Under the pieces are notes generated by a model. That model was not told where the DNA came from and searched no databases. It saw only the letters and a program-made list of their open reading frames with translations. This document shows positions 1 through 64,000 of a stretch of 64,000 nucleotides of DNA, piece after piece. Positions within the stretch are counted from its first letter, which is position 1; every line of letters begins with the position of its first letter. This DNA comes from Desulforamulus reducens MI-1 (GTDB taxonomy: Bacteria > Bacillota > Desulfotomaculia > Desulfotomaculales > Desulfotomaculaceae): the NCBI RefSeq assembly GCF_000016165.1, contig NC_009253.1, positions 1,522,332-1,586,331 of the forward strand. The letters are read 5' to 3'. Both the position numbers and the translations under genes were made by a program.

Positions 1-2
1 TG

Positions 3-326
3 ACCAGGGTAGAAGAACTCTTTAGCAGGGTAGACCCTAAATGCTTGGGTGATCGGATGTTGGACATTATAAGACTTTACCACGAGCATGGTTACTATGA
101 AAAAACAGTAGAACTTTTACAAGAATATATAGAAGCAAACCAGAACGGTGAGGCTCATTTTTTACTGGCGGAAACCCACCGGGAGTTAGGGGATTTTATA
201 GAGGCTGACCACCATTACCGTTACGCCATCGAGCTTGACCCGTCCCAGCCACGCTACTATATTAGCCAAAGTAAGCTTTACGAGGATCGGTCTGAGAAGA
301 TCAAAGGGGAGGTTCCTCTTGAATGA
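3..326 (+). CDS. TPR-containing protein, C-terminal part (5' end outside window)
   Basis: The reading frame is open from the first bases of the window, so this is the 3' end of a longer gene; the TTG at 45 is only an internal codon. The visible residues form tetratricopeptide-like helices (for example EAHFLLAETHRELGDFIEA, then DHHYRYAIELDPSQPRYY). Its stop overlaps the start of the next gene by four bases (ATGA), so the two are translationally coupled. Because the next two genes are glycosyltransferases with TPR segments, this is probably the tail of a third protein of the same kind. That is inferred from context, since no catalytic domain is visible here. Confidence 0.75.
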   Translation, partial: TRVEELFSRVDPKCLGDRMLDIIRLYHEHGYYEKTVELLQEYIEANQNGEAHFLLAETHRELGDFIEADHHYRYAIELDPSQPRYYISQSKLYEDRSEKIKGEVPLE

Positions 327-2080
327 AAAATACCATTACCCTGGTTATGATTGTAAAGAATGAATCGGAAAACCTTGGTACCTGCCTTGATAGTGTCAGA
401 GACCAGGTGGATGAGATTGTTATAGTGGATACCGGTTCTACGGATAATACCCTGGAGGTAGCCGCTAAATATACGGATAAAGTATATTTTTATCTTTGGG
501 ACGAAGATTTTAGTGCGGCCCGGAACTATGCTATTGCCAGGGCAGGTGGGGATTGGATTCTGTTCCTTGATGCTGACGAAAGCTTGGTTTGTGAACCGGG
601 ACAACTGAAAGAACTGGTTTCACGGGACAATAAAATAGATGCCTATATGTTGCCACTAGACTACCCCATTGCTAAATCCACTGACGAATACAACCGCTTT
701 CTTGTACTTCGTTTGTTTAGAAATAACAAAGGTTACCACTTTAAGGGTAAAATTCACGAGCAGGTAGTTGTTCATAATCACGAGGTTGTGGGGCTGGCGG
801 ATAATATATTTATTAAACATAGCATGATTTCTCCGAAGGAGCGTAATCGTAAGAGAGGCCGGAACTTAACGGCACTGAAAAAAGCAATTTCTGAAGAGCC
901 GGATAACTATTTTTTACAATATTATATTGGTGTAGAATGGCTGGGATTGGGTAAGCCCGCAAGGGCCCTTCCATTTTTGCAAAGTGCTTACCAAAACCTT
1001 ACTGATAACCATTTACTTTTTCGTGCCCCGTCCTTACGCTATTTGTTAATTTGTCTTAATGCCTTGGGAAATTATGACCAAACCATCTGTCTAAGTCAGG
1101 AGACGGCTTTCAAATATCCTGATTATACGGATATTTATTATCTTGGCGGCATAGCCTTTGAAGAAAAAGCAGAGTATAAGCTGGCTATTAAATGGCTTGA
1201 GCAGGCCGTTAAATGCGGCGTTCCGCCGGTTATCTACAGCCACATGAACGGCACCGGGGGTTTTTTAGCCCATTACCACCTGGGATTTTGTTATGAGAAA
1301 CTTGGTCAGGTTGACGTGGCACAGGAATGTTACGAACGGGCCTTAGAGGTAAATGACAGCTATATTTACCCGGTATGCAATTTATTTTTGTTAATGTTAG
1401 GCAGGTTCGGTCCCGGTTACACCCTTAACTATTTCAAAAAGAAAGGTTATTTAAAAAAATCGGATCTCGCTTTGACCGTAGCTGACTTGTTTTTTAACTC
1501 GGGATATCCCGGCTTAGCCAAAGGGTGTCTGGAATTGTTAGAGGAAATTTCACATAAAACAGAAGAAGTTGTTTTTCAACTAGGGAGGTACAACATCTAT
1601 TCTGGCAGATTTCAAATGGGGCTGAACTATATGGTTCAAATCCCTGAAGCCAGTGATTTATTCACCACAGCACAAACCCACAGGGCAGTGGCCTTGCTGT
1701 TAGCGGGGCGATTTAAAGAAGGTAGGAACCTGGGTCTTGAAATGTGGAAAAACAAAATGTCCAAGGATACTGCAAGGGCGGTATTAACTTTAAGCAACTT
1801 TATGCAAGGAGAAGAGATTTTAAGGTATCCTGCCAAGGTTAATGATTTGGAATTAATGAAAAGTTCAATAACCCTACTGGATATGTGCTATCACTATCTA
1901 CCGGATAGAGATGGTCAAAGATGTCCTTATCTTAATCAAGTGATTAGTATTTTGGAAAAGATGATAACAGGTTCTTCGCCGGACGGTTACCTTACCTTGG
2001 AGCAATATTACAAAAACAAATCTAATAATTTAAAGGAATTTTTTAACTATAAATTTGGAACCGGTGGTTTTATGGCATGA
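323..2080 (+). CDS. GT2-family glycosyltransferase with TPR repeats
   Basis: 585 residues. The N-terminus is a GT-A fold family 2 glycosyltransferase: nucleotide-binding strand with VDTGSTDNT at about 34-42 and the metal-binding DAD at 83-85, followed by the acceptor region with KIHEQV typical of SunS-like/TPR glycosyltransferases. Residues about 190-480 are alpha-helical and TPR-like. No signal peptide or membrane segment is evident, so it probably acts in the cytoplasm on a protein or nascent glycan. It overlaps both neighbours by ATGA and sits in one operon with them. Substrate unknown; family assignment is secure, role in surface glycosylation is inferred from neighbouring surface-type proteins. 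Confidence 0.88.
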   Translation: MKNTITLVMIVKNESENLGTCLDSVRDQVDEIVIVDTGSTDNTLEVAAKYTDKVYFYLWDEDFSAARNYAIARAGGDWILFLDADESLVCEPGQLKELVSRDNKIDAYMLPLDYPIAKSTDEYNRFLVLRLFRNNKGYHFKGKIHEQVVVHNHEVVGLADNIFIKHSMISPKERNRKRGRNLTALKKAISEEPDNYFLQYYIGVEWLGLGKPARALPFLQSAYQNLTDNHLLFRAPSLRYLLICLNALGNYDQTICLSQETAFKYPDYTDIYYLGGIAFEEKAEYKLAIKWLEQAVKCGVPPVIYSHMNGTGGFLAHYHLGFCYEKLGQVDVAQECYERALEVNDSYIYPVCNLFLLMLGRFGPGYTLNYFKKKGYLKKSDLALTVADLFFNSGYPGLAKGCLELLEEISHKTEEVVFQLGRYNIYSGRFQMGLNYMVQIPEASDLFTTAQTHRAVALLLAGRFKEGRNLGLEMWKNKMSKDTARAVLTLSNFMQGEEILRYPAKVNDLELMKSSITLLDMCYHYLPDRDGQRCPYLNQVISILEKMITGSSPDGYLTLEQYYKNKSNNLKEFFNYKFGTGGFMA

Positions 2081-4557
2081 AAGAAATAAAGGTAAGCCTG
2101 TGTCTGATTACTAAAAATGAGCAGCACTGTCTATTAAATTGTATTAACAGTGCTAAATACCTTGTAGATGAAATAGTCGTGGTAGATACCGGGTCTTTAG
2201 ACAATACCATTCACCTGGCTCGGGCGGCGGGTGCCAGGGTTTTAAACTTTACATGGACAGGTGATTTTTCCCAGGCTAGAAATTTTTGTTTGGCACAGGC
2301 CACCGGCCAGTGGGTTCTTGTGCTTGACGCAGATGAAGTCCTAGTGCCTATGGGGTTGGAAGAATTCTATGATCTGCTTGGCAATGAGACTGTGGAAGGT
2401 TATTTTTTGCATATTAATAATTATCATGGCGACGGTAAAGAAATGGCCCAAGATAAGGTTGTTAGATTATTTAGAAACAAGACTGAATATCGTTTTACAG
2501 GCGCCATACATGAACAGGTGGCACCCTCAATCCTAAAAGCCAATGATGGTAGTGGTCTGGCTGTGGCACCTCTGGTTATTAACCACTATGGTTATCTGGA
2601 TGAAGAAGTCATAAAAAAGGATAAGTTTTTACGCAACACATTAATTATAACCAAGGAGTTGGCAAACAAACCAAATGACCCGTTTCTTTTATATTCTTTA
2701 GCCCTTGAACATTACCAAAGGAAAAACATCCTTGAGGGGGTTCAATGTCTAAAAAAGGCACTAACACAATTGAGGGGATCAGAGGGTTATTTCGAGGATG
2801 TTATTTTAAACACTGCCATAGGCCTATTGCAATTGGGACGCTTGGAAGAATTGATGGATTTTATCAATAAGTCACTGCTAATGCTGCCGGAACAAAAGGA
2901 CTTGATATTAATGAGGAGGTTAGCAAACCAGGGCTTAAAAAGATACCTTAAGGCTGCCGATACTCTAGAGAAATCAATTGATTCCAGAGGAAAGGAGAGC
3001 TTTATGAAAACAAGGGTAATGGTTGCAAGCCCCGTCAAACAAAAGGAAGTTATATTAAAGCAATTCCTTGAATCATTAAACAAACTAGAAAAATCAGAGT
3101 TGGAACTTGATTTTGTCTTTATTAATGACAATAATGAGCATAATCTTCTTGAAAAATTTAGCCGAGGTAAAAAAAACGTTCGTATTATTAAAGCCACATC
3201 TAATGATAGCTATATTTGTGATGAGGAAACCCATCGTTGGTCTGAAGAACTAATTTGGAAGGTAGCTGCCTATAAAAATAGTTTTATTAAAATGGCCCTT
3301 GAAGAGGGATATGACTATCTATTTCTTGTTGATTCAGATTTATATCTTCATCCCAAAACAATAAAGCATTTAATCTCTCTAAAAAAAGACATTGTTTCCG
3401 AGGTATTTTGGACCAGGTGGGGGCCTGAGTTTAAAATACTTCCCCAGGTTTGGGGTTCAGATCAATACGAGCTATATCATGTTTCCAGGGGGCAGGCATT
3501 AAGTGAAGAGGAAAAAATTCAAAGAATTGAAGAATTCATTGAAAAGTTATCAAAACCGGGAACCTATAAAGTTGGCGGATTAGGTGCCTGTACCTTAATC
3601 AGTCAAAAGGCTTTAGCAAAGGGAGTATCCTTTAGTGAGATATATAACCTCAGTTTTTGGGGCGAAGACAGGCATTTTTGTATCAGGGCAGTGGCATTGG
3701 GGTTTGAGCTTTATGCAGATACTTACTTCCCGCCCTTTCATATTTACAGGGAGTCAGAATTAAGTGAGCTTAAAGAATATAAAAAGAAGCTTAACCCCGT
3801 GCGAGGTAAGGTCGGTAAAAAAGATAGTACTAAAAAACCTAAAAAGAGAAGGGGAAAGGGGAATAAAATTACACTGGCTATGCTGGTGAGAAATGAGGCC
3901 GGGAGGTATTTGGAGAAGGTTTTAGAACAGGCCAAACAGTATGCTGACAACGTGGTAATTTTGGATGATGCCAGTGAGGATGATACTGTAGATATATGTA
4001 AAAGAGTATTAGAGGGTATTCCGTTGACTATAGTTTCCAACAAGTCAGCCAGTTTTAACAATGAAATAGTTTTGAGAAAAAAGCTCTGGCAAATGACCGT
4101 AGACACCAACCCGGACTGGATTATAATACTGGATGCCGATGAACTATTTGAAAACAACGATCTGAAAACGCTAAGAATATCGGCAGAACGTGAGGATATT
4201 TATTCTTATTCCTTTCGGTTGTATGATATGTGGAGTGAAACCCACTATCGGGAAGATGAATACTGGTGTAGCCATAAATGGTACCGTCCCTTTATGATCA
4301 GGTATGTTCCGAATTTTAATTACCGCTGGAAAGAGACTCCCCAGCATTGCGGGAGACTTCCGGTAAACATTTTGGATTTAAAGGGAGAGAAGCACCCGCT
4401 TAGAATAAAGCACCTAGGTTGGATGAAACCGGAAGATAGACTTAAGAAATATTACCGTTATAAGCAGTTAGACCCCCAAAGTATTTACGGCATAGCGAAG
4501 CAATACGAATCTATCCTTGACCCTTGTCCCAATTTGGTCCGGTGGGTGGAGGATTAA
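2077..4557 (+). CDS. Multi-domain glycosyltransferase with three GT-A modules
   Basis: 826 residues, about twice the usual length. Module 1 (about 1-230) is a GT2 domain with VDTGSLDNT and DAD at 84-86, followed by helical TPR-like sequence. Module 2 begins near M310 and carries a second DxD (DSD, 419-421) in an Anp1-like/GT2-like context with downstream WGEDRHFC. A Lys/Arg-rich linker (about 575-596) leads to module 3 (597-826), again GT2, with LDDASEDDT and DAD at 686-688. A good ribosome binding site (AAGGAG, 2992-2997) lies six bases before the M310 ATG at 3004, suggesting an older separate gene or an internal start. It overlaps the upstream gene by ATGA. It probably builds a multi-sugar glycan, but substrates cannot be read from sequence. 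Confidence 0.85.
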   Translation: MKEIKVSLCLITKNEQHCLLNCINSAKYLVDEIVVVDTGSLDNTIHLARAAGARVLNFTWTGDFSQARNFCLAQATGQWVLVLDADEVLVPMGLEEFYDLLGNETVEGYFLHINNYHGDGKEMAQDKVVRLFRNKTEYRFTGAIHEQVAPSILKANDGSGLAVAPLVINHYGYLDEEVIKKDKFLRNTLIITKELANKPNDPFLLYSLALEHYQRKNILEGVQCLKKALTQLRGSEGYFEDVILNTAIGLLQLGRLEELMDFINKSLLMLPEQKDLILMRRLANQGLKRYLKAADTLEKSIDSRGKESFMKTRVMVASPVKQKEVILKQFLESLNKLEKSELELDFVFINDNNEHNLLEKFSRGKKNVRIIKATSNDSYICDEETHRWSEELIWKVAAYKNSFIKMALEEGYDYLFLVDSDLYLHPKTIKHLISLKKDIVSEVFWTRWGPEFKILPQVWGSDQYELYHVSRGQALSEEEKIQRIEEFIEKLSKPGTYKVGGLGACTLISQKALAKGVSFSEIYNLSFWGEDRHFCIRAVALGFELYADTYFPPFHIYRESELSELKEYKKKLNPVRGKVGKKDSTKKPKKRRGKGNKITLAMLVRNEAGRYLEKVLEQAKQYADNVVILDDASEDDTVDICKRVLEGIPLTIVSNKSASFNNEIVLRKKLWQMTVDTNPDWIIILDADELFENNDLKTLRISAEREDIYSYSFRLYDMWSETHYREDEYWCSHKWYRPFMIRYVPNFNYRWKETPQHCGRLPVNILDLKGEKHPLRIKHLGWMKPEDRLKKYYRYKQLDPQSIYGIAKQYESILDPCPNLVRWVED

Positions 4558-4654
4558 CCAACTTAATTATATGTAATGTTGTTATTGTTTAATCTTTTTC
4601 ACATATAATGTTTTTTCAACATATTCTATAGAAAAATCATGAGGTGTAGTCTTT

Positions 4655-5518
4655 ATGACTATATTTAATATTCCTGTTGCAAAGGATACCTTCGTTATCA
4701 GTGACAAAAAGTATCAGGAAGCTCAGTGTAATTCACCTTTTCTTCCGGTTGGAAAAACAGGTTTGGGTTATATGTTTTTGACTAATTATTTATCCTATAT
4801 TTGTTTTGACCTGTCTTCTATTCCCTGCCATGAAAGGGTTATCAATGCAAACCTTAAAATGTTTTTTTACACCCCTCCCTTTGAGGGTCAACCGCCTGAA
4901 TTTATAGGCCTTCAGGCTTTGGCGGAACCCTTTTGGGATTGTTTTACCAAATATACAAACCGTCCGGCCACAATACCAAAAATGCAAAAAAAAATCCCCA
5001 TATTTAATAAATATACTTCAATTTCTGTAGATGTAACCAAATTAGCAATAGCCTGGCATTCCGGAAGGCTGGACAATAACGGGTTAGCATTGCTTCCCTT
5101 GAATTTTACCACCAGCGGTTTGCTGATTTTTTGCAGTTCAAACAGCCCGGAATGTTCAAAACACCCGTTGTTAATAGTTGATACGAAATCAACTAAAAAG
5201 AAACGTACAGTTGATAAAGAAGAAAGTCACGTTGTTAAAGAAGCAGAAGGTTTCAGTAGTACGCAAGAGGTATGGAATTATTCAGATTACAGCTTTATAG
5301 CACAGAATATTGGGTATTGTATAATACTGGTTAAATTGCAATGCGGTCCGGATAGTGAAAATTTTATAGACGAAGAACCAGAAATTGAATTATTACCCGG
5401 CCAAACACATGTTTTTATTAATAATTTTTTTACACGCTATGCCAGACTTAAATTTCGCCTGTATCCGGGTGATTGCGAGGAGGGCAATATTAAAATTTGG
5501 CTGCAGGGCAGGTTTTGA
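4655..5518 (+). CDS. DNRLRE-like / DUF6385-like structural protein
   Basis: 287 residues. ATG is preceded by GAGGTG. The first ~175 residues resemble a DNRLRE (CBM96-like) beta-sandwich: early 'AKDTFV' strand, then 'YLSYICFDLSSIP' and 'NANLKMFF', and a late 'DVTKLAIAWHSG' segment. After a charged linker (about 180-205) the C-terminal ~85 residues (VWNYSDYSF ... FTRYARLKFR) match the pattern I associate with DUF6385. No signal peptide or anchor is visible. Position directly after three glycosyltransferases suggests it is a substrate or partner in a surface or spore-coat structure; that is inference. Domain calls are from recall, not a profile search. Confidence 0.6.
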   Translation: MTIFNIPVAKDTFVISDKKYQEAQCNSPFLPVGKTGLGYMFLTNYLSYICFDLSSIPCHERVINANLKMFFYTPPFEGQPPEFIGLQALAEPFWDCFTKYTNRPATIPKMQKKIPIFNKYTSISVDVTKLAIAWHSGRLDNNGLALLPLNFTTSGLLIFCSSNSPECSKHPLLIVDTKSTKKKRTVDKEESHVVKEAEGFSSTQEVWNYSDYSFIAQNIGYCIILVKLQCGPDSENFIDEEPEIELLPGQTHVFINNFFTRYARLKFRLYPGDCEEGNIKIWLQGRF

Positions 5519-5535
5519 GTTAAATATAAGTATTG

Positions 5536-5577
5536 AATATAAAAGAGGTCATTTTTAGCTAAGACCTCTTTTATATT
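5536..5577. terminator. Perfect stem-loop, bidirectional-type terminator
   Basis: Fifteen-base perfect arms (AATATAAAAGAGGTC at 5536-5550 and its complement at 5563-5577) with a 12-base loop and T-rich sequence on both sides. It lies 18 bases after the upstream stop and separates it from the gene at 5661. Confidence 0.75.
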
Positions 5578-5660
5578 TTGTTCTATCCCATAATTGGTAA
5601 TAAAACAAGGTGACACTAAAGGATGATGCACAATACTATTAAACATGGAGGTGAGCTGTC

Positions 5661-6083
5661 TTGGGGGATGTTAGAATTTACACGGAAGTTTTAAACACAA
5701 TTAACAAAAGTAAGGTAAAAAGGATTATCTGTCCTAATCCAAATTTCCCCCCAAAGGCAGTGGGGGAGAAATCTTATGTATTGCTAAAAAATGTAAATTT
5801 AGATTTCACTGGTCCAGAACCCAAGGTTATCTTCGATTATTACGTATCTTTGGAATACCAGTTTGAATTTGGATATGATTATTGCATTGGTCGGGGTAAT
5901 GATTTCATTACATTACCCGAAGGTTTTCACTTGTGTAGTTATCCTGTGGACCCAGTGTTAACCTATTCTGCTGCCTGTGAGGAATTTGAACTGGTTGATG
6001 GAGTTATAAAGGCCATCATCAGAATGGACCTTAGTGTTGTTCTTTGTCAATACCAAACTATCAATGTAAAGCCATCCATATGA
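5661..6083 (+). CDS. Hypothetical protein, unrecognised
   Basis: 140 residues from a TTG start; GGAGGTGAG lies at the right distance (about 5650), which supports TTG over later codons. The protein is beta-rich with several aromatic residues (FDYYVSLEYQFEFGYDYCIG) and alternating hydrophobic strands, suggesting a soluble beta-sandwich; no signal peptide, membrane segment or known motif is visible. It follows the DNRLRE/DUF6385-like gene in the same orientation after a terminator, so it may be another surface or spore-structure component, but nothing in the sequence proves that. Confidence 0.6.
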   Translation: MGDVRIYTEVLNTINKSKVKRIICPNPNFPPKAVGEKSYVLLKNVNLDFTGPEPKVIFDYYVSLEYQFEFGYDYCIGRGNDFITLPEGFHLCSYPVDPVLTYSAACEEFELVDGVIKAIIRMDLSVVLCQYQTINVKPSI

Positions 6084-6172
6084 GGGGCAGGCTTGTTTTT
6101 TTGCGCAATGCTGTGAATCAATTTCTGAAGAGCTAGTTGCGGTAAATCTGAACAGCTGGTTCTGTGGGGTAT

Positions 6173-6193
6173 GGGCTGCGAATTGCGCAGCCC
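6173..6193. terminator. GC-rich stem-loop after the 5661 gene
   Basis: GGGCTGCG (6173-6180) pairs with CGCAGCCC (6186-6193) over a five-base loop, and a second small hairpin (TAGCC-gga-GGCTA) follows within 10 bases. No long T-run follows, so termination efficiency is uncertain. It sits between convergent genes. Confidence 0.45.
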
Positions 6194-6232
6194 TTCTAGC
6201 CGGAGGCTAACGACGTTTACTACGGTGTTACA

Positions 6233-7204
6233 CTAATCGACTTTTGCTGCTCTTTCCAGAGCATCGTAATGCTGCTGAACATAGCTTTGAGATACACCGC
6301 TACCGTGGGGTTTGCTATTTAGCAGATACATATCATAATGCCCGGTAACATTATTATCCTTTATATTTTCAATGGTTGTATGGGGCATGCCAGAGAGGGA
6401 GGCGGCAATATCTCTTCCATCTATATGAATACAAACAGGTCTGGGGGTCCAAGTCCAAGCAGTAAAGAGGCTTAACATTGTTTCAGTGTCTTCTTTTGTT
6501 AAGGGTTCCACATCACAGTGGTTGCTTCCCCCCAGCACTTGAAGTTTGATGATTTTTCCTGTTGCCGTATCGGTTACGGTAAAGACTTTATTGGGTTTCA
6601 GAATATTAATTCCCTCAGTGAACCAATCAACTAATTGGCCATAACGTACAGAGGAGTTCTCATCTATGGAATCAGAACGATGCACATCCCCGCCTCGGGA
6701 AACACTACCCTTTAAAACCAAGGTTTGCCCGGCATAGATTAAATCACCCTTCAGGTTATTAAGCCCGCGTAAATCTTCAAGACTAATTCCGTTCTTTTGC
6801 GCTATGGCACCCAGGGTATCCCCTGGTTTCACAGTATACAGCGTATTGTTGGGACGATAAGAGGCCACAGTATTTGGCTGTTTTTCCTGACTCTCTAATG
6901 AGGTATTCGTAGGAAGCCAACCAGTTTGGTTAGTTTTTGTGGTCTGAGGCATGGGCTGTTGTTTAGCGGTTGATGCCTGCTTTGTCTCAGGGGTTCCATC
7001 AATACGAAGAACTTGTCCCACAGAAAGAAGGTCATTGCTCAAACCATTGATCGCCTTTAATTTATCAATGCTGATATTATTTTTTTGAGATATTTTCCAA
7101 AGGGAATCACCATCTTTTACGGTATAATCAGCCGCTAGGACTGGGTTGGCACTTAACAAAAGTGAAATTAGTAATCCTGGTAAAATAAGTTTACTTTTTG
7201 ACAT
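6233..7204 (-). CDS. Secreted protein with two LysM domains
   Basis: 323 residues with a clear signal peptide (MSKSK, hydrophobic LILPGLLISLLLSA, cleavage after PVLA near residue 24-25). Two LysM peptidoglycan/chitin-binding domains follow, at about 26-68 (YTVKDGDSLWKISQKNNIS) and 122-165 (YTVKPGDTLGAIAQKNGIS), separated by a Thr/Gln/Pro-rich linker. The C-terminal ~135 residues (VDWFTEGINILKPNKVFTV onward) resemble domains fused to LysM in clostridial cell-wall proteins; the GGSNHCDVEPLT segment is conserved-looking but I assign no catalytic role. Likely located at the cell wall. Transcribed divergently from the gene at 7505. Confidence 0.8.
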   Translation of the reverse strand: MSKSKLILPGLLISLLLSANPVLAADYTVKDGDSLWKISQKNNISIDKLKAINGLSNDLLSVGQVLRIDGTPETKQASTAKQQPMPQTTKTNQTGWLPTNTSLESQEKQPNTVASYRPNNTLYTVKPGDTLGAIAQKNGISLEDLRGLNNLKGDLIYAGQTLVLKGSVSRGGDVHRSDSIDENSSVRYGQLVDWFTEGINILKPNKVFTVTDTATGKIIKLQVLGGSNHCDVEPLTKEDTETMLSLFTAWTWTPRPVCIHIDGRDIAASLSGMPHTTIENIKDNNVTGHYDMYLLNSKPHGSGVSQSYVQQHYDALERAAKVD

Positions 7205-7504
7205 TTAGCTACCCCTTTGTGTAAATTTTAGTTGTTGAGGCATCTGTTTCTACATAACAATCCATAAATATCCATTGCTACCATTTTAACCATAAAAACT
7301 TGTTTCTTCAATAAGAAGAAAGTCTGATTTTGTATTAATCTTTTTATAAAGGATAATTTATTCCAAAACAGGATTTTAAGTCCTATGTTAGAATTATGTA
7401 TAACAGGTTCGTGAAAGGTTGAAAGACACTACTGGCAGTTATAAAGGGATATATTGCTAGTTCAGTGGATAATCCAAGAAAACTATAAAATGTAGGTGAG
7501 CCTA

Positions 7505-7852
7505 ATGAGTAAAAGTAAAATTCGAAAAAACCTAACAGATGAGGAAATGTTTATCGGTTACAAGGAAGAGGTTACCTTTGAAAACACTTGGGATAATACC
7601 GTTGTTCATAAACCCAAGATCAAACCGCTGAAAAAAGATGCAGAAAAAGAAGGATTTAGTTCCTTCTTCACGCCTGAACTTCAGGAACAGGTAGGCAAAG
7701 CTTTGGTGGAACTTAAGGTGGCACTTTATAAACAGGGAATTATCGATTATCGGCTTGAAGTGAGTCGGGAAGGCAATTCAGTGGTTCTGACGGCTGTTAA
7801 TGCTGTGGGGAAAAAGAAAAGTCCTGATAAGAGTAAGACAAAAGGGAAATAA
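7505..7852 (+). CDS. Small hypothetical protein
   Basis: 115 residues from ATG 7505, chosen because AGGTGAG lies five bases upstream; a GTG at 7496 is in frame but overlaps that ribosome binding site. The protein is highly charged at both ends (Lys-rich tail ending KKKSPDKSKTKGK) with a predicted helix around FFTPELQEQVGKALVELKV. No signal peptide, membrane segment or recognised family. The 300 bases between it and the divergent LysM gene contain no other ORF and no convincing promoter that I could fix. Monocistronic, with a strong hairpin at its stop. Confidence 0.65.
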   Translation: MSKSKIRKNLTDEEMFIGYKEEVTFENTWDNTVVHKPKIKPLKKDAEKEGFSSFFTPELQEQVGKALVELKVALYKQGIIDYRLEVSREGNSVVLTAVNAVGKKKSPDKSKTKGK

Positions 7853-7887
7853 GAATGACTGCTGGCTCTGGCTGGCAGTCATTCTTA
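7850..7887. terminator. Perfect 13-bp stem-loop at the stop of the 7505 gene
   Basis: TAAGAATGACTGC (7850-7862) pairs perfectly with 7875-7887 across a 12-base loop; the left arm includes the stop codon. No clean T-run follows directly, so it may act as a terminator or as an mRNA 3'-end stabiliser. Confidence 0.55.
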
Positions 7888-7994
7888 CTTCCAAAAGGGA
7901 CTTTTTAACACCAGCTAAAAAATTAAGGGTAAAGGGTTTTATCTAGCCAGGCTCGAATTTGAAACAAGAAATATTTTTGAAGGGGGAAGCTGTT

Positions 7995-10900
7995 GTGAGC
8001 CTTCGCTTTATTGTTGGAAGAGCGGGAAGCGGGAAAAGCCACAGTTGTTTAGAAGAAGTGCGACAGAGACTCCGACAAAATCAGGGAGAATCGTCCATAA
8101 TTCTGTTGGTCCCAGAACAGGCCACATTTCAATATGAATATATGCTGGCAACCACGCCAGAGCTAAAGGGAATGATTTGGGCTCAGGTATTGAGCTTTCG
8201 TCGTCTGGCCTTTCGAGTACTGCAAGAAATGGGCGGTGCAGCCAGAGCCCACATTGACGATTTGGGTAAAAAGATGGTACTCAGACGGATTCTCGAGCAG
8301 CGTAAGTCAGAGTTAAAAGTATTTCACCGTGCGGCTAAGCAACCGGGATTTGCCGATAGCCTAGCCAGTGCACTTTCGGAATTAAAGCTCTACCGTATCG
8401 AGCCTCAGGAGTTACAAAAGGGAATACAGCATATGCAAGAGGCACCGGGCAGCGCCATTCGGGATAAGTTAGCCGATCTGAGTCTGCTATACAATGACCT
8501 GGAAGAATTTTTGTCAGGACGTTTTACCGACCCGGATGATTATTTGAATTTATTGGCCCAACGTCTCCCTGGTTCCCGCACTGTTCAGGGTGCAGAAATT
8601 TTTATCGATGGTTTCACTGGCTTTACACCCCAGGAATACGGTGTTATTGAGCAAATGCTGGGTACCGCAGACAGGGTACATGTGGCTCTGTGTTTTGACC
8701 CAATGTACTTACAAGAGCCATGTGATGAATTAGAGTTCTTCTACCCCACAGTAGAGACTTACCACACCCTGCTGGATATGGCAGGTGCTCTAAGAATTTC
8801 CCTTGAACCGCCAATAATTTGTGGGAAAGAAACTCCTGTTCGTTTTCAAAAAGACTCTGCCATAGCACATTTGGAGAAATACTACTTCCGTCACCCGTTG
8901 CAAGCCAGTGATGCTGCCCAGGGAGTTAGTCTGGTGGCTTGTGCCAACAGGCGGGCGGAGGTAGAAGCAGCAGCAAGGGAAATTATACGCCTTTGCCGTG
9001 AAGAAGAGCTAAGCTGGCGGGATATTGTTGTTGTACTAAGGGATTTGACTAACTACAGTGATCTAATTAATACAATTTTTAACGATCATGGCATACCGGT
9101 CTTTATTGATGAGAAGAGAAATGTTCTCCACCACCCTCTGGTTGAATTAATACGTAGTGCTCTAGAGGTAATCACCCAGCATTGGGCCTATGATCCGGTC
9201 TTTCGATATTTAAAAACCGATTTGATACCAGTGCAGCGTGACGACGTAGATAGGTTGGAAAACTATGTATTAGCACATGGCATTCGAGGTAACCGTTGGA
9301 ACGATAACAGGGATTGGACTTACCGCAGACAATATACCTTGGGTGAAGATTGTGACATTGATGACAATGAGGCAGAGCAATTGGCCCAGCTTAATGTTGT
9401 TCGCTATGCGGCCATTGAGCATATAAATAATTTTTCAAAAAAGGTTGCCAACTGCGGTAATGTACGGCAGATAACCACTGCCCTTTTTGAACTTTTGGAA
9501 TCTTTATCTGTGGCAGAACGGATGGAAGCATGGGCTAAGGAAGCTGAGGTAGCCGGTCGACTTATTGAAGCCAAAGAACATGCCCAAATTTGGGATAATG
9601 TAATCCTATTATTGGATGAAATTGTTGAGGCAATGGGAGAGCAAGAACTAAACCTGGAAGAATACCTTCAGGTATTGGAGGCAGGACTGGAGAGTTTAAA
9701 ATTGGGTCTAATTCCACCGGGATTAGACCAGGTGGTGGTGGGGACCCTAGAGCGTTCCCGTAATCCCAATGTAAAGGCTGCCTTGGTGCTAGGTATCAGT
9801 GATGGAGTTTTGCCAGCGCGGCCTGTTGAAGAGGGACTATTCAGTGACTATGAGCGGGAAGCACTGAGGGAAATAGGCTTAAATTTGGCTCCGGGTGCTA
9901 GAAGAAAACTTTTTGATGAGCAGTATTTAATATATACAGCCTTGACCAGAGCCAGTAGTCGGTTATGGCTGAGTTATCCCCAGGCTGACGATGAGGGAAA
10001 GGCATTGATGCCATCCCCGGTAATTCAGCGGGTAAAGGAATTGCTTCCCCTTATTCAGGAAGAAATTTTACCGGTAGAACCGCCTTGCCTGGGGGGAGAT
10101 CTAGCTTTTATAGCCAATCCTAGCAGGAGCTTATCTTACCTGGCGGCCATGCTGAGGGAAACAGTGGCGGGACGATTGGTGGACCCTGTTTGGCAGGATG
10201 TTTATTCCTGGTTTGTGCAACAACCACAATACCAAGAGTCTTGCCGCAGGGTTTTAGCGGGTCTTTATCATGTAAACCAGGAAACATCTCTGCCGCCTAG
10301 TATGGGGCGCAGGTTGTACGGCAGTAGATTAAGGGCCAGTGTATCTAGGCTGGAACGGTTTACTACCTGTCCCTTCTCTCATTTTCTTTCCCATGGCTTG
10401 AAACTAAAGGAACGTTCCCAATTTAAATTAGCGGCACCGGATTTAGGACAGTTTTTCCATGCAGCCCTCAAGCTCTTTGCCGAACGAATTAAAGCACTTT
10501 CTTTAGACTGGGGTCAACTATCACGTGGGCAAATTATAACTATCACCGGGGAAATCGTGGAAGAGTTGGCTCCTCAACTGCAAAATGAAATTCTTCTCAG
10601 CACTGCCCGCCATCGCTATTTAATTAAGAAACTGAGAAGAACCCTGGAAAGAGCTGTGGTTACCCTGGCAGAGCACGCCAGAAGAGGTTCCTTCCGGCCG
10701 GTGGCGGTGGAGATTGGCTTTGGCGATAATGCTGAACTACCAGCTGTTCAATTGGATTTGGCAGATCACTGTCAGATGGAAATGGCGGGTCGCATTGATA
10801 GGATAGACAGTGCCTGTGAGGGTGGCCAGCACTACTATTCTCTTATAGACTACAAGTCCGGTCAGCCAGATATTAAGTTGGCTGATATTGTGCATGGTTT

Positions 10901-11462
10901 AAAGCTGCAGCTACTTACTTACTTGGATGTAGCACTACGGTATTCCAAGCAGTTGACACAGCAGGAGGCCTTACCCGCTGCCATGTTGTACTTTAGTGTA
11001 CGGGATCCTTTTGTTGCCAGTACAGGTCCCATGACAGAGGAAGAAGCTGAAAAGAATCTACTCAAACAATTAAAGATGAAAGGTTTGCTGTTGGCCGATC
11101 CACTGGTGATTAGCAAGATGGATAAAGAACTGAGCGGACAATCCGACCTATTACCGGTGGGATTGAAGAAAAACGGAGATTTTTACTCCAATTCCAGGGT
11201 TATCACAGAAGAGCAGTTTAAGTTATTGCGAAATTACCTGGAATTTAAATTAAAGTCCATCGGTCAGCAAATGGTGAGCGGTGATATTGCCATCAGCCCC
11301 TATCAGAGGGGAAAAGAAAAAGCTTGCCGTTATTGTATCTTTAAATCAGTATGTCAGTTTGACCCTTTGCTGGAGGATAATTTGTTCCGATTGCTGGCCG
11401 ACCAAGAGGAGCAGGTACTTTGGTCGCTGATTAAAGAAAGTCTGGGTGATAAGCATGAGTGA
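7995..11462 (+). CDS. addB: ATP-dependent helicase/deoxyribonuclease subunit B
   Basis: 1155 residues from GTG 7995, chosen because AGGGGG lies eight bases upstream and the protein then starts MSLRFIVGRAGSGKS as in the family; an earlier TTG at 7959 is unlikely. Walker A motif at 8-15. Four cysteines for the AddB iron-sulfur cluster are present: C792 and C1111, C1114, C1120. The C-terminal nuclease region contains SLIDYKSGQPD. AddB forms the AddAB helicase-nuclease that processes double-strand breaks for RecA loading in the cytoplasm. The stop overlaps addA by eight bases, so the two are coupled. Length and motifs are normal for the family. Confidence 0.95.
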   Translation: MSLRFIVGRAGSGKSHSCLEEVRQRLRQNQGESSIILLVPEQATFQYEYMLATTPELKGMIWAQVLSFRRLAFRVLQEMGGAARAHIDDLGKKMVLRRILEQRKSELKVFHRAAKQPGFADSLASALSELKLYRIEPQELQKGIQHMQEAPGSAIRDKLADLSLLYNDLEEFLSGRFTDPDDYLNLLAQRLPGSRTVQGAEIFIDGFTGFTPQEYGVIEQMLGTADRVHVALCFDPMYLQEPCDELEFFYPTVETYHTLLDMAGALRISLEPPIICGKETPVRFQKDSAIAHLEKYYFRHPLQASDAAQGVSLVACANRRAEVEAAAREIIRLCREEELSWRDIVVVLRDLTNYSDLINTIFNDHGIPVFIDEKRNVLHHPLVELIRSALEVITQHWAYDPVFRYLKTDLIPVQRDDVDRLENYVLAHGIRGNRWNDNRDWTYRRQYTLGEDCDIDDNEAEQLAQLNVVRYAAIEHINNFSKKVANCGNVRQITTALFELLESLSVAERMEAWAKEAEVAGRLIEAKEHAQIWDNVILLLDEIVEAMGEQELNLEEYLQVLEAGLESLKLGLIPPGLDQVVVGTLERSRNPNVKAALVLGISDGVLPARPVEEGLFSDYEREALREIGLNLAPGARRKLFDEQYLIYTALTRASSRLWLSYPQADDEGKALMPSPVIQRVKELLPLIQEEILPVEPPCLGGDLAFIANPSRSLSYLAAMLRETVAGRLVDPVWQDVYSWFVQQPQYQESCRRVLAGLYHVNQETSLPPSMGRRLYGSRLRASVSRLERFTTCPFSHFLSHGLKLKERSQFKLAAPDLGQFFHAALKLFAERIKALSLDWGQLSRGQIITITGEIVEELAPQLQNEILLSTARHRYLIKKLRRTLERAVVTLAEHARRGSFRPVAVEIGFGDNAELPAVQLDLADHCQMEMAGRIDRIDSACEGGQHYYSLIDYKSGQPDIKLADIVHGLKLQLLTYLDVALRYSKQLTQQEALPAAMLYFSVRDPFVASTGPMTEEEAEKNLLKQLKMKGLLLADPLVISKMDKELSGQSDLLPVGLKKNGDFYSNSRVITEEQFKLLRNYLEFKLKSIGQQMVSGDIAISPYQRGKEKACRYCIFKSVCQFDPLLEDNLFRLLADQEEQVLWSLIKESLGDKHE

Positions 11463-14400
11463 TAAAAAATGGACAGCTGAACAATTGGCCGCCATCACCA
11501 CCCGCGATACAAACTTACTGGTGGCAGCTGCCGCAGGGGCTGGTAAAACCGCCGTACTGGTAGAACGTATCATTGGGCTCATTACAGATCCGCACAGGCC
11601 GGTGGATGTGGATCAGCTTTTGATTGTTACCTTTACCAATGCTGCAGCGGCAGAAATGCGTGAGCGGATTGGACAGGCTCTCAGCAAGGCTTTACAAGAA
11701 AACCCCCACTCTAAACGGTTGGCCAGGCAATTAACCATGTTAAACCGGGCCTCTATTACCACCCTGCACTCCTTTTGTCTTGACTTATTGAGGCGTTATT
11801 TTTACCAGTTAGATCTGGACCCGGGTTTTCGGGTAGCTGACGAAGTGGAAGCGGAATTACTCCGTTTGGATGTGTTGGAGGAACTTTTTGAGAGACGCTA
11901 TAACCAGGACAATGTGGAAGTCTTTGCCCGTTTGGTAGATAGCTATGGTGGACAGAGGGATGATAGCAGGCTACAGGATCTAGTCTTGGAACTGTATCGT
12001 TTTTCTGGCAGTCACCCCCTGCCGGTTCAATGGTTAACAAGCTTGGCAGAAAACTATGTTATCCCAGAAGGTAAAACTTTAGATGACCAGACCTGGATTG
12101 TTCAGATTAAGAAAACTATCTTCCAGGAGGTAGAGGGTGTTTTAGGACTGCTTAAACAAGCCCAGTGGTTGGCTAAGCAGCCCGGAGGGCCAGAGCCCTA
12201 CAGTAAAACCTTAACGGAAGATATCATTAATATTAAACCACTAACTAATAATGATTGGGATGCCAGTTGGGAAAAATTATATCGTAGCATTACTGCAATT
12301 AAGTGGAGTAAATTAAGTCCCTGTCGGGGTGAAATTGATGATCAGCTGAAGAATAAGGCCCAAAACCTAAGAAATAAAGCCAAGGAAAAGTTCAACGACA
12401 TAATCAATACTTATTTCAGTGCAGAACCAACTGTTATCTTAGAGGATTTACGTTCACTACAACCCTTGATAGCAGACTTGGCCAAATTGACCATTGAGTT
12501 TATGGAGCTTTACCAGAAGAAGAAGCAAGCTAAGGGTTTAGTGGACTTTGGCGATTTGGAGCATTACTGTTTGACCATCCTGTTGGATAAAGAGAATGAT
12601 GCAGCAGAGTTTAGGCCCTCAGCTGTGGCTATTGAATTGCAACAACAGTATGCAGAAGTATTGGTGGATGAGTACCAGGATATCAACGCTGTTCAGGAAA
12701 CCATATTAAGACTCGTCTCGAAAAAGAATAACCGTTTTATGGTGGGAGATGTAAAACAAAGCATTTACCGCTTCCGACTGGCAGAACCTAAATTGTTTCT
12801 TAGCAAATCAGAGCTTTATGCCAATACGGATAATTGCCAGGGTACCCGCATTGGCCTTAGTAAGAACTTCCGCAGCCGTCTGGAAGTTGTCAACGCGGTC
12901 AATTTTATCTTTCGGCAAATCATGACTAAGAAAGCTGGAGAAATTACCTATGATGAACTGGAAGAACTGCATTGCGGTGCTGACTACCCCCAGGCTGAAG
13001 ATGTCAAGACAGCCACTGGACCTGTAGAAGTTTACTTAATTGACCGTAAAGATGCCCAGCTAGAGGAGCAAAATACCGACTCAGCGGAGGAAAAACTAAC
13101 GGACGGTGAGGAACAGGAAGATCTAGATAGCGATCAGGCCGAAGCAAGGCTGATTGGTCGACGCATACAAGCGATGGTTAAGGGAACAGATAAGGCAATG
13201 GGACCAGAGTTTAAGGTATGGGATAAAGAAATAGGAAAATATCGGCCGGTCAGCTATCGTGATATTGTTATTCTGCTACGGGCCACCACTGGACGAGCCA
13301 ACACCTTCCTAGAAGAACTTCGGACCATGGGAGTACCAACTTATGCAGAAGTAGGCACAGGTTACTTTGAAGCTGTAGAGGTAGAGACCTTTTTGTCTTT
13401 GCTAAAAATTATTGATAATCCTAGACAAGATGTTCCCCTGGCGGGTGTGCTAAGATCCCCTGTGGTGGGACTTAAAGCAAGTGATTTGGCAGAGATACGC
13501 CTCTGCAGTAAGGAAGGCGATTTTTATGATGCGGTTCGGATTGCGGCAGCAGCAGACTTAGGTGATGTAGCAGTTACTTTGACAAAATTTCTTCGTCAGT
13601 TGGAAAACTGGCGTTCCCGGGCCCGGAGAGATACCCTGGCTGATTTGATTTGGCTTTTATATCGTGAAACGGGCTATTATGATTATGTTGGGGGCATGGT
13701 AGGTGGCACCCAGCGTCAAGCAAATTTACGTGTACTTTATCACCGGGCAAAACAATTTGAGGCTACTTCTTTTCGGGGCTTGTTCCGGTTCCTGCGCTTT
13801 GTGGAAAGGCTAAAGGATTCCGGCAGTGATTTGGGTGCAGCAAGGTCTTTGAGTGAAAATGAAGATGTGGTCCGGATCATGAGTATTCATAAAAGTAAAG
13901 GCTTAGAATTTCCCGTTCTATTTGTAGCGGGTCTCGGCAAACGGTTTAACATGATGGACCTCAATAAAGATATGCTGATGCATAAAGAATTGGGTTTGGG
14001 GCCTCAGATTATCCACCTTGGCAGTAGGGTTTCCTACCCCAGTTTGCCTAAATTACTGATTAAGCAGCAAATCCGTAAAGAATCCGTGGCCGAGGAAATG
14101 CGGGTACTGTATGTTGCCCTAACCCGGGCCAGGGAAAAATTAATCCTAGTGGGAGCCGTCAGGGATTTAGAAAAGTCTCTAGAAAAATGGTGCACTTCAA
14201 CTTATCAGGCGGGCTGGACTCTGCCCGATGCTGAACTAATGGCTGCCAAATGTTATTTGGATTGGCTTTGCCCTGCCATTGCACGCCATCATAACGGTCA
14301 TGAACTACGGAGCCTGGCTAAGACAGAGGGGCAACCCTTCTCCGAAGTGGCTACCGACCCTTCTGCCTGGCAGTTAGTATTCCAGGCTTTGAAAGATATA

Positions 14401-15189
14401 AAAAACCAGACTCAGGAAAATAAGGAGCAAAGTCAAGGGCTGTTGGTTAAAATTAAAGACATGGAACCCTTCGAGGATGCGGGACTAATAAAGGAAGTTG
14501 AGCGCAGATTAAGCTGGCAATACCCCCGGGCTGAAGTTACCACACGGCCAGCCAAAGCGGCAGTGACAGAAGTTAAGCACAAGTTTGATGAATTGGCCCG
14601 GCAGGAAGCAGGGGTTATGTCCTATCGCCCTAAGATTAGCGGACGGCCAAGATTCCTGCAGCAGGATAAGGGACTCACCCCGGCGGAACGAGGTTCTGCT
14701 ATTCACTTGGTTATGCAGCATATTCCTTTAGATAAACTGCCGGATGAAGAAGGTGTTCAGGTTCTACTACAAAACCTCATCCAGAAGGAAATTCTTCTGC
14801 CGCAACAAGCAGCTGCCATTAACCCCAACCATATTACCGGTTTCTTTGCCAGTTCCATTGGCCAAAGGGTGTTACAGGCCCCTAAGGTAGAGAGGGAACT
14901 ACCCTTCAGCCTGGCACTACCGGCCACAGAGGTTTATCAGGAACTACCTGAGTGTGGGGATGAGATGGTTCTGGTCCAGGGGGTTATCGATTGTCTGGTG
15001 GATGAGGGGGATGGTTTCCTATTAATTGATTATAAGTCCGATGCAGTATACCCTGGTCAAGATTCCCCGGTGGATCGGTATCGTGGTCAAATCAACCTTT
15101 ATGCCAGGGCTGTGCAGGATATATTAGGAAAACCGGTAAAAGACAGAGTGATTTACCTCTTTAACAACGGACAAATTGTACACATATAA
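11455..15189 (+). CDS. addA: ATP-dependent helicase/nuclease subunit A
   Basis: 1244 residues. ATG 11455 is preferred to an upstream in-frame GTG (11446) because GGGTGAT precedes it. UvrD-type superfamily 1 helicase: Walker A AAAGAGKT with K31, motif Ia VTFTNAAAAEM, motif II LVDEYQDIN, motif III VGDVKQSIYRFR, later EDVVRIMSIHKSKGLEFP and VLYVALTRAREKL. The C-terminal nuclease domain has VIDCLVDE and DYK (D1192-K1194). It pairs with AddB as the motor and second nuclease of the break-repair complex. A charged insertion at about 540-570 (EEKLTDGEEQEDLDSDQ) is typical of a flexible loop. Confidence 0.95.
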   Translation: MSDKKWTAEQLAAITTRDTNLLVAAAAGAGKTAVLVERIIGLITDPHRPVDVDQLLIVTFTNAAAAEMRERIGQALSKALQENPHSKRLARQLTMLNRASITTLHSFCLDLLRRYFYQLDLDPGFRVADEVEAELLRLDVLEELFERRYNQDNVEVFARLVDSYGGQRDDSRLQDLVLELYRFSGSHPLPVQWLTSLAENYVIPEGKTLDDQTWIVQIKKTIFQEVEGVLGLLKQAQWLAKQPGGPEPYSKTLTEDIINIKPLTNNDWDASWEKLYRSITAIKWSKLSPCRGEIDDQLKNKAQNLRNKAKEKFNDIINTYFSAEPTVILEDLRSLQPLIADLAKLTIEFMELYQKKKQAKGLVDFGDLEHYCLTILLDKENDAAEFRPSAVAIELQQQYAEVLVDEYQDINAVQETILRLVSKKNNRFMVGDVKQSIYRFRLAEPKLFLSKSELYANTDNCQGTRIGLSKNFRSRLEVVNAVNFIFRQIMTKKAGEITYDELEELHCGADYPQAEDVKTATGPVEVYLIDRKDAQLEEQNTDSAEEKLTDGEEQEDLDSDQAEARLIGRRIQAMVKGTDKAMGPEFKVWDKEIGKYRPVSYRDIVILLRATTGRANTFLEELRTMGVPTYAEVGTGYFEAVEVETFLSLLKIIDNPRQDVPLAGVLRSPVVGLKASDLAEIRLCSKEGDFYDAVRIAAAADLGDVAVTLTKFLRQLENWRSRARRDTLADLIWLLYRETGYYDYVGGMVGGTQRQANLRVLYHRAKQFEATSFRGLFRFLRFVERLKDSGSDLGAARSLSENEDVVRIMSIHKSKGLEFPVLFVAGLGKRFNMMDLNKDMLMHKELGLGPQIIHLGSRVSYPSLPKLLIKQQIRKESVAEEMRVLYVALTRAREKLILVGAVRDLEKSLEKWCTSTYQAGWTLPDAELMAAKCYLDWLCPAIARHHNGHELRSLAKTEGQPFSEVATDPSAWQLVFQALKDIKNQTQENKEQSQGLLVKIKDMEPFEDAGLIKEVERRLSWQYPRAEVTTRPAKAAVTEVKHKFDELARQEAGVMSYRPKISGRPRFLQQDKGLTPAERGSAIHLVMQHIPLDKLPDEEGVQVLLQNLIQKEILLPQQAAAINPNHITGFFASSIGQRVLQAPKVERELPFSLALPATEVYQELPECGDEMVLVQGVIDCLVDEGDGFLLIDYKSDAVYPGQDSPVDRYRGQINLYARAVQDILGKPVKDRVIYLFNNGQIVHI

Positions 15190-15445
15190 ATGTTTAGCTA
15201 GAATCTTTTTAGTATCTAACCAGTCTGATTTTTATCATGAACTGATCCTAGGCTAGCTTTATTACGCCACGGGGGTCAGTTGGGGCTTTGGTGTGGGCAC
15301 ATTTTTTGGTTAATTTTACAATGACTTGCTTGGTTAAGAATGGCTTATTAGTGCCTATGGATAATTATAAATAGATCGGACTGCTTAAAGGAAAACTTTT
15401 CTCGAATGATCATTATTAATTTCAGCCATTACTAAGGTAGAGGTG

Positions 15446-15586
15446 ATGATTGTGATAAAGGAAAAGGACTTTGACGATGTTGTTATCCCAAAATCGGATA
15501 CCCAATCGGGCCCTGGACTAATTCGCTTGAAAGATGTACTGGCAGATGAAACAAACCCGCTGGCTACTTTTAATGAAGAAGGTTAA
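15446..15586 (+). CDS. Small unrecognised ORF (46 aa)
   Basis: Starts MIVIKEKDFDDVVIPKSD and ends ATFNEEG; acidic, no membrane segment. ATG 15446 or GTG 15452 are both possible; the GAGGTGA motif (15440-15446) is ideally spaced for GTG 15452. It lies in the 500-base gap after addA and is followed by a good terminator. The strong ribosome binding site and the terminator argue for a real short gene; homology is not recognised. Confidence 0.5.
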   Translation: MIVIKEKDFDDVVIPKSDTQSGPGLIRLKDVLADETNPLATFNEEG

Positions 15587-15654
15587 ATTTTATCAACTAT
15601 ATGACAGGATTTATCCTCGTTATCTTAAATGGTTTTTTAGACTTTTCCGGTTTT

Positions 15655-15690
15655 ACCAGTTCCTACCCCAGGGTAGGGCTGGTTTTTTTA
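15655..15690 (+). terminator. Rho-independent terminator after the 46-aa ORF
   Basis: ACCAG-N-CCTACCC pairs with GGGTAGG-N-CTGGT, followed by a run of seven T. It ends one base before the stop of the convergent gene at 15691. Confidence 0.8.
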
Positions 15691-15981
15691 TTATAACATT
15701 CCCCCATGCTTCTCTATGATTTTTACAGCCTGTTCCAATTGATCCTGCGTTTTGGGCAGTGCAAAGGGAACTGAGTAATTATACTCCAGATCTGATAAAG
15801 TACCGCCGCTGAGATCTGGATGGATGGATTGATTAAAAATATCTGTGGGGTAGTTGGCGGTAAAATCATTGATATAAGGTAGCATAAAACCAGCTTCTTG
15901 CAATTCTCTTGTAGCCTGTTCTGCAGTATTAACCGAGGCATAGTAACTCATAAGATATTTTTCTGTGGATGTTTCGGCCAT
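15691..15981 (-). CDS. Hypothetical protein, 96 aa
   Basis: Start ATG 15981 (MAETSTEKYLMSYYASV) is preferred over an upstream in-frame ATG because AGGGGG lies eight bases before it. The pattern 'VNTAEQATRELQEAGF' resembles short regulatory or stress-type alpha/beta folds where a helix follows a strand, but I do not recognise the family. Soluble, slightly acidic, no Cys. Divergently transcribed from the YitT-like gene. Confidence 0.65.
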   Translation of the reverse strand: MAETSTEKYLMSYYASVNTAEQATRELQEAGFMLPYINDFTANYPTDIFNQSIHPDLSGGTLSDLEYNYSVPFALPKTQDQLEQAVKIIEKHGGML

Positions 15982-16154
15982 ATGGACAACCCCCTGTAGA
16001 AAATTAATTATAGTATGTACTTTATCCTTTAAAAAAATGTCATTATCCTTGTAGCCAATTGCCCAATCACATCGAATACCCAAACACATAGAACCTAACT
16101 CAAAAGGGAATAACTATTAATAAAAATGCTATCTTTATTATTATTCGAGGTGGT

Positions 16155-17027
16155 ATGCTAGGGCAGATGATTAATACAGCTAAAATGAAACAAAGGGCAG
16201 TTAACATGATAAGGCAGTTCCTGGGAATTACTCTGGGAGCTGTTACTATGGCTGTGTCTTTTAATGCATTAGTTATTCCCTATGGCTTGTTATCAGGTGG
16301 GGTAGGGGGCCTATCTTTGATGGGGGAATACCTTTTCAATTTACCTGTGTCTATAGGAATGTTTCTTTTGAACATTCCCATTTTTCTTTGGGGTCTCAAG
16401 GAACTTAACCGAAAATTTATCATTTCCAGCCTACTGGGCACCTTTATTATGATTGTTGCTCTCCCCGTAACCAAACCGTACCTTAACACGCCTAAAATAG
16501 ATTTATTTTTAGCAGCTATTTATTCCGGTGTAGTAGGTGGACTGGGAGCCGGATTAGTCTTTCGGTTCGGGGCCTCCACAGGGGGGACTGATATCATTTC
16601 TATGGTTATGAAAAAAAAGAAAAATATTGGGGTGGGAACTTTCTTATTTTATACCAATATTACTGTGTTGGCTTTGTTTATCTTTTTCTTTGATCTAAAA
16701 ATTGTTATGTATACAGCCATTTCTATGTGGGTTAGTGGTAAGGTTACGGATTTTGTCATTGAAGGTATTAATCGAAATAAGTCGGTTACGATTATTTCAG
16801 ATAAGAGCGACGTAATTGCTAAACGAATTATTGGAGAATTGCACAGGGGTGTTACTTTGTTAGATGGTCACGGGGGATTTTCAGGCAGCTTTAAGCAGGT
16901 TATTACCTGTGTGGTAAACAATTTTGAGATTGGTAGGCTAAAAGAACTTGTGGTGACCACAGATGAACATGCATTTATGTTTGTAACTGAAACAACTGAG
17001 GTTTCAGGACAAGGGTTTCGGATTTAG
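16155..17027 (+). CDS. YitT-family (DUF161/DUF2179) membrane protein
   Basis: 290 residues. Five to six hydrophobic segments between about 20 and 185 (for example FLGITLGAVTMAVSFNALVI and GGTDIISMV region) followed by a soluble C-terminal domain beginning SVTIISDKSDVIAKRI and continuing HRGVTLLDGHGGFSG, which is the DUF2179 pattern. Family members such as B. subtilis YitT, YqfU and YpjC are inner-membrane proteins of unknown transport function. Start ATG 16155 sits close to GAGGTGG; ATG 16167 in frame is an alternative. No operon partner is visible. Confidence 0.85.
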   Translation: MLGQMINTAKMKQRAVNMIRQFLGITLGAVTMAVSFNALVIPYGLLSGGVGGLSLMGEYLFNLPVSIGMFLLNIPIFLWGLKELNRKFIISSLLGTFIMIVALPVTKPYLNTPKIDLFLAAIYSGVVGGLGAGLVFRFGASTGGTDIISMVMKKKKNIGVGTFLFYTNITVLALFIFFFDLKIVMYTAISMWVSGKVTDFVIEGINRNKSVTIISDKSDVIAKRIIGELHRGVTLLDGHGGFSGSFKQVITCVVNNFEIGRLKELVVTTDEHAFMFVTETTEVSGQGFRI

Positions 17028-17031
17028 AGGA

Positions 17032-17069
17032 TAAAAAAGGAGCAGAGAAAAATTAATTACTCTGCTCCT
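17032..17069 (-). terminator. Terminator for the minus-strand gene at 17086
   Basis: AGGAGCAGAG (17038-17047) pairs with its complement at 17060-17069; on the minus strand the stem is followed by six T (A-run 17033-17038 on the plus strand). It may also stop transcripts arriving from the YitT-like gene. Confidence 0.8.
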
Positions 17070-17085
17070 ACGTAACCATATCAGC

Positions 17086-17529
17086 TTACTCTGGCCAAGC
17101 TGCCTGGGGTGATTTACTAAATTTTGCATCCCAAATAACATGATACTTTAATGTATCGTCCTCGCCGATGTCACCGGTTAATTTTTTGTTAGAAATCATA
17201 ATGTCAAAGGGATTGTTTACATACTCATCAGACAGTAATTTTCCGGCATCTTCTTTACTGAAAGCAATGGGCAAGCGAACACCGTTTTGCCATTTTAACA
17301 GTAGCAGATACATATCGGCTTCCGGGTCGTAAGCCCAGGTTGGGGGGGAATATTCACCACCTGCTGCTTCCAGAGGTTCAGTCCAGGCAGGATGAACTAG
17401 AACCATGGTGGTGCGAGCATATTCTTTGCCATTATCTTCATAATTCAGATCGGCCCAAGCTCCAAAATCGGGACTATAGGCAGAACCACCGTATTCGCCA
17501 ATAACATCAAACTTCTCTTCTTGTGACAT
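17086..17529 (-). CDS. Hypothetical soluble protein, 147 aa
   Basis: Starts MSQEEKFDVIGEYGGSAYSP; GGGAGGAG precedes the ATG at good distance. The protein is rich in Trp, Tyr and acidic residues (about eight Trp), with repeated beta-strand-like stretches such as MYLLLLKWQNGVRLPIAF. No signal peptide or membrane segment. Not recognised. The adjacent minus-strand gene at 17587 lies 57 bases upstream and may be co-transcribed, as it is also a small Trp-rich protein. Confidence 0.65.
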   Translation of the reverse strand: MSQEEKFDVIGEYGGSAYSPDFGAWADLNYEDNGKEYARTTMVLVHPAWTEPLEAAGGEYSPPTWAYDPEADMYLLLLKWQNGVRLPIAFSKEDAGKLLSDEYVNNPFDIMISNKKLTGDIGEDDTLKYHVIWDAKFSKSPQAAWPE

Positions 17530-17586
17530 AATCGACTCCTCCCAAAAATCTTTTACGAATTTAGTCCTTTGGACATTATTCCCTTC

Positions 17587-17862
17587 TTAAAAGAATTCAA
17601 TCTGTTCCGGCTTAGTTTTTACCTTTTCTTCAAGAATTTCCTTCAGATTGGGACTTCCTTCCCTGAGCCATAGCTTAAAGCCCTGGGATTGCAAAACCGT
17701 TTCTGGTTGTTTGCCGGCTGTCATACAGACAAATGTACCATCCAGTTGCCAGATGTATAAAAATACCTTATCGGCCGATGCACTGACCTGAACCTTGGCC
17801 ACGCACCACTGGCTTTTATACCTCCAGTAGATGTATTGCTGGTCAATGGTTTTAATATTCAT
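17587..17862 (-). CDS. Hypothetical protein, 91 aa
   Basis: ATG 17862 (MNIKTIDQQYIYWRYKSQW) is preferred over an upstream start because GGGGG lies seven bases before it. Several aromatic residues and alternating strands (KVFLYIWQLDGTFVCM) suggest a small beta-rich soluble protein. No recognised family. It is likely the first gene of a two-gene minus-strand unit with the gene at 17086, divergent from the MoxR gene. Confidence 0.6.
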   Translation of the reverse strand: MNIKTIDQQYIYWRYKSQWCVAKVQVSASADKVFLYIWQLDGTFVCMTAGKQPETVLQSQGFKLWLREGSPNLKEILEEKVKTKPEQIEFF

Positions 17863-18029
17863 GGCAGTACCCCCAAAAAGCCAACTCAAGTTTATCTGTT
17901 CGCCATAAACAAGAAAAATCCTGTTTTTTACTTTTGAAACACTGAATTCTTGCTTTTTTCTTACACTGCAGGGTATGGTTATGGACTTGCCGAAGTAATC
18001 TAAAAAAATAAATGCTGGAGGAGTTTGAG

Positions 18030-18866
18030 ATGACTGCAGAACAGGCTCTTAAAGAACAATGGGGAATTAATATAAATACCATATCGGACTTTTGGGTTGA
18101 CCCCGAGAAATTATCAGTTATACAGGATTTGATGTTTTCTGGAATTAACGTTATGCTTACCGGAGATCCCGGTACCGGTAAAACAGAACTTACAAAACGA
18201 TTGGCCCAGGCCCATAAGCTACCCTTCCACCGGGTTAATGTTGGTGCCATTCGGACTCCCAGGGATTGGTTCGGCCACTGGGAATTCATTGGCGGACAAA
18301 CTGTTTTTGTTCAGTCGGAGTTTGTTAATGCTATTCAGCGTCCGGGTATGATAGCCCTGGACGAGTTTAACCGGGTTACACCGGATATTCATAACTCCAT
18401 TTATACCATTCTTGATCACAACAGGGAAGTTTATATTGAAGAAACCAAGCAGTTTATTACAGTACATCCACAATGTATTTTTGTAGCCACAGAAAACCGT
18501 GGACGAAGCCATACAGGCACCTTTATGGAAGATACAGCAGTGGAAGACCGCTTTGAAACAATTAAACTGGAGTTACCACCGGTGGAAATAATGGCACAAC
18601 TGTTAGAAAGGGTTTACAGGGCCAGTGAGGAACAAGCATTACTTTTAGCTAGAATAACCCATAAATTAAACAGCCTTTATCATGAAGAAAGCTTAAGCCG
18701 TCCCACTGGATTCCGTCCTGCCATAGCGGCTACGGCGTTAATTAAAAGGGGACAACCCCTTAATACGGCTCTAAAATACACTTTTGTCAACCGTTTTTCC
18801 CCAGAGGGAGGCGTGGACAGCGAGCAAACCACAGTTTTACAAGTTATACAAGCTTATTTGAAGTAA
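18030..18866 (+). CDS. MoxR-type AAA+ ATPase
   Basis: 278 residues. ATG 18030 is chosen because GGAGGAG lies six bases upstream. Walker A GDPGTGKT (45-52), Walker B IALDEFNR (D111, E112), sensor-like VATENRG and a late PTGFRPA arginine-finger region mark the MoxR/CbbQ branch. Such ATPases act as chaperones that remodel or insert cofactors into partner complexes, usually with a VWA-domain protein encoded next door, as here (gene at 18902, 35 bases downstream). Target unknown. Confidence 0.88.
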   Translation: MTAEQALKEQWGININTISDFWVDPEKLSVIQDLMFSGINVMLTGDPGTGKTELTKRLAQAHKLPFHRVNVGAIRTPRDWFGHWEFIGGQTVFVQSEFVNAIQRPGMIALDEFNRVTPDIHNSIYTILDHNREVYIEETKQFITVHPQCIFVATENRGRSHTGTFMEDTAVEDRFETIKLELPPVEIMAQLLERVYRASEEQALLLARITHKLNSLYHEESLSRPTGFRPAIAATALIKRGQPLNTALKYTFVNRFSPEGGVDSEQTTVLQVIQAYLK

Positions 18867-18901
18867 TCATTCATATAAACCTCAAAAACGGAGGTGATTT
18901 A

Positions 18902-20701
18902 GTGGCTATTGAACAAAACATTGAACTTTGGCGTAACAAAAGTCTCTCTGATTTTTGGTTAACCGGTAAAGGGTTAGATAATAACAAAAAGAGCAATGGG
19001 CAACCCTATGCCATGTTTAGTCATAAATTATTAGGTTCCGAAGACATGGATGCCCAGGCAATGGCTATGACCGCCATGCTGGGGGCTGTCTCTCGGGTGG
19101 TGGATATTGTCCATGGCAAACAAAAGTTTTCTGTTAATTTCAGTTCCAAAGAAACAAGAACTGATTTTGCAGCGAAGCAAATTGCCCTTAGTGCGGAACC
19201 CCTATTTAACCCACCACCGGGATATTTGATGCCGGACATTGTTGATGTGCTTACAGGGATGGCTCTACATGAAGCAGCCCATGCCCAGTTTAGTAAACCC
19301 GAATACTACACAGAAATGCCTGGTAACCCCTTTATGGCGGTGATTAGAAACGTGGTAGAGGATGTCTATATTGAGCAGCTTACATCCCTTTATTACCCTG
19401 GATATGCTGGTTACTTTTGGAAATACCGCCGTTACGAATTTGATCTAAATCCTGGGAAATGGTCGCATAAACCCAGTAAAGATTTAATGGAAAATGAATT
19501 AAATCTTCGCACCTCAGATTTCTTGTTGGTTATGCGTTCAACGAGAAATTATGTTTCCCAGGTGGCAAGGGTTAATAATGTAGCAGACCTTCTAAAAAAA
19601 ATTATTTATGTGGAAAAGCCTGCAAGGTTAGAGAAGTTAAATACCCGCACGGTGGCCAGAAGAATCTATAATGAGTTATTTGGTAACCTTATCCAACATG
19701 ACATTGCTTATTCCCTGCCCAGTTCTCTATTGGATTACAACAATCGGGGTAAACACCAGGCTGAATCAGGGAATACCAATAATACCAATAAGACCAACAT
19801 TCCCAGTGATCTGCAGAATTTAATACAAAACATGCGTCAGGAGCAACTGCAGGTTGCCAATATGAGTGAACTTATGGAAGCAGGTTTAGATCCAGATTAC
19901 CCGCCACCTCCCCCGCCAATGGTTGTTTTCAGGCGCCCATTAATGGACGAGGGGGCCATAGAGAGGTATGAGCAGGCCAGAAGTGCTGTTCAGCCCTTTG
20001 TTATTCGATTGCGAAATCGGTTAAGTTGGGCCAATACGCGGCAGGTGATTAATCAGTTTCAGCTGCCCAGTGGGGAATTGGATGAAGACTCCCTCTATCA
20101 GGCCAGCTATTCCAATCGAATCTTTCGACAGACAGAAATTATCAACACCAGAACAAGGAAGCTTGATATTTGCCTATTGGTGGATACCAGTGCTTCCATG
20201 GTATATCCTGCCGGAAAAGAAATTTCCAGGGTAGAATTGGCTCGAAATTTAGCAGCTCTTTTTGTGGAAGCCTTAGAACCAGTGGATTCCATTAAAACCT
20301 GGGTTTTTGGTTTTAATCTAAAAGGAGCCGTTAATATGTATGAACTCTACTCCCCGGCTTTACCCAATAAAGCACGGATTGGGGTAACTGGTGCCGAAGG
20401 GACAACGCCTGAGGGGACAGCTGTAAAATATGCTGCTTTAAGAATGATGGCAGAAGGTCGCCCCTTTGTACAAAAGGTTTTAATTGTCATTGCGGACGGA
20501 AATCCCAATCCTGGACCAGAAACCAAATTGGTTAAAGAACAAGTTAAGCGACTAAAGGCCCTGGGTTGCAAAACCATTAGCATTTTGCTGGGAGATCGCC
20601 CGCCAGAGTACGGCTATGAAAACAGTATTCCTTGGACTGACTACAATACGGTTACCACTGGGTTTGGACGGTTACTTAAAAAACTGGTGGAAGATAATTA
20701 A
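18902..20701 (+). CDS. VWA-domain protein with N-terminal HExxH motif
   Basis: 599 residues from GTG, with GGAGGTGAT just upstream. The N-terminal region contains ALHEAAHAQF (H123-E124-x-x-H127) and, 26 residues later, E153 in RNVVEDVYIEQL: a spacing compatible with a gluzincin-like zinc site. A Pro-rich stretch (DYPPPPPPM, about 335) separates it from a C-terminal von Willebrand A domain with a complete MIDAS start D428-T-S430-A-S432 and a later GTTPEGTA threonine loop. It is the expected partner of the MoxR ATPase upstream. Metal binding or protease activity is inferred from motif spacing only; related two-domain families (DUF2201-like) are known as putative metallopeptidases. Confidence 0.82.
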   Translation: MAIEQNIELWRNKSLSDFWLTGKGLDNNKKSNGQPYAMFSHKLLGSEDMDAQAMAMTAMLGAVSRVVDIVHGKQKFSVNFSSKETRTDFAAKQIALSAEPLFNPPPGYLMPDIVDVLTGMALHEAAHAQFSKPEYYTEMPGNPFMAVIRNVVEDVYIEQLTSLYYPGYAGYFWKYRRYEFDLNPGKWSHKPSKDLMENELNLRTSDFLLVMRSTRNYVSQVARVNNVADLLKKIIYVEKPARLEKLNTRTVARRIYNELFGNLIQHDIAYSLPSSLLDYNNRGKHQAESGNTNNTNKTNIPSDLQNLIQNMRQEQLQVANMSELMEAGLDPDYPPPPPPMVVFRRPLMDEGAIERYEQARSAVQPFVIRLRNRLSWANTRQVINQFQLPSGELDEDSLYQASYSNRIFRQTEIINTRTRKLDICLLVDTSASMVYPAGKEISRVELARNLAALFVEALEPVDSIKTWVFGFNLKGAVNMYELYSPALPNKARIGVTGAEGTTPEGTAVKYAALRMMAEGRPFVQKVLIVIADGNPNPGPETKLVKEQVKRLKALGCKTISILLGDRPPEYGYENSIPWTDYNTVTTGFGRLLKKLVEDN

Positions 20702-20746
20702 TATAGAACCCGTGGGAGAAAGTGTTTACCCCACGGGTTTTCTATA
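20702..20746 (+). terminator. Terminator of the MoxR-VWA operon
   Basis: AACCCGTGGG (20707-20716) pairs with CCCACGGGTT (20730-20739), extended by an outer ATATAG/CTATAT match, with T-rich sequence directly after. Confidence 0.85.
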
Positions 20747-21127
20747 TGTGAAATGGCTATTTGTCATAAAGAATGAATCGATGTTGCTTTTAGAATATCT
20801 TGTTAGTCTAAACAAATTTCAAATAAACTATAAATAATTATCCAAAGGAATAAAACCATTTTTACTATTTCAAGCGTAATGACAAATAAAATATGTCACA
20901 TGGGATGCAAACTGCAATGATGTCGAATTACTAGTGAAAAAAACCAAAAACATAATACATTTCTAAAAAATATCTTTTAAAACACTTGAAATTAAAAAAA
21001 GCTTTTGATAGCATAACCGCAAATAGATAATGACAAAGAAGATATAAAATGACATTAATTTATTATTTTAAAAAAAGAACTTTCGGCATATTTTATCTTG
21101 AAATCTGTGGTATAGGGGGTGAAGTTT
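20747..21127. other. AT-rich intergenic region with TGACA/TGTCA motifs
   Basis: No credible gene. It contains an inverted pair TGACA-N9-TGTCA at 20880-20898 whose inner AT dinucleotides are also symmetric, and further TGACA copies at 21031 (TGACAAA) and 21050. The same half-site recurs upstream of both TSUP genes. I see no clear -35/-10 pair. Confidence 0.45.
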
Positions 21128-22498
21128 ATGTTTTTCCGTAAAATTACCACTAAGAAAAATGGCAGGGAATACGTTTATGTTAAATTAATTGAAAATTACC
21201 GCCAGGCGGGTAAAGTAAAACAACGAGTAATTGCGAATTTTGGCAGTATGGAAAACCTATCTGCAGACAGGATTAACTACTTAATTGCAAGCTTGAAAAA
21301 ACTTCACAATGAAGTTACCACCTCGTCCAATGATGAAATACCTTTGGAACTTTTAACAAAGGCAAATGATATTAAAGATGTAATCAAGAATTGTCAGATC
21401 AAGAGGTCGATGTTACCAATATTTGGAGAAACAATGTATGAAATAGCCGAGGCAATGCTTTTAAAGGCAATTATGGCGGGTGAAGTGAAGAAACCTGTAC
21501 AAGAAGTATGTAAAGATTTAGGACTTGTAGAATCAACCAGTTTGCAATTTTATAACATCATGAAAAGACTTGGTCAGAGTGATGTCAAAGAGGCTTTGCT
21601 AAAAAATAGGATATTTTTTGAAAGTGGTAATGAAAACAATCACAAGATAACAATAATTCATATTTTTAAAAGTTATTTTGAGGGTCAGTCCTTTAATGTG
21701 GATACCACCAACAATGTTTATCTCCCGGAGAACTATAGAAAACCAATATACATTGCAATGGCTTTAAATTACCAAGGGAAACTGCTGGATTATGAATGTG
21801 CCGAAGAAATAAAGGAAGTACCTGGGCTAGTTAATTGCTTGTTCAGCAAGTTTAAAAAATACCTTAATGGAGAATTTGTTGTGTTAGATGAAGAGAATTG
21901 TATAAAAAGATCCACAGGTTTTCTAGTAGCAAAAAAAATTCTTGAGAATTCAAACCAATTGACTATTGAGGATGAAAAGGTTCTTAAGACTAACCGTTAT
22001 AGCCAAATCAGTGATAACAAAATAAAAGAAATAAAAGCTAGATTAGCTAGGGTATCAGCTGGCTTAGAAACTCTAAAAGCGGATGTACTGGTGGGAAAGA
22101 TCAAAAAGGAAACGATGATCAGGAAGAAGGCCGAGCAGGTAATTAAAACAAATCAATGTGAGGGTTTAGTATCTTATAACTATAGTGAGGCTAAACAGCT
22201 TTTTAGCTATTCTGTTAAAGAGGAAATACTAAAGCAAAAACAACACACTCGCAGTCAAGAACTTTGGAGGGTAGCAGGGCCAATGATTGGTAAAATTAAA
22301 GACCTAAACGATTTGCATATACAAACAGACCAATTTTATCAAATAACTGATCAATTAAATATACCTCCCATTAACCTGTATGTTGATTATCATTACTCAC
22401 CAGAAATCATCTCGGGTCACATCCAACTCGAGATATTAAAAGCTCAAGTAAAAAGTGCAATGAAGCAAATTGGTCTAGGGGGTGATGCAATCATTTAA
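21128..22498 (+). CDS. IS1634/IS4-type transposase-derived protein
   Basis: 456 residues; ATG 21128 is preferred because GGGGGTGA precedes it. The N-terminus (FFRKITTKKNGREYVYVKL, then ENYRQAGKVKQRVIANFG) is the hallmark start of IS1634-type IS4 superfamily transposases. The middle has FNVDTTNNVYLP, resembling the first catalytic Asp block, and VIKTNQCEGLVSYNY resembling a later block, but the family's Y-R-E-K signature is not visible and the protein is about 100 residues short. No terminal inverted repeats or target duplications were found around it. It is either a decayed element that is still open or a domesticated transposase. It precedes the first TSUP gene by 140 bases on the same strand. 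Confidence 0.6.
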   Translation: MFFRKITTKKNGREYVYVKLIENYRQAGKVKQRVIANFGSMENLSADRINYLIASLKKLHNEVTTSSNDEIPLELLTKANDIKDVIKNCQIKRSMLPIFGETMYEIAEAMLLKAIMAGEVKKPVQEVCKDLGLVESTSLQFYNIMKRLGQSDVKEALLKNRIFFESGNENNHKITIIHIFKSYFEGQSFNVDTTNNVYLPENYRKPIYIAMALNYQGKLLDYECAEEIKEVPGLVNCLFSKFKKYLNGEFVVLDEENCIKRSTGFLVAKKILENSNQLTIEDEKVLKTNRYSQISDNKIKEIKARLARVSAGLETLKADVLVGKIKKETMIRKKAEQVIKTNQCEGLVSYNYSEAKQLFSYSVKEEILKQKQHTRSQELWRVAGPMIGKIKDLNDLHIQTDQFYQITDQLNIPPINLYVDYHYSPEIISGHIQLEILKAQVKSAMKQIGLGGDAII

Positions 22499-22641
22499 TT
22501 TTAGCAATAGGTCTTTACTATTAAATTCATCTTATCATTTTCAGGAAGAACATTCAATACATTAAGAGAAAAATTTGTCACTACTGTCAAACAAAATAAG
22601 CCTCAAACAACGGATAAAACGAATATAAGGAGGTTGCTATC

Positions 22642-23922
22642 ATGCGGGGTTTGTACGAAGCGTTAATGTCCGCATCCAGGGCCCATGCTAAATGGGAATT
22701 GGAAATGTCCAATAATATTATACGAAACCGAAAACATCTGCTGGTTTTAGCTCTTATGATGCTTCCATTAGTTATTCCTGCCATTGGTCATGCTGCGGAT
22801 TTACCGGGATTTATCGGTGGTAAAAGTGCCTATGGACCATCCCACTATAATCCGATGATGTTCTACGGTTCCATGGCAGTTGGTATTTGTGCGGGGTTAA
22901 TTACTGGCTGCATTGGTGCTGGCGGTGGTTTTGTTATTACGCCAGCCCTAATGAGTCTAGGAGTAAAAGGTATTTTAGCAGTTGGAACAGACCAATTTCA
23001 TATTTTTGCAAAGGCCATCATGGGTACCGTAATTCATAAAAAATTGGGTAACGTAAATGTGGCTCTTGCTATAGCTTTCTTAGTTGGTTCCGGTATCGGT
23101 GTTACCGCGGGTGGTACATTAAACCGCGCACTGTTTAATATGAACCCAGTGTTGAGTGATTTTATTATTAGCTTAGTTTATGTTGTTATGCTAGGATTCT
23201 TAGGGTTCTATTCCATGTACGACTTTATTAAAAACAAAAACACCAGTGGAGATGCCCATGGTGGGCCAGAAGGTATGACAAAATTAGCACAGAAACTACA
23301 AGGGGTTAATATCGCCCCTATGGTTAAGTTTGATGAAGATATTGTTCCTGGTGGTCGTAAAATTTCCGGTTGGTTTGTGGCCTTCTGTGGTGCAGTGGTT
23401 GGTTTTGCAGCAGCTATTATGGGTGTAGGCGGTGGCTTCCTGACCTTTCCAATGTTTGTTTACGGTCTAGGCGTATCCTCCTTTACCACAGTGGGTACAG
23501 ACATTCTGCAAATTATCTTTACTGCGGGCTACAGTTCCATAGCTCAGTACGCTGTTTACGGTTATATATTTTATACATTGGCTATGGGTATGTTGGTTGG
23601 TTCCCTACTGGGCATTCAGATTGGTGCAGCTACCACAAAGGTGGTTTCTGGTATCTATATCCGCGCTTTCTATGCCATTGCCATAATGGCCGGTTTTGTA
23701 AACAGAGCATTTGCGCTGCCTGAAAAAATGGCTCAGATGGGGTACATCTCTATAGCGAAGGAAAATGGCGTATTATTTTCCAATATCGGTGCCTGGGTAT
23801 TCTTTGGGTTAATTCTAATCTTTGCAGTATGGATTATCCTAAGCTTTATCCGAGGTCTTCCTATCCTGCGAGCTGAAACTGCCGAAGCGTCTATGGCTAG
23901 TGGTAAAGGAGTGAGTCATTAA
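22642..23922 (+). CDS. TSUP (TauE/SafE) family permease, copy 1
   Basis: 426 residues with AAGGAGG before the ATG. A conserved polar N-terminal segment (MRGLYEALMSASRAHAKWE) precedes the first hydrophobic helix. The two TSUP half-repeats are visible: GLITGCIGAGGGFVITPALM (about 91-110) and AAIMGVGGGFLTFPMFVYGLG (about 255-275), each followed by GTD (VGTDQFHIF and VGTDILQII). TSUP proteins move sulfur oxyanions or small organosulfur compounds across the membrane; in this setting sulfate or sulfite is plausible but not shown. The stop overlaps the next gene by one base (TAATG). The same pair recurs at 25392. Confidence 0.9.
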   Translation: MRGLYEALMSASRAHAKWELEMSNNIIRNRKHLLVLALMMLPLVIPAIGHAADLPGFIGGKSAYGPSHYNPMMFYGSMAVGICAGLITGCIGAGGGFVITPALMSLGVKGILAVGTDQFHIFAKAIMGTVIHKKLGNVNVALAIAFLVGSGIGVTAGGTLNRALFNMNPVLSDFIISLVYVVMLGFLGFYSMYDFIKNKNTSGDAHGGPEGMTKLAQKLQGVNIAPMVKFDEDIVPGGRKISGWFVAFCGAVVGFAAAIMGVGGGFLTFPMFVYGLGVSSFTTVGTDILQIIFTAGYSSIAQYAVYGYIFYTLAMGMLVGSLLGIQIGAATTKVVSGIYIRAFYAIAIMAGFVNRAFALPEKMAQMGYISIAKENGVLFSNIGAWVFFGLILIFAVWIILSFIRGLPILRAETAEASMASGKGVSH

Positions 23923-24638
23923 TGATTAGAGATACCAAAGCATTTTTTATCGGGCTTATTATGCTTGTATCTTTCATGGGAGTTTATGCCTACATGATGA
24001 GTCCTTCCTTTGGCAATGGTAGAAACGGTTTGGAATTTGCCGACGATATGTTTAACTCCATATCCAAAGGATCTGTTTATGATGTAATCCAGAGTGAAAT
24101 TAAAAAGGTTGATAAGTGGAATGGTGACATAATTAATGTGACATTAAATTGCCAAGACGTGTCCCAGGCTGACAGATGGTCAAATGCCTTACAAAAGGTA
24201 GAGGGCGCAGAGGTCAGTGTAGACAAGGAAAAGGTTGCCTTTAAAGGAGACCTGGGGTTATTGTTAACCAATATTTCTCAAGACTGCACCAACATGTTCG
24301 ATAATAACGGAGATGTAGTAAAGCAAAAGTACAATACTGACCCAAGGGATGCTACTAATCGGTGGTATAGTATCACCAAAGCCATGGTTAAAGATTTAGA
24401 AAAACAGGAGAAGTTTAAGGAGTCTGTTGCTATTCAGCAATACCAGAAAAAAGTAATTGAACCAGCTTATAATTATTATGGTGTGGATGCCAAACAGGTG
24501 GCCGATAACAAGGGTGTTATGACCTTTATGATGGTTTTCTACCTGGTGTATACGCTCTGGTATGGTTTTGCTATCTACTACCTCTGTCAGGGCCTTGGCA
24601 TTACCATGAGCAAATCTGGCAAAAAACAAGAAGCTTAA
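23922..24638 (+). CDS. Bitopic membrane partner of TSUP permease, copy 1
   Basis: 238 residues. One N-terminal membrane helix (about 8-26, FFIGLIMLVSFMGVYAYMM) and one C-terminal helix (about 203-226, GVMTFMMVFYLVYTLWYGFAIYYL) flank a ~175-residue soluble domain, which by the anchor polarity is probably extracytoplasmic. Two cysteines (LNCQD and QDCTN) are conserved in the second copy (LECKD, EDCVA) and could form a disulfide or bind metal. The first helix is followed by SPSFGNGRNGLEFADDMFNS, nearly invariant between copies. No recognised family; translational coupling to the permease implies a subunit or substrate-binding accessory. Confidence 0.75.
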   Translation: MIRDTKAFFIGLIMLVSFMGVYAYMMSPSFGNGRNGLEFADDMFNSISKGSVYDVIQSEIKKVDKWNGDIINVTLNCQDVSQADRWSNALQKVEGAEVSVDKEKVAFKGDLGLLLTNISQDCTNMFDNNGDVVKQKYNTDPRDATNRWYSITKAMVKDLEKQEKFKESVAIQQYQKKVIEPAYNYYGVDAKQVADNKGVMTFMMVFYLVYTLWYGFAIYYLCQGLGITMSKSGKKQEA

Positions 24639-24645
24639 TCGTTTT

Positions 24646-24680
24646 AAAAAGGCATTCCCTAGAAGGAGTGCCTTTTCTTT
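24646..24680 (+). terminator. Terminator of TSUP module 1
   Basis: AAAAGGCATTCC pairs with GGAGTGCCTTTT (one mismatch) over a six-base loop and is followed by CTTTG; typical Rho-independent form. Confidence 0.8.
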
Positions 24681-25391
24681 GCATTTAAGAGAGATCTGAA
24701 AATTTCTTTTGTGGCTAAGTTTGACATCATAACAAACTTATTTTTGTCAATAACTTTCCCCTTTTTCTAGTTGGAATTGTTTGTTTGCAGGTAGAAAAAA
24801 TAGAAAAGAAAAAAACCAACGAAGTAATATACTGTAAACTTCTTGTAAGAAATGACAAAGATAATCGTTCATATTATTATAAATGTATTATTTAGGCTGA
24901 TTTCATAGTGACAAAACCAGCAAGGCAGAAAAAAATAATTAATTTCAGTAAAAAAACTCTTGCCATTATAAAACCTTTTTGCTACTATTTGCACAAGTTA
25001 AAGGATAAAGCAATATAGTAGCAAATGTTGGTCGATATTAATGAAACTAAAGCAAATATAGAAATAGACCGCCACCAGATATTAACCGATCTGCTTTATA
25101 CCAACTATTAAACACGGGCACCAGTACTCGATAATAACAAACCCAAATAACCTCCAATCAAAAAGTCTTGGAGGTTAATAAAACAAAATAAATAATTTTC
25201 CCCAAAACACATAAAGGAGGTGATTTCAAAACAGTATTAATTTATCAATACATTTTTTCTAATTTGGATTTTAGCACATTGTCTTGCACTAATCAATACG
25301 TTAGCTTGCGTTTTCACGAAATTTTGTCATTACAGTTTATTCAACCATAAGCACCTTTTACACTAAACATTGATTGAAGGGGGTTGTCTGC
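24681..25391. promoter_or_regulatory. 710-bp AT-rich leader between the two TSUP modules
   Basis: No supportable gene. It carries repeated TGACAAA/TTTGTCA half-sites: TTTGACA (24720), TTTGTCA (24743), TGACAAA (24853), TGACAAA (24909) and TTTGTCA (25323, about 65 bases before the second TSUP start). A perfect hairpin TAACCTCCAA/TTGGAGGTTA lies at 25149-25177. An almost full-length anti-16S sequence AAAGGAGGTGAT (25213-25224) is present with no start codon at a useful distance. The length and the motif content suggest regulated transcription of module 2 rather than read-through. Confidence 0.5.
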
Positions 25392-26678
25392 ATGAGGGGA
25401 TTATATGAGGTTCTAATGAGTGCCTCCAGAGCCCATGCGAAATGGGAACTGGAGATGTCCAATAATATCATAAGAAGCCGGAAACACCTATTAGTTTTAC
25501 TCGTTATGTGTTTACCATTAATTATACCGGCCATTGGTTATGCCGCTGAATTACCATCCTTCCTGGGAGGTAAAAGTGCCTTTGGACCGTCCCATTTTAC
25601 TCCACTGATGTTTTATGGATCTATGGCGGTGGGTGTCTGTGCTGGTCTCATTACAGGTTGTATCGGTGCTGGAGGTGGCTTTGTTATAACGCCAGCCCTG
25701 ATGAGCCTAGGTGTAAAAGGAATTCTGGCGGTAGGTACCGACCAGTTTCACATCTTTGCGAAGGCTATCATGGGCACTGTTATTCACAAAAAGCTAGGAA
25801 ACGTCAATGTATCCCTGGCTATCGCTTTCCTGGTAGGTTCTGGAATTGGTGTTACTGGTGGCGGCACCTTGAACCGTGCCCTGTTTAATGCGAACCCTGT
25901 TATGAGCGACTTTGTCATTAGTACGATTTATGTGGTTATCTTAGGATTTCTTGGTTTCTATTCCATGTATGACTTTCTTAAAACCAGAGGGCAAATTGAT
26001 AAGGGGGATGCCCATGGTGGTCCTGTCGGTATGACTGGACTTGCACGGAAGTTGCAGAGTATTAACTTGGCTCCCATGATTAAGTTTGATGAAGAAATTA
26101 CCCCTGGCGGTCGTAAAATCTCCGGTTGGTTTGTGACCCTATGCGGCTGCGTTACTGGCTTTCTGGCAGCCATCATGGGCGTAGGCGGTGGATTTGTTAC
26201 CTTCCCAATGTTTGTTTACGGCTTGGGGGTTTCTTCCTTCACTACAGTGGGAACAGATATCCTGCAGATCATCTTCACCGCCGGCTACAGCTCCATCACT
26301 CAATATGCTATCTACGGCTATATCTTCTACACCCTGGCCATGGGGATGCTGGTTGGTTCCCTGCTGGGTATCCAAATTGGGGCAGCCACCACCAAGGTCG
26401 TTCCAGGTATCTACATCAGAGCTTTCTACGCAATTGCCATCATGGCTGGTTTTGTCAACAGAGCCTTTGCTCTGCCGGAGAAAATGGGACAAATGGGATA
26501 TATTTCTATCACCAAAGAAACTGGGGTGCTGCTTAACAGCATAGGAACTTGGATCTTCTTTGGATTAATATTACTTTTTGCTGGCTGGATAGTTATCAGT
26601 TTTGTCAAGGGGCTACCCACCTTACGGGCTGAAACTGCCAAAACTTCTGTATCCGATGGAAAAGGAGTGAGCCACTAA
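25392..26678 (+). CDS. TSUP (TauE/SafE) family permease, copy 2
   Basis: 428 residues from ATG 25392; an in-frame TTG at 25374 is less likely because AAGGGGG lies between the two. Protein sequence is nearly the same as copy 1 along its whole length, including the polar N-terminus MRGLYEVLMSASRAHAKWE, both GxGGGF half-repeats and both VGTD motifs. The DNA differs at very many synonymous positions, so the duplication is old and both copies have been kept under protein-level selection. Small differences lie in the central cytoplasmic loop (an extra charged segment around KTRGQIDKGDAHGG) and at the C-terminus. Stop overlaps the partner gene by one base, as in copy 1. Confidence 0.9.
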   Translation: MRGLYEVLMSASRAHAKWELEMSNNIIRSRKHLLVLLVMCLPLIIPAIGYAAELPSFLGGKSAFGPSHFTPLMFYGSMAVGVCAGLITGCIGAGGGFVITPALMSLGVKGILAVGTDQFHIFAKAIMGTVIHKKLGNVNVSLAIAFLVGSGIGVTGGGTLNRALFNANPVMSDFVISTIYVVILGFLGFYSMYDFLKTRGQIDKGDAHGGPVGMTGLARKLQSINLAPMIKFDEEITPGGRKISGWFVTLCGCVTGFLAAIMGVGGGFVTFPMFVYGLGVSSFTTVGTDILQIIFTAGYSSITQYAIYGYIFYTLAMGMLVGSLLGIQIGAATTKVVPGIYIRAFYAIAIMAGFVNRAFALPEKMGQMGYISITKETGVLLNSIGTWIFFGLILLFAGWIVISFVKGLPTLRAETAKTSVSDGKGVSH

Positions 26679-27391
26679 TGATAAGAGATAGTAAATCATT
26701 TTTAATCGGGATCATTATGTTAATATCCTTTATGGGAATTTACCTCTATATGATGAGCCCATCCTTTGGCAACGGCAGAAACGGTTTGGAATTTGCCGAT
26801 GATATGTTTAACTCCATCTCCAAAGGGTCTGCCCAAGCGGTTGTTCAAGGTGAGGTAAAAAAGGCTGAAAAATGGAATGGCACTAACATTGAAGTGAACC
26901 TTGAGTGCAAAGATGAAGACCAGGCTGAAAGATGGTCTGCGGCCTTGCAAAAGGTTGATGGCACAGTGGTTAGTGTTGATAAAGAAAAACTTTCTTTAAA
27001 GACTGATTTTGGTAAAATGCTGGCTAATATCTCTGAAGATTGCGTGGCCATGTATGAGAATAAAGGTGATGTAATCCAGCAGAAATATAATACTGACCCC
27101 AGGGATGCTATAAACCGTTGGTATAGCATAAGCAAAGCCATTGGTAAAAATCTAGAAAAACAGCAAAGGTTTAAAGAGTCTATTTATTTACAAACCTATC
27201 AGAAGAAAGTTATCGAGCCGGCGTATAACTACTATGGTGTGGAAACCAAGTTTGTCAGTGACAACAAAGGGGTCATGACCTTCATGCTGGTCTTCTATAT
27301 GGTGTACACCCTTTGGTACGGGTTTGCAATCTACTATATCTGTGGAGGTCTTGGTATTACTATGACCAAGACTGCTAAAAAAGAAGCATAA
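26678..27391 (+). CDS. Bitopic membrane partner of TSUP permease, copy 2
   Basis: 237 residues, paralogue of the protein at 23922. Same plan: N-terminal helix (about 8-26), soluble middle with the two conserved Cys (LECKD, EDCVA), block NTDPRDAINRWYSISKA, block KKVIEPAYNYYGVE, and C-terminal helix (about 203-226). The soluble domain has diverged more than the helices, especially around residues 50-110, which could mean a different ligand. Coupled to the permease by a one-base overlap. Confidence 0.75.
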   Translation: MIRDSKSFLIGIIMLISFMGIYLYMMSPSFGNGRNGLEFADDMFNSISKGSAQAVVQGEVKKAEKWNGTNIEVNLECKDEDQAERWSAALQKVDGTVVSVDKEKLSLKTDFGKMLANISEDCVAMYENKGDVIQQKYNTDPRDAINRWYSISKAIGKNLEKQQRFKESIYLQTYQKKVIEPAYNYYGVETKFVSDNKGVMTFMLVFYMVYTLWYGFAIYYICGGLGITMTKTAKKEA

Positions 27392-27400
27392 AGATTTTCT

Positions 27401-27433
27401 AAAACACCCTGTGCCTGCCAGGGTGTTTTTTTT
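27401..27433 (+). terminator. Terminator of TSUP module 2
   Basis: AACACCCTG (27403-27411) pairs with CAGGGTGTT (27419-27427) and runs into eight T. Confidence 0.9.
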
Positions 27434-27664
27434 AGCAAATCAGAAACTATAAAACTTTCCGACTGCATAGGGGCAACTTAGGTTTTAGAATATCGGCACA
27501 GGGTCTGAGCCAAGTACTTTAATTTCAGGGATTAATTAACTTTAAAATGGGTGGATAAAATCATGGCCTTATCCTGGTTATGACCAACCAAAGTATGTTC
27601 TAAATTTACCATTTTATTGGGTTCTGGTAATATATAGTTTATAAGATTTAGTTGAGGTGAAGGT

Positions 27665-28981
27665 ATGGATTTGTTTAGTTCATCCAGGAGTAGTTTGCAA
27701 GCAGCGCCTCTGGCTGAAAGGATGCGTCCCAGGAGCATAGATGACTTTATTGGTCAGGAACATATTGTAGGCAAGGGTAAATTGTTACGCCGAGCCATAG
27801 AAGCGGATAAGCTGGGGTCTATTATATTATATGGCCCTCCGGGCAGTGGTAAAACAACCTTGGCTACGATCATTTCAGAAATGACTGAGGCGAACTTTGT
27901 TAAAATCAATGCAGTTTCTGCCGGAGTGGCCGAGATCCGAACGGAAATAAAAAAGGCCCGGGATAACTTGAATTTCTACGGTAAGCGAACCATCTTTTTT
28001 ATTGATGAGATTCATTCCTTAAAGAGGGGAGCACAGCAGGATTGCCTGCTGGAGGCGGTGGAAAAAGGTGAAGTTACTCTTATTGGGGCTACTACAGAAA
28101 ACCCTTATTTTGAGCTTAACGGGGCGTTATTGAGTCGATCCCGAATATTTCAGTTGGCAGAGCATACTGAAGATGACCTTTACCGTCTAGTTCAACGTGC
28201 GCTAAAGGACGAAGAACAGGGTTTGGGTATGTACAGGGTGAAACTTGCGGAGGATGCCATGAAACATTTTATTGAAATGTCTGGAGGTGATGGCAGAAAT
28301 GTCTTAAATGCTTTGGAATTAGCAGTTTTATCAACGGCCCCAACGGAAGATGGTTACCGTCATATAACCCTAGAGGTGGCAGAGGATTCTACCCAGCAGC
28401 GATATATCCGATACGATAAATCCGGTGACAATCATTACGATGTGATTTCAGCCTTTATAAAAAGTATTCGAGGATCGGATCCCGATGCAGCCCTACACTA
28501 CTATGCACGGATGACTGCAGCTGGGGAAGATCCGCGGTTTATTGTGAGACGGTTAATAGTCCATGCCTCTGAGGATATTGGTATGGCGGATCCCCAGGCT
28601 ATGTTGATGGCCCATGCGGCCTGGAATGCATTAGAAACCGTTGGTATGCCCGAAGCTCGCATTCCCATTGCCCAATGCATTGTTTATTTAGCCACAGCAC
28701 CTAAAAGTAACAGTGTTATATCTGCCATTGATGCTGCCATGGCGGATGTTAAGACGAAATCTGTAGGTAAGGTCCCCCCGCACCTGAGGGATGCCCATTA
28801 CAAGGGGTCAAAGGAACTGGGGCATACCGGCTATAAATACCCCCATAACTTTCCAGACCATATGGTTGAACAGCAATATTTACCGGATGCATTGCAAGGT
28901 GTTACTTACTACAGGCCCACTGATCAAGGGCGAGAAAGCTTAATAAAAAGACGGGTATTAATAAAAAGATCAAAGGAATAA
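27665..28981 (+). CDS. rarA: RarA/MgsA-family AAA+ ATPase (replication-associated recombination)
   Basis: 438 residues; GAGGTGAAGG precedes the ATG. N-terminal LAERMRPRSIDDFIGQEHIVG is the family signature, Walker A GPPGSGKT at 57-64, Walker B FFIDEIH (D114, E115), sensor GATTENPYFELN and arginine finger SRSRIF. The C-terminal tetramerisation region (HYDVISAFIKSIRGSDPDAALHY, then EDIGMADPQA) is complete. RarA acts at stalled replication forks with SSB. Length is normal. It stands alone in its transcription unit. Confidence 0.93.
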   Translation: MDLFSSSRSSLQAAPLAERMRPRSIDDFIGQEHIVGKGKLLRRAIEADKLGSIILYGPPGSGKTTLATIISEMTEANFVKINAVSAGVAEIRTEIKKARDNLNFYGKRTIFFIDEIHSLKRGAQQDCLLEAVEKGEVTLIGATTENPYFELNGALLSRSRIFQLAEHTEDDLYRLVQRALKDEEQGLGMYRVKLAEDAMKHFIEMSGGDGRNVLNALELAVLSTAPTEDGYRHITLEVAEDSTQQRYIRYDKSGDNHYDVISAFIKSIRGSDPDAALHYYARMTAAGEDPRFIVRRLIVHASEDIGMADPQAMLMAHAAWNALETVGMPEARIPIAQCIVYLATAPKSNSVISAIDAAMADVKTKSVGKVPPHLRDAHYKGSKELGHTGYKYPHNFPDHMVEQQYLPDALQGVTYYRPTDQGRESLIKRRVLIKRSKE

Positions 28982-29039
28982 GTTGCTTCCTGAAGAATTA
29001 CTTTAAGTATATATTTTCAACCTTAAGGAGGATACTGGG

Positions 29040-29795
29040 TTGGTTGAATTAACTAATCAAGCAATTAAATTAGCAAAAAGACAAGCCCAACTTGTTTACT
29101 TGGATATTACTGAACGAGAAGTTCAGGTTATGGCATCCCATAAAGAATTATTTATACGTGAAGCCCAAACAGTTGTTGACGAGTTTTATAAGCATGTTTT
29201 ACAGTTTACCTATTTAAAAGAACTCCTTAACAAACATAGTACAGTAGAGCGATTAAAAGAGACCCAAAAAAATTACTTTATTTCCTTGTGTGATCCCATT
29301 GATGAAGCGTATATTGAGAGAAGACTGGCCATTGGTAAAAAACATCAAGAAATAGGATTATACCCCAAATGGTATTTGGGATCTTATCAAATTTACACTG
29401 CCCAGATCCAACGTATCTTATCTGGCCATCATGGTAGTTGTACCGATAGCAATGCTGAGGCATTGCAGGCCTTTATGAAAAGAATAAACCTAGATATGCA
29501 GTTGGCCATAGAAAACTATATACTAGACCAACTGCAGCAACTAATTTCCTTCCAACAGGATATTGGTTCTGTGGCAGAAATCATCGACGACATCGCGGAA
29601 CAAACCAATATGCTTTCCCTAAATGCTTCCATTGAAGCGGCCAGGGCAGGTGATCATGGTCGGACGTTTGCTGTGGTGGCGCAAGAAGTGAGGAAATTGG
29701 CAGAAAGATCTTCTCAATCGGCAAAGGATATTGCTCAAATGGTACTTTCTAACCAGCAGGTCATTGAAAAAATGAAGAAGACAGCCGATGAATAG
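29040..29795 (+). CDS. Soluble protoglobin (globin-coupled) sensor with short MCP-type signalling tip
   Basis: 251 residues from TTG, with AAGGAGG eight bases upstream. Residues ~1-165 are a protoglobin/HemAT-type heme domain; H102 in [15 protein letters not shown] is at the proximal heme ligand position. Residues ~180-240 contain the receptor hairpin tip [20 protein letters not shown] followed by [15 protein letters not shown]. No transmembrane segment. The signalling part is only ~80 residues, far shorter than a full MCP bundle, so it may form a minimal CheA/CheW contact or have another output. Likely an oxygen or redox sensor in an anaerobe. Monocistronic with its own terminator. Confidence 0.85.
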
Positions 29796-29796
29796 G

Positions 29797-29821
29797 AAAG
29801 ACCCCATAGGGGGTCTTTTGT
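29797..29821 (+). terminator. Terminator of the globin sensor gene
   Basis: AAAGACCCC (29797-29805) pairs with GGGGTCTTT (29810-29818) over a short loop and is followed by TGTTTT. Confidence 0.88.
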
Positions 29822-29906
29822 TTTGCATAAATAAGAAACTAGTTGCAATATATTAACCACAGATAGGTGCAACCCAGGAAATAGCAGTGCCAGGGGCCCT
29901 AAAAGA

Positions 29907-30374
29907 CTAGTTAAAAACCACAGGATCCATGGTGTAGGTCACCTTAGAAGGGACTTTTACATTGACGATATTGGCAGACACCTCCAGATCCTGGGGGATT
30001 TCTTTTTCGTAAGGGTAGTCAAAGGTATTATCAAAGGTTATTGATTTTCCCGGCTCTATCACTTGGGAGAGAGTTACATAGCGTTGGTCAAAAATATTTC
30101 CGCCCCCGTTAATAGAGAGTTGTACATCAATGACTGAAACAGGGGTTTTGGATGTGTTTTTTATGGTGCTTGATACTCTGAACCAGTTTTGGTCCTGACT
30201 GGCTACACCGGAATCTACTCTCAGATTACTAACCATGGATTCCTGTTTTACCACGGGTTCCAGCTTAACAATTCCTTTTTCTACATATAATTTTGTTATA
30301 ACGATACTAAAAACAAGTCCTACTAATGCGAGAATCATGCTGCCGACCAAAAGTTTGAAAGCAATACCCTTCAA
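29907..30374 (-). CDS. Membrane-anchored hypothetical protein (FxLYD/late-embryogenesis-like fold possible)
   Basis: 155 residues from TTG 30374, chosen because AAGGAGTG lies just upstream and overlaps the alternative start at 30395. One N-terminal helix (FKLLVGSMILALVGLVFSIVI) anchors a beta-rich external domain with RVSSTIKNTSKTPVSVIDVQ, a pattern seen in FxLYD-like or DUF-type extracellular beta-sandwiches that hold 'additional helices/strand repair' roles. Function not recognised. Confidence 0.65.
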   Translation of the reverse strand: MKGIAFKLLVGSMILALVGLVFSIVITKLYVEKGIVKLEPVVKQESMVSNLRVDSGVASQDQNWFRVSSTIKNTSKTPVSVIDVQLSINGGGNIFDQRYVTLSQVIEPGKSITFDNTFDYPYEKEIPQDLEVSANIVNVKVPSKVTYTMDPVVFN

Positions 30375-30510
30375 AAAAATCACTCCTTGTTTCAAGAGTC
30401 TTTCTCATTATAATTTATAAAATAACCAATGGAGAAAATATTTTACAAAAAAGCAAAAATATCCTTCAAAAATATTAATGTTTTACGTATTAAATATATT
30501 TAAAGAGAAA

Positions 30511-30528
30511 ACCACCCCTTCGGGTGGT
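30511..30528 (-). terminator. Terminator of the ABC-F gene
   Basis: On the minus strand ACCACCC pairs with GGGTGGT over a four-base GAAG loop and is followed by TTTTCTCTTT, directly after the ABC-F stop. Confidence 0.85.
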
Positions 30529-30533
30529 CGTAT

Positions 30534-32444
30534 TTATTCCGTATCTTCAGTTAGAGCCATCCATGCTTCCAGAAGTGTATCAATATTACTTCTCTTTTCG
30601 TTGAGTTCTTGGCTAAGCTTTAGGCAAGCTGTATAATCCTGAGAAATTGCTGGGTCTGACAGTTTACCTTCTATCTGGCCAATTTCGTCCTCGGTTTCGG
30701 CAATTAATTTTTCCAAATCCTCAATTCTTCTTAAACGTTTTCTTTCCAACCTTTGCTGTTCCTTACTTTCTAGGTAACTTTGCTTTGCGGGTTGGCTCTT
30801 AAGGGTAAGTTCTTTTTTATCTGGCAACGCTGACCGTTCAGTTTTCTTTTCAAGGTAATAGTCGTAGTTTCCCAAAACCGTTTCAACACCTGTGGGGGTT
30901 AACTCGATAATACGACTGGCCATTTTGTTAAGGAAGTAACGGTCGTGGGAAACAAATAATATGGTTCCGGGGTAGTCAATGAGCGCGCTTTCCAGAACTT
31001 CACGACTTAAAATATCCAGATGGTTGGTAGGTTCATCTAAGATTAGAAAGTTTGACTTCTCTAGCATTAATTTTGCTAAAGACAGCCTGGCTTTCTCACC
31101 GCCGCTGAGGTCCTCTACCCTCTTATAAACATCATCATCCCGGAATAAGAAGTTTCCCAGGATGGTTCGGACATCCTTCTCGTCCATCAGACGATAGTCG
31201 TCCCAAAGCTCATCCAGAACTGTTTTCTGTGGGTTAAGCTTTTCCTGCTGTTGGGCATAATAACCAATACTAACATTAGTACCCTTTCGGATGGAACCGG
31301 CTATGGGGGTTAACTGGTCGATAATGGTCTTTAATAGAGTTGACTTCCCTGTACCATTAGGACCCAGGAGGGCTACGCTTTCACCCCGCTCAATGGAGAA
31401 GGTAATATTCTTGGCTAACTGGTTATTGGGATAACCAATCGCAAGATCGGAAACCTGCAAGACATTTTTACCACTCTGTCGATGAATATCAAAGGAAAAA
31501 TAGACTTGTTTTTGTTTTACAGGAGCTTCAATTAACTCCATTTTTTCCATAGACTTTAAACGACTGCGGGCCCTTCGGGTGGTAGAAGCCCGGACAATAT
31601 TGCGCTGTATAAAATCTTTGGCCTTTGAGATTTCTTCTTGTTGTTGCTCAAACTGCTTAAGTAATGTTTCCTGCTGTTGGGACTTAATGTCAATAAAACC
31701 GGAATAATTGGTTTTGTAGGTTGTGGTAGTGCCAAACTCCAGTTCAATTATTCGTCCCACCACTTTATCCAGAAAATAACGGTCGTGGGACACTACCAGA
31801 ACAGCACCGGTATATGATTGTAAATGCTGTTCCAGCCAGGACAGAGAGTGTATATCTAGGTAATTTGTAGGTTCGTCAAGAATAAGCAAATGCGGTTTGG
31901 ATAAAAGGTTTTTTGCCAGAGCTAAACGTGTTTTTTGACCACCACTTAATAAAGAGATGGGTGAATGGTAGTCCACCTCTGGAAAATTAAGTCCCTGCAG
32001 CACTCCACGAATTAATGAATGGTAGCTGTACCCCCCTAGATCACGAAAGTTATCGGAAAGGTGAGCGTATTGATCCATAATTTGCTGGTAGGTGGAATCA
32101 TCCGTATGGCGGACTTTACCCATAGCCTCCTCAAGTTTCCTGAGTTGCTGTTCCATATCCATGAGATGTTGAAAAACCGAAAGCATTTCATCATAAATAG
32201 ACCTCTGGGAGTCCAGCCCGCTGTCCTGAGCTAAATAACCAATGGTTAAACTACCATATTTAAAAACTTCACCGCTATCCGGACATAATTGGCTATTTAA
32301 GACTTTCAATAGGGTTGACTTTCCGGCGCCATTGACACCTACAAGGCCTACTTTGTCATTTTCCTGAATGGAGATATTAATGTTTTTTAGAACTGGTTTT
32401 ACACCAAAATATTTAGAAACATTGTTTGTTTGTAGTAAAATCAT
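30534..32444 (-). CDS. ABC-F family ATP-binding protein
   Basis: 636 residues; ATG 32444 chosen because GGAGGAG lies seven bases before it. Two ABC cassettes without membrane domains: Walker A GVNGAGKST and GPNGTGKST, signatures LSGGQKTRLALAK and LSGGEKARLSLAK, and Walker B LLILDEPTNYLD and FLILDEPTNHLD. A charged linker of the ABC-F type lies between them (QQEEISKAKDFIQRN) and a C-terminal coiled coil is present (about 560-630). ABC-F proteins act on the ribosome (translation factor or antibiotic protection). The architecture is closest to YdiF/Uup-like members; a resistance role cannot be decided. Confidence 0.92.
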   Translation of the reverse strand: MILLQTNNVSKYFGVKPVLKNINISIQENDKVGLVGVNGAGKSTLLKVLNSQLCPDSGEVFKYGSLTIGYLAQDSGLDSQRSIYDEMLSVFQHLMDMEQQLRKLEEAMGKVRHTDDSTYQQIMDQYAHLSDNFRDLGGYSYHSLIRGVLQGLNFPEVDYHSPISLLSGGQKTRLALAKNLLSKPHLLILDEPTNYLDIHSLSWLEQHLQSYTGAVLVVSHDRYFLDKVVGRIIELEFGTTTTYKTNYSGFIDIKSQQQETLLKQFEQQQEEISKAKDFIQRNIVRASTTRRARSRLKSMEKMELIEAPVKQKQVYFSFDIHRQSGKNVLQVSDLAIGYPNNQLAKNITFSIERGESVALLGPNGTGKSTLLKTIIDQLTPIAGSIRKGTNVSIGYYAQQQEKLNPQKTVLDELWDDYRLMDEKDVRTILGNFLFRDDDVYKRVEDLSGGEKARLSLAKLMLEKSNFLILDEPTNHLDILSREVLESALIDYPGTILFVSHDRYFLNKMASRIIELTPTGVETVLGNYDYYLEKKTERSALPDKKELTLKSQPAKQSYLESKEQQRLERKRLRRIEDLEKLIAETEDEIGQIEGKLSDPAISQDYTACLKLSQELNEKRSNIDTLLEAWMALTEDTE

Positions 32445-32601
32445 ATGCAAACTCCTCCAATATAAAAGTTTAACCCAACTGGGAGGATGTTACAAGAAAG
32501 AAGTATAATAAGGTTAAAATAAATACTGCTACATTGAAAGAAAAAAATATAAAGCATAGTTTTTTACTGTCATAAAGACAAATAGGTGAGGAGTTGAAGA
32601 A

Positions 32602-33174
32602 GTGGCCCATGTATTTGATGCCAAGAAAATGGCAAAATTAGCTGATCCCCGTAGAAGGGAGTTCATTCCAACGGAGAAAATTTTATCAATTATGAACCTT
32701 GTAAAAGGGAAAAAACTATTGGATTTGGGATGTGGTATTGGATATCTCACCATTCCTGCGGCCAAAGCCGTCGGATCGGAGGGCTTTGTATTTGGCTTGG
32801 ACATTCAGGAAGAGATGCTGGTAGAAGCCCTAACCCGGAGTCGAAGTCAGAACCTGCCCCAGATTGCCTGGGTTCTCAGTGCTCCAGATTATATTACTTT
32901 GCCGACCGAAAGTGTCCACTACATTACAATGGTTATGGTGGCCCATGAAATACCGAATTTGCGGAAGATGCTGCAGGAATGCCGAAGGGTCTTACAACCT
33001 GGCGGCAGAATAGGGATTGTGGAATGGAACGATACCTTTACGCAAATAGGACCTCCGCTGGATCACCGACTTAAGGCTGAGGACTTAAGTTTGCTACTGC
33101 AGGAAAATGGGTTTAAAGGTATGGTGGTCACAGATATCAGTGAGGCGGTCTATATTACTACTGCTATTCGATAA
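32602..33174 (+). CDS. Class I SAM-dependent methyltransferase
   Basis: 190 residues from GTG with GAGGAG eight bases upstream. Rossmann-type motif I LLDLGCGIGYLTIPA (about 39-52), acidic motif II VFGLDIQEEM, and a later LQPGGRIGIVEWND match methyltransferase type 11/25 proteins. Substrate unknown. The downstream MBL hydrolase starts 15 bases after its stop, so the two form an operon. Confidence 0.88.
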   Translation: MAHVFDAKKMAKLADPRRREFIPTEKILSIMNLVKGKKLLDLGCGIGYLTIPAAKAVGSEGFVFGLDIQEEMLVEALTRSRSQNLPQIAWVLSAPDYITLPTESVHYITMVMVAHEIPNLRKMLQECRRVLQPGGRIGIVEWNDTFTQIGPPLDHRLKAEDLSLLLQENGFKGMVVTDISEAVYITTAIR

Positions 33175-33189
33175 GTAGGGGGGATTGCC

Positions 33190-34020
33190 ATGCAACTGAA
33201 AATTACTGTAATTGCAGAGAATGATGTAAAAAAAAGATACCTGTTGGCAGAACATGGTTTGTCGCTGTTGGTGAAAATCGGCAACTATCAGTTACTCTTT
33301 GATACAGGGCAAGGTCTGGCCATTGAATCCAATGTCCGGGCCATGCAATTGGATTTGACCAAAATCAATGCCATGGCACTAAGTCATGGACATTATGACC
33401 ATACCGGGGGACTCAAAAGGGCCCTCGCCCTAAGTGGTCCAAAACCAATCTATGCACACCCTGGGGTTTTTGATGATAAATACTCCACCAACCGAGAGGG
33501 AGAACACAAATCGGTTGGAATACCCTTTAGCAAAAAGGAATTGGAAATGCTAGGGGCTGAATTTCATCTGCAGTCAACTCCAATTCATTTGGGCAGTGAT
33601 ATTATACTATCCGGTCAGATTCCAAGGACAACTGATTTTGAAGAAATAAATGATCGTTTTGTTATAAAAAAGGACGGGAAATACGAGGTAGACCCACTAT
33701 TGGACGATCAGGCATTGTTTATAAAAACTGCTAAAGGGGTAGTTGTAATTGTTGGCTGCAGTCACTCGGGAATTATTAATATTTTAAAATATGCCAGGCA
33801 ACTAACAGGGGAAGAGGATATTTATGCTGTGGTGGGCGGTACGCATCTGGTGGAAGCCAATGAGGAAAGGCTGCACCGGACCATTGAAGAGTTAAGGGCA
33901 ATGAAGGTGGAAAAACTGGCGGTTTCCCATTGTACTGGTTTTCAGGCCCAGGTAAAACTGAAAGAAACCTTTGGACATGGGTTTGTCTTAAACAATGTGG
34001 GGAATAGCATTTGTATTTAG
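33190..34020 (+). CDS. MBL-fold metallohydrolase (dihydropteridine/RFAP-synthase-like)
   Basis: 276 residues. The metal-binding motif SHGHYDHTGG (H66, H68, D70, H71) is intact, with additional GCSHSGIINIL and late SHCTGF histidine blocks, a layout seen in the MJ0301-type MBL subfamily annotated as 7,8-dihydropterin-6-methyl-type synthases. Cytoplasmic, no signal peptide. Substrate is not deducible; the name should be treated as subfamily-level. Its stop overlaps that of the convergent GIY-YIG gene by four bases. Confidence 0.85.
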   Translation: MQLKITVIAENDVKKRYLLAEHGLSLLVKIGNYQLLFDTGQGLAIESNVRAMQLDLTKINAMALSHGHYDHTGGLKRALALSGPKPIYAHPGVFDDKYSTNREGEHKSVGIPFSKKELEMLGAEFHLQSTPIHLGSDIILSGQIPRTTDFEEINDRFVIKKDGKYEVDPLLDDQALFIKTAKGVVVIVGCSHSGIINILKYARQLTGEEDIYAVVGGTHLVEANEERLHRTIEELRAMKVEKLAVSHCTGFQAQVKLKETFGHGFVLNNVGNSICI

Positions 34021-34283
34021 AAAGGAATTAGTTCTGCATTTGCAATGAGATCCATCTTTTGCTGCCGGTTTAATTTTTTAATTGCTAATTCTCTGGTTAA
34101 GGCTTGCCCCTTAGTATATTCTCCTTCTATATAAACCAACTGTACGGGTAAGCGGCAACGGGTATATTTGCTGGCCTTGCCAAGTAAATGTTGTTGTAAT
34201 CTCCTTTTAAGATCGTTGGTGATCCCGGTGTAGAGAGTGCTATCAGAACATTTTAATATGTAAACCACATAACAATTAGCCAT
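34017..34283 (-). CDS. GIY-YIG domain protein, UPF0213 (YhbQ/YazA-like)
   Basis: 88 residues. VVYILKCSDSTLYTGITND contains the GIY-YIG pair (VYI...YTGIT), followed by the conserved RRLQQH and the late YTKGQALTRELAIKKL. Length is normal for the small single-domain family, whose members may act in DNA repair; YhbQ has nuclease activity in vitro reports. Convergent overlap with the MBL gene. Confidence 0.9.
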   Translation of the reverse strand: MANCYVVYILKCSDSTLYTGITNDLKRRLQQHLLGKASKYTRCRLPVQLVYIEGEYTKGQALTRELAIKKLNRQQKMDLIANAELIPF

Positions 34284-34359
34284 TTTTAACCCCTTGTTAC
34301 ATTTTTCAATACCTTATATTATAGCGATGGTAGATGGGAAAGGATAGCCAAAACATAGT

Positions 34360-34395
34360 AAACGGGCTGTAGCCTCCGAAAGCCACAGCCCGTTT
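34360..34395 (-). terminator. Stem-loop terminator between 34284 and 34398
   Basis: AAACGGGCTGT (34360-34370) pairs perfectly with ACAGCCCGTTT (34385-34395). It is placed right after the stop of the small minus-strand gene at 34398; T-rich sequence exists on both sides. Confidence 0.7.
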
Positions 34396-34397
34396 GT

Positions 34398-34568
34398 TTA
34401 TTCAACATCTTTAATTAAGTGTTCCTGTCTAGGGCAAGCTCCTTTGCATTTACGATAGAAATTGTAGCAAGTGAAAAATAACCAACCCACCTGTTTTTCT
34501 CCGGTTTCATAATCCATTTTGGGTTCGATTTTTACAACTTCATTGATCTTTTGACAAAGTTTTTCCAC
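34398..34568 (-). CDS. Small cysteine-containing hypothetical protein
   Basis: 56 residues from GTG 34568 (MEKLCQKINEVVKIEPKMD); AAGGAGGAAG lies at ideal distance, which excludes the upstream ATG at 34589. Four cysteines (LCQ, FTCYNF, RKCKGAC) and several aromatics suggest a small metal-binding or redox protein. Not recognised. Confidence 0.6.
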   Translation of the reverse strand: MEKLCQKINEVVKIEPKMDYETGEKQVGWLFFTCYNFYRKCKGACPRQEHLIKDVE

Positions 34569-34850
34569 GTGTACTTCCTCCTTGTTCAATAATTAACTAT
34601 ATATGAATTATATTTCATAACTATTTATAAAACAACTCTGTTGTATAATACTTTAAAATTTATAACGTACTTAAGGAAGAGATTTAGTTTAAAATATATA
34701 GAGGGGTTGTATATAAACAATTATTCTGGAAAAAGGATAAAAATGAAGGAACAAGGCTGCAAGTCCAGAAAATAGTGGTTAGAGGAATTGGAAATGCTTT
34801 TTTTGTGTAAAATTATGGTAAGATACCAGCCGGAGGAAGGAAGCAAATTT

Positions 34851-36464
34851 ATGATAAGAGTTTCAGGAATTAAGATAACCTTAGATCAAGACGAAGCAGC
34901 TATCAAAAGGGAACTGCTGACGAAACTCAAAATTAAAGAAAAGGAACTGGTTGAGTATAGCATTTTTAAATGTTCTGTTGATGCCAGAAAAAAAGACAAT
35001 GTCTTTTTTGTTTATACGATAGATGCAGTGATTAACAATGAAGATAAAATTCTCAAAAGGTTTGCTAGGGACAAAGATGTTTCTTCCTCGCCAGACCTAA
35101 ACTATGAATATACCAAACCCGGAGATATTCCATTAAAAAATAGGCCTGTGATTATAGGAACAGGTCCTGCTGGTTTATTTGCCGGCCTAATTTTAGCAGT
35201 TATGGGTTATCGGCCTTTATTATTGGAACGAGGCTCGGACGTTGACACAAGAACTGAGGCAGTAAGAACCTTTTGGAAAACCGGAAAACTGGACACAGAA
35301 TGTAATGTCCAATTTGGAGAAGGCGGAGCAGGGACTTTTTCGGACGGCAAGTTAACTACCTTGATTCGGGATCTGCGTTGCCGTAAAGTGTTGGAGGAAA
35401 TGGTAGCTGCTGGAGCACCTGCTGAGATATTATATGCCCATAAACCCCACGTGGGCACAGATGTCTTACGGGAAGTTGTTAAAAACATTCGGCAACGTAT
35501 TATTAGTCTAGGAGGAGATGTTTGCTTTAATACCAAAGTAACAGATATTAAAGTAGAGCAGGGCGTGGTAACTGGAGTAGAGTTTAATGGTGAAGCATTC
35601 ATCGATACTGAAGTGGTTCTTCTGGCCGTTGGCCACAGTGCTCGGGATACTTTTAAAATGTTATATGATAAGGGAATAAGGATTACACCGAAGGCCTTCT
35701 CCATAGGTGTTAGAATTGAGCATCCTCAGGAGTTGATTAACCAGGCCCAATATAAGCAGTTTGCTCACCATTCTAAGCTTGGCCCAGCAGAATATAAATT
35801 ATCTTATCACTCTCCCAGTGGAAGATCGGCCTACACCTTTTGCATGTGCCCAGGTGGTTTGGTTGTGGCAGCTGCTTCTGAGGAAGGTGGCGTTGTTACC
35901 AATGGTATGAGTGAGCATGCCCGAAATGCCAACAATGCTAATAGTGCTTTGCTGGTGGGTGTAACCCCTGCGGATTATGGCAGTGAACATCCCTTGGCAG
36001 GTGTGGAGTTTCAAAGGCAATGGGAAAGGAAGGCCTTTGAGTTGGCCGGAGCAAATTACCATGCTCCTGCTCAATTGGTGGGGGATTTTCTTTTGGATAG
36101 GCCTTCAGAAAAAATAGGGCACGTTGAACCCTCCTACCGCAAAGGTATTACTTTAGCAGAGCTTAAGCATTGTCTTCCTCCTTATGTGGTGGAAACATTA
36201 AGGGAAGCGATTCTTGATTTTGATAAAAAGCTAAAGGGTTTTGCTATATCCGATGCTGTACTTACTGGTGTTGAGACAAGAAGTTCCTCTCCCGTTCGGA
36301 TTGAACGTAACGAGCAGAGGCAGTCTAACATAATTGGACTTTACCCCGCAGGTGAGGGTGCAGGCTATGCCGGGGGAATTGTTTCCGCTGCGGTGGACGG
36401 GATTCGGGTTGCTGAAGCAATTATTGCAAAATATAAACCCCTAGGAGATGGAACCTATGTCTAA
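34851..36464 (+). CDS. FAD-dependent oxidoreductase (NAD(FAD)-utilising dehydrogenase family)
   Basis: 537 residues; ATG 34851 begins MIRVSGIKITLDQDE, matching the family's N-terminal domain, and GGAGGAAGGAAG precedes it, so the earlier in-frame ATG at 34788 is not used. Dinucleotide-binding motif IIGTGPAGLFAG (103-108). The motifs NVQFGEGGAGTFSDGKL, GTDVL and late YPAGEGAGYAGGI are typical of the YtfP-like/uncharacterised FAD dehydrogenase family. Electron partners unknown. It overlaps the next FAD gene by eight bases. Confidence 0.88.
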   Translation: MIRVSGIKITLDQDEAAIKRELLTKLKIKEKELVEYSIFKCSVDARKKDNVFFVYTIDAVINNEDKILKRFARDKDVSSSPDLNYEYTKPGDIPLKNRPVIIGTGPAGLFAGLILAVMGYRPLLLERGSDVDTRTEAVRTFWKTGKLDTECNVQFGEGGAGTFSDGKLTTLIRDLRCRKVLEEMVAAGAPAEILYAHKPHVGTDVLREVVKNIRQRIISLGGDVCFNTKVTDIKVEQGVVTGVEFNGEAFIDTEVVLLAVGHSARDTFKMLYDKGIRITPKAFSIGVRIEHPQELINQAQYKQFAHHSKLGPAEYKLSYHSPSGRSAYTFCMCPGGLVVAAASEEGGVVTNGMSEHARNANNANSALLVGVTPADYGSEHPLAGVEFQRQWERKAFELAGANYHAPAQLVGDFLLDRPSEKIGHVEPSYRKGITLAELKHCLPPYVVETLREAILDFDKKLKGFAISDAVLTGVETRSSSPVRIERNEQRQSNIIGLYPAGEGAGYAGGIVSAAVDGIRVAEAIIAKYKPLGDGTYV

Positions 36465-37698
36465 TAAGGGTACAAAAATCATCATTGTGGGTGGGGGGGC
36501 CGCCGGGTTAATGGCGGCCATCATGGCCAGTCGAAGCGGAGCCAGTGTTACCCTTCTGGAGAAAAATCAACGAGTTGGTAAAAAAATTCTTGCCACAGGC
36601 AACGGGCGATGCAACCTAACGAATATCAATATAGATATTCGTTATTTTCACGGGGCTTTACCTAAGTTTGCTATGACTGCATTAAACCGCTTTGATAACT
36701 ACCAGACCATTGATTTTTTTGAGCAACTAGGTATATCCCATAAAGTGGAGGAAAGGGGCAAGGTTTTTCCCTTTTCCAATCAGGCTTCCAGTGTTTTGGA
36801 TGTATTAAGATATGAAGTAGAGCAGTTAGGTGTAGAAACCTTTGTTGAGTCAGAAGTTAAGGAAATAAAAAAAGTTGATGGTGGTTTTGAAATACTGGCG
36901 AAGAATAGTAGTAAGTTCTTTGCCCATAAGGTGATTTTAGCAACGGGTGGTAAAGCTGCTCCCAGCCTTGGTTCTACAGGTAGTGGTTATCAGCTAGCGG
37001 AAAGATTAGGACACAACTTAATAGAGCCCTTCCCTGCTCTGGTACAACTTAAGTTGGCAGAGCCATTTTTAAAACAGATAAAAGGCATAAAATTTGATGG
37101 GGAAGCCGAGATTGTTGTTAATACAAAGACCTTGGCAAAAACCGCAGGAGAAATCCTTTTCACAGAGTATGGTATTTCGGGTCCGCCTATTTTTGATCTT
37201 AGTCGTACAGCCTCCCAATGGTTACATAAAAATAAAAAGGTCTGGCTTAAGATTTCTATGATCACACATCTGTCTAGGGAGGAGTTGTCACAATATATTC
37301 AGAAACGTTTTCGGGATAACCCCTCTAAAACCCTGGTTTTTAGTTTTGTGGGTTTTATTAACAAACAATTGGTTCCGGTTTTGTTAAAGCAGGCAGGCAT
37401 TAAAGATATTAATAAGAAAGTAGCACAGGTTACGACTGCTGAGCGAGAAAGAATTCTACAGATACTACAGGACTGGCGCTTTGAAGTTACCGGGACCAAT
37501 ACGTGGTCCGCCGCCCAGGTAACAGCTGGAGGAGTTGATGTCCGGGATATAAACCCCAAAACGATGGAATCTAAAATTGTTCCGGGGTTATATTTTGCCG
37601 GAGAGATTATGGATATAGACGGCGACTGCGGTGGGTATAACTTACAATGGGCTTGGTCCTCTGGCTACATAGCAGGGAAAAGTGCAGCGTTGTCCTAA
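36457..37698 (+). CDS. HI0933/BaiN-family flavoprotein
   Basis: 413 residues; ATG 36457 is chosen since AGGAG lies nine bases upstream. N-terminal IIIVGGGAAGLMAAI FAD motif (12-17 GGGAAG), then LLEKNQRVGKKILATGNG RCNLTN typical of the HI0933-like family, and C-terminal GLYFAGEIMDIDGDCGGYNLQWA. Family members are flavoproteins that reduce organic substrates or act in iron/RNA metabolism; role here unknown. Translation is coupled to the upstream FAD oxidoreductase by overlap. Confidence 0.9.
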   Translation: MSNKGTKIIIVGGGAAGLMAAIMASRSGASVTLLEKNQRVGKKILATGNGRCNLTNINIDIRYFHGALPKFAMTALNRFDNYQTIDFFEQLGISHKVEERGKVFPFSNQASSVLDVLRYEVEQLGVETFVESEVKEIKKVDGGFEILAKNSSKFFAHKVILATGGKAAPSLGSTGSGYQLAERLGHNLIEPFPALVQLKLAEPFLKQIKGIKFDGEAEIVVNTKTLAKTAGEILFTEYGISGPPIFDLSRTASQWLHKNKKVWLKISMITHLSREELSQYIQKRFRDNPSKTLVFSFVGFINKQLVPVLLKQAGIKDINKKVAQVTTAERERILQILQDWRFEVTGTNTWSAAQVTAGGVDVRDINPKTMESKIVPGLYFAGEIMDIDGDCGGYNLQWAWSSGYIAGKSAALS

Positions 37699-37722
37699 GG
37701 TACTGACTAAAGGGAGTATAAT

Positions 37723-38859
37723 ATGCCAAGATTAAAGGCCCTAAAATTAAAAATGCCCTTTGGGGCAAGGATGATTAAGACCGCCATTGCAGTGATGTTA
37801 TCCTTCTATATAGCTCACAAATATCAATTAAATGCCGTGGTGGCAGTTATATCAGCCATTATTAATGTCCAGCCTACTTTAAGTCGTTCTCTTCGAAATG
37901 CCATTGAACAAATTATTGTTCATGTTGTTGGTATGGTGATAGGTTTAGGTGTAGGCTATCTCTGGGCCCCCGGGCCTTTGGCCATGGGAGTTGCTACACC
38001 GCTGGTTATTTGGTCTGCTTTAAGATTGGGGTATGGTGAAGTTGCCATGGCACTGTTGCCCATGGTTATTATATTAAGTTCACCGGAAGAAGCATTTTTG
38101 ACGGAAGCCCTTTATAGAAGCATCGTCATATTTTTAGGTTTGGGTGTGGGGATTGCTGTAAATGGCTTGATAGCGCCACCCCGTTACCGAGACCGTTTGC
38201 TGACGCGTTTACAAGAATTAAATGATGTCACTGTGGACTTCTTTGGTTCATTGGCCAATGATTTTACAGTTCCTAAGTTAATACCCTATGAAGAATATGA
38301 GAAAAAACGTTTGGAGGTAAAAAGTTTACTAAAGGAATGTCGCTTGTATCTTGAACTTTGGCGGGAACAATTAGGGCAGAAGAGAACACCCTTCCCCTGG
38401 CAGGATCAATTAATTGAACAGTATATAGATTTTAATACCAACCTCTATCACAAAAGCAAAGACATTTTTGAGAATACCCGTGAGCGCATTGCCTGGCGGG
38501 AACAAATGGGTCAGCCTATCATTACGCCGGAATTTGAGGCCATATTGGCAATGCTTCAACATGGCATAGATGATTTTCGCCGTTTAAATAATCAATTAAG
38601 AATGTCTATGTTTAAAGGGGTGCCTGCCCAACATTATCCCGTAGATGATAAATTCTGGCAAGAAATGAGCGATTATGTGGATCTGTGGCATGAAAAACTA
38701 ACCGGAGCCTATTATATGCATGCACTGCTCTTTTTGGCTGTGGTGGCAAATAATTTGAAGTATGCTAACAGGACAGTAAAAGAATATCTAAACATTATTC
38801 ACGAAAATCAGGATATCGCATCCAGAGAGATCAGAAAAAGACTGGACTCAGGACTTTAA
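37723..38859 (+). CDS. Aromatic acid exporter family (FUSC-like) membrane protein
   Basis: 378 residues. N-terminal half has about five hydrophobic helices (MIKTAIAVMLSFYIAH, VVAVISAIINVQP, IIVHVVGMVIGLGVGYL and later) in the pattern of ArAE_1/FUSC-like transporters, and the C-terminal half is a long soluble coiled region (EEYEKKRLEVKSLLKECRL). Such proteins are proposed aromatic acid efflux components. Substrate unknown. It follows the flavoprotein by 24 bases and may belong to its operon. Confidence 0.8.
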   Translation: MPRLKALKLKMPFGARMIKTAIAVMLSFYIAHKYQLNAVVAVISAIINVQPTLSRSLRNAIEQIIVHVVGMVIGLGVGYLWAPGPLAMGVATPLVIWSALRLGYGEVAMALLPMVIILSSPEEAFLTEALYRSIVIFLGLGVGIAVNGLIAPPRYRDRLLTRLQELNDVTVDFFGSLANDFTVPKLIPYEEYEKKRLEVKSLLKECRLYLELWREQLGQKRTPFPWQDQLIEQYIDFNTNLYHKSKDIFENTRERIAWREQMGQPIITPEFEAILAMLQHGIDDFRRLNNQLRMSMFKGVPAQHYPVDDKFWQEMSDYVDLWHEKLTGAYYMHALLFLAVVANNLKYANRTVKEYLNIIHENQDIASREIRKRLDSGL

Positions 38860-38888
38860 AAAGATTTTTAGTGGGGTTGGCAACTCTG

Positions 38889-38897
38889 TGCTATAAT
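38889..38897 (+). promoter_or_regulatory. Extended -10 promoter candidate for the 38933 gene
   Basis: TGCTATAAT at 38889-38897 is an exact extended -10 (TGnTATAAT) 36 bases before the start. No good -35 lies 17 bases upstream, as is allowed for extended -10 promoters. Confidence 0.5.
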
Positions 38898-38932
38898 GGG
38901 AAAATAATGAATACAACCCAGGGGTGAGAAAT

Positions 38933-39328
38933 TTGGCTACGTTGGCTGAAGAGATTCGAAAGAAAAGATTAATTTTTACCCTTTTATTCGTAACCTTTAC
39001 TGCTATTTATGGCATTTTTTCCTGGCAAGGGGAAATTCGGTTAACGGAACAGCAGCTTCAGTATGTTGTACTGGGCTGGAGGTTGTCCCTGGCAGTTCTT
39101 TCCCTATGGTTTGGTTATGCCGTAGGAATTAGGAAGCAAACCACCTGGTTTGTGAGTATGTTAGCCATTTTGCCCATTGTATCTTGGTTGGGTGTACTGT
39201 ATCTGTTGTTTAAAAGTGGTTCGATGCTGGTGGAGGCAAAGAAAGGTGAGGTAGTTCATATAGGCTCCCCGGGTAAGGAAACCAGAGCGGGCAAGGTTCA
39301 TCAAAACAGGAAAAAACGCAAAAAATAA
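38933..39328 (+). CDS. Small membrane protein, unrecognised
   Basis: 131 residues from TTG 38933 (MATLAEEIRKKRLIFTLL), chosen because AGGGGTGA lies five bases upstream; a GTG at 38924 is inside that motif. Three hydrophobic helices (LIFTLLFVTFTAIYGIF, LSLAVLSLWFGYAVGI, SMLAILPIVSWLGVLYLLF) and a basic C-terminus rich in Lys/Arg (HQNRKKRKK). Positive-inside reasoning puts the tail in the cytoplasm. Not recognised. Confidence 0.65.
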   Translation: MATLAEEIRKKRLIFTLLFVTFTAIYGIFSWQGEIRLTEQQLQYVVLGWRLSLAVLSLWFGYAVGIRKQTTWFVSMLAILPIVSWLGVLYLLFKSGSMLVEAKKGEVVHIGSPGKETRAGKVHQNRKKRKK

Positions 39329-39361
39329 ATTTTGGTTCCGAAAATGAGGCAGAAGTTTCTT

Positions 39362-39392
39362 AGACTATGGCAATTTAGTCATAGTCTTTTTT
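39362..39392 (+). terminator. Terminator after the 38933 gene
   Basis: AGACTATG (39362-39369) pairs with CATAGTCT (39380-39387) and is followed by a run of T (TTTTTTATTTT). Confidence 0.88.
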
Positions 39393-39434
39393 ATTTTGTG
39401 GCAAAATAGGAAAAACTGTGATTTGGAGGTTGCC

Positions 39435-40724
39435 GTGACTAAATTAACATATGATGATATTTTTAAAGATCTTGTTAAATCTGCCTTTGACGGGAAACTG
39501 GAACAAAAAATTAAAAAATTAGAAAAGCAAGGAGACAAGCATATTCAGGAGTACATAAACTACGCCACAGGTGGAGGGGACTCTGACAAGGTTATTTTTA
39601 AGATAAGGGATTGTGATCTGGATTGTGGGTGCAATGATCCAGGATGTCAGGTTTCCTGTTTAATGGGTGCCATTGAACGGGATGAAGAGGGAAAGGTGGT
39701 TATTAGAAGCGGAGATTGCAATGATTGTGGTGAGTGTGTAAATGTTTGCCAGCATGACTGTTTGATAGATAAAAAAGAGTTTATCCCCCTAGTGGAGGTA
39801 TTAAAGGACCGTAAAGTTCCGGTATACGCCATCATAGCCCCAGCCTTTATTGGTCAGTTTGGCTCAGAAGTTACACCGGGGAAAATGAGGGCGGCTCTAA
39901 AAAGGTTGGGTTTCTACGGGATGGTAGAGGTGGCTCTGTTTGCGGATATATTAACCTTTAGAGAAGCTTTGGAATTTGATGCCCATGTGCGTAAAGAGGG
40001 AGATTTTGTACTTACCAGCATGTGTTGTCCCATGTGGGTATCAATGGTGAAAAAGGTATATAAACAATTGGCCCCCCATATAACCCCTTCGGTATCACCG
40101 ATGGTAGCTTGCGGTCGAGGTGTCAAGAAGCTTCACCCGGATGCCAAGGTGGTCTTCATAGGTCCCTGCATCGCGAAAAAAGCAGAGGCAAAGGAGCCTG
40201 ATGTAAGAGATGCTGTTGATGTTGTCATCACATTTAAAGAACTAAGGCAGATTTTTGAAGCTGTGGGTATCAATCCAGCAGAGATGGAGGAAGATGAAAA
40301 GGAACACTCCTCCACTGGCGGAAGGATATATGCCCGTACCGGCGGGGTCAGTAAGGCAGTGGCAGATACGTTAAAGAGAATAAGACCAGATAAGCCTATC
40401 CAGATTAAAGCCGTTCAAGCCCATGGTGTAAAGGAATGCCGTAAAATGTTACAGGATGCCTTAGAGGGAAAAATATCTGCTAATTTTTATGAAGGTATGG
40501 GCTGTGTGGGTGGCTGTGTGGGAGGTCCCCATGTCTTAATAGACCCTGCCCAGGGTACTGACCTGGTTAATGATTATGGAGAAGAAGCGTTAAGCCTCAC
40601 ACCGGCTGACAACAAATATGTTTTGACTCTGCTTAAAAGTCTTGGTTTTGATGATATTGAAGATTTGTTTGATGAAGAAAAAGCTAAGATTTTTAGTAGA
40701 AGTTTTAACCAACAACCGGAATAG
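39435..40724 (+). CDS. Monomeric [FeFe] hydrogenase, group B-like
   Basis: 429 residues; GTG 39435 has GGAGG five bases upstream. N-terminal part carries two [4Fe-4S] sites (CDLDCGCNDPGCQVSC near 55-72 and CNDCGECVNVCQHDC near 92-106). The H-cluster motifs are present but in the variant form: TSMCCP (T194-P199), GPCIAKKAE (C245) and GMGCVGGCVGG (C357, C361), instead of TSCCPxW, MPCxxK and ExMxCxGGC. I recall this variant set as the group B ([FeFe] CpIII-like) signature. It catalyses H2 turnover with ferredoxin or an unknown partner, in the cytoplasm (no Tat signal). No maturase is in the window. Stands alone. Confidence 0.85.
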   Translation: MTKLTYDDIFKDLVKSAFDGKLEQKIKKLEKQGDKHIQEYINYATGGGDSDKVIFKIRDCDLDCGCNDPGCQVSCLMGAIERDEEGKVVIRSGDCNDCGECVNVCQHDCLIDKKEFIPLVEVLKDRKVPVYAIIAPAFIGQFGSEVTPGKMRAALKRLGFYGMVEVALFADILTFREALEFDAHVRKEGDFVLTSMCCPMWVSMVKKVYKQLAPHITPSVSPMVACGRGVKKLHPDAKVVFIGPCIAKKAEAKEPDVRDAVDVVITFKELRQIFEAVGINPAEMEEDEKEHSSTGGRIYARTGGVSKAVADTLKRIRPDKPIQIKAVQAHGVKECRKMLQDALEGKISANFYEGMGCVGGCVGGPHVLIDPAQGTDLVNDYGEEALSLTPADNKYVLTLLKSLGFDDIEDLFDEEKAKIFSRSFNQQPE

Positions 40725-40809
40725 TTTAAAAGCTGGTTATGCCAAGCCCTTTTAGGCACTGGTGGCGGACTTAGTTATATTGGAAAGGTCATACTTTCTA
40801 TTTGAAAAT

Positions 40810-40845
40810 AAAGTGCAGTTAAACCGATTTGTTTAACTGCACTTT
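40810..40845. terminator. Bidirectional terminator
   Basis: Perfect 15-base arms (AAAGTGCAGTTAAAC at 40810-40824 and complement 40831-40845) with a six-base loop, located between the convergent hydrogenase and the gene at 40849. Confidence 0.85.
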
Positions 40846-40848
40846 AGC

Positions 40849-41091
40849 TTACATTTGCTGTTGTTTTAAGTAACTTAAAATTTTGCTAAACTGCATGTTT
40901 ACCAGTTCATTAACCGGCACGCCGACTTCTTCCGAACGTTTTTCAATGACATGGATTTGATTCCGCAAAAACTCAAAGATGATGTACTCGGCAACATCTT
41001 CTGGTGTAGTACCTTTCATTGTGGCGTACTCTTCTAGCATTTTCATGGTTTCTTCCGACAGATTAAGTTCAAACTCTTTGTTTTCTTCCAT
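40849..41091 (-). CDS. Hypothetical protein, 80 aa, RHH-like appearance
   Basis: ATG 41091 (MEENKEFELNLSEETMKML) is preferred, with AAGGTG eight bases upstream; an upstream in-frame start at 41184 lacks one. Strand-like FELNLSEETMKMLEEYATMKGTTPEDVAEYIIFEFLR resembles the ribbon-helix-helix layout of small DNA-binding proteins (CopG-like), then a helical C-terminus. This is only a resemblance. Confidence 0.55.
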   Translation of the reverse strand: MEENKEFELNLSEETMKMLEEYATMKGTTPEDVAEYIIFEFLRNQIHVIEKRSEEVGVPVNELVNMQFSKILSYLKQQQM

Positions 41092-41225
41092 TTGCCACAC
41101 CTTCCAATGCTTATTATTATTTACTTCTAGGATAGTTATTCTATGCACAAGCCCCAGTCCCTGCAGAGTATTATAAATTTGCAAAGAAAACTTTAATCAC
41201 CCCTAGGACAAATTTGTTCCTGTAG

Positions 41226-41462
41226 CTAAGCGGCTCTTGATGGAGGCTCCTCAATATCTTTCGTTGTCCTGGGTGAAAGTTTTCTTTGTACAGCAAAGGT
41301 TGGTGTTTGGGAACTGAGAAGAGATAAAAAATTTTTCGGCAGTCTAACCATAAAAAGTATTGTACAGCTGATCAAAGCCATGATTGTGCAAGCTATAGCT
41401 ATGAGTATCCAGGCAGGAAAAGCAAGTATTTTCCCCACGGGTATTATCCAGGTTCTTATCAT
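41226..41462 (-). CDS. Small single- or double-span membrane protein
   Basis: 78 residues from ATG with AAGGAGG eight bases upstream. One long hydrophobic stretch (ILAFPAWILIAIACTIMALISCTILFMV, about 12-39) and a basic/Pro-rich tail (SSQTPTFAVQRKLSPRTTKD). No recognised family. No gene precedes it within 218 bases except the divergent gene at 41681. Confidence 0.55.
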   Translation of the reverse strand: MIRTWIIPVGKILAFPAWILIAIACTIMALISCTILFMVRLPKNFLSLLSSQTPTFAVQRKLSPRTTKDIEEPPSRAA

Positions 41463-41680
41463 AATATCAACCTCCTTTTTTTGATTGTGATTTATATCAC
41501 TTTCGTGGAGTCAATATATCATATATTTCCATTGTTTTCATCCTCTCTATAAAAATATAACTAGAAAAAATATTGATAAGATTCTGATAATAAAAGACAA
41601 CAAGCAAATTAAAAAAATCACAAGGGTTTAGAGCTTTTGTTGTCGAATAAACTACTAAACCATAGGAAGGGAGCTTTCTT

Positions 41681-42502
41681 ATGTCCTACAATTATAAAAA
41701 GGAATTGATGGAACAGTTAGATAAGGATACATTGCCTGAAATTCAGATGAATAATTATTTTACCTTTGAATGTAAAAGTCAGTGTATGGGAAGATGCTGC
41801 AATTCCATCACCATTCTCCTGGACCCCTGGGATATTGAAATTATGGCCAGATATCTGGGAATGTCCGGGCAACATTTCTTAACCGAATATTGCAAAGTAG
41901 ATTTCAGCAATCAATTAAAATGGTCCTATGTTAGGCTAAAACATGCGGAAGACGGGCCTTGTATTTTTATGTTGGAAGATGGCAGATGCGAAATATACCC
42001 TGTTCGCTCTCGAAACTGTAGAACTTTTCCCATTGGCCGAGCTGTTCGCTTTGAACAGGACGGAAGTAAAGTAGAACGAATGTTTTTTGTAGAAAGAATG
42101 GGTTTTTGTTTAGGGCATAAATCGGAAAAAAGCTGGACGGTTGAGGAATGGCTTGCGGATGCCCAATGCAGTAAATTTTATGAGTTATCCGACCTCTATT
42201 TAGAGGTAATTCATTACGTCACCAATGATCTAAACAGTAAAGAGTGGATGAACGAGAATATTGCCCGGATGCTGTTGCCCTTACTGTACGGTCCGGATAT
42301 GCTTAGACATAAATTAGGCATTTCAGAGGAAAAAGTAGATCATGAAGAATTTTATCGCCGTAGAATGAAGGCCTTAAAGGTTATTTTAACAGATATGGCT
42401 GCTGGTTTTGGCCATGGTCCCCTAGCCCAAAGGGTTAAGGCAGGAGAGACCTTTGCCGGCAGCATAATGGAACGTATGAAACAGGTGCTGGTTTCAGGGT
42501 AG
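41681..42502 (+). CDS. YkgJ-family cysteine cluster protein
   Basis: 273 residues. The N-terminal FECKSQCMGRCCNSITI gives C31, C35, C39, C40; later GPCIFMLEDGRCEIYPVRSRNC completes the YkgJ (zinc/iron-chelating cysteine cluster, UPF0153) domain. The remainder is helical and may bind a partner (EEFYRRRMKALKVILTD). Function unknown in the family. Monocistronic with several stem-loops after the stop. Confidence 0.82.
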   Translation: MSYNYKKELMEQLDKDTLPEIQMNNYFTFECKSQCMGRCCNSITILLDPWDIEIMARYLGMSGQHFLTEYCKVDFSNQLKWSYVRLKHAEDGPCIFMLEDGRCEIYPVRSRNCRTFPIGRAVRFEQDGSKVERMFFVERMGFCLGHKSEKSWTVEEWLADAQCSKFYELSDLYLEVIHYVTNDLNSKEWMNENIARMLLPLLYGPDMLRHKLGISEEKVDHEEFYRRRMKALKVILTDMAAGFGHGPLAQRVKAGETFAGSIMERMKQVLVSG

Positions 42503-42561
42503 TCGTAATGAAAGGGTGTACCCTCAATATTAAAGCCTTAAAAACCTTTGTATTTGAGATT

Positions 42562-42649
42562 TTTCCTTATCTTTACGCCTTAGAGATAAGGAAATCCCTT
42601 TGCAACTTAGTTAACACTCAAAGGGCATACCCTAAATGGTACGCCCTTT
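42562..42649. terminator. Two stem-loops in the convergent gap 42503-42662
   Basis: TTTCCTTATCT (42562-42572) pairs with AGATAAGGAAA (42583-42593). AAAGGGC-N-TACC at 42620-42631 pairs with GGTA-N-GCCCTTT at 42638-42649, a terminator usable from both strands. Nothing coding is seen here. Confidence 0.7.
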
Positions 42650-42662
42650 GATAAAACAATAA

Positions 42663-43574
42663 TTATACCTTAAAGATCTTTTTTATTTCTTCCGAATTAA
42701 TAAAGCCTAGAAAGGTTTGAATAATCGAAGAAGATGGCTTTTCCTTGTTGATAATAATTGAAAAGTTGCGAACGATATTTACATTGGAAATTCGGCAGGT
42801 CTTTACGGTTTTTAACTGTATTTCTTTACTGACTGCTAATCCCGATAAGATCGTAGCTCCTAGACCAGCTTCTACGGCGCCGATAACTGCCTGTGTATTA
42901 CCCAACTCCATAACAGTATTTAGATCAGAAGGGTCCAAGCCTGCACCTTTTAGAGTAGATTCCATAACAACTCGGGTACCGGAACCTTCTTCTCTCAAAA
43001 CAAAGGGAAGGTTGGCAACTTCTTTAATGGTAAGATTCTTTTTAATTGCTAAGGGGTGGTTATAGGGTAAAACAACGAGAAGTTCATCCTCCATAAAGGG
43101 CTTTGAAATGATATTATCATGGGTCACAGGTCCTTCAATAAGTCCTAAATCCAACTTATTATCTAAAATGTGGTCAACAATGTGACGGGTATTGGTTACT
43201 TCAAGATGAATGGTAACCTCTGGATAATCATGATTAAACATACCCATAATTTTTGGCAAAACATTTTCTGCAATGGTATGACTGGCCCCCAAATTCAGGC
43301 TTCCACGAAGTTCTCCCACCAATTCATGAATGTGTTGCTCGGATTGCTCAACGAGGTTCAGTATTTGATTAACATACTTCACCAATACTTCACCAAAACG
43401 AGTTAGTTTAAGTTTTTTATTGGATCGATCAAACAGTTTAGCACCATAATGTTGCTCGAGTAAATAAATATTATGGTTAATGGTTGGTTGAGACAATTCT
43501 AGTAATTTGCTAGCCTTAGTAATGTTCTCAGTTTGCGCAAGGATTTTAAAAACCTTGAAATGAGAAAGGTTCAT
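42663..43574 (-). CDS. LysR-family transcriptional regulator
   Basis: 303 residues. N-terminal winged HTH (FKVFKILAQTENITKASKLLELSQPTINHNIYLLEQHYG, about 5-43) followed by the LysR substrate-binding domain from about 90, with LDLGLIEGP, FVLREEGSGTRVV and GLGATILSGLAV. Closest recalled relatives are the CysB/CbbR-type LTTRs acting on sulfur or carbon metabolism, but ligand identity is not deducible. Divergent from the O-methyltransferase gene over a 200-base gap that holds an 8-bp inverted repeat. Confidence 0.92.
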   Translation of the reverse strand: MNLSHFKVFKILAQTENITKASKLLELSQPTINHNIYLLEQHYGAKLFDRSNKKLKLTRFGEVLVKYVNQILNLVEQSEQHIHELVGELRGSLNLGASHTIAENVLPKIMGMFNHDYPEVTIHLEVTNTRHIVDHILDNKLDLGLIEGPVTHDNIISKPFMEDELLVVLPYNHPLAIKKNLTIKEVANLPFVLREEGSGTRVVMESTLKGAGLDPSDLNTVMELGNTQAVIGAVEAGLGATILSGLAVSKEIQLKTVKTCRISNVNIVRNFSIIINKEKPSSSIIQTFLGFINSEEIKKIFKV

Positions 43575-43634
43575 GGTATCACCTACTATTCTGCCTATTA
43601 CGATTAATATTCCTTATTTTAAACTCTAAAACAA

Positions 43635-43662
43635 CTTTTGTCTGCCAAATTGCTGACAAAAG
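43635..43662. promoter_or_regulatory. Inverted repeat CTTTTGTC-N12-GACAAAAG, probable operator
   Basis: Perfect eight-base arms at 43635-43642 and 43655-43662, in the divergent promoter region 61 bases upstream of the LysR start and 117 bases before the O-methyltransferase. LysR regulators typically bind such interrupted dyads next to their own gene. Confidence 0.5.
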
Positions 43663-43778
43663 AAAAAAGTTTATGTGAGCATATTCCTGTGCAACAAATA
43701 ATAGACCATGATGTCGAATATCACTTCTTTTTTAGATATAATAGTAATGTTGTATAAAAAGGTATTTAGGAGGTCATT

Positions 43779-44444
43779 GTGGATTTTCTTGTTCATGAAG
43801 AAGCCCAAGGTTATATCCGAGCGTTATTACCGAAGAGGGAAAGCATATTTTATGAAATGGAAAAGGAAGCGAAAGATAAAATTATCCCCATTGTTGAACC
43901 GGAAATTGGACATCTTTTATATTGGCTGGCCTTTACAAAAGGGAGTCAAAAAGTATTAGAAATTGGGACTGCCATAGGCTATTCAACACTTTGGTTAGCA
44001 AAGGCTGTCTTGCCACGGGGCGGTAGAATTACGACCATGGAGATCAATGAACCCAGGGCAGATGCTGCTCGTAAATTTTTTAAAAAGGCTGGGGTGGAGC
44101 AGCAAATAGAACTGGTTTTTGGAGACGCCAGGGAATTGCTTTACACACAAAATGGTACATACGATTTTATTTTTTTAGATGCAGCCAAGGGAAAGTATAT
44201 AGAGTTTTTGGATAAGTGTATAGAATTATTGGAACCAGGGGGGTTATTGGTAGCGGAAGATGTGTTTATGCGAGGAATGGTTATATCTGGAGAAATTGAT
44301 AAAAGACGCAATAAAACCGCGGTTTCCCGCCTTAAGGCTTATTTGAAACTAGTAATGGAACATAATCTTCTAGAAACCGTTGTTTTACCAGTGGGAGACG
44401 GAGTGGCTATTAGTACAAAAAAGTATAAAGAATTAAAGAAATAA
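43779..44444 (+). CDS. O-methyltransferase (TrmR/YrrM type)
   Basis: 221 residues from GTG with TTAGGAGGT upstream. SAM-binding motif VLEIGTAIGYSTLWLAKAV, then ITTMEINEPRADAARKFF and YDFIFLDAAKGKYIEFLDK are typical of the methyltransferase 3 family. Members include tRNA 5-hydroxyuridine methyltransferase TrmR and catechol-type O-methyltransferases; I cannot choose between them without alignment. Candidate -10 TATAAT at 43737-43742. Confidence 0.88.
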   Translation: MDFLVHEEAQGYIRALLPKRESIFYEMEKEAKDKIIPIVEPEIGHLLYWLAFTKGSQKVLEIGTAIGYSTLWLAKAVLPRGGRITTMEINEPRADAARKFFKKAGVEQQIELVFGDARELLYTQNGTYDFIFLDAAKGKYIEFLDKCIELLEPGGLLVAEDVFMRGMVISGEIDKRRNKTAVSRLKAYLKLVMEHNLLETVVLPVGDGVAISTKKYKELKK

Positions 44445-45017
44445 AGTACAAACCTTTTTTGAGGGTGATGTATGTCTTGTTGACGAATATGCCGATTCTA
44501 CATATAATTACCTTTGTGCCAAAATACGGTATGCTATTTTTAAAAATACTTTTTTTTACCCATTCTCTAAAATGAAAATATTTAATGATTAAATAAGTAA
44601 ATAGATAAAGTTCGTATAGAAAATTTGGACAAATTCGTGTTATAATTCTCTAAAGCCTTTAAAAATAAAGATTTTTAACTTAATTTTACCATTAAATGCT
44701 AATAAGTCTGGCTTTTTTATATTGCACAGTTCGTAAGGATTGTCATATAATTACTTTGGACAATTTGTCGAAGAAAGTAATATCCTTGATCAATATGAGA
44801 GCAGTAATATAGTTACACTTGTTTTTTTAGCAATCAAAGGACTGTGCCATGAGGTCATGTGGTTAGTGAATTTTCATTTAGCCTTGAAGTTTTTAGTTAA
44901 TTAATAAGGTTTTGTGTCTTTCCCCCCTTACAAAAGGCCTAATGTTTTGCGGTAAAGACCTGTTCAACGGTGAGAAAGATACTGAAAAATAATTTTATAT
45001 CAAGGAGGTATGTTCAC
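44445..45017 (+). promoter_or_regulatory. 573-bp leader upstream of dsrMK-like genes
   Basis: No convincing gene. An extended -10 TGTTATAAT lies at 44638-44646. Downstream, ATTGTC-N14-GACAAT (44739-44764 region) overlaps the small palindrome GACAATTTGTC (44759-44769), related to the TTTGTC/GACAAA half-sites elsewhere in the window. TTTGGACAA occurs at 44624 and 44755. A 35-codon hydrophobic ORF at 44468-44575 lacks a good ribosome binding site. Confidence 0.45.
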
Positions 45018-45926
45018 TTGTTGCTGACGGTATTTGCTTATTTTTCCATTCTAGCATTCATCGGTCTCTCTCTGTACAAGGCTTACCAGTATGCCAAAAT
45101 GCCCATGCATGGTCGCTGGGAACTGTACCCGGTTCCTAAAGAACCCGGTGAAAAAGGTCATTATGGTGGTTCCTACTACGAAGATCTAGAATACTGGAAC
45201 AAACCAAGAGAAGTTTCCCATGCAGGCGAACTCATAGACATGTTAAAAGAAATGTTGTTTATTAAAAATTTGTTTGTTAACCAGAAACGTCAGTGGTGGC
45301 TGTCCTATGCACTACATTTGGGCATTTATCTATTAGGATTATGGGCTGTTCTATTGGCAGTGGGTGCTATTATGGAATTAGCTGGCGTTCCTTTAACCAC
45401 TGCTGAGGGAGTAAGCACCAATGCTTTTGCTTCCTTGGTATATTATGTTACCTTTGCAGCCGGTGCTGCCGGTGCTATATTACTGGCATTCGGGTCCCTA
45501 AGCTTGTTTTTAAAAAGAGTTTTAAACAACACCTTTGCTAAATACACAACACCTCAGGAATATTTTAACTTATTTTTCCTGTTTGCTGTTGTGGCTTCTG
45601 GTTTAGTAGTTTGGAGCGGTGACCCTGGTTTTAATTATGGTCGTGAAATTCTTAAAGCAATGTTTACATTTGCGCCTATTCAGGCTGATACTGCTTTAAC
45701 CATCCACATCCTGTTATTGGGTGCTGTAATGATCTACATCCCCCAAACTAAAATGAGTCACTACGTGGGCAAATACTTTGCTTTCCATAAAGTTCTGTGG
45801 GACAACGATCCCAACATCAGAAATTCTAAGATGGAAAACGTTGTAAGAGAGGCCATTAGTTACAAACCCAAAGCCTCCTGGTCCGCACCTCATATCAACC
45901 CTGCAGCACAGCAGGACAAGAAGTAA
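45018..45926 (+). CDS. dsrM: DsrM-like membrane cytochrome b subunit
   Basis: 302 residues from TTG 45018 with AAGGAGG nine bases upstream (an in-frame start at 44970 is disfavoured). About five membrane helices: LLTVFAYFSILAFIGLSLY, WWLSYALHLGIYLLGLWAV, ALVYYV region, FFLFAVVASGLVVW and ALTIHILLLGAVMIYIP. Histidines in helices (LHLGIY, TIHILL, and KMSHYVGKYFAFHKV) can bind b-type hemes, as in NarI/DsrM. It takes electrons from menaquinol and passes them to the HdrD-like partner DsrK. Assignment rests on the partner and the size; the low similarity of the family means other DsrM/HmeC-type complexes are possible. 31 bases before dsrK. Confidence 0.72.
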   Translation: MLLTVFAYFSILAFIGLSLYKAYQYAKMPMHGRWELYPVPKEPGEKGHYGGSYYEDLEYWNKPREVSHAGELIDMLKEMLFIKNLFVNQKRQWWLSYALHLGIYLLGLWAVLLAVGAIMELAGVPLTTAEGVSTNAFASLVYYVTFAAGAAGAILLAFGSLSLFLKRVLNNTFAKYTTPQEYFNLFFLFAVVASGLVVWSGDPGFNYGREILKAMFTFAPIQADTALTIHILLLGAVMIYIPQTKMSHYVGKYFAFHKVLWDNDPNIRNSKMENVVREAISYKPKASWSAPHINPAAQQDKK

Positions 45927-45957
45927 GTTGAAAGAACGAAGATAGGAGGTATTAGTA

Positions 45958-47586
45958 ATGGGTGATATTAGACCTCAGGATATGGGAAAACCCTCTGAGC
46001 AGTTAACTAAAGTAGAAAATTTGATGCCCCTACCGGCACCCTACGACAAACCCGGCATGGAGCCGGACTTTAAAGCGATTAAAGATAGTTGGAAAGAAAG
46101 TTACTGCACAACTCTGGATGGTTTTGTTGGTAATGAAGCACTGGTTAGACCTAAAACCAAAGAAGAAGAAGAGGACTTTGTACAAGGTTTCTTAAGAGGG
46201 TTGGAAAAGTTATTCTCCGATGAAACCAACAGAAACTATTTGCAACCTTTCCTGCTTTCCTTTGAGTACTGTGCAAAATGTAATACCTGTTCCGAAGCGT
46301 GCCATGTGTTTAAAGCCAGTGGTGAGCAAGAAATTTACAGACCTATTTTCCGTTCCGAAGTTTTTCGTAAAATTGCTAAAAAACATTTCAACGGCAGTGG
46401 CTTCTGGAGTAAGTTTAACGGTGGCGATATTGATATCAATGCAGAAACCGTTCTTCGACTGGGCGAACTGGCCTATCGCTGTAACCTTTGCCGTCGTTGT
46501 GCTCAGACCTGTCCCTTGGGCCTTGATAACGGCTTGCTGGCAAGGGAAATTAGAAAGGTCTTTAGTATGGAACTGGGTATTGCGCCCAAGCCACTACACG
46601 AAAAGGGTTCTATGTTACAGTTGAAAACTGGTTCCAGTACCGGTATCACCAAGGAAGCCTTCCTTGATATGATAGAATTTCTGGAAGAGGATCTTTACGA
46701 AAGAACCGGCAAGCAGTATAAAATCCCAGTAGACAAAAAAGGTGCTGATATTCTCTTAACTCACAACGCCGGTGAGTATATGGCTTGGCCTGAGAACCCT
46801 GCTGCTTTTGTTATTCTCTTTGAAGAAGCTGGTTTGGACTGGACCCTGAGCAGTGACATGATCGGTTATGATAATGTTAACTATGGTCTATTTTACGATG
46901 ATGCCCAAGCTAGAAAAATTGGTCTGGCTCAAGTTAAAGCCGGTAAAGACCTTGGTGTTCGAAGAATCGTTATCGGTGAGTGCGGTCACGCCCACAAGGC
47001 AGCCATGGTAGCCATTGACCGAGCCATGGTAGGTGCAGATAACATTCCCCGGGAGAGCTTCCTGCCCTTACTGCGGGATTTAGTTAAGAAAGGTGTTTAC
47101 AAACTTGACCCAGCCCGTAACGATTTCCCGGTTACAATGCACGATCCCTGTAACGTAGCTCGGATGATGGGTGTTATTCAGCCACAACGCGACATTATTA
47201 AAGAAGTTTGTCCCCAATTCAGGGAAATGTATCCCCACGGTGCTAAAAACTTCTGCTGTGGTGGTGGAAGTGGTTTTGCTATTATGAATTCCTTTAACTT
47301 CCCTGAGTTTAGAAATAAAGTATCTAGCAGAATGAAATTCAAACAGATTCTGGATGCCTTCCAAGGGGTAATGGAAGACGATACACCGAAATACGTATGT
47401 GCACCTTGCTCAAACTGTAAGGGGGCTATCCGTGACATTCTTGAGTATTACCATGCCACTGCTAAATTTAACGTTCATTACGGTGGTTTGGTTGAACTGA
47501 TAGTAAATGCCATGGTTAAATTTGACAGACCGTTCTTAGAGTTTTTAGACGAAGAAGAATGGATTGCCAAACACGTTAAAAAATAA
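45958..47586 (+). CDS. dsrK: DsrK-like HdrD-type iron-sulfur subunit
   Basis: 542 residues. Two [4Fe-4S] ferredoxin-like sites: C105-C108-C111-C115 and C175-C178-C181-C185. A HdrB/D-type CCG domain follows: C398 (CNVARMMG), CCGGGSGF (C433, C434) and C481-x2-C484-x2-C487 (CAPCSNC), which carries the unusual [4Fe-4S] site of the family. The N-terminal text FLRGLEKLFSDETNRNYLQPFLLSFEYCAKCNTCSEAC matches what I recall of DsrK. It reduces the DsrC trisulfide/disulfide at the cytoplasmic face. No DsrJOP genes follow, as expected in Gram-positive sulfate reducers. A strong terminator ends the unit. Confidence 0.78.
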   Translation: MGDIRPQDMGKPSEQLTKVENLMPLPAPYDKPGMEPDFKAIKDSWKESYCTTLDGFVGNEALVRPKTKEEEEDFVQGFLRGLEKLFSDETNRNYLQPFLLSFEYCAKCNTCSEACHVFKASGEQEIYRPIFRSEVFRKIAKKHFNGSGFWSKFNGGDIDINAETVLRLGELAYRCNLCRRCAQTCPLGLDNGLLAREIRKVFSMELGIAPKPLHEKGSMLQLKTGSSTGITKEAFLDMIEFLEEDLYERTGKQYKIPVDKKGADILLTHNAGEYMAWPENPAAFVILFEEAGLDWTLSSDMIGYDNVNYGLFYDDAQARKIGLAQVKAGKDLGVRRIVIGECGHAHKAAMVAIDRAMVGADNIPRESFLPLLRDLVKKGVYKLDPARNDFPVTMHDPCNVARMMGVIQPQRDIIKEVCPQFREMYPHGAKNFCCGGGSGFAIMNSFNFPEFRNKVSSRMKFKQILDAFQGVMEDDTPKYVCAPCSNCKGAIRDILEYYHATAKFNVHYGGLVELIVNAMVKFDRPFLEFLDEEEWIAKHVKK

Positions 47587-47599
47587 ATCTAGTATATTG

Positions 47600-47634
47600 A
47601 ACAATCCAGCCTTTAATGACTGGGTTGTTTTTTT
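47600..47634 (+). terminator. Terminator of the dsrMK-like operon
   Basis: AACAATCCAG (47600-47609) pairs with CTGGGTTGTT (47620-47629, one G-T pair) and is followed by a run of T overlapping the convergent stop. Confidence 0.9.
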
Positions 47635-48859
47635 ATTGTAATAGTCTGGTTGGAGATTCAACTAGACTGGCCATTTCATGGGACAACATCAATAATGTTT
47701 GTGCATAATCCATCAGCGGAGCGGCCATGTCCTGTCCTAAGTATTTCATAATATAGGGCGTGGCAAAGAGGTAAGCATCAGCCAGTCGAATTAATAACAT
47801 ACTAGAAGCAATTAATTCACCTTGATCCAGAGCAGAAATGATGATTTGAGATAATTCCTCCATAGCTTTAAAATAACGATGATGCTCTTCAGAGTTTATA
47901 AAAAAAATTGTTGTTTTAGGGATTATAGCATCATAGGTTTTTAAAAAATGTAACAAATAATCATAGAAGGCCATTTCACCAAGGGCTGTATATCGGATTC
48001 CAACAGTTGCAGTGGAACCATATACAGCCAAGGCTTGATTAATACAATAATAAGCAATGCGATTTTCCTTTGGATCTAAAACTCTCATTCTTTGTGCATA
48101 TTCTAAACGGGATTGTATTTTTTTGGTTGATTGAAAGACAAGATCGTCGAAGGGATCGCTACCTTTGCATGTGTCACAGTGGCCGTCATTCGATGAGCTA
48201 CAACAAGATTGTTCTGAAGAAGGTGATGGATTACTATATTGCCGAGTTGACTCAAGTTCCAAAGCCCTTTGTATTTCTTCCTGAGAATTAAAGAATTGAG
48301 CGATACGTTTATTAGTAACAGAATAAAATTTATAAAAATGTTTTATGTATAAAAGTTCTAATCCATAATATAAAGTATTAGTAAATTTATCTAAAGTCTT
48401 GGTTAATTCCTGGTCTGTAGGAACATGCAGGATAACAACATTTTGACTGCGCCACTCAGGATTTTCATGCTCAAGGGTTCCCTGAATAAAATCTTGTAAA
48501 AACAGCCAATAAATTGATTGATCTTTACTATCTACAATTATTAAAAACACAGGAACCTTTGCTTCATCCATAGACCAATTTAGTTCTTCCGAAGTAAATG
48601 GAAGTAGGATCCTTTCATTTTCTAACTGCAGAGCAGTTGGAACGATAAGACGTACAGAAAACTGAAGACCCTTTGGAGTTTGTCCATCGAAAAAATCAAT
48701 GTCATAGTCTAAATGCTTACTTGTATTTTTCTTAACAGCCCAAGTGGTAGGCAAACAGTTTAAAAATAAATCATGAGGTTTTTGAGATATTGATGCCATC
48801 CCAGAGAAGGATATAGAGGTGTTATTGGTTTTATCTAGCCAATTGACTGAATCAAACAT
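47633..48859 (-). CDS. Hypothetical protein with DUF4365-like N-terminal domain
   Basis: 408 residues; GGGAGG precedes the ATG. The first ~150 residues follow the DUF4365 layout (LDYDIDFFDGQTPKGLQFSVRL ... PFTSEELNWSMDEAKVPVFLIIVD ... YWLFLQ). The DUF4365 group is PD-(D/E)XK-nuclease-related, but the usual QxK is replaced by FSVRL here, so the active site looks lost. A Cys cluster (SSEQSCCSSSNDGHCDTCKG, about 213-232) sits before a C-terminal ~190-residue helical region containing ALAVYGSTATVGIRYTALGEMAFYDYLLHF. Function unknown; possible roles in defence or regulation are speculative. Monocistronic. Confidence 0.65.
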   Translation of the reverse strand: MFDSVNWLDKTNNTSISFSGMASISQKPHDLFLNCLPTTWAVKKNTSKHLDYDIDFFDGQTPKGLQFSVRLIVPTALQLENERILLPFTSEELNWSMDEAKVPVFLIIVDSKDQSIYWLFLQDFIQGTLEHENPEWRSQNVVILHVPTDQELTKTLDKFTNTLYYGLELLYIKHFYKFYSVTNKRIAQFFNSQEEIQRALELESTRQYSNPSPSSEQSCCSSSNDGHCDTCKGSDPFDDLVFQSTKKIQSRLEYAQRMRVLDPKENRIAYYCINQALAVYGSTATVGIRYTALGEMAFYDYLLHFLKTYDAIIPKTTIFFINSEEHHRYFKAMEELSQIIISALDQGELIASSMLLIRLADAYLFATPYIMKYLGQDMAAPLMDYAQTLLMLSHEMASLVESPTRLLQ

Positions 48860-48969
48860 ATTTTTACCTCCCTCAATAAAATAAATTTTTCTTTCATTTA
48901 CTCACTCATTCTTACAATTTCAAGCACATACAAACAAGGTTCAAAGGAATAATTTTAAATAAATTACAT
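48860..48969. other. Short AT-rich gap before IS110 element 1
   Basis: Upstream region of the minus-strand gene at 47633. No gene or clear promoter found; composition matches the host rather than the GC-richer segment that follows. Confidence 0.4.
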
Positions 48970-49240
48970 TATATGGTTGGTGGGGGTGTAGCCAATCAAA
49001 GGCTACGCCTAATTTTACAGATTATGGTTGCACAATGGATCTCCACATGTACCCTTGTGGTTTACCCTCCCACGTCTCACGGGGTCCAATATATGGCCCT
49101 TACATTCCTTCGTTCTACCTCTCAAGGGGTGGAGGCCAGGTATGCTCCTTTGCTGGGTCATGCCCGTATGGAAATATTAGTTCCCGGCTTCTCCGTGCTT
49201 CGTTTGTCTATCCAATTCATTGTGAATAAGTGTTAATATT
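48970..49240 (-). ncRNA. Candidate non-coding RNA segment downstream of IS110 transposase 1
   Basis: About 270 bases directly after the transposase stop (on the minus strand) with GC content clearly above the flanks and no supportable protein. It contains a stem GTAGCC/GGCTAC (about 48985-49004) and other short complementary blocks such as CCTC-N10-GAGG near 49120. IS1111-type members of the IS110 family carry their bridge RNA downstream of the transposase, so this position fits. The RNA itself and the loop guides have not been demonstrated here. Confidence 0.4.
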
Positions 49241-49250
49241 TAATAGCCTT

Positions 49251-50534
49251 TTAAGCAGCTTCCTGTAATTGCTCTTGGCGTACAACGCCTAATACTTGCT
49301 CCGCGTCATATGGAGTTTGTTTACTGCCTATGGTGAACAAAATACGAATCAATTTTCCACAGAGGGCAACTATGGATTGCTTTTTCTTTAAGGGATTTCC
49401 ATGCCTTGTTATTAAATATTGGTGGATGGCCTTAAACTCTCGGTTTTTTGCAACCATGACTAACACAGTCTTAAATAACAAGGCCCGCAGCCGGGGGCGC
49501 CCCCGTTTACTGATTCGTGATTGTCCCTTGTGTTTACCAGAACTGTTCTCTTTTAGGTTTAGGCCCGCCAACTTTATGATTTGTTGCCCATGTTCATATC
49601 CTTTTAAGTCGCCTACTTCTGCAAGAAATCCGGCTACTGTAACCAAACCGACTCCTGGAATGGTCATCATTTCTGTGCTTCCAGGTATTTGTTGCAGTAA
49701 CTCTTGAACTGCTTCCATCAGGATTTCCATCTGTTTGCACAGGATGTCATATTGTTCAAGTAGCATCCTTATTTCATGACGGGCAAACTCTATCCCTGTG
49801 GATAGTCCGATGGATTCTCTAGCAACCTGCATTAGTTTGTTAGCTCTTTTTATACCAACTGCCCGTTTAATCTCAGTTTTCCACAGGGTTACAATTGCCT
49901 CTGTGCCTGTTTTGATGACTTCCCGGGGGAGTGGACAAGTATTTAATATCATCAAGGATGCTTTGCCTTCCCAATCTTTGAAAACACTTGTGTACTCGGG
50001 GAAGTACCGGTCAAGCCAGTTGTGGATTCTACCTTTTACTCGGTTAAGGTCTTGATTAAGACGGTCCCTTTGAACCATTCCCACCCGCAGTTCCGCATAG
50101 ACACCTGTGGGTAAGTTGGGTTCTGAGTAACGGCCATCTTTTACTAATTGGGCAATTACCCTTGCATCTTTGATGTCGTTCTTTGTGGGCGAGTTATCAT
50201 CTAATTCCTTGCTTCTCTTAACATGCAACGGATTTACAACTACAACTGGTACACCTTCTTTGCGCAAAAACTCAGCCATTGGTAACCAGTAGTGTCCTGT
50301 GGGTTCGATACCTACCAGAGCATGATCCTTACCGTGCTCTACCATCAAGGTTCTAATCCAATGCATCAGCTTGGTTAAGCCCGCCCTAGTGTTGTCAAAG
50401 ACCAAGCGTTTCCCCAACTCGATACCCCTAAAATCCTGGGCACGTGCCACGTGTTTAGATTTGGCAATATCGGCTCCAATAATTAAAGTTGATTCAGTGA
50501 GTTGCTCAATTCTTTGTTTTTGTTTATAATTCAT
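49251..50534 (-). CDS. IS110-family transposase (DEDD)
   Basis: 427 residues. Catalytic RuvC-like DEDD features are visible: IIGADIAKSKHVA (D about 21), VGIEPTGHYW (E about 105), and NDIKDARVIAQLVKDGRY (Asp pair about 145). The C-terminal Tnp20 domain begins MMTIPGVGLVTVAGFLAEVGD and continues HKGQSRISKRGRPRLRALL, including the serine expected in IS110 recombinases. Length is complete and the frame is open, so it is likely functional. Its leader can fold into a hairpin that masks the ribosome binding site. Confidence 0.93.
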   Translation of the reverse strand: MNYKQKQRIEQLTESTLIIGADIAKSKHVARAQDFRGIELGKRLVFDNTRAGLTKLMHWIRTLMVEHGKDHALVGIEPTGHYWLPMAEFLRKEGVPVVVVNPLHVKRSKELDDNSPTKNDIKDARVIAQLVKDGRYSEPNLPTGVYAELRVGMVQRDRLNQDLNRVKGRIHNWLDRYFPEYTSVFKDWEGKASLMILNTCPLPREVIKTGTEAIVTLWKTEIKRAVGIKRANKLMQVARESIGLSTGIEFARHEIRMLLEQYDILCKQMEILMEAVQELLQQIPGSTEMMTIPGVGLVTVAGFLAEVGDLKGYEHGQQIIKLAGLNLKENSSGKHKGQSRISKRGRPRLRALLFKTVLVMVAKNREFKAIHQYLITRHGNPLKKKQSIVALCGKLIRILFTIGSKQTPYDAEQVLGVVRQEQLQEAA

Positions 50535-50542
50535 TTTGAAGT

Positions 50543-50610
50543 ACCTCCTGTGTGATTAAATTAGGGGTCGGTCGCCTAGATAGCTCGACACCCAGTATAT
50601 TACAGGAGGT
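50543..50610 (-). promoter_or_regulatory. Stem-loop masking the transposase ribosome binding site
   Basis: On the minus strand, ACCTCCTGT (complement of 50602-50610) pairs with ACAGGAGGT (complement of 50543-50551), which is the ribosome binding site eight bases before the transposase ATG. An inner stem GGG-N-TCG/CGA-N-CCC supports the fold. Such pairing would block translation from transcripts that start outside the element. Confidence 0.6.
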
Positions 50611-50640
50611 GCTTTTCTTTTACAAAGACCATTTTATTTC

Positions 50641-50914
50641 CTTACAGGAATGCTCCTTAGAACCTCAAAAAAGTACGATCATTTATTTGGATTAAAGCAA
50701 GTGAGTCCATATATAATAGCACATTTTAATATGTTTGGAAAATTCTAAATTTATAAAATGAAAATATAAAAAAGAAGTCTATGGGGAATCATTGCTCCCT
50801 GAACACTATATGAATATTTCGCTATGCTTATAGTTCATATTAGCATGATTTAGGAATCTTTTCAATATTATTGAGAATATATTAAAGTTTTTAATTATTT
50901 AGGCATAAATAGCT
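50641..50914. other. AT-rich gap without gene
   Basis: Region between IS110 element 1 and the cis-prenyltransferase stop. Only short ORFs and no convincing regulatory structure; I see no gene here. Confidence 0.5.
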
Positions 50915-51574
50915 TCATCCCCCCAGAGTAATGTCCTGATCTTGATACCACATAAGAGCTTCGTAGAATTGTTCAGAACGAAAATTTGGCCAAAGGTCTT
51001 CAACTACATAAAAATCTGCGTAAATGGATTGGACAGGGAGAAAACCACTTAACCTTCTACGTCCACCCCAGCGTATGATTAAGTCAATTCTAGAAATATC
51101 CTTGGAAGCAATTTTTTCGTGAAAGTAAGAAGAATCCATTGAATTGTTGTTAAATGCCTGATTCAAATCCCATTTCCAACCATAATTTACCAAAAAGTTA
51201 ATCTTAATCCGATTACTGCCAAAGATTTTGCGGGTGGTATAGGGAAGTAATTCCTTTGGAAACTGAGCAGATTCATGATTGCCAATCACCAGCAATGAGG
51301 CATCTCGGTTAGCCAATATGTTAACTGCATCCACACAGGCTTTCTGAAAGGCTTTTTTTTGCACTGGGGGTCGCTTGGTATTATCAACGGTAAAACCATA
51401 AAAGGTTATTTCTGGTATACCTAATTCCAAACATATTTGATATAGATCAAACCCAGGGGTAATGCCATGGTCATAACCAGCTTCCTTTGCCAGGCCCTGG
51501 TTTTGAGCCCATCTTCTATTGCCGTCCGGAATAATGCCAATATGCTTTGGGAGACGTTTGAATTTTGGTATCAT
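50915..51574 (-). CDS. Divergent cis-prenyltransferase (UppS family)
   Basis: 219 residues from ATG 51574 with GAGGTG upstream. N-terminal HIGIIPDGNRRWAQNQGL is the UppS signature, including the DGN catalytic region, and the C-terminal RIDLIIRWGGRRRLSGFLPVQSIYADFYVVEDLWP matches the end motif but the expected RTGGE/SxRLSxFLxWQ is altered: the Glu after GG is Arg, and FLPVQ replaces FLLWQ. It is shorter than housekeeping UppS (about 250 aa). So the product length or activity may differ, or it could be an accessory. The main UppS is presumably elsewhere in the genome. Confidence 0.72.
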   Translation of the reverse strand: MIPKFKRLPKHIGIIPDGNRRWAQNQGLAKEAGYDHGITPGFDLYQICLELGIPEITFYGFTVDNTKRPPVQKKAFQKACVDAVNILANRDASLLVIGNHESAQFPKELLPYTTRKIFGSNRIKINFLVNYGWKWDLNQAFNNNSMDSSYFHEKIASKDISRIDLIIRWGGRRRLSGFLPVQSIYADFYVVEDLWPNFRSEQFYEALMWYQDQDITLGG

Positions 51575-51662
51575 ATTACACCTCATAACCATTTAGGCAA
51601 TATTAGTTCGAGGTTAATATGAGCAGAATTTAGCTATTCTATACATAAACCAGTGGATTATC

Positions 51663-52763
51663 TTAAGTATTGTTTAATATATGGGCGATTTCATTTCCAT
51701 CCAGAACCTTGCTAATAAATAATCCTACATGTTCTGACAAGGAAACCTCTGTTGGCAGAATAGGACGATGCTTGTGATCAAATAGTATTCTTATCTTTGG
51801 GAAGCGCGAATAGCCCCTGGGAGTTTCTAATACCACTGCAATTTCTTTGTTGTTCAATTGAACAAGGGTTCCACTGGGATAGGCCGCAATATTGTAGAGA
51901 AAACCTTTAACGATATGATCCTTAAATAGGTAATTTCCGGAGGCAGCACACATTTCAAAGGCCTCATGGGAAGGATATGCCTTACGATAAATCCGATTAG
52001 CTGTTAGGGCATCGAACTTATCGGCAATTGCCACTATTTGAGCATACTCATGAAATTTATGCCCTGATAAACCAGAGGGGTAACCAGAACCATCAAGGCT
52101 TTCATGGTGTTGCAAGGCAATAATGGCCTGTTCTCTTTCTAATTCCTTGGATGAAGTAATAAGTTCATGGCCATAGTAAGGGTGTTTTTGCATAATAGCA
52201 AACTCAGCATCTGTTAATTTAGAAGGTTTATTTAAAATATGATCTGGAATTTTTACCTTGCCAAGATCGTGCAATAAGGCGCCAACTCCCAAAACAGCTA
52301 ATTGATCGCTGGTATAACCTAATGTCATTCCAGTCATAAGTGATAATACACAAACATTAACAGAGTGGGCAAAGGTGTAATCGTCTTGAGTTCGTAAGTC
52401 AGTTAAATTGAACATTAGTGAATGGTTTTTAGAAAACAATGAATCAGTAAAATCTCTCACTGTATTGTAGAGAGATGAAGGTTTAATGACAAGTTTTCCA
52501 GATTCTTTTGTCTCTAATAGGATGTTTTTAATCTGTTGAACAGCAGCAGTACGAGTTTCAATTGTAATAATGTCCTCGATTAAATAATCCTTTAGTAAAC
52601 CATTATCCACGTAGACGTAGGGGACTCCCAGCTCCATTAAATTTTTGATATAACGGGGAGTTAGAATGGTATTTACTTTAAGTAGTATCTCACCCATACT
52701 GCTATAAACGGTACGGCCTAGCTTCATACCGGGCTCTAAAGAAAAAATATCCACTCTTCGCAA
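51663..52763 (-). CDS. HD-GYP domain phosphodiesterase
   Basis: 366 residues; TTG start at 52763 with GGGGGG upstream. The N-terminal ~100 residues form a regulatory domain (SLEPGMKLGRTVYSSMGEILL). The HD-GYP domain spans about 120-300: HSVNVCVLSLMTG, LLHDLGKVKIPDHIL (HD pair), HHESLDGSGYPSGL (GYP) and IVAIADKFDALTA. The family degrades cyclic di-GMP (or cyclic GMP-AMP) with a metal centre. Soluble. It lies downstream of no obvious cyclase in this window. Confidence 0.9.
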   Translation of the reverse strand: MRRVDIFSLEPGMKLGRTVYSSMGEILLKVNTILTPRYIKNLMELGVPYVYVDNGLLKDYLIEDIITIETRTAAVQQIKNILLETKESGKLVIKPSSLYNTVRDFTDSLFSKNHSLMFNLTDLRTQDDYTFAHSVNVCVLSLMTGMTLGYTSDQLAVLGVGALLHDLGKVKIPDHILNKPSKLTDAEFAIMQKHPYYGHELITSSKELEREQAIIALQHHESLDGSGYPSGLSGHKFHEYAQIVAIADKFDALTANRIYRKAYPSHEAFEMCAASGNYLFKDHIVKGFLYNIAAYPSGTLVQLNNKEIAVVLETPRGYSRFPKIRILFDHKHRPILPTEVSLSEHVGLFISKVLDGNEIAHILNNT

Positions 52764-52902
52764 AAAACATCCCCCCTGAAGTAAGTAAATAAAAAATTCT
52801 GTAAATAAACGGCATATTCCTTTTGAAAATAAAAATATAATAAAAATATAAGAAACTAAACTAAAATATTCTAAATTTTCTTTATTATTTTGCGTTTAAT
52901 GA

Positions 52903-52931
52903 TTGACATTTAATTACAAAAGTAATATTTA
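52903..52931 (+). promoter_or_regulatory. Promoter candidate for the YeiH-type gene
   Basis: TTGACA at 52903-52908 and TATTTA at 52926-52931 with 17-base spacing, about 105 bases before the start codon. The whole 52764-53035 gap is strongly AT-rich and holds no gene. Confidence 0.55.
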
Positions 52932-53035
52932 TAAGTTAGTTATATATAATTTGCTAACACAAATAAAAATTAAAGGCGGTGATAATAGCTAAATAGCGGT
53001 TTATAACTGATGAAAAAGTGGTAAGGAGGGAAAGT

Positions 53036-54532
53036 ATGATTCACACCGACACAAACGCGTCTGTCAGTGGTAAGGTACCCATGTTAAAAAACGAAGACTG
53101 GTGGGCAGTCTGGCTAGGTCTGTTTATCTTTGTTCTAGGCCTGGGCCCAATCTTTGGCGCTGATTTACTAGGTTGGGTTGTCAAAGTAACTACTTGGACA
53201 GATATTTCTAAATCCTTTGGACCAATGTCTAAGGCATACAAGGAAACAATGTCTGGTCCTGCATCGCTCTTCCTCACCTATCTTTTTATGCTGGTGCTGA
53301 CAACAATTGGGGCAAAAGCAATGGGGGCCAGTGTAAAAAGGTTTGCCATTGGATTTACTACAATATTTGTTATAACAATTCTTTGTATGATAGTTGGAGA
53401 AAATGCCTATATTGCTGCCAGTCCTGATAAACAAGCTAAATTGGGGATTTCCTGGTCCATGGGGCTGGGTGAGATGGGTTTTATTATTGCTATGATTGTG
53501 GGTCTGGTGATTGGAAACTTCTTTCCCAAAGTAGCTAACTACTTGGAAGAAGCAGCCAAGCCCGAGTGGTTTATTAAAACAGGTATTGTTATCCTTGGCG
53601 CAGCCATTGGCGTTAAAACCCTTGGTGCCCTTGGACTAGCCAGTACAGTTATTATTCGGGGAATATGTGCTGTGGTCGAAGCCTATTTAATTTATTGGCC
53701 TGTGGTGTATTTTATTTCTCGTAAATATTTTAAATTTACTCCGGAATGGGCGGCACCTCTGGCTTCCGGTATTTCCATATGTGGTGTTTCCGCAGCCATT
53801 GCCACCGGTGGGGCTATCCGTTCTCGTCCCATCGTTCCTGTGATTCTTTCTGCAGTTATTATTGTGTTTGTTGCTGTCGAAATGTTAATTTTACCATGGC
53901 TTGGTCAAACATTTTTGTATGAAGAGCCGATGGTTGCCGGAGCCTGGATGGGTCTGGCGGTAAAAAGTGATGGTGGCGCAGTGGCCAGTGGAGCCATTAC
54001 GGACTCAATGATCCGGGCCAAAGCTTTAAAGGAAACCGGGGTTAAATATGAAGAGGGCTGGATGCTCATGGCTGCCACCACCACAAAGGTGTTTATTGAT
54101 ATCTTTATTGGGGTATGGGCATTTATACTTGCAATTATCTGGTCTGTATTTAAACTTAATGAGAAGGGCGGTAAAAGTTCTGCCGGGGAAAGGGGCAGAG
54201 TTTCTGCCAGTGAAATATGGGATCGCTTCCCCAAATTTGTCATTGGTTTTGCCCTCACCTTTATCCTACTGCTGATTTGGGGTCTCAACGATCCTGGTAT
54301 TGTGAAGGCTGCCAAGACAGGCACAGATCATGCAAACGGTTTTAGAACCCTGTTCTTTGCTTTATGTTTCTTCTCCATTGGTCTAATTACCAATGTGCGC
54401 AAACTATGGGATGCTGGGATGGGACGCATTGTAGCTGTATATACCATATGCTTATTTGGCTTCATCCTCTGGGTAGGTTTATTCATCTCCTGGATTTTCT
54501 ACCACGGTATCCTGCCACCGATCGTTGGCTAA
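53036..54532 (+). CDS. YeiH-family putative sulfate/sulfonate exporter
   Basis: 498 residues from ATG 53036 with AAGGAGGG upstream (GTG 53018 in frame is less likely). Around 12 membrane helices, including GMGEMGFIIAMIVGLVIGNFF, ISICGVSAAIATGGAIRSRP (the family's ICGVSA motif) and a C-terminal helix IVAVYTICLFGFILWVGLF. The family (YeiH/PSE, conserved hypothetical 698) is annotated as putative sulfate exporter. The ~30-residue insertion after helix 1 and the long C-terminus make it longer than E. coli YeiH (~350 aa). The next ORF, 29 bases downstream, is a small single-span protein. Confidence 0.87.
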   Translation: MIHTDTNASVSGKVPMLKNEDWWAVWLGLFIFVLGLGPIFGADLLGWVVKVTTWTDISKSFGPMSKAYKETMSGPASLFLTYLFMLVLTTIGAKAMGASVKRFAIGFTTIFVITILCMIVGENAYIAASPDKQAKLGISWSMGLGEMGFIIAMIVGLVIGNFFPKVANYLEEAAKPEWFIKTGIVILGAAIGVKTLGALGLASTVIIRGICAVVEAYLIYWPVVYFISRKYFKFTPEWAAPLASGISICGVSAAIATGGAIRSRPIVPVILSAVIIVFVAVEMLILPWLGQTFLYEEPMVAGAWMGLAVKSDGGAVASGAITDSMIRAKALKETGVKYEEGWMLMAATTTKVFIDIFIGVWAFILAIIWSVFKLNEKGGKSSAGERGRVSASEIWDRFPKFVIGFALTFILLLIWGLNDPGIVKAAKTGTDHANGFRTLFFALCFFSIGLITNVRKLWDAGMGRIVAVYTICLFGFILWVGLFISWIFYHGILPPIVG

Positions 54533-54561
54533 AAAACCGGGAGTAAAAGGGAGGTAATTGA

Positions 54562-54738
54562 ATGGCAGAAGTCAAAATCAGAGATATTAATCAACCGATG
54601 AGAACATCTCAACAGATTGATTACGAAGATGAGTGGTTTGAATTGCAACCCATTGAGAAAAAACTGATAGCCTATTCGCTAACTCTGGGGCTTTCTTTGC
54701 TGTTACTCTTTATCTTTATTTTCAAACCGTTTCATTAA
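54562..54738 (+). CDS. 58-aa single-span membrane protein, partner of the YeiH gene
   Basis: MAEVKIRDINQPMRTSQQ, an acidic stretch EDEWFELQPIEKK, then one helix LIAYSLTLGLSLLLLFIFIF and a short tail KPFH. A GGGAGG site precedes the ATG at good distance, and the ORF sits in a 30-base gap from the transporter stop with a terminator right after it. The acidic N-terminal part is likely cytoplasmic. It may be a small accessory or regulatory subunit. Confidence 0.7.
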   Translation: MAEVKIRDINQPMRTSQQIDYEDEWFELQPIEKKLIAYSLTLGLSLLLLFIFIFKPFH

Positions 54739-54749
54739 AGTCTCTTTTC

Positions 54750-54776
54750 AAACCCGCTGCTTGCAGTGGGTTTTTT
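54750..54776 (+). terminator. Terminator after the 54562 gene
   Basis: AAACCCGCTGC pairs with GCAGTGGGTTT (one mismatch) over a two-base loop, followed by six T. Confidence 0.88.
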
Positions 54777-54974
54777 ATTCAAAAAATTAATACAAAAAAC
54801 AAAAATATCAAGACAAATATGCATGTAAATTGTTGAAAAAATTGCAGTATAATGATACCTTTCAGACAACCAGAGGGGGTTAACCCGATTTAACATTTAT
54901 GGTAAAAAAAGGAATTAAATAACTTTTATCGTATAAATTTATAAACGAAATAATTAAAGAGGGTGGGACAAACC

Positions 54975-56855
54975 ATGGAATCTTTTCCTGGTGAAATTGA
55001 CCGATTTTTGTTTCATGAAGGATCCCATGTTAGAAGTTATAAAATATTTGGGGCCCATTCTGCAATACAAGACGGACTAGCAGGTGTTCGATTTACATTA
55101 TGGGCTCCCAATGCAGCCGATGTTCGACTCGTTGGGGATTTCAATGAATGGCAGGGTCATTTGCACAGAATGAAGAGAGTGAAGGATAGTCCCATATGGA
55201 GTCTTTTTATTCCGGGGTTACCAGAGAATTCTCTGTATAAATACGAAATTTATACTCATCAGGGAGAAGTGTTGTTAAAGGCGGATCCCTATGCTTTTTT
55301 CTCAGAAATGAGGCCAGCTACTGCGTCTCGGGTTTTTAACATAGAAGATTATCAATGGCAAGACCAGGCTTATCAGGAACAAAAAAAGCAGCAATCCATG
55401 TATAAACAACCAGTAAATATCTATGAAGTGCACCTAGGATCTTGGAGAAGAAAAAAGGATGTTTTTTTAAATTATCAAGAATTAGCAAATCAATTAATTG
55501 ATTATGTTATAGATATGGGATATACCCATATAGAACTTTTGCCGGTGATGGAATGCCCCCTGGATGCATCCTGGGGGTACCAGCTTACCGGATATTATGC
55601 GGTTACTAGTCGTTATGGCACTCCCTTTGATTTTATGTATTTTGTGGATCAGTGCCATCAAAGGGGTATTGGGGTTATCTTAGATTGGGTACCGGCCCAC
55701 TTTTGTAAAGACGGGCATGGACTGGGTTATTTTGATGGTGGAACTCTCTACGAATCGGCCAATCACAAGCGAGCCGATAACAGGCAGTGGGGTACTGTAA
55801 ATTTTGATTTATCTAAACCTGAAGTCCGAAGCTTCCTAATATCCAATGCTTTATTTTGGTTGGATGTGTATCATATTGATGGTCTGCGGGTGGATGCAGT
55901 GGCCTATATGTTGTATTTGGATTACGGTCGGGCTGAAGGTGAATGGGACCCCAATCAGTTCGGGGGCAAGGAAAATCTGGATGCCATTTGCTTCATGAAA
56001 AAATTAAATGAATTTGTGTTTAAGTATTACCCCAATACCCTTATGATTGCCGAAGAATCCACGGCTTGGCCCCTGGTAACCCGACCAACTTATTTAGGTG
56101 GGTTAGGTTATAACTACAAGTGGAACATGGGCTGGATGAATGACATTCTCCGATACATGCAGATGGATCCGATTCATCGAAAATGGCACCACAACCTGTT
56201 AACCTTTTCCTTTATGTATACATTCTCGGAAAATTATATCCTGCCATTGTCCCATGACGAGGTGGTACATGGAAAAAAGTCTTTGCTTGATAAAATGCCC
56301 GGTGATTATTGGCAAAAATTTGCCAATCTAAGACTATTATATGGCTATATGATGGCCCATCCAGGGAAGAAACTCTTGTTTATGGGTGGAGAATTTGGTC
56401 AGTTTAGCGAATGGAATGAAAACCAAAGTCTGGATTGGCAGCTTCTTGACTACGACTTACATAAAAAAATGCATGATTATGTGAAGAATCTAAATCACTT
56501 TTACAGGGCGGAAAAATCCCTTTGGATGTTGGATCACCATGAAAGTGGATTTCAATGGATTGATCCCCATGATTACACACAAAGCATTATTACTTTTATG
56601 AGAAAAGGTACAAACCCAGAAGAGTTTATCATTGGTATTTTCAATTTTACGCCGGTAGTTCGGGAAGGATATCGTATTGGTGTACCCCGACTAGGAGAAT
56701 ATCATGAAGTATTTAACAGTGATTGGATTGCTTTTGGGGGCTCCGGAGTGATAAATCATCCATCAATGGCAGAGGATACCTCCTGGCATAATCAACCTTT
56801 TTCTCTGTCAATGAGAGTACCACCCTTAGCAGTTGTTTTTTTAAAACTAAAATAA
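54975..56855 (+). CDS. glgB: 1,4-alpha-glucan branching enzyme
   Basis: 626 residues from ATG 54975, with GAGGGTGGG just upstream; an in-frame GTG at 54963 is disfavoured. N-terminal CBM48 (about 35-120, GVRFTLWAPNAADVRLVGDFNEW) followed by the GH13_9 catalytic barrel. Catalytic triad D307 (GLRVDAVAYM), E360 (IAEEST) and D428 (LPLSHDEVVHGK) is intact. It makes alpha-1,6 branches in glycogen. Leads the glycogen operon, but an IS110 element separates it from glgC. A -10-like TATAAT (54848-54853) is upstream. Confidence 0.95.
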   Translation: MESFPGEIDRFLFHEGSHVRSYKIFGAHSAIQDGLAGVRFTLWAPNAADVRLVGDFNEWQGHLHRMKRVKDSPIWSLFIPGLPENSLYKYEIYTHQGEVLLKADPYAFFSEMRPATASRVFNIEDYQWQDQAYQEQKKQQSMYKQPVNIYEVHLGSWRRKKDVFLNYQELANQLIDYVIDMGYTHIELLPVMECPLDASWGYQLTGYYAVTSRYGTPFDFMYFVDQCHQRGIGVILDWVPAHFCKDGHGLGYFDGGTLYESANHKRADNRQWGTVNFDLSKPEVRSFLISNALFWLDVYHIDGLRVDAVAYMLYLDYGRAEGEWDPNQFGGKENLDAICFMKKLNEFVFKYYPNTLMIAEESTAWPLVTRPTYLGGLGYNYKWNMGWMNDILRYMQMDPIHRKWHHNLLTFSFMYTFSENYILPLSHDEVVHGKKSLLDKMPGDYWQKFANLRLLYGYMMAHPGKKLLFMGGEFGQFSEWNENQSLDWQLLDYDLHKKMHDYVKNLNHFYRAEKSLWMLDHHESGFQWIDPHDYTQSIITFMRKGTNPEEFIIGIFNFTPVVREGYRIGVPRLGEYHEVFNSDWIAFGGSGVINHPSMAEDTSWHNQPFSLSMRVPPLAVVFLKLK

Positions 56856-57055
56856 TAGTGTGGATAAAAGTAGGTTTAAAGAAGCCCAGCGGTGATATGT
56901 CAAGAGAATGATTCTAAAAAATTGGAAATTAATTTAACAAAAGTGTACCCTATACCCTAAAAAAGGGTATACAAAATAAGCCCACCAGTTAAGCAAAGAA
57001 AAATTCCCTTTAAATGGTGTAAATGGAAAAGAGAGTAGATTTTAGGGTAAAGACG
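56856..57055. other. Gap between glgB and IS110 transposase 2, with stem-loop
   Basis: TATACCC (56951-56957) pairs with GGGTATA (56965-56971), and a second hairpin GGGTAA/TTACCC lies at 57045-57061 at the transposase stop. No T-run follows, so glgB transcripts may pass through or end here. The right part may already belong to the IS110 element. Confidence 0.4.
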
Positions 57056-58291
57056 TTACCCCCTCCTCTCTGGTGAAGTGTACAGTTGCCTGGTGTTTAG
57101 TAGCGAAAACACCAACCGTACCAGTTTTCTAGCGGTTAAGACGAGAGCCCTTTTATGTTTGTGTTTTGGTACTTCATCATATTTCTTTTGGTAGAAGTCT
57201 TTGTACTCAGGAACATGCTTCCGTACAGAATCAGCAGCCTGAATTAAGTAATAACGAAGATACTTGTTCCCGGTCCTGGTTCTGCTGGTATCTTCGGCTT
57301 CAAATTCACCTGATTGATGTTGGTTCCAAGTTAAACCGGCATATTTAGCCAGAGCATTATGGTCTTTAAAGCGTTGGATATCTCCGGTTTCTGCCATGAT
57401 TCCGGCGGTAAAAACATCTCCAATCCCTTTAACGGAAGTTAAAGTTTGGGGAAGGCCCTTCATGATTTTGGCGATTTCTTTGTCCAGTTTTTTCACTTCC
57501 GATTCCATATGTTTAATTACATTAAGCATAGTGGCCAAAGAAATATTCACAGGGTCAGCCATCGCCTTGTTCAGTCGATAAGAAGACCGGGCAATTTTTT
57601 GAAGATAAAGAGCAATTTCCTCCGGATTATCGAAACGGTTTTTCCCTTTATCCTTTAAGAAATCAACCAGTTCTTCCATAGACATGGCTACAATTTGTTC
57701 CGGTTCTAGTTCTTGGATAACAGCAAGACAGGTGCTGCCAAAAAGATTGGAAAATGGGTTATCCTGGCGTAAACCACTAAACTTTAAGAAGACCTGATTA
57801 AGAAAATAGGTTTTGTCCCGAGTGATATTTTGCATCAGGTGAAATCGTGTCCTTGTAAGCCTCTGCAAAGCCTCGTATTGAATAATGTCTTTCATGGCAT
57901 GAGGTAGTCGACCAAAACGAAGGTGGTCTGCAATTACCCAGGCATCGATGCGGTCGTTCTTTGGGAGGGTGTCATACCCCTTTTTGAAACGGGCCACTTT
58001 TCGTGCATTAAGAACGTAAATCTGTGTATCTTTTTGGGGGCAAGTGGTTTGAAGCTGTTCTTGCAAATAGTGAGCAAGGTGCCAACCCAGATTTGAAGTT
58101 GCCTCCATACCAATTCGAAGGGATTGACTTTTGATTCTATCAGATGTATCAACAATCTTTTGAATGAGGGTGTCGGCCCCCTGCCGATTGTTGTGAATAG
58201 AAAAAGAAGCCAATGCCCCTCCGTCTCCATCCATAAATTGTACATGGTGAGACTGTAAGCTAACGTCTATTCCCACCAACATTTGTGACAT
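57056..58291 (-). CDS. IS110-family transposase 2
   Basis: 411 residues. RuvC-like N-terminus LVGIDVSLQSHHVQF (Asp near 8), IGMEATSNLGW (E), LPKNDRIDAWVIADHLRFGRL (Asp pair), and C-terminal Tnp20 domain beginning TLTSVKGIGDVFTAGIMAETGDIQRF with GNKYLRYYLIQAADSVRKH. It differs strongly from transposase 1, so it is a separate lineage. GGGAGGTGAT precedes the ATG. Frame complete. Inserted on the strand opposite to the glycogen genes. Confidence 0.92.
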   Translation of the reverse strand: MSQMLVGIDVSLQSHHVQFMDGDGGALASFSIHNNRQGADTLIQKIVDTSDRIKSQSLRIGMEATSNLGWHLAHYLQEQLQTTCPQKDTQIYVLNARKVARFKKGYDTLPKNDRIDAWVIADHLRFGRLPHAMKDIIQYEALQRLTRTRFHLMQNITRDKTYFLNQVFLKFSGLRQDNPFSNLFGSTCLAVIQELEPEQIVAMSMEELVDFLKDKGKNRFDNPEEIALYLQKIARSSYRLNKAMADPVNISLATMLNVIKHMESEVKKLDKEIAKIMKGLPQTLTSVKGIGDVFTAGIMAETGDIQRFKDHNALAKYAGLTWNQHQSGEFEAEDTSRTRTGNKYLRYYLIQAADSVRKHVPEYKDFYQKKYDEVPKHKHKRALVLTARKLVRLVFSLLNTRQLYTSPERRG

Positions 58292-58600
58292 AGGATCACC
58301 TCCCTGTTCTAAAAAATCAGGTTGGTCTCAGACCTGGGTGCCCATGGGAACCATCGAAAGCTGCCTCGTCATCAGCACTCATCATTAACATGAAGACAAT
58401 TCGGGGTGCTACTCCCCCTTCATGGAAAGAGGTGCAACCAGCGGTTAGATCATCGATGATGGATCATGGGTAGCAGGCTTATTAAGCAGTACCAAAAGGT
58501 CCGCAAGGAGGGAAAGAAATATCCCGAGAACAACCTGTTAATCCCATTGTCCCATGGGGAGGTCTGAACTGCCAGACAATAATTGGAAGTGTAAAAAAGG
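58292..58600 (-). ncRNA. Candidate bridge-RNA region upstream of transposase 2
   Basis: About 300 non-coding bases between the transposase start and glgC. The clearest structure is at 58389-58424: CATGAAG pairs with CTTCATG around an inner GGGG/CCCC stem with an asymmetric internal loop, the layout of a bridge-RNA target or donor loop. The palindrome ATCATCGATGAT (58449-58460) and a GTCTG/CAGAC stem (58562-58577) follow. IS110-type elements encode the bridge RNA in the 5' non-coding end, which matches this position. No expression evidence. Confidence 0.45.
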
Positions 58601-58993
58601 CAATAGAAAACCGACCCGGTCAGGAAACCTCAAAAGAAATCTCCAGGGGGCCGGCATTAAGAATCACAATATCTTAAATTATGGAGCTGTAGTTATTAGT
58701 ATCTACTCTCCCTGATCAGGGATTGACTGTGGATAATCTTGTATGTTTTCTAAACATCACCACCATATTTAGGGTACTTAGACTCAGTTTAGACAATGAC
58801 CTTATCCACATAAACAATAGCCGCGCGACTGACTGGTACCATTATTGCACCCAGTGTGGAATTGGTTATCATTTTAGCTGGTCTCGATACCCGTTATCGA
58901 GAACCGGTTCTCATACATGGACTCCACCTTATTCCATTTATGGAAATTAGGTTTGTCCAGTGAATCTATTACTATTATACGAGGAGGGGGAAA
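58601..58993. other. Leader of glgC with stem-loops
   Basis: No supportable gene; a 75-codon ORF (58723-58950) lacks a ribosome binding site. CTCGATA/TATCGAG (about 58885-58901) forms a hairpin directly followed by the palindrome GAACCGGTTC. GGAGGGGG precedes the glgC ATG. Confidence 0.45.
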
Positions 58994-60193
58994 ATGCAAA
59001 GGAAAGAGTGTGTGGCAATGCTGCTGGCTGGTGGGCAGGGCAGTCGACTGGGGGTATTAACTAAGAAACTGGCAAAACCTGCTGTACCCTTTGGCGGGAG
59101 ATATAGAATTATTGATTTTACCTTAAGCAATTGCAATAATTCTGGCTTTGATACCGTGGGAGTCTTGACTCAATACCAGCCACTGGCCTTAAACACCTAT
59201 ATTGGCATTGGTAGTCACTGGGATCTGGATCGAAAAAACGGAGGCGTTACGGTGTTACCCCCCTTTGTAAAAGAAATGGGAGGTGAATGGTATAAAGGTA
59301 CTGCTAACGCGATTTACCAAAACATTGAGTTTGTTGATCAATATAAGCCTAAGTACATCCTAATTCTTTCTGGTGACCATATTTATAAAATGGATTATTC
59401 TCTGATGTTGGATTTTCATAAAGAAAAACAGGCAGACGCCACCATTGCTGTGATTGAGGTTCCCTGGCAGGAAGCCAGTGGTTTTGGCATTATGAATACA
59501 GCCAAGGATGCTAGAATTGTTGAATTTGAGGAGAAGCCAAAGGTTCCCAGGAGTAACCTGGCATCCATGGGAGTCTATATTTTTAATTGGGAACTGCTTA
59601 AAGCATACTTGGAAGAGGATGAAAGGAATCCCCGATCCAGTAATGACTTCGGTAAAAACATCATTCCTTTGATGCTGGAAGCAGGTCAAAGAATGTTTGC
59701 CTATCCCTTTAAGGGTTATTGGCGAGATGTGGGCACCATAGAGAGCTTATGGCAGGCCAACATGGATTTGTTATTAGAAAACCCTAAATTAGATCTAAAT
59801 GACCAAAAATGGAGGATTTATTCCGTAACACCCCATCAGCCACCTCAATATGTGGCACCCAGTGCTAGGGTTAACTGTTCGTTAATAAATGAGGGATGTA
59901 TGGTTTTTGGAAATGTTTATCATAGCATCTTGTTTCCGGGAGTAGACATCGGTAAAGGTTCCACCATTCGGGAGTCAGTCATTCTGTCCAATGTAAAAAT
60001 TGGTAAAAATGTAATAGTAGAAAGGGCCATTGTGGGGGTTGAAACAATCATAGAGGATAATTGCCATATTGGGTGCAAGGAGAATAGTTGTCCAGAAGAT
60101 TGTTCCAGGATAACGGTGGTAGAGGGAAATATTATAGTACCAACGGGTTCATTTATCAAAAAGGATTGTCAGCTTGTTGGTAAGGCTGGTTAG
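58994..60193 (+). CDS. glgC: Glucose-1-phosphate adenylyltransferase
   Basis: 399 residues with GGAGGGGG before ATG. N-terminal nucleotidyltransferase motif [33 protein letters not shown], the [10 protein letters not shown] substrate motif, E-K-P region [10 protein letters not shown], and a C-terminal left-handed beta-helix (about 290-390, [13 protein letters not shown]). It makes ADP-glucose for GlgA. The catalytic signature is complete, in contrast to the GlgD next door. Next gene starts 24 bases after the stop. Confidence 0.95.
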
Positions 60194-60217
60194 GTACTTC
60201 AGAGGAGAGGTGATAAC

Positions 60218-61333
60218 ATGAAAAATGTTATGGGGATTATTAATATAATGGAAAACGAAGATTTTTTAATGGAACTCAGTTATCACCGTCCAGTGGCGGC
60301 AGTCCCCTTTGGGGGACGTTACCGAATGATCGATTTTGTTTTATCCAATATGGTTAATTCTGGCATCCAAAATGTAGGAATCCTTGTACAGAATAGCTAT
60401 CGGGCCTTGATGGATCATTTGGGTCGTGGAAAAGAATGGGATTTAGATCGTAAAAGGGACGGTTTATTCTTTTTACCCCCAGATCAGTATAACGGTCAAG
60501 GGATATACAGGTGGGATTTGCGCCACTTTTATACTCACCTGGATTATATTAATTATAGCCGACATAAATATGTTCTTATCTCCGGTAGCAACATGCTTTG
60601 TAACATTAACTATCAAGAAGCATTTGAATTTCATCAAGCTATGAATGCAGATATCACACTAATTTATAAGGACATGGAGAGTATCCGGGACAATCTGCCG
60701 CAAAGTAGTTTTATTGATATAGCAGAGGATGGAAGAATATTTGGCCTGGAAATTTCACCAACTAAGATAAACAGTTTTAAAATGTCCATGGAAATGTGTT
60801 TAATGAAAAAATCTTTGCTGGTTGATTTAATTAATTGTTGTTATTCCCGGGGAGAATGTGACTTGATTAGGGATGGGTTTATCAAGAATCTCCACCGGCT
60901 TAGAGTTTATGGGTTCCCTTATCAGGGATACTTGGCGACCATTGATAATATTCAAAGCTATTATAAACACAGTATGGATTTGTTGAAACCAGAAATCTGG
61001 AGAAAACTTTTTTTTGAGCAAGGGCTTATCTATACAAAACCCAAAGACGGAGCACCTACAAAATATAATGAAGGGGCCAGAGTCAGTAACGCCCTAATAG
61101 CCAATGATTGTATTATCGATGGCTTTGTGGAAAACAGTATTATTTTTAGAGGGGTGAAAATTGGACGAGGTGCCCATGTTAAGGACAGTATTATTATGCA
61201 GAAGTGTGATATTCAGGAAGATGCTGTGATTGAAAGTGTTATAGCTGATAAAGAGGTTATTGTTACAAAAGTAAAACATTTAAAAGGTGAAAAACACTAC
61301 CCCCTAGTGATTAAAAAAAGAACCATTATTTAG
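60218..61333 (+). CDS. glgD: Glucose-1-phosphate adenylyltransferase, regulatory-type subunit
   Basis: 371 residues. Paralogue of GlgC that lacks the N-terminal GGxGxRL glycine-rich loop: it starts [53 protein letters not shown] replaces the [10 protein letters not shown] motif, so catalytic activity is doubtful. The beta-helix C-terminus (IGRGAHVKDSIIMQ) is kept. GlgD of Firmicutes combines with GlgC as a non-catalytic modulator. Operon position supports the same role. Confidence 0.92.
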   Translation: MKNVMGIINIMENEDFLMELSYHRPVAAVPFGGRYRMIDFVLSNMVNSGIQNVGILVQNSYRALMDHLGRGKEWDLDRKRDGLFFLPPDQYNGQGIYRWDLRHFYTHLDYINYSRHKYVLISGSNMLCNINYQEAFEFHQAMNADITLIYKDMESIRDNLPQSSFIDIAEDGRIFGLEISPTKINSFKMSMEMCLMKKSLLVDLINCCYSRGECDLIRDGFIKNLHRLRVYGFPYQGYLATIDNIQSYYKHSMDLLKPEIWRKLFFEQGLIYTKPKDGAPTKYNEGARVSNALIANDCIIDGFVENSIIFRGVKIGRGAHVKDSIIMQKCDIQEDAVIESVIADKEVIVTKVKHLKGEKHYPLVIKKRTII

Positions 61334-61420
61334 CGAAAAACCAAATTAGTAAAGGTAAGAATAAGGCCTTTTTATACCCATAGGGTGTAAATGGGCTAAG
61401 AATAAAGGTGGAAACTGCCT

Positions 61421-62863
61421 ATGAAAGTATTGTTTGCAGCCTCGGAAGGGGTTCCCTTTGTTAAAACCGGTGGTTTGGCAGATGTCATAGGTTCATTGCC
61501 AAGGCATTTAAAAAGCCAAGGGTTTGACGTAAGGGTTATCCTGCCTAAATACAGTGACATACCGATTTGCTTTAGGGAACAAATGCTAAAGCTAACTGAT
61601 TTTATGGTTCCACTGGGATGGAGAAACTTGTATTGTGGCATAGAAAAACTTAAATATGATGGAATTATCTTTTACTTTATTGATAATGAATTTTATTTTA
61701 AAAGGCAAGGATTATATGGGTTTGAGGACGATGCCGAACGATTTGCCTTCTTTGACCGGGCTATTTTAGAAGTCTTGCCGCGTATTGATTTTCAACCTAA
61801 TATTATCCACTGTCATGACTGGCACACTGGAATGATCAGTACTTTTCTTAAATCGCATTATAGAAATAACCCCTTTTACCAGGATATACGAACGGTGTTC
61901 ACCATTCATAATTTGCAATACCAAGGAGTTTTTCCAAGGACTATTTTACAAAATGTACTGGGTTTGGGAAATGAATACTTTGGGCTGGATGGCCTTGAAT
62001 TTTACGGACAGGTAAGCTTTATGAAAGGGGGGGTGAACTACTCTGACATCCTAACCACTGTGAGTGAAACCTATGCGGAGGAAATTCAATTGCCACAATA
62101 TGGTGAGCAATTGGACGGACTTTTAAGACATCAAAAAAGGAAACTTCACGGAATATTAAATGGTATTGATATAGATATTTATAACCCAGACACAGATCCC
62201 CATATCTGTGTAAATTTTTCCCGGGAAACTGTTGACAAAAAACATATCAATAAAGAAAGCCTTCAAAAAATCCTATGCTTACCAATGAGACCAGATGTTC
62301 CTGTTTTTGGTATGGTTTCGAGACTGGTAAGCCAAAAGGGTCTGGAGCTTATTGGCAGTGTATTGGACGATATTCTTGCCCTAGATGTTCAATTGGTGGT
62401 TTTGGGATCCGGAGAAAAACATTATGAAGATATGTTTCGGTCCGCGTCTCGTCGGTATCCAGACAAGGTTTCTGTCAACATTATGTTTGGCAATACCTTA
62501 GCGCACCGTATCTATGCTGGTTCGGATATTTATCTTATGCCCTCGGCCTTTGAACCCTGTGGATTAAGTCAGATGATTGCCCTGCGGTATGGTTCTATAC
62601 CGATTGTTAGAGAGACCGGTGGCCTAAGGGATACCATACAACCCTATAATGAATATACTGGAGAGGGAAATGGGTTTAGCTTTACCCATTTTAATGCCCA
62701 GGATTTTCTCTATACATTGAAAAGGACTATTAGCTTTTACCGACAAAGAAATATTTGGTCCATAATTGTCAGTAATGCAATGCAATGTGACTTTAGCTGG
62801 TATAAATCAGCTCAAAAATATCAAGACTTGTATAAGAAATTATTATTCAACGGAGATAGGTAG
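61421..62863 (+). CDS. glgA: Glycogen synthase
   Basis: 480 residues. GT5 family with KVLFAASEGVPFVKTGGLADVIGSLPRHL (K15 of KTGGL binds ADP-glucose), FTIHNLQYQGVFPRTIL, and a GT-B C-terminal domain with VFGMVSRLVSQKGLELI and LMPSAFEPCGLSQMIALRYG. It elongates glycogen from ADP-glucose. 88 bases after glgD, same operon. Length normal. Confidence 0.95.
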   Translation: MKVLFAASEGVPFVKTGGLADVIGSLPRHLKSQGFDVRVILPKYSDIPICFREQMLKLTDFMVPLGWRNLYCGIEKLKYDGIIFYFIDNEFYFKRQGLYGFEDDAERFAFFDRAILEVLPRIDFQPNIIHCHDWHTGMISTFLKSHYRNNPFYQDIRTVFTIHNLQYQGVFPRTILQNVLGLGNEYFGLDGLEFYGQVSFMKGGVNYSDILTTVSETYAEEIQLPQYGEQLDGLLRHQKRKLHGILNGIDIDIYNPDTDPHICVNFSRETVDKKHINKESLQKILCLPMRPDVPVFGMVSRLVSQKGLELIGSVLDDILALDVQLVVLGSGEKHYEDMFRSASRRYPDKVSVNIMFGNTLAHRIYAGSDIYLMPSAFEPCGLSQMIALRYGSIPIVRETGGLRDTIQPYNEYTGEGNGFSFTHFNAQDFLYTLKRTISFYRQRNIWSIIVSNAMQCDFSWYKSAQKYQDLYKKLLFNGDR

Positions 62864-62873
62864 ATGATGTTTT

Positions 62874-64000
62874 TTGAATGTTTGGATCTATCATAACTCA
62901 CATGAAGTTTATTACCGCAACCCTTTCGGGGCTGTGTCATGCGATGAAAGGGTAATATTATCTTTAACAATAGAAATTGAAGAGGAAGCGCATAGCATAT
63001 TTTTGCGTCTGTGGAAGCATGGACGTGAAGAGGAAAAAATACCAATGCGATTGCGGGAAGGACATGGAAATAAAAAGACTTATCAGGTTGAAATAAATGT
63101 TCCCTCTGTACAGGGATTACTATGGTATTATTTTATCATTGGTATAAAAGATAAGACTTATTACTATGGCAATAATTATGATCAACTGGGTGGCATAGGG
63201 GAAATCTATGAACACGAACCGCCATCCTACCAGATTACAGTCTATAAGAGGAACCTTGTAACTCCTAACTGGTTTAAGGATGCAGTGATGTACCAAATCT
63301 TTGTTGACCGATTTTGCAATGGTTATGAGGCGGGGCAAGTATTAAACCCGAAAGAGCATTGTATAATTTACCCCCATTGGGATGCAACACCTCAGTATGG
63401 GAAATGCCCTGAAACCGGAAAAACGGTTTGTTATGATTTTTTTGGTGGAAATCTACTGGGGGTTATAAAAAAACTACCTTACTTAAAAGAGCTGGGTATT
63501 CGAGTAATATATTTCAATCCCATCTTTGAGGCAGCCAGCAATCATAAATACGATACCGGAGACTACAAAAAGATTGATCCCATGTTTGGAGACCACGGGG
63601 TTTTTCAAGAGTTATGTAAGAAGGCACAGGAGATGGGTATTTCTATTATTCTGGATGGGGTTTTTAGTCATACCGGGAGCAATAGCCGCTACTTTAACAG
63701 GGATGGTCAATATCCATCCCTGGGAGCTTATCAATCCAAGGATTCACCCTATTACTCATGGTATAGATTTACACATTTTCCCAATGAATACGACTGCTGG
63801 TGGGGGATTGATACACTTCCCAATGTTAATGAACTGGACCCTTCTTATCAAGAGTATATCATTACCGGGGAAGATAGTGTTATTAAGCATTGGATGAGAA
63901 TGGGGGCAAAGGGTTGGCGCTTGGATGTGGTAGATGAATTACCACCGGAATTTATAAAAAAGATTCGTTCAGTCATGAAACATCTGGACCCTGAATCAAT
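62874..64000 (+). CDS. GH13 amylase/neopullulanase-type protein, N-terminal part (runs off window)
   Basis: Frame is open from TTG 62874 to the end of the window (375 codons); TTG 62874 is the only start codon between the frame's last stop (62865) and the protein text, but its ribosome binding site is weak. Residues ~1-120 look like an N-terminal beta-sandwich (FLNVWIYHNSHEVYYRNPFG). The GH13 barrel begins WFKDAVMYQIFVDRFCNG (133), with DGVFSHTG (D261) and the nucleophile region GWRLDVVDE (D351). An insertion of the cyclomaltodextrinase/neopullulanase or pullulanase type is present. It degrades or remodels glycogen and closes the operon. Confidence 0.85.
   Translation, partial: MNVWIYHNSHEVYYRNPFGAVSCDERVILSLTIEIEEEAHSIFLRLWKHGREEEKIPMRLREGHGNKKTYQVEINVPSVQGLLWYYFIIGIKDKTYYYGNNYDQLGGIGEIYEHEPPSYQITVYKRNLVTPNWFKDAVMYQIFVDRFCNGYEAGQVLNPKEHCIIYPHWDATPQYGKCPETGKTVCYDFFGGNLLGVIKKLPYLKELGIRVIYFNPIFEAASNHKYDTGDYKKIDPMFGDHGVFQELCKKAQEMGISIILDGVFSHTGSNSRYFNRDGQYPSLGAYQSKDSPYYSWYRFTHFPNEYDCWWGIDTLPNVNELDPSYQEYIITGEDSVIKHWMRMGAKGWRLDVVDELPPEFIKKIRSVMKHLDPES

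Follow-up and report, generated by a model that had tools for sequence, protein, structure and literature searches.

A TSUP permease subfamily with a dedicated membrane-anchored partner, a candidate sulfur-oxyanion transporter of Gram-positive sulfate reducers

Layout and history of the two units

Two tandem gene pairs, each composed of a TSUP permease gene and a gene for a smaller partner protein, are located downstream of a transposase-like gene (tnp*) in the window, the 64,000-nucleotide stretch C1:1522332-1586331 of the complete 3,608,104-bp genome of Desulforamulus reducens MI-1. The features are as follows.

21119-22498, + strand: tnp*, 459 aa, IS1634-derived, catalytic residues lost; directly 5' of unit 1
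22642-23922, + strand: TSUP permease copy 1 (TSUP1), 426 aa; PF01925 TauE, E 2.9e-35, 122.5 bits
23922-24638, + strand: partner copy 1, 238 aa; two membrane helices and an extracytoplasmic domain (predicted)
24647-24676, + strand: intrinsic terminator 3' of unit 1, called by the terminator scan; 12-pair stem and T run
24677-25391, + strand: intergenic stretch of ~700 bp 5' of copy 2; no detectable tnp* remnant
25392-26678, + strand: TSUP permease copy 2 (TSUP2), 428 aa; PF01925, E 4.7e-35, 121.8 bits
26678-27391, + strand: partner copy 2, 237 aa; AlphaFold2 pLDDT 92
27401-27433, + strand: terminator-like hairpin 3' of unit 2, AAAACACCCT...AGGGTGTTTT followed by a T run; found by eye

The wider surroundings include a gene for a 599-aa VWA-domain protein upstream of the module (18902-20701, + strand), with a similar 599-aa gene at the same position in D. 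aeronauticus (L023:763-2562), and, just downstream, a short globin-coupled sensor of 251 aa with a protoglobin domain and a chemoreceptor signalling domain (29040-29795, + strand).

The arrangement given by the initial annotation, two units of permease and partner joined by a one-base overlap, is borne out by the sequence, in which the final A of the TSUP stop codon TAA is also the first base of the partner ATG in both units. The TSUP2 start was taken to be the ATG at 25392, with the TTG chosen by the ORF caller lying further upstream at 25374. Together with an AGGAG Shine-Dalgarno sequence for the partner, which in both units lies inside the last TSUP codons (GKGVSH), the overlap is as expected for translational coupling, and the two genes of a unit would be co-transcribed and translationally coupled. 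Of the terminators that had been ascribed to both units, the one behind unit 1 was called by the scan, while the hairpin behind unit 2 (10-bp stem, 9-base loop, T run) was recognized by eye where the scan made no call; overall, the scan found no more terminators than in shuffled sequences. No riboswitch was found 5' of copy 2, and no similarity was detectable between the promoter regions of the two units.

The two permeases share 84% protein and 75% DNA identity and the two partners 72% protein and 74% DNA identity, so that their description as nearly the same is apt for the TSUP proteins and overstated for the partners. Both proteins are under purifying selection, with a dN/dS between the copies of ~0.04 for TSUP and ~0.08 for the partner at a dS near saturation. 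The soluble part of the partner (64% identity) has diverged more than its two anchors (86% and 81%), as had been noticed initially.

In the TSUP tree as in the partner tree, the second copies cluster together, and dispersed third copies, found in other species and absent from D. reducens, make up a separate group; the first copies are grouped in the partner tree with weak support and form no firm group in the TSUP tree. Permease and partner thus have a common history, agreeing on the copy-2 and copy-3 clades, and these copy-wise clades in both trees indicate a tandem duplication older than the radiation of the genus. The two units of D. reducens would descend from this duplication and now stand behind unrelated promoter regions. 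As these regions are dissimilar and the copies have been held apart since before the genus radiation, it is plausible that copies 1 and 2 differ in expression.

The partner protein and its TSUP permease

The partner had been called unstudied, and comparison with profile databases agrees, as it matches no known family: no hit was obtained in Pfam, NCBIfam or PHROGs, and none among PDB sequences. The AlphaFold2 model (61 sequences; pLDDT 92.1, pTM 0.77) places membrane helices at residues 5-26 and 197-225, so that the protein, initially described as bitopic, is predicted to be a hairpin. Between the membrane helices the model shows a long helix (36-66), a small beta-alpha-beta-beta core (70-110) and four helices (111-184), while ~12 residues follow the second membrane helix. 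Both tails are positively charged, from which the domain of ~150 residues is predicted to be located outside the cell.

A Foldseek search of the PDB with the full-length model returned nothing at E<=0.001, and the best full-length VIA-align match had a Z of 5.5, which is within the range of common arrangements. Pcc1/Pcc2, bestrophin helices and a recycling factor were considered as relatives and dismissed, since the structural matches are partial and weak. The predicted model has no clear structural relative among the structures searched, which is not proof of a new fold. Two cysteines of the soluble domain had been regarded as conserved; across 61 partners C77 occurs in nine, C122 in 21 and both together in nine, so that they are no family feature, and a redox or disulfide role was rejected.

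CbiN and NikN, auxiliary subunits of cobalt and nickel transporters of about 100 aa, likewise consist of two membrane helices with an extracytoplasmic part between them (predicted in the case of the partner) and are encoded beside the channel protein; the partner is considerably larger with 237 aa, has no CbiN match at E<=1 in Pfam-A and NCBIfam, and no metal-transport genes were seen. In TsuA-TsuB (thiosulfate) and SbtA-SbtB (bicarbonate) an anion permease is also encoded alongside a dedicated small partner, which is, however, soluble and cytosolic, whereas the partner described here is predicted to be membrane-anchored with its domain outside.

The permeases cover positions 2-233 of the 237 of the PF01925 profile at scores far over the gathering score of 32.6 bits. 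Their two homologous halves carry GGG...GTD repeats, GCIGAGGGFVITP...AVGTDQF and AIMGVGGGFLTFP...TVGTDIL, which are invariant or nearly so in the alignment. The other two TSUP proteins of D. reducens, which have no partner, reach 175 and 152 bits compared to 740+ bits within this subfamily. To our knowledge, no TSUP protein with an obligate membrane partner has been described before. TSUP substrates are diverse, and sulfite export is the best-known function. The TSUP (TauE/SafE, PF01925) permeases include CysZ of Corynebacterium glutamicum and TauE of Cupriavidus necator, the latter a reported sulfite exporter; TSUPs are numerous in sulfate reducers, and those of the CysZ type have been proposed as sulfate transporters (Marietou et al., 2018; PMC5840216). 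With the TSUPs of this survey the present subfamily shares the Pfam family and the two GGG...GTD repeats, but it is longer (420-455 aa), possesses a long middle loop as well as a conserved N-terminal extension of ~75 residues, and in every case the partner gene follows it. No mention of the partner was found in the text of the survey.

Distribution, genomic neighbourhood and the upstream transposase relative

A profile search detected the partner in 51 of the 113 genomes and 28 of the 55 genera of the order, and, in samples of 249 and 200 genomes of the phylum, in none outside the order. The genome searches were confined to this phylum; in addition, a scan of genome contigs with tight peptide patterns, which would miss distant relatives, retrieved only close relatives, among them Desulforamulus putei and D. 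aeronauticus, and no relative of the partner was found in the viral library or on plasmids. That the partner is tied to a TSUP permease is upheld throughout the order. A TSUP ORF lies immediately 5' of each of the 61 distinct partners inspected, in the same orientation (~420-470 codons, with uncertain start sites; gap to the partner -4 to +79 bp), the opposite of the absence next to TSUP genes in relatives that would have spoken against the initial proposal. Conversely, the TSUP subfamily (E<=1e-80) is present in 50 of the 113 genomes, all among the 51 with a partner, and in the one partner genome lacking it, the partner is a fragment located where a contig begins. A TSUP search of 398 genomes of the phylum revealed one further carrier, of another class (G434), with the pair at L133:5061-7078 separated by an 8-bp gap; being present in one of the 29 genomes of that class, it may reflect lateral transfer or contamination. 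That permease and partner work together is best supported by this strict one-to-one relation.

The pair is associated with sulfate reduction. Of the 51 partner genomes, 50 contain dsrA (TIGR02064, scored above the curated cut-off), compared to 25 of the 62 other genomes of the order, an association confounded by shared ancestry, for which the Fisher p = 4.6e-12, uncorrected for kinship, is only descriptive. The single partner genome under the cut-off is 70% complete and contains a dsrA fragment. On the other hand, the 25 dsrA-positive genomes without the pair indicate that sulfate reduction can do without it. When SulP is scored at E<=1e-20, 22 of the dsrA-positive genomes of the order possess pair and SulP, 28 the pair only, two SulP only and 23 neither. 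A role of the pair as a simple replacement of SulP is consequently rejected, as the two occur together more than apart, and the 23 genomes with neither suggest that other solutions exist besides the pair.

With respect to neighbouring genes, the pair and a CBS-domain gene converge in two genomes (G280, G281) on a cluster that contains the 3' part of aprA, qmoA, qmoB, hdrC and hdrB, qmoA and qmoB being our assignment of HdrA-like genes. In a third genome (G311) hdrB/hdrC and a piece of qmoB lie ~5-7 kb from the pair, and in several genomes of one family (f115) the pair is found ~25 kb from dsrA. In D. reducens the apr-qmo-hdr set is Dred_0633-0639, beside sat (PMC4759654); this set lies away from the window, and the pair is not adjacent to sat, apr or qmo. 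No mention of the pair as TauE or DUF81 was found in the main texts of the D. reducens proteome papers.

A DASS symporter gene (PF00939, TIGR00785) is located in the fetched flank of 18 of the 39 long loci outside the Desulforamulus family, CBS-domain genes are near the pair in a similar share (L062:12062-12655, L068:6983-7525, L093, L087 and others) and USP genes in few loci (L028, L029, L086), all as raw tallies unadjusted for the frequency at random loci. CBS and USP domains bind nucleotides in other systems, and the proteins encoded here may sense nucleotides for the transporter. Several loci also share an acyl-CoA ligase gene close to the pair. A gene of ~146 aa with no Pfam or NCBIfam match also recurs (L068:12135-12575 and about a dozen other loci) and could be another element of the neighbourhood.

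The gene directly upstream of unit 1 is a further recurrent companion. Relatives of tnp* of 550 aa match the IS1634 family transposase profile NF033559 with 153-269 bits (cut-off 100); tnp* of the window has no direct match to this profile, but matches a profile of the 550-aa relatives (E 4.9e-34, hhalign 99.9%), and its predicted model (pLDDT 78) has the ISCth4 and Tn5 transposases as closest folds, by which tnp* descends from an IS1634-family transposase. In contrast to such transposases, the catalytic residues D1 and E3, which a multi-copy IS (L116) keeps, are replaced in every domesticated copy aligned, and tnp* occupies a fixed place beside the pair. It scores 420+ bits in 40 genomes, most of which have a single copy, or two where the pair is tandem, and in these 40 genomes mobile, multi-copy behaviour was not seen; real IS1634 copies score about 170 bits or less and are recurrent, with five equal-scoring matches in one genome (G303). 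Among the 32 genomes with both tnp* and the pair, 22 have tnp* immediately 5' of the pair and 26 have it at a distance of no more than 6 kb; in three others (G185, G283, G284) it is near qmo-hdr genes instead. Several relatives have tnp* at both tandem units, D. reducens at unit 1 only. An obvious guess is that tnp* acts as a DNA-binding regulator.

A probable two-subunit transporter and its alternatives

From pairing and topology we consider it probable that permease and partner are two subunits of one transporter. The TSUP protein would form the pore, and the two helices of the partner would anchor its domain on the outer face, where it may capture or gate the anion or stabilize the permease; the CBS- and USP-domain proteins encoded nearby in relatives might adjust the transporter to the energy state. 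Judged from genomic association, there is a slightly better than even chance that the two proteins, as obligate subunits, transport a sulfur oxyanion for dissimilatory sulfate reduction, and sulfate uptake, which we give about even chances, is the most likely task of the pair.

The direction of transport is not readable from sequence, and the main rival reading, to which we attach a distinctly minor probability, is that the pair exports sulfite, sulfide or some other sulfur species that is reduced or toxic, with the partner as outer-face gate or assembly factor. Such a function would be in line with characterized TSUPs such as Cupriavidus TauE, which export sulfite (PMC5840216), and SulP or DASS could handle uptake in many genomes; indeed, where the pair coexists with SulP (22 genomes) or, as many pairs do, lies near DASS, those proteins may perform sulfate uptake. 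Yet there is no known export need specific to the pair-bearing part of the sulfate reducers, and the loci converge on the sulfate-activation end of the pathway (aprA-qmo), besides the looser proximity to dsrA in one family.

The partner could also be a sensor or regulator, its outer domain sensing the anion and altering activity or stability of the permease, as its hairpin topology and helical extracytoplasmic domain are reminiscent of sensor ectodomains and CBS or USP genes are frequent neighbours. This appears unlikely, as the short stretch behind the second helix leaves the partner no signalling output domain of its own and a pure regulator would be expected to have been lost in some lineages, while the ratio is strictly one to one. 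Less likely still is the transport of another anion that these organisms use, such as an organosulfonate, thiosulfate or a carboxylate: the diversity of TSUP substrates, DASS neighbours that may carry dicarboxylates and the recurrent acyl-CoA ligase gene fit such a role, but no sulfonate-cleaving or thiosulfate genes were recognized among the neighbours read, and the pair is linked more directly to dsrA and apr-qmo.

A far-reaching combination, namely that the new two-subunit transporter is a main sulfate gate for dissimilatory sulfate reduction in Gram-positive sulfate reducers and that a nuclease-dead transposase, which this lineage has domesticated, binds next to sulfate-reduction loci and thereby controls or marks them, has a low probability. 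With the domesticated transposase, a third element is linked to the pair. Dissimilatory sulfate reduction begins with the uptake of sulfate. According to Marietou et al. (2018; PMC5840216), no studies have identified the proteins that perform it. Fixed to a new subunit and almost restricted to genomes with dsrA, the TSUP subfamily provides a concrete two-gene candidate for a sulfate, or sulfite, transporter.
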